Positions 1 through 8,661 of a stretch of 8,661 bases of DNA are shown here, piece after piece. Origin of the DNA: Synergistaceae bacterium (GTDB taxonomy: Bacteria > Synergistota > Synergistia > Synergistales > Synergistaceae); the NCBI GenBank assembly GCA_012513245.1, contig JAAZCN010000264.1, positions 1 through 8,661 on the forward strand. Reading direction: 5' to 3'. Below the pieces are notes generated by a model. The model was not told the origin of the DNA. It ran no database searches and worked only from the letters and a program-made list of their open reading frames with translations. Positions within the stretch are counted from its first letter, which is position 1, and each line of letters begins with the position of its first letter. Position numbers and translations under genes: made by a program.

Positions 1-1308
1 GCAAGGGGAGCTCAGGTCACTGACATTGCGATCTTGGTAGTCGCAGCCGATGACGGTATCATGCCCCAGACCATTGAAGCAATGAACCATGCCAAAGCAG
101 CCGGAGTTCCAATCGTTGTTGCGGTCAACAAGATCGACAAGCCGGCAGCTAAACCTGAAAGGGTCCGCCAGCAGCTCTCGGATTATGGACTTGCTCCTGA
201 AGAGTGGGGTGGCGACACTATTATGGTCGACGTTGGTGCCAAAACCGGCGTAAATGTTGATCAGTTGCTGGAGATGGTCATTCTGGTTGCAGAAATGCAG
301 GAACTTAGGGCAGATCCCAACGCCGCACCGGAAGGTACTGTTATAGAAGCGAATCTTGATAAGGGCAAGGGCCCCGTAGCTACTGTTATTGTGCAGAACG
401 GGACACTTCGCCGCGGAGACATTATCCACACAGCTACTGCCTGGGGAAAGATAAGGGCAATGATAGATGATTCCGGCAGCAATGTTGACAGCGCCGGGCC
501 CAGTACTCCTGTTGAGATCCTTGGCCTTGAAAACGTGCCGCAGCCCGGAGAAAAGTTCTCGGTCATCAGCACGGAACGCGAAGCACGCGACATCATGTCG
601 CAATACGAGTTTGAACGTCGGGAGAAGGACCAGAACAAGTCAAAGAGGCTGACACTTGAAGAACTTTATGAGAAGATGCAGACGGAAGAAGTCCCGCAGC
701 TCAGCATAGTCCTCAAGACGGACGTTCAGGGTTCACTCGAGGCCTTCCACACTTCGCTTATGAAGATGAACACTGATATTGTTACAGTAAACATAGTACA
801 CGAAGGAGTGGGAAGGATATCTGAGTCCGATGTCATGCTTGCATCGGCTTCCAACGCCATCATCGTGGGCTTCAACGTTAGGCCTGACAGCAATGCCAAG
901 AGGATCGCCGAAGCAGAAGGAGTGCAGATACGCTTCTATCAGGTAATTTATGACATGCTGGACGATGTCCATGCAGCCATGGAGGGTATGCTCGCCCCCG
1001 AGCTTCGTGAAAACACACTTGGAACGGCAGAGATAAGAGAGATATTCAGAGTGCCCAAGATCGGCAATATTGCCGGATGCCGCGTAATGGAAGGTCTAAT
1101 AAGAAGAAACGCTAAGGTGCGCCTTATCCGTGAAGGAGTAGTTTTCTGGAATGGGGAGCTTTCCAGCCTCAAGCATTTCAAGGAAGACGTAAGAGAGATC
1201 CGTTCAGGCAACGAATGCGGTCTTAGCTTTGAAAAGTTCCAGGATTTCCGTGTGGGCGATGTTATCGAAGCATACGAAATAGTAAAGGAAAAGAAGACTC
1301 TGGATTAA
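1..1308 (+). CDS. infB: Translation initiation factor IF-2, C-terminal part (5' end outside window)
   Basis: IF-2 is the GTPase that brings initiator fMet-tRNA to the 30S subunit and promotes subunit joining. The reading frame is open from the first base, so the gene starts upstream; 435 residues are visible. The window opens just after the G3 box, at [19 protein letters not shown]. It then shows the G4 motif NKID (visible residues 43-46) and a G5-like GAKTG. Next come the domain II beta-barrel (around 105-150), a linker, and the C1/C2 region with [20 protein letters not shown] and the fMet-tRNA-binding C2 barrel ending in [10 protein letters not shown]. The N-terminal domain and the G1-G3 motifs cannot be judged here. 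The stop codon is followed within 10 nt by the next gene, whose Shine-Dalgarno AAGGAG (1307-1312) overlaps this stop, so the two are translationally close. Identification is secure. Confidence 0.98.
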
Positions 1309-1318
1309 GGAGCATAAG

Positions 1319-1630
1319 ATGCCTTTCTGGATAGGAGTCGCCGAGTGTTCTTTGAGGCTGCCTTACGCGGGAAGCCTTAAAGAACGGAGGCATGTCGTCC
1401 GATCTATACTGGACGGAGTGCGAAACCGTTTCAGCCTATCTTCTTCAGACCTGGGGCCTGCAGACAAATGGCAAAATGCAGATCTTGGTTTTGCTGCAGC
1501 CGGTTCTTCTCCATCTGAGCTGGAAGAAAGGCTCATGAATCTGGAGAGCTTCCTGGTAAGAAGGGAAGCGGGTGGTGAGTTTGAGATAGTACGTTTCACT
1601 TGGGAGGTTTTTGCCTATGGTGACTTATAG
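1319..1630 (+). CDS. ylxP: DUF503 family protein (YlxP-like)
   Basis: A 103-residue protein of the DUF503 family, which in many bacteria lies between infB and rbfA; the Bacillus relative is YlxP. Its biochemical role is not settled; the location suggests a link to ribosome assembly or translation. Family signatures are visible: SLKERR at residues 19-24, then VVRSILDGVRNRF, and the WQNADLG segment at 51-57, which matches the usual W-Q/R-x-A-x-LG. The ATG is preceded by AAGGAG at 1307-1312 with a 6-nt gap, so the start is well supported. Its last 14 nt overlap the start of rbfA, typical of translational coupling inside an operon. Family assignment is firm; function is inference. Confidence 0.92.
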   Translation: MPFWIGVAECSLRLPYAGSLKERRHVVRSILDGVRNRFSLSSSDLGPADKWQNADLGFAAAGSSPSELEERLMNLESFLVRREAGGEFEIVRFTWEVFAYGDL

Positions 1631-1988
1631 GATCAACAGGATAAATAAAGAATTTTTAAGAGCAATTTCTGAGATCCTTCAGCTCAGGATAAAGAAAGAC
1701 AGCGCCAGGGAAGCTATACTGACAAAAGTAAGCACATCGAAAGACCTGAGCCACGCCAAGGTCTTTTACACCGTTATAGATACCGATCGCAAGGATGAGA
1801 TACAAAAAGCACTTGATACCACGGCGGGACAGATAAGATCCATGATGGGGAAAGATATGCATCTGCGCACTATACCGGAACTGCACTTTGTCTTCGACGA
1901 CTCTGAAGCTAAGGCGAGAGCAATTGAGGAACTGCTTGACAAGGTGGCTGCCATTGATGCAGAAAAAAGGTCTTTAAGCGAAAGCTGA
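1617..1988 (+). CDS. rbfA: Ribosome-binding factor A
   Basis: RbfA binds the 30S precursor near the 5' end of 16S rRNA and is needed for late small-subunit maturation, including 17S processing and cold growth. The 123-residue product has the normal family length and a single type-II KH-like fold. Recognisable parts are YRINRINKEFLRAISEIL at the N-terminus, SKDLSHAKVFYTV in the middle, and LRTIPELHFVFDDS near the C-terminus. The frame could open at a TTG at 1611, but GGGAGG at 1602-1607 lies 9 nt from the ATG at 1617 and only 3 nt from the TTG, so the ATG is chosen. The start lies inside the 3' end of the DUF503 gene and the stop is 2 nt before the next ATG. Confidence 0.95.
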   Translation: MVTYRINRINKEFLRAISEILQLRIKKDSAREAILTKVSTSKDLSHAKVFYTVIDTDRKDEIQKALDTTAGQIRSMMGKDMHLRTIPELHFVFDDSEAKARAIEELLDKVAAIDAEKRSLSES

Positions 1989-1990
1989 TA

Positions 1991-2986
1991 ATGGGTAAGA
2001 GAGTCATGAGAGAGATCATAAAAAAGTTCAATTCAAGCGACAAATGGGTCATCTTATGTCACGAAAATCCTGACGGGGATACCTTGGGATGTGGTCTTGC
2101 ACTCTTTTCACTCGGGAAAAGGCTGGGGAAAAAAGTAAGGTTGATGGGAAGAAATCCCATTCCTGAGCGATACTGGTTCCTTCCTTATTATCAAGATTTT
2201 GAGTGCTGTAAAGAGATACTGGAAGAGGATGTCAGAGATGCCCTTATGATCTGCGTTGACACAAGCACCGCAGAGAGAAGCATGCCGGGCATCAAAGAAG
2301 TGCTTCCCATTGCTGACAGCATAAACATTGACCACCATGGTGACAACCATCTCTACTGTAAACTAAACCTTGTGGATCCTGATGCATCGGCAACCGCAGA
2401 GATTATCACTGAACTTTTGATCAAAGGCGGATGGGGCATAGAAGAGAGTGAAGCCATCTGCCTATATACAGGACTCTCGACAGACAACGGAAATTTCAGT
2501 TTCGGAACAACCACTGCCAGAAGCCATATTTGTGCTGCGAGGCTTCTTGAGGCAGGAGTAAAGCCCGCAGTTATAGATGCATACGTAAATGAAAATATGA
2601 CGCCCTCTATACTTAAACTCTGGGGATCGGCCTACACAAGGACAGAGATGTTTTCCAACGATAGAGGGGCTCTCTTCTGGCTTAAGAATGAAGATTTTGC
2701 AAATGCCGGGACTGACTCAAGTGCGGTGGACGGTCTTGTAAATATGCTGCTTAAAATAACAGGAGTGAAAGTTGCATTGTTCCTGACAGAAGTAAATGGT
2801 GTAAATAAGGTCAGCATAAGAACTAAAGCTCCGTACGTTGCCAGGGATATAGCCTCTGCTTTCGGCGGAGGCGGCCATCTTCAGGCTGCGGGAGCAAAGT
2901 TCGAAGGAAAATTTGTAGATATGGTCAATTCTGTAAAGGCAGAGGCGGAGAAATATATTGATGACAGGACTGCTGCTCTTAAATAA
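1991..2986 (+). CDS. nrnA: DHH/DHHA1 phosphoesterase, NrnA-like (nanoRNase / pAp phosphatase)
   Basis: Members of this family degrade 2-5 nt RNAs and often dephosphorylate pAp (3'-phosphoadenosine 5'-phosphate), using two Mn ions. The 331-residue protein has the full motif set: HENPDGD at residues 24-30 (motif I), VDTST with D90 (motif II), the name-giving DHH at 114-116 (motif III) and STDNG with D165 (motif IV). The C-terminal DHHA1 domain carries GGGGHLQAAGA from residue 292. All metal-binding residues expected for an active enzyme are present. The start is uncertain: ATG 1991 follows rbfA in the arrangement TGATAATG with only a distant purine stretch, and ATG 2006 would shorten the protein by five residues. 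The 3' end overlaps truB by 26 nt. The choice between RNA oligomers and pAp as main substrate cannot be made from sequence. Confidence 0.92.
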   Translation: MGKRVMREIIKKFNSSDKWVILCHENPDGDTLGCGLALFSLGKRLGKKVRLMGRNPIPERYWFLPYYQDFECCKEILEEDVRDALMICVDTSTAERSMPGIKEVLPIADSINIDHHGDNHLYCKLNLVDPDASATAEIITELLIKGGWGIEESEAICLYTGLSTDNGNFSFGTTTARSHICAARLLEAGVKPAVIDAYVNENMTPSILKLWGSAYTRTEMFSNDRGALFWLKNEDFANAGTDSSAVDGLVNMLLKITGVKVALFLTEVNGVNKVSIRTKAPYVARDIASAFGGGGHLQAAGAKFEGKFVDMVNSVKAEAEKYIDDRTAALK

Positions 2987-3887
2987 GCCCGTAGATATGC
3001 GCAGCACGAAATGCGTTGAACTGGTGCGCAATAAACTTGGAAGAAAAACTAAAGTTGGACACGGGGGCACACTTGATTCCACTGCCTCCGGTCTTCTTAT
3101 TATTCTTATAGGATCTGCAACGAGGCTGAGCAATTTTATAATGGAAATGCCGAAGAGTTACGAAACTGTAGGCTGTCTGGGTGTTGAGACGTCTACAGAT
3201 GATGCATCCGGCGAGATCACCGGCATGCTTGGCCGGGGAGAAATAAATGAAAATGATATCGATCTTGCCCTCTCTTCTTTTATGGGCTGGCGGATGCAGG
3301 CACCGCCTGATGTTTCTGCTGTCCATATTGAAGGTCGCAGGGCGCACGAACTTGCAAGAGCGGGACATGATATCCATATCGAAAAGAAACCGGTCTTTTT
3401 TGTATCTTCTTTAAGAACAAGCGGGATATCAGATGACGGAAAAGTCTCTTTCCGGATAAACTGCAGGAAAGGTACCTACATACGGAGTTTTGTGAGAGAT
3501 ATGGGGCAGCTGCTTGGCTGTGGAGCACATGTAAGCGAGCTTCAAAGGCTGAACTGCGGCCCGTTCGAACTGGAAAAAGCATTGGATGCAACGTCATTGG
3601 AAGAGATCAGCAAAGAGGATATGACAGAAAAAATAATTCCTCTCGAAAGCGTATGTCCTGCTGCGGTCTCTTACCTTTGCGGGGAAGAAGAGACAGAGAG
3701 GCTGATCAATGGCCTACACATCTCACTGCACAGGCTGAAAAGAGAAAACTTTTCAAGATACTCGAGCACGTCGGGGAATGTGATCGTTAGATCTGAAAAG
3801 ATATTTTCGATCTGTAAATTTAAAGATCAGGGCAAATCATACGATCTTTTGCCTGTAGTCAATATAATCAACGACAGGAGCAATTGA
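2961..3887 (+). CDS. truB: tRNA pseudouridine(55) synthase
   Basis: TruB isomerises U55 in the T-loop of nearly all tRNAs. The 308-residue product shows LLLNKPVD at the N-terminus and the catalytic block GHGGTLDSTASGLL with nucleophile D39. It also has SYETVGCLGVETSTDDASG (active-site Tyr), QAPPDVSAVHIEGRRAHELAR, and GTYIRSFVRDMGQLLG with the active-site Arg. A C-terminal PUA-like extension follows, giving about the length of the E. coli enzyme. Some usually fixed positions differ: the second residue of HTGTLDP is Gly, the Pro after the catalytic Asp is Ser, and KPxGxTS reads KPVDMRS. ATG 2961 is preferred over TTG 2958, with GGAG at 2947-2950 ten bases upstream; the difference is one residue. 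The gene begins within the 3' end of the DHH gene and ends 1 nt before ribF. Confidence 0.95.
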   Translation: MTGLLLLNKPVDMRSTKCVELVRNKLGRKTKVGHGGTLDSTASGLLIILIGSATRLSNFIMEMPKSYETVGCLGVETSTDDASGEITGMLGRGEINENDIDLALSSFMGWRMQAPPDVSAVHIEGRRAHELARAGHDIHIEKKPVFFVSSLRTSGISDDGKVSFRINCRKGTYIRSFVRDMGQLLGCGAHVSELQRLNCGPFELEKALDATSLEEISKEDMTEKIIPLESVCPAAVSYLCGEEETERLINGLHISLHRLKRENFSRYSSTSGNVIVRSEKIFSICKFKDQGKSYDLLPVVNIINDRSN

Positions 3888-3888
3888 A

Positions 3889-4815
3889 ATGATTTTTGCA
3901 TTAGGAGCCTTTGACGGTTTTCATATGGGCCACCAGCGTCTGCTGGAGACAGCTAAAGAGCGTGCGGAAAAGTCCGGCACGGGTTGGGGAGTCATAACTT
4001 TTGAGGGACACCCCCAGATGCTTTTTAACAAAGACTCATTCAAGCTTCTATTCACTCCTGAAGAGAGGGATATGCTGATAAACTACCTTGGCATACCTAT
4101 TGTGGACAAGGTGCCCTTCAACATCACCCTTGCAGACATGCTTCCCACAGATTTTTTGGACCACATAGCTAAAAGGGTGTCGATAGACGGGCTTGTCATA
4201 GGCGAGAATTTCCACTTTGGGCGTGCCAGGCTAGGCACTCCGGAAATTCTTGCTGATCTTTGCGCTGAACGTAACTGGTCTCTTGATGTCATTGGTTCAT
4301 TCAGGCTGAACGGGGAGATAATAAGCAGTACTTCTGTCAGAGAGGCTGTTCTGAGAGGCCAGGTCGAATCGGCCTGCGAAATGCTGGGTTATCCATTTAT
4401 GATACAAAGCAAGGTAATAAAGGGTGACGGAAGAGGCAGAGTGCTTGGGTTCCCAACTGCGAACCTCACTGTCAAGCCCAATAAAATTTATCCGGCAAGG
4501 GGAAGTTATGCGGGAATTTCCCATATAAATGGAAAATGGTACCCTGTAGCACTTAACATCGGATATAATCCTACCTTTGAAGGATCTAGAGGGCTGCACT
4601 GTGAAGCTCATATCGTTGGTTTTGACGAAGATATTTACGAAAAGACCATAACGCTCCACATCATTTCCAGAAACAGGGAGGAGATAAAATTTGCAGGCGC
4701 TGATGCCCTTGTTCAGCAGCTCAAAAAAGACATAAAGCACGCCAAAGCCAAAGCAGCGGATTATATGAGGTGCTTTCCAGATGTGCTGGATAAGTTTGCC
4801 AGGGTTGGCAATTGA
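3889..4815 (+). CDS. ribF: Bifunctional riboflavin kinase / FAD synthetase
   Basis: RibF phosphorylates riboflavin to FMN and then adenylates FMN to FAD. The N-terminal nucleotidyltransferase domain shows GAFDGFHMGH at residues 6-15, TFEGHP at 37-42, GENFHFGRARLG at 105-116 and SSTSVR at 146-151. The C-terminal flavokinase domain has GRVLGFPTANL with the Mg/ATP-binding PTAN at 189-192, then NIGYNPTFEG and a C-terminal QLKKDIKHA helix. The protein starts only five residues before the GxFDG motif, so it lacks the short N-terminal extension of many homologues, such as the Bacillus enzyme. AGGAG at 3876-3880 lies 8 nt before the ATG, so the start is well supported. No FMN riboswitch precedes it. 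The final Asn codon and TGA stop lie within the left end of a 125-bp palindromic repeat. Confidence 0.96.
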   Translation: MIFALGAFDGFHMGHQRLLETAKERAEKSGTGWGVITFEGHPQMLFNKDSFKLLFTPEERDMLINYLGIPIVDKVPFNITLADMLPTDFLDHIAKRVSIDGLVIGENFHFGRARLGTPEILADLCAERNWSLDVIGSFRLNGEIISSTSVREAVLRGQVESACEMLGYPFMIQSKVIKGDGRGRVLGFPTANLTVKPNKIYPARGSYAGISHINGKWYPVALNIGYNPTFEGSRGLHCEAHIVGFDEDIYEKTITLHIISRNREEIKFAGADALVQQLKKDIKHAKAKAADYMRCFPDVLDKFARVGN

Positions 4816-4933
4816 GGTATCTCGAAGCGCTAACTTAACAACATTCGAAGTCCTTCGCTTCGACGTATGCTAATACGCCTTAGCTTGAACTTCTTCATGT
4901 TGCGTCGTTATCATCTTCGATATACCTCAATTG
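4809..4933. repeat. 125-bp imperfect palindromic element, copy 1
   Basis: The ends are exact inverted repeats of 12 nt (CAATTGAGGTAT at 4809-4820 and its complement at 4922-4933). Imperfect pairing continues inward to a 5-bp CGTAT/ATACG stem with a 4-nt GCTA loop at 4864-4877. A second copy of identical length lies at 6615-6739, with about 90 of 125 positions identical in direct alignment. Most differences within stems are compensated in the opposite arm. The element overlaps the ribF stop codon (4813-4815) and occupies the operon's 3' end, so it may act on mRNA ends. There is no T-run after the hairpin, so it is not a classic intrinsic terminator. No ORF inside looks real. Size and palindromic form recall ERIC-type miniature elements; mobility is unproven. 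Confidence 0.85.
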
Positions 4934-5087
4934 CGAGAGTATGAGGTTGTTGATGCCGGATGCGGCGGGAGCTTGCCGCGGGAGTCGGTTGCGAATCAAT
5001 GGGGATTCTATTTTTAGGGGCGGGCGAGCGATCGGCAAGCGTTGGCAAGCAATGAGCAAGCGATTGTGATAACCTGAGAATCTTTGA
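4934..5087. other. Gene-free repeat-rich spacer with mini-hairpin and phased GCRAGC motifs
   Basis: No convincing gene is seen here. A small hairpin GCGGC/GCCGC sits at 4962-4979. It is flanked by GGGAG (4967-4971 within its loop, 4980-4984 after it), resembling the linker of the mini-hairpin arrays further right. From 5024 to 5061 the hexamer GCRAGC occurs four times, at 5024, 5035, 5045 and 5056, which is 10-11 bp spacing or one helical turn. The segment TTGGCAAGCAATGAGC (5042-5057) is locally similar to 6842-6857 in the second island. A minus-strand open frame crosses this region but has no ribosome site and no recognisable product. Confidence 0.5.
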
Positions 5088-5138
5088 CCCTTTCTCCGTC
5101 ATCCCCGGACGCCTGTGAGCGGGGATGACGGAGAAGGG
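5088..5138. repeat. Strong CGTCATCCCCG-type hairpin, copy 1
   Basis: A perfect 16-bp stem (5092-5107 with 5120-5135) closes a 12-nt loop (5108-5119). The stem extends through CCC/GGG at the base with one bulged T. Three weaker relatives lie at 6924-6953, 7019-7056 and 7109-7132, with related loops of 11-12 nt. This style of palindrome, a GTCATCCCCG arm around a short loop, is common as a dispersed intergenic repeat in many bacteria (REP-like). No T-run follows on either strand, so a transcription terminator role is not supported. It lies between ribF and the chaperone gene. Confidence 0.75.
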
Positions 5139-5154
5139 ACTTTAAGTTCTATAA

Positions 5155-5191
5155 CCATTGAATCGCAATCGATTTGCAATAGATTTCCAAT
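5155..5191 (+). repeat. 37-nt repeat, copy 1
   Basis: This stretch, starting CCATTGAATCG and ending TTTCCAAT, matches the reverse complement of 6861-6897 at 31 of 37 positions. The match extends irregularly outward through GGGAC into the neighbouring CGTCATCCCC-type hairpin. Hairpin plus 37-mer therefore appear to be one module of about 100 nt, present twice in opposite orientations. No function is evident. Confidence 0.65.
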
Positions 5192-5254
5192 TGAAATACA
5201 TGGCACGTACTTGCCATACCCAAGGTTTTTTATAATGAAGGAGGACGATTTTCC

Positions 5255-6295
5255 TTGTTGAGGTATCTAAGATCACACGTTAAGGTAATAATGATAGCTG
5301 TAATAGTTTTGTTTGTACTTTCCATCTTTGCCGGTTATGGGCTCTATGCCCGCTCCGGAAAGGGAGCAGACGGCCAGAGGGATTATGCCGTTGCTGAGGT
5401 AAACGGGAAAGATGTTATGCGTTCCGACATAGAAAAAGGGACAGTGCAGCTTGCTGAACAGCTTGGTTCTGAAAGGGAAGTTACGTCAGCCGATATCCCT
5501 TTCATGAGGAAAGCTATTCTTGACAGCACAGCGATCGAAGCCGAACTTGAAAAAGAGATCAAAAACCGTAAGATCGAAGTGACTGAGGAAGAGATCGATG
5601 AAACTTACAAGAACATAATGGACAGCTATCCTACAAGGGAAGAGTTCAAAGAATACATCAAACGCTCAGGCATGACCGAAGTCCAGATAAAGTCAGATAT
5701 CAAAAAGCAGATATCACAAAAAAAAGTTCTGGATGCTCTTGCTGCTGAGATAAATGTGCCTGACGTGGAAGCACGCAAATTCTATGACTCAGCCAAGACA
5801 TTCCTTTATAAACAGCCCGCGGGTTTTATGGTAAACATAGCTACCTTTAAAAGCAGCGAAGCCGCTGTGCTAGCTCAGAAGTCGATCGAAGGGGGAGAAG
5901 GCTGGGACAAGGTCATGGATCAGCACAAAACTGACATAATGACATCAACGCCTTACGATAAACCTGTACTTATAACGGAACAGATGATGGCTGATTCCCT
6001 TGCACCGCTCAAGGATCTCCCTCTCAATAAAGTTTCCCCTGTTATGCCAGTGACCAGTAATGATTCTTACGTGGCGATAAAAAAGAGCAAAGAAGCAGAG
6101 AAACAGCTGAGCTACGATGAAGTAAGCGCTGATGTCGTTGCAATGATAAGGAATCAGAAGTCACAGGAAAAGCAGCAGGAGTTTTACAATGAGCTGCTTT
6201 CCAGGGCAAAGATCAAGGTCCTCGATCCGAAAATATTCCCGGCGCCCGTTTCGGATGGTGTAAAAACAGAAGCAATTTCTGAAGATAAGCAGTAA
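5255..6295 (+). CDS. Membrane-anchored SurA/PpiD-type periplasmic chaperone (SurA_N domain, degenerate parvulin region)
   Basis: The 346-residue protein has a short basic N-terminus, then one hydrophobic segment at about residues 9-31 (VKVIMIAVIVLFVLSIFAGY) that should act as an uncleaved signal anchor and place the rest outside the membrane. Residues 44-175 match the SurA N-terminal chaperone fold: VAEVNGKDVMRSDIEKG, a VTEEEIDETYKNI helix and EFKEYIKRSGMTEVQIKSDI. Residues 185-285 have the outline of a PpiC/parvulin domain (LPLNKVSPVMPV, then SYVAIKKSKEA) but lack the clear F-x-x-G-x-L and terminal G-x-H-I motifs. Isomerase activity is therefore doubtful and a chaperone role likelier. The start is TTG at 5255, supported by AAGGAGG at 5238-5244 with a 10-nt gap; no suitable ATG is nearby. 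It stands alone between a repeat-filled gap and the tRNA promoter. Confidence 0.85.
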   Translation: MLRYLRSHVKVIMIAVIVLFVLSIFAGYGLYARSGKGADGQRDYAVAEVNGKDVMRSDIEKGTVQLAEQLGSEREVTSADIPFMRKAILDSTAIEAELEKEIKNRKIEVTEEEIDETYKNIMDSYPTREEFKEYIKRSGMTEVQIKSDIKKQISQKKVLDALAAEINVPDVEARKFYDSAKTFLYKQPAGFMVNIATFKSSEAAVLAQKSIEGGEGWDKVMDQHKTDIMTSTPYDKPVLITEQMMADSLAPLKDLPLNKVSPVMPVTSNDSYVAIKKSKEAEKQLSYDEVSADVVAMIRNQKSQEKQQEFYNELLSRAKIKVLDPKIFPAPVSDGVKTEAISEDKQ

Positions 6296-6318
6296 CAGGC
6301 TGTAACAAGACTGTAACA
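6292..6318. promoter_or_regulatory. Three phased GTAACA motifs upstream of the tRNA promoter
   Basis: GTAACA occurs at 6292, 6302 and 6313, spaced 10 and 11 bp. The first overlaps the TAA stop of the chaperone gene and the last is the 9-bp palindrome CTGTAACAG. The run ends 15 bp before the -35 box of the tRNA promoter, a place where activators or UP-type contacts act in stable-RNA promoters. Chance repetition remains possible; no known regulator site is recognised. Confidence 0.3.
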
Positions 6319-6333
6319 GCAGTATTTAAGGTA

Positions 6334-6362
6334 TTGACAAAGCCTGCCTTGAGCAATAAAAT
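6334..6362 (+). promoter_or_regulatory. Sigma-70-type promoter for the tRNA pair
   Basis: A perfect -35 box TTGACA (6334-6339) and a -10 box TAAAAT (6357-6362) are separated by exactly 17 bp. Transcription should begin near 6369-6370, a few bases before the first tRNA. The GC-rich CCCCTG just downstream of the -10 box resembles the discriminator of stringently controlled stable-RNA promoters; that regulation is an inference. Confidence 0.85.
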
Positions 6363-6372
6363 AGCCCCTGTT

Positions 6373-6468
6373 GGTGAGGTGGCCGAGCTAGGCTGAAGGC
6401 GCTCGCCTGCTAAGCGGGTAGGGTGGCCAAAACCGCCCTCCAGGGTTCAAATCCCTGCCTCACCGCCA
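6373..6468 (+). tRNA. tRNA-Ser (anticodon GCT)
   Basis: The acceptor stem GGTGAGG (6373-6379) pairs with CCTCACC (6458-6464), followed by discriminator G and an encoded CCA. The anticodon stem CTCGC/GCGGG encloses the loop CTGCTAA with anticodon GCT at 6409-6411, reading AGC and AGU. A long variable arm (stem AGGGTG/CGCCCT, one wobble pair) marks a class II tRNA, as expected for serine. The T-arm CAGGG-TTCAAAT-CCCTG is perfect. It is transcribed with the tRNA-Arg 14 nt downstream. Confidence 0.97.
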
Positions 6469-6482
6469 TCAATTAAGGAATT

Positions 6483-6559
6483 GCGCCGGTAGCTCAACTG
6501 GATAGAGCATCGGACTACGGATCCGAAGGTTACGAGTTCAAATCTTGTCCGGCGCGCCA
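6483..6559 (+). tRNA. tRNA-Arg (anticodon ACG)
   Basis: The acceptor stem GCGCCGG (6483-6489) pairs with CCGGCGC (6549-6555), then discriminator G and encoded CCA. The anticodon stem TCGGA/TCCGA holds the loop CTACGGA with ACG at 6517-6519. The first anticodon base should be converted to inosine, which needs a TadA deaminase encoded elsewhere. The T-stem ACGAG/CTTGT contains a G-U pair, as tRNAs tolerate. The length of 77 nt is normal. It shares the upstream promoter with tRNA-Ser and is followed by a terminator. Confidence 0.97.
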
Positions 6560-6570
6560 TTGGAATCATT

Positions 6571-6610
6571 AAATCCTCGAGGGATGTTTGTTTTCTCCTC
6601 GGGGATTTTC
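6571..6610 (+). terminator. Intrinsic terminator of the tRNA operon
   Basis: A 12-bp stem with one wobble pair (AAATCCTCGAGG at 6571-6582 with CCTCGGGGATTT at 6597-6608) closes a 14-nt loop and ends in a short TTTT tract (6606-6609). It lies 11 nt after the CCA of tRNA-Arg, the expected place for a stable-RNA terminator. The U-tract is short, so some read-through into the following repeat is possible. Confidence 0.75.
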
Positions 6611-6614
6611 TATG

Positions 6615-6739
6615 TAATTGGGGCAGCTTGAAGCGCTAGCTTAGCAACAATTATGCTCCTTCACTTCAACGTATTGATATACGCCTCAGTTCGAAGCATC
6701 GCATGTTGCATCGCTATCATCTCCGATCTGCCCCAATTA
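6615..6739. repeat. 125-bp imperfect palindromic element, copy 2
   Basis: It has the same length and layout as 4809-4933. The 12-nt ends TAATTGGGGCAG (6615-6626) and their complement (6728-6739) pair perfectly, and the tip is CGTAT/ATACG around TGAT (6670-6683). It differs from copy 1 at about 35 positions. Within the outer 12 bp all four differences are paired changes, and an inner block, ATGC at 6653-6656 with GCAT at 6696-6699, replaces GAAG with CTTC. It begins 4 nt after the tRNA terminator's T-tract, so this copy also marks the end of a transcription unit. A 60-codon open frame across it is not supported by any ribosome site or family. Confidence 0.85.
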
Positions 6740-6754
6740 CGATGGGTGAAGTGG

Positions 6755-6829
6755 GGCGTTAAGATGCCGCGAGAAATGGCGATTTCATCGCCTGGAAGCT
6801 GCGACGAAAAAACGTCGCGGGAAGCAATT
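6755..6829. repeat. Array of three mini-hairpins with 23-nt period
   Basis: Three short hairpins start exactly 23 nt apart. They are GGCGT/ATGCC (6755-6768, one G-T pair), GGCGAT/ATCGCC with loop TTC (6778-6792) and GCGACG/CGTCGC with loop AAAAAA (6801-6818). After each comes a purine-rich linker: GCGAGAAAT, TGGAAGCT and GGGAAGCAATT. Read on the minus strand, this is the same design as the array at 7187-7300, including a shared GCGAC/GTCGC hairpin and the AATT-CYCC linker. No coding potential is seen. Confidence 0.6.
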
Positions 6830-6860
6830 GTTTAAAAACTTTTGGCTGAGCAATGGCGGG

Positions 6861-6897
6861 ATTGGGAATCTATAGCAAATCAGTTGGGAGTCAATGG
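6861..6897 (-). repeat. 37-nt repeat, copy 2 (opposite orientation)
   Basis: The reverse complement of this stretch matches 5155-5191 at 31 of 37 positions. Beyond it, minus-strand sequence containing GGGAATGACGGGGAGGGAC aligns with GGGATGACGGAGAAGGGAC next to copy 1. The neighbouring hairpin at 6924-6953 therefore belongs to the same inverted module. Confidence 0.65.
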
Positions 6898-6923
6898 TAT
6901 GACCTAAGGCCCCGCGTCCCTCC

Positions 6924-6953
6924 CCGTCATTCCCGTATGCACTTGAGCGGGAA
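6924..6953. repeat. CGTCAT-type hairpin, copy 2
   Basis: The stem TTCCCG/CGGGAA (6930-6935 with 6948-6953) closes a 12-nt loop, TATGCACTTGAG, the same loop length as copy 1 at 5108-5119 with 7 of 12 loop bases shared. The left flank keeps CCGTCA but the right flank has lost the matching TGACGG, so this copy is partly decayed. Just beyond it lies another small hairpin, TCCTAT/ATAGGA (6990-7004). Confidence 0.55.
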
Positions 6954-7018
6954 GGTCTATCGCCTCTGCAGTTACACTTGTCTGCATTCTCCTATATCAT
7001 AGGATTTAGATTCACATC

Positions 7019-7056
7019 CCCGTCGTCCTCGAATGCCTCAATCGGGGATCTAGCGG
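7019..7056. repeat. CGTCAT-type hairpin, copy 3
   Basis: TCCTCG (7026-7031) pairs with CGGGGA (7043-7048) with one wobble, around the 11-nt loop AATGCCTCAAT, which resembles the loop of copy 1 (GACGCCTGTGAG). The flanks CCGTCG and TAGCGG echo the outer arms of copy 1. The following AACTTGGTCTATGACTGATTT is vaguely similar to the region before the 37-nt repeat, so a decayed full module may lie here. Confidence 0.45.
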
Positions 7057-7102
7057 CTTTTAACTTGGTCTATGACTGATTTTTTCAAACCTAAAAACCA
7101 GA

Positions 7103-7140
7103 CCTGGACCCCGGCTCAACCCCATACCGGGGAGACGATG
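7103..7140. repeat. CGTCAT-type hairpin, copy 4 (reverse orientation)
   Basis: CCCCGG (7109-7114) pairs with CCGGGG (7127-7132) around the 12-nt loop CTCAACCCCATA. This loop matches the minus-strand loop of copy 2 (CTCAAGTGCATA), so this copy points the other way. The flank CCTGGA before and GAGACGATGAG after resemble a dispersed palindrome type widespread in bacterial intergenic regions. Confidence 0.45.
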
Positions 7141-7186
7141 AGGGGCAACCGATTATTTATGATTCATATCTTTAGGATTTATCTTT

Positions 7187-7300
7187 AATTCTCCGCGACG
7201 TTTTATGTCGCAAATTCTCCGCCAAACGCACCACCTGGCAAAATCTCCGCAGCGTAAACGCTTCCAATTCCCCGGCGGACGAAGTCCGCCAATTCCCCGC
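7187..7300. repeat. Array of four different mini-hairpins between five AATTCYCCGC linkers
   Basis: A 10-nt linker close to AATTCYCCGC occurs five times, starting at 7187, 7213, 7241 (AAATCTCCGC), 7266 (AATTCCCCGG) and 7291, so 25-28 nt apart. Each gap holds a different self-complementary sequence. They are GCGAC/GTCGC (7195-7211), GCCA/TGGC (7221-7239), AGCG/CGCT (7251-7262) and GGCGGAC/GTCCGCC with loop GAA (7274-7290). The linker is conserved while the hairpins vary in sequence, stem length and loop. This is not a CRISPR: the repeats are too short and the 'spacers' are palindromic. The array lies about 200 nt upstream of the membrane protein gene. I do not recognise it as a described element. 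Confidence 0.65.
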
Positions 7301-7502
7301 TGATTTTTCTAGGATAATTTACGATCTTATAGTAGTGTATAATTTAAAGGTTCATAAAAGCGAAGATATCTGCTATTCTTAACCGAATGGAATTTAAGTG
7401 ATGGAGAAGTACGCGGAATTCTTACTGATAGAAAGTTTGTGGCATCGTTCAGGCTTGAAATACGATTAAGCCTTATGAGCCGTTTTAGTTAGGAGAAAAT
7501 AA
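7301..7502 (+). promoter_or_regulatory. Upstream region and putative leader of the antiporter-like gene
   Basis: A perfect -10 hexamer TATAAT lies at 7338-7343. No good -35 box is found at 16-18 bp (7315-7320 is TAATTT); TTTACG at 7318 is only 14 bp away. The promoter is therefore tentative. If it is used, the transcript has a leader of roughly 150 nt before the ATG at 7503. Inside the leader a 22-codon frame runs from ATG 7401 to TAA 7469 (MEKYAEFLLIESLW...), with only a weak GGAA ahead of it. A second frame, lacking a start codon, runs to TAG at 7493. The true ribosome site of the next gene is AGGAG at 7491-7495. Confidence 0.35.
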
Positions 7503-8661
7503 ATGTTTTTTTTCAGATCTTTACCCGGATTGCCATTGCCTGTGCTAAGTCTGTTGCTGCCTTTTGCCGCAGCTTTTCTTCCTCTTGGTTTTTACTTTTA
7601 TCGAAGGATAAAATGCTGGCACAAAGATGAAGATTGTGTATGTGAAATAAACCTGAGGTCTTTAAAGGTTCTTTTTCTAGTCGTTCTTATAGTAAACCTA
7701 TTTCTTACGTGGTCAGTTTGGACCAGCATGGGAAAGGGCGGAACGGAACTCTTTGTCCTGAGCAACGAGGGATGGTCCAAAACGCTCTCTCCTGACAGTC
7801 CGATGCTTATCAAAGCAGTGCTTCAGGTAGATACCTTTGGAGCGATGTCCGCATTTATGATGGGTTGTGTGGCATTTATTGCCGGACTTGCTGCCATGGC
7901 CTATAAGAACGATACGATAAACCTATTAAAAGTTGGTTTTTTCTTAACTACACTTGCGGGAATACAGGGGATCTTTTATTCCGGCGACTTATTCTCACTC
8001 TTTATCTTCATATTTATCTCCCAGATCGGTGCTTCAGGCCTTTTTCATGGGATAGTGACCAAAAAGGAAGAGATGAAAAAACTTCTTTGGTATTATGTTT
8101 CAAGATCAATGGCATTGCTTATGTTTCTTGCGGGAGCTACGCTTCTTTATTACAATTATAAGACAGCGAATATCGCAGTTTTATCTACGGTATTAAAACT
8201 TGGAACAAACGAGAAAATTGCGTATGCGTTGTTGATCGTACCGCTTCTCTTTATGTTTATTAAGTCTTCTTCATATGTAACAGACGGTTCAAAAAGGGTG
8301 TTTTTTGCAATAAGGGCACAGGCGGCTCTTTTCGTGGTATTCAGGATCATTTTTTCTTTATATGGTCCTCTTCAGGGACTTGAAAAGATTCCCAATTTAT
8401 TTATTCTGCTGGGTCTGATATTACTTATTACATCCATTCTTCTAACAATAAATGAAAAAGATCCTGTTAAGTTTGCAGAGGCTGCAGAAATGTTTATGAA
8501 AGGATTCCTGGTTATTTCAATGGGGATAAGCATGAGCGGTACATACTCTGCCCAGGCTGCTGCAGAGTATGGTTTTGGTGCGATCGAGAGCATGGTAGCC
8601 CTTTGGATCCTTTTTTTACCTGTCTCAGCTGCGCTTTCTTTCGTTTGCTGCACATTGAAGC
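7503..8661 (+). CDS. Divergent proton-antiporter / complex I-like membrane subunit (NuoL/M/N-MrpD superfamily), 3' end outside window
   Basis: The frame is open from ATG 7503 to the window edge, giving 386 residues with about nine or more hydrophobic segments. AGGAG at 7491-7495 lies 7 nt upstream. The pattern follows the Proton_antipo_M superfamily. VDTFGAMSAFMMGCVAFIAGL (from residue 109) matches the usual 'vDplsal' helix, and FYSGDLFSLFIF (158-169) matches 'aGDLftLFvF'. A helix with K254 follows (PLLFMFIKSS), then KDPVKF (319-324) like 'KDlKR', and AIESMVALWILFLPVSAAL like the 'H-alfKallFl' helix. Hallmarks are missing. The Glu of the TM5 'FwElm' motif falls on Phe171, HtWLPdAH is not present, and no Lys lies between residues 265 and 294, where a second channel Lys is expected. 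It is probably an accessory or structural subunit of a Mrp/Mbx/complex I-type operon that continues to the right. Family fairly sure, role uncertain. Confidence 0.7.
   Translation, partial: MFFFRSLPGLPLPVLSLLLPFAAAFLPLGFYFYRRIKCWHKDEDCVCEINLRSLKVLFLVVLIVNLFLTWSVWTSMGKGGTELFVLSNEGWSKTLSPDSPMLIKAVLQVDTFGAMSAFMMGCVAFIAGLAAMAYKNDTINLLKVGFFLTTLAGIQGIFYSGDLFSLFIFIFISQIGASGLFHGIVTKKEEMKKLLWYYVSRSMALLMFLAGATLLYYNYKTANIAVLSTVLKLGTNEKIAYALLIVPLLFMFIKSSSYVTDGSKRVFFAIRAQAALFVVFRIIFSLYGPLQGLEKIPNLFILLGLILLITSILLTINEKDPVKFAEAAEMFMKGFLVISMGISMSGTYSAQAAAEYGFGAIESMVALWILFLPVSAALSFVCCTLK

Follow-up and report, generated by a model that had tools for sequence, protein, structure and literature searches.

The analysed window, a stretch of 8,661 nt from a Synergistaceae bacterium (assembly GCA_012513245.1, contig JAAZCN010000264.1), holds two long palindromes, E1 and E2, whose neighbours are housekeeping genes (Table 1). 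The terminator-like hairpin and T-run preceding E2 were not among the calls of a consensus scan. A preliminary description of the locus had reported two palindromes at 4809-4933 and 6615-6739, equal in length and about 72% identical; indeed, both measure 125 nt and agree at 90 of 125 positions, and the arms of each reach one base pair further outward, giving the 127-nt limits in Table 1. It had also listed nine positions that differ together with their pairing partners. All nine are real: pairs 1/125, 7/119, 10/116 and 12/114 lie in strict mirror register, and pairs 25/100, 39/85, 40/84, 41/83 and 42/82 change together slightly off it. The former four are the only differences in the outer 12 pairs, each being compensated, while inner differences outside the listed pairs account for 17 of the 35 differing positions. 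The ribF stop codon ends with A4815, so the A-T/G-C difference between E1 and E2 involves a stop codon in one copy. When folding was compared with that of dinucleotide shuffles, z scores of -10.6 (E1) and -10.3 (E2) were obtained for the minus strand and -7.5 and -5.7 for the plus strand, with none of 200 shuffles folding as well in any case.

Table 1. Coordinates of the two hairpins, their parts and the adjoining genes and signals in the window.
Feature	Positions	Strand	Remarks
ribF ORF	3889..4815	+	stop TGA (4813-4815) inside E1 arm
Element E1, 127-nt hairpin	4808..4934	folded strand minus	directly at ribF stop; 141 bits on minus strand
E1 gene-side outer arm	4808..4820		pairs with 4922-4934
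E1 3x3 internal loop, 3' side, UAA on folded strand	4835..4837	-	coordinates read off sequence
E1 3x3 internal loop, 5' side, GAC on folded strand	4904..4906	-	coordinates read off sequence
E1 far outer arm	4922..4934		pairs with 4808..4820
tRNA-Ser and tRNA-Arg genes	6373..6559	+	upstream of E2
Terminator-like hairpin and T-run	6571..6611	+	after tRNA-Arg, just before E2; -19.1 kcal, 3 nt from E2
Element E2, 127-nt hairpin	6614..6740	folded strand minus	few nt past terminator-like T-run; 129.7 bits on minus strand
E2 3x3 internal loop, 3' side, UAA	6641..6643	-	coordinates read off sequence
E2 3x3 internal loop, 5' side, GAU	6710..6712	-	coordinates read off sequence

The two palindromes are members of a dispersed, multi-copy hairpin family of the Synergistaceae. 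Matches were found in 22 of 185 genomes of the phylum at E<=1e-5 and, in a narrower genome set, in 17 of 52; one of 15 outgroup genomes gave a weak match at E<=0.01. The richest genome holds at least 47 matches at E<=1e-3, some of them the opposite strand of the same copy, and per-genome copy numbers are lower bounds because at most 66 and at most 18 candidates per genome were scored in the two genome searches. A search of 100 sources (locus L191 left out) returned 194 matches, and the best 150 of these, with the better strand kept where matches overlapped, define 124 places and 113 unique copies. Most hairpins measure 128-131 nt, or about 130. No match pointed to a phage or plasmid source, and titles and abstract openings in the largely non-subscription literature on Synergistetes repeats, RAYT/REP systems and REPs near stop codons contained no report of such a family.

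To follow sequence change within the fold, 50 of the 113 unique copies were chosen after ten irregular ones had been removed by hand, and 47 were aligned, two copies with a swapped loop and L093 being left out. Two-sided changes occur at 21 of 25 core pairs, a number reached in none of 500 shuffles; the covariation score is 0.516, compared with 0.228 for shuffled data, and 92.2% of cells are paired. A tree-aware count gave 80 branch-level paired double changes; when partners were shuffled, the mean was 6.7 and the maximum 22, and sliding the partners gave 0 to 15. The earlier proposal that the fold itself is kept is thereby upheld: there are many further copies and their differences are strongly compensated, so that neither outcome named as refuting it, an absence of further copies or stem differences not compensated beyond chance, was obtained. 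The outer arms vary, with compensation, between and within genomes. Among 84 copies of the G001 clade, 42 carry arm types I/I and 24 types II/II, three are II/I hybrids with unmatched outer arms, and 15 were not classified. In three copies (E1, L170 and L103), the stop codon lies 9 nt inside the arm and is mirrored in the opposite arm, completely in E1 and L103 and all but its last base in L170.

This fold belongs to one strand. In 134 of 137 copies, the strand corresponding to the window's minus strand folds more stably than its complement, by a mean of 12.1 kcal under RNA parameters and 6.0 kcal under DNA parameters. Within the helices of 107 of the 113 unique copies (those of 120-135 nt without N), G-U pairs number 235 and A-C pairs 50; 86 copies are richer in G-U, 6 in A-C, and 15 have equal numbers. 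Predicted folds also retain a 3x3 internal loop within the helix, read as GAC/UAA in 83 of 137 copies, as the strand-swapped UAA/GAC in 15 and as GAA/GAA in 10. The loop fits the UAA/GAN motif, a 3x3 internal loop with UAA opposite GAN, described as a module that occurs in 23S rRNA, in RNase P and in introns (PMC12550061), whereas here it occurs in a repeat and in predicted folds only. Since most changes fall in compensated pairs, a single jointed hairpin, its non-canonical loop conserved, is preserved on the strand that runs antisense to the neighbouring gene. The preliminary description had offered a structured RNA or a DNA cruciform as the form selected, and template switching as another source of the correlated edits. 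The kept fold stands; its strand specificity argues for RNA or ssDNA folded as a single strand rather than for a cruciform, which would be strand-symmetric, and speaks against plain template switching.

A structured RNA from the minus strand is possible. In its full form, this explanation would have the minus strand transcribed and the 130-nt hairpin, with its UAA/GAN-type and tandem-GA loops, bind a protein or RNA partner, the unit spreading as a useful RNA or being copied back into DNA; we consider it rather unlikely. The loop variants, the tolerance of G-U in the helices and a C(UUCG)G tip in copy L113 are consistent with it, as is a minus-strand promoter-like site before E2 (6894-6867, 9 of 12 matches), yet the region holds 7 such sites where 4.0 are expected. 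Against it, the folded strand runs antisense to the gene beside it, and no Rfam family covers an element at gathering score, the only matches being tRNA and group II intron; a loose threshold applied to 13 loci added, besides a tRNA, weak hairpin matches (microRNA and others) far below gathering scores. Moreover, tandem G-A mismatches and G-T wobbles are also tolerated in DNA.

The preliminary description did not foresee the frequent placement of the hairpins flush with stop codons, their replacement at fixed sites or the identical hairpins at unrelated loci. The 3' end of the folded strand often abuts a gene end, with 55 of 94 stops lying within 6 nt, and on the other side of the hairpin 1 of 26 does so; these counts cover flanks of at least 250 nt that are free of N and not alike. 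Hairpins flush with a gene's 3' boundary take one orientation, in which the folded strand is antisense to that gene. Some copies follow a terminator-like hairpin (E2 and L135, both after a tRNA, and L155), and L152 and L149 lie, as judged by eye, at the promoter-like TTGACA of a gene reading away. Flush placement would suit an mRNA 3'-UTR element, in which the plus strand would be transcribed along with the gene and work after the stop codon as a stabiliser, translation regulator or terminator, as E. coli REPs do. Ribosome stalling is described for REPs that lie no more than 15 nt from a stop codon, which number 260 of 496 in an earlier study and 446 of 4,072 in the paper's own set (PMC12306157). 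For the present family this explanation is improbable: the plus strand is the poorer folder in nearly every copy, and the copies behind terminator-like hairpins and at promoter-like sites also count against it.

Evidence for copying as a unit comes from genome G015, in which one set of five copies and another of four are identical over 129 and 130 nt, respectively, while their 40-nt flanks agree in 7-16 positions on the gene side and in 17-35 on the tail side. Identical hairpins at unrelated loci show that dispersal or copying involves the hairpin as a whole. Replacement at fixed sites emerges from a comparison of flanks. Two genomes share the gene-side flank in 54 pairs (flanks shorter than 250 nt, with N, alike or holding another element were left out), and these pairs are partly redundant, as G002 and G011 are nearly identical; in 27 of them, a different collected copy from the first genome comes out closer than the one at the same site. 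At L149 and L169, the flank is 100% identical over 200 bp and the element 86%. Elements also occupy the E2 site, which follows the same tRNA-Arg terminator, in G002, G011 and G004. Short end duplications of 10 nt occur at the gene side, and no target-site duplications were seen by eye in the flanks inspected. Sharp gene-side ends and these end duplications had suggested target-primed reverse transcription. That process should remove one end only, a pattern not seen here: among 50 partial copies from the window and from loci of the G001 clade, the folded strand's 5' end is kept in 22, its 3' end in 15 and the middle in 10, with 3 at edges or N. Replacement at fixed sites, end duplications and the three arm hybrids could also reflect arm-to-arm copying by template switching together with whole-hairpin gene conversion, with no selection on the fold, but this is very improbable because arm copying is strand-symmetric and yields Watson-Crick pairs, leaving unexplained both the G-U excess, part of which a strand-specific mutation bias could mimic, and the retention and strand swap of the non-Watson-Crick loop.

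Several known repeat classes share features with these hairpins. ERIC, present in E. coli genomes, and Correia (NEMIS) elements are intergenic long hairpins of about 100-150 bp. In size, hairpin form and intergenic site, the family resembles both, Correia elements being compared by general description, but its terminal arms are not conserved between genomes. A search of 20,395 E. coli records with E1 found nothing, in agreement with the earlier remark that no sequence kinship with ERIC was apparent. Integron attC sites are palindromes right after stop codons in which the gene-antisense strand folds and structure rather than sequence is conserved, all features echoed here. Nevertheless, an attC identity was rejected because no integron integrase exceeded the curated cut-off in any of the 52 genomes; by eye, no attC end boxes were seen against the consensus, and the window's neighbours are housekeeping genes. 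The conserved terminal inverted repeats of classical MITEs are likewise absent, the terminal arms varying with compensation. REPs and BIMEs of E. coli are similarly palindromic and extragenic, some within 15 nt of a stop codon (PMC12306157). REPs, however, measure 20-40 bp and mostly carry GTAG or CGTC tags at their ends (PMC3733652), compared with about 130 nt here; by eye, no conserved terminal REP of that size and tagging was found, CGTC appearing only inside, at the 3x3 loop. REPINs are described as hairpin doublets, predicted to form in ssDNA or mRNA, in whose spacers compensatory changes are common; their ends are conserved, their middle is variable, and they are randomly distributed in extragenic space (PMC3116915). 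The Synergistaceae hairpins resemble them as dispersed, multi-copy extragenic hairpins with compensatory changes and some clusters, but have variable outer arms and a conserved inner loop, are often flush with and oriented to a gene end, and mostly measure 128-131 nt. The RAYT gene flanked by its repeat was also not encountered, no element matching at E<=0.1 beside the long RAYT-like genes (L200, L211, L203 and L204).

Candidate enzymes were sought in the same genomes. A REP-associated tyrosine transposase is encoded in G011 (NF047646, 90.4 bits against a cut-off of 80). Y1 transposase genes (PF01797), counted by hand, occur in 6 of 17 genomes with elements and 12 of 35 others, and thus show no association. 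A long version of 311-320 aa is found in G011 (two genes) and G042 and, broken, in G002, but is absent from element-bearing G001, G012, G013, G004, G005 and G015. Reverse transcriptase (RVT_1) occurs in 9 of 52 genomes, three of which (G012, G015 and G016) are among the 17 with elements. At six reverse-transcriptase places examined in G015 (L213, L221, L226, L228, L229 and the overlapping L230/L231), an element lies near five, at L226 on the gene's other side, and none lies near L229; two more matches in G015 fall outside these places. Group II introns were discarded as carriers, the intron end lying, by eye, within other repeated DNA at a distance of about 200 nt from the element.

There is, in our judgement, about an even chance that these hairpins form a new REPIN-like mobile family in which selection acts on one strand's fold. 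In favour of this reading count the covariation, the one-strand fold, the movement as a unit, the docking sites, the parallels with REPINs and the transposase gene of G011. The fold would then be retained because whatever moves or exchanges the unit uses the folded single strand as its substrate, by analogy with REPINs, for which an HUH/RAYT-type transposase is proposed to act on ssDNA hairpins; hairpins at persistent docking sites may now and then be overwritten by other copies. Non-random placement, variable outer arms and the lack of association with Y1 genes weigh against the REPIN-like reading, and ordinary recombination overwriting whole hairpins could explain the identical copies without an enzyme. 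A more speculative proposal, to which we lend limited credence, combines these elements into a class of hairpin cassettes whose heritable information would be the one-strand fold. Units would be exchanged among docking sites flush with gene boundaries, possibly through RNA or ssDNA templates and with an enzyme of their own. The gene-side arm would adopt the needs of its host gene, such as the stop codon in E1, and the far arm would follow, so that the same three-dimensional modules, including the strand-swappable UAA/GAN loop, would last while keeping little memory of sequence.

Covariation at the level of structure usually serves to prove that an RNA is functional, whereas here it is found in a dispersed repeat that is moved or copied as a unit, an unusually clear case of such a repeat being kept by shape. 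Covariation tests on intergenic repeats can therefore flag mobile hairpins as RNAs, which serves as a warning. The oriented placement at stop codons resembles the clustering there of some E. coli REPs, and gives another system for asking why it arises. Finally, the family provides a natural experiment for asking whether a fold is selected through recognition of ssDNA or through a role as RNA.

The window holds the 3' part of infB, a DUF503 gene, rbfA, a DHH/DHHA1 gene, truB, ribF, a SurA-like gene, tRNA-Ser and tRNA-Arg, together with two copies of a hairpin element (E1 and E2; see table). The preliminary description had reported these as matching palindromes with compensated differences, and comparison bore this out, with 90/125 identities and all nine paired changes present; minus-strand folding z-scores were near -10 for both. 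As a DNA query, copy 1 found matches in three of six Synergistaceae genomes (21 in G001, 17 in G002 and 6 in G004). A search for further copies with covariance models, also proposed there, revealed a dispersed family: a model of 24 copies (R1) matched 17/52 genomes of the family (E<=0.001), and R2, built from 47 diverse copies, matched 22/185 genomes of the phylum (E<=1e-5); at E<=0.01, 15 outgroup genomes gave one weak match (E 6.7e-5). Being palindromic, the element is matched by the models on both strands; retaining the better strand at each place reduced the best 150 of 194 matches to 124 places and 113 unique copies. Two single-contig genomes, G015 and G016, together contain 40 element places.

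Features of the window and of one related locus
Feature	Coordinates	Description
E1	window 4808-4934	127-nt hairpin at the ribF stop
A4815	window 4815	third base of the ribF stop; one of E1's compensated positions
Promoter-like sequence absent	window 4815-4860	E1's place (by eye)
Inverted repeat	window 5089-5138	19 bp, 95% complementary, 12-nt loop
E2	window 6614-6740	127-nt hairpin
String of short hairpins	window 6745-6830	varied stems, conserved linkers (GGNGAATTTG; GAAGTGCGGC..) (by eye)
E2 counterpart in G004	L004:12555-12745	element split near its tip

Hairpins resembling the inverted repeat of the table were seen by eye in the flanks of other loci. Strings of short hairpins likewise occur in the clade's intergenic regions (flanks of L146, L153 and L161, by eye) and are apparently other repeat families.

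Judged from the alignments, the conserved feature is the predicted fold, not the sequence. Among 47 copies chosen to be <86% alike, both window copies being included by rule (mean column identity 65%), 25 core pairs were formed in 92.2% of cells and 21 showed two-sided changes; every covariation measure exceeded all 500 shuffles, in agreement with the earlier claim that the fold itself is kept. Columns 54/84, for example, hold CG in 15 copies, GC in 13, AU in 12 and UA in 4. Fitch reconstruction along a FastTree phylogeny counted 80 branch events in which both partners changed and the pair was retained, compared with a mean of 6.7 (maximum 22) for shuffled partners; 17 double changes lost it. 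The outer arms are unregistered across genera in this alignment and lie outside its covariation counts; in the 24 closer copies, the 12 outer pairs were unpaired in 3/288 cells. By arm type, 66 of 84 copies from the G001 clade were matched, 3 were hybrids and 15 were unclassified.

The fold also belongs to one strand. RNAalifold gave -63.5 kcal/mol for the minus strand and -42.7 for the plus strand (24 copies), and the minus strand was the stabler in 134/137 unique copies, by a mean of 12.1 kcal with RNA parameters and 6.0 with DNA parameters. Under scoring that treats G-T and A-C equally, minus-strand mismatches flanked by Watson-Crick pairs comprised 235 G-U vs 50 A-C. The preliminary description had offered structured RNA, a DNA cruciform or template switching between the arms; retention of structure stands, but cruciform extrusion and arm-to-arm copying are strand-symmetric and do not predict this asymmetry, to which a strand-biased mutation process could contribute.

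At a fixed place, the predicted folds of the 137 copies contain a 3x3 internal loop: GAC/UAA in 83, the strand-swapped UAA/GAC in 15 (all in G015/G016), GAA/GAA in 10, another loop in 18 and none in 11. UAA/GAN is a known RNA module (PMC12550061). The strand swap alters the sequence and retains the predicted module, an outcome hard to explain without selection on shape. Since tandem G-A pairs form in DNA too, the conserved loop favours RNA rather than proving it.

Defining features set the family apart from REPs, REPINs, ERIC, MITEs and attC. Tagged REPs are reported from 8 phyla in PMC3733652, whose text does not contain the word Synergist. The best-supported analogue is the REPIN (REP doublet hairpin); PMC3116915 and PMC6006769 describe REPINs as dispersed hairpins that show compensatory changes and are presumably mobilized on single-stranded DNA by RAYT enzymes (REP-associated tyrosine transposases). 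G011 encodes a protein above the REP_Tyr_transpos cut-off, and similar long Y1 transposases occur in G042 and, broken, in G002, all three genomes being element-bearing. Y1 genes are no commoner with elements (6/17 genomes) than without (12/35), several element-rich genomes lack one, and none of the four long Y1 genes is flanked by elements. On balance, we regard REPIN-like movement as an evenly balanced proposition and an RNA role for the hairpin family as rather unlikely. Repeats beginning AATTGGGGTCAGACC or similar precede RAYT-like genes (L200, L211, L203) and resemble the same-clade element arm AATTGGGGCAGATC, a likeness that may be due to chance. At five G015 loci (L213, L221, L226, L228, L230) an element has a reverse-transcriptase gene or fragment nearby, of the group II intron type in the cases tested.

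The flush placement is accounted for by none of the readings. On the folded strand's 3'-end side, 94/123 distinct flanks have an ORF of at least 80 codons that ends between -60 and +40 nt relative to the element, 55 of the 94 within 6 nt and the other 39 deeper inside the element or farther upstream; on the opposite side the figures were 26/114 and 1. The genes in these cases read toward the element, which makes the folded strand antisense to them. Other copies lie a few nucleotides past a terminator-like hairpin (3 nt for window E2 and L135, 5 nt for L155), and a few adjoin a promoter-like TTGACA whose gene points away from the element (L152, L149; by eye). Stop codons are thus not the sole case: the element end tends toward flush contact with the edge of functional sequence.

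G015 contains one set of five hairpins identical over 129 nt and another of four identical over 130 nt; the flanks of these loci disagree on the gene side (7-16/40 positions alike) and agree partly on the tail side (17-35/40). A distinct 32-nt repeat lies on the tail side; it occurs 32 times in this genome and directly follows the element end arm in 23/30 cases viewed. Identical hairpins beside differing tails suggest insertion or overwriting of the whole hairpin at pre-existing sites. The partner arm lay at 128-129 nt for 30/44 forward arm matches in G015, elsewhere (100 to 319 nt) for 9 and was missing for 5. Variants of the G015 hairpin (L285, L311, L293, L301, L291) have an additional domain close to the tip (211 nt), one arm longer by 59-60 nt, or a closed stem that lacks the tip domain (100 nt).

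Across genomes, 54 pairs have a gene-side flank in common; for 27 of these, the first genome has another retrieved copy that scores closer than the one at the shared site. Some same-site pairs, such as L140/L185 (100%), are fully conserved. Inheritance and replacement therefore both occur. An element is present at the E2 site in G002 and G011 (flank 92%, element 82%). G004 also has one there, split by an insert of ~170 bp; by eye, this insert is a separate small inverted-repeat element whose ends are GTAAGCGT/ACGCTTAC, with a TAATACG duplication. At the E1 site, the element is absent from all four relatives compared (L001-L004, from Synergistaceae MAGs). Their RibF is 81-87% identical to that of the window and of equal length (308 aa), with the C-terminus VGN in the window vs LIL, LAL, LEL or LTL; this identity makes a Synergistaceae genome the most probable source of the window. 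In these relatives a promoter-like TTGACA-N17-TATTAT (TATCAT in L003) spans the ribF stop (by eye); it is not seen at E1, and the SurA-like gene of the window may have lost that promoter.
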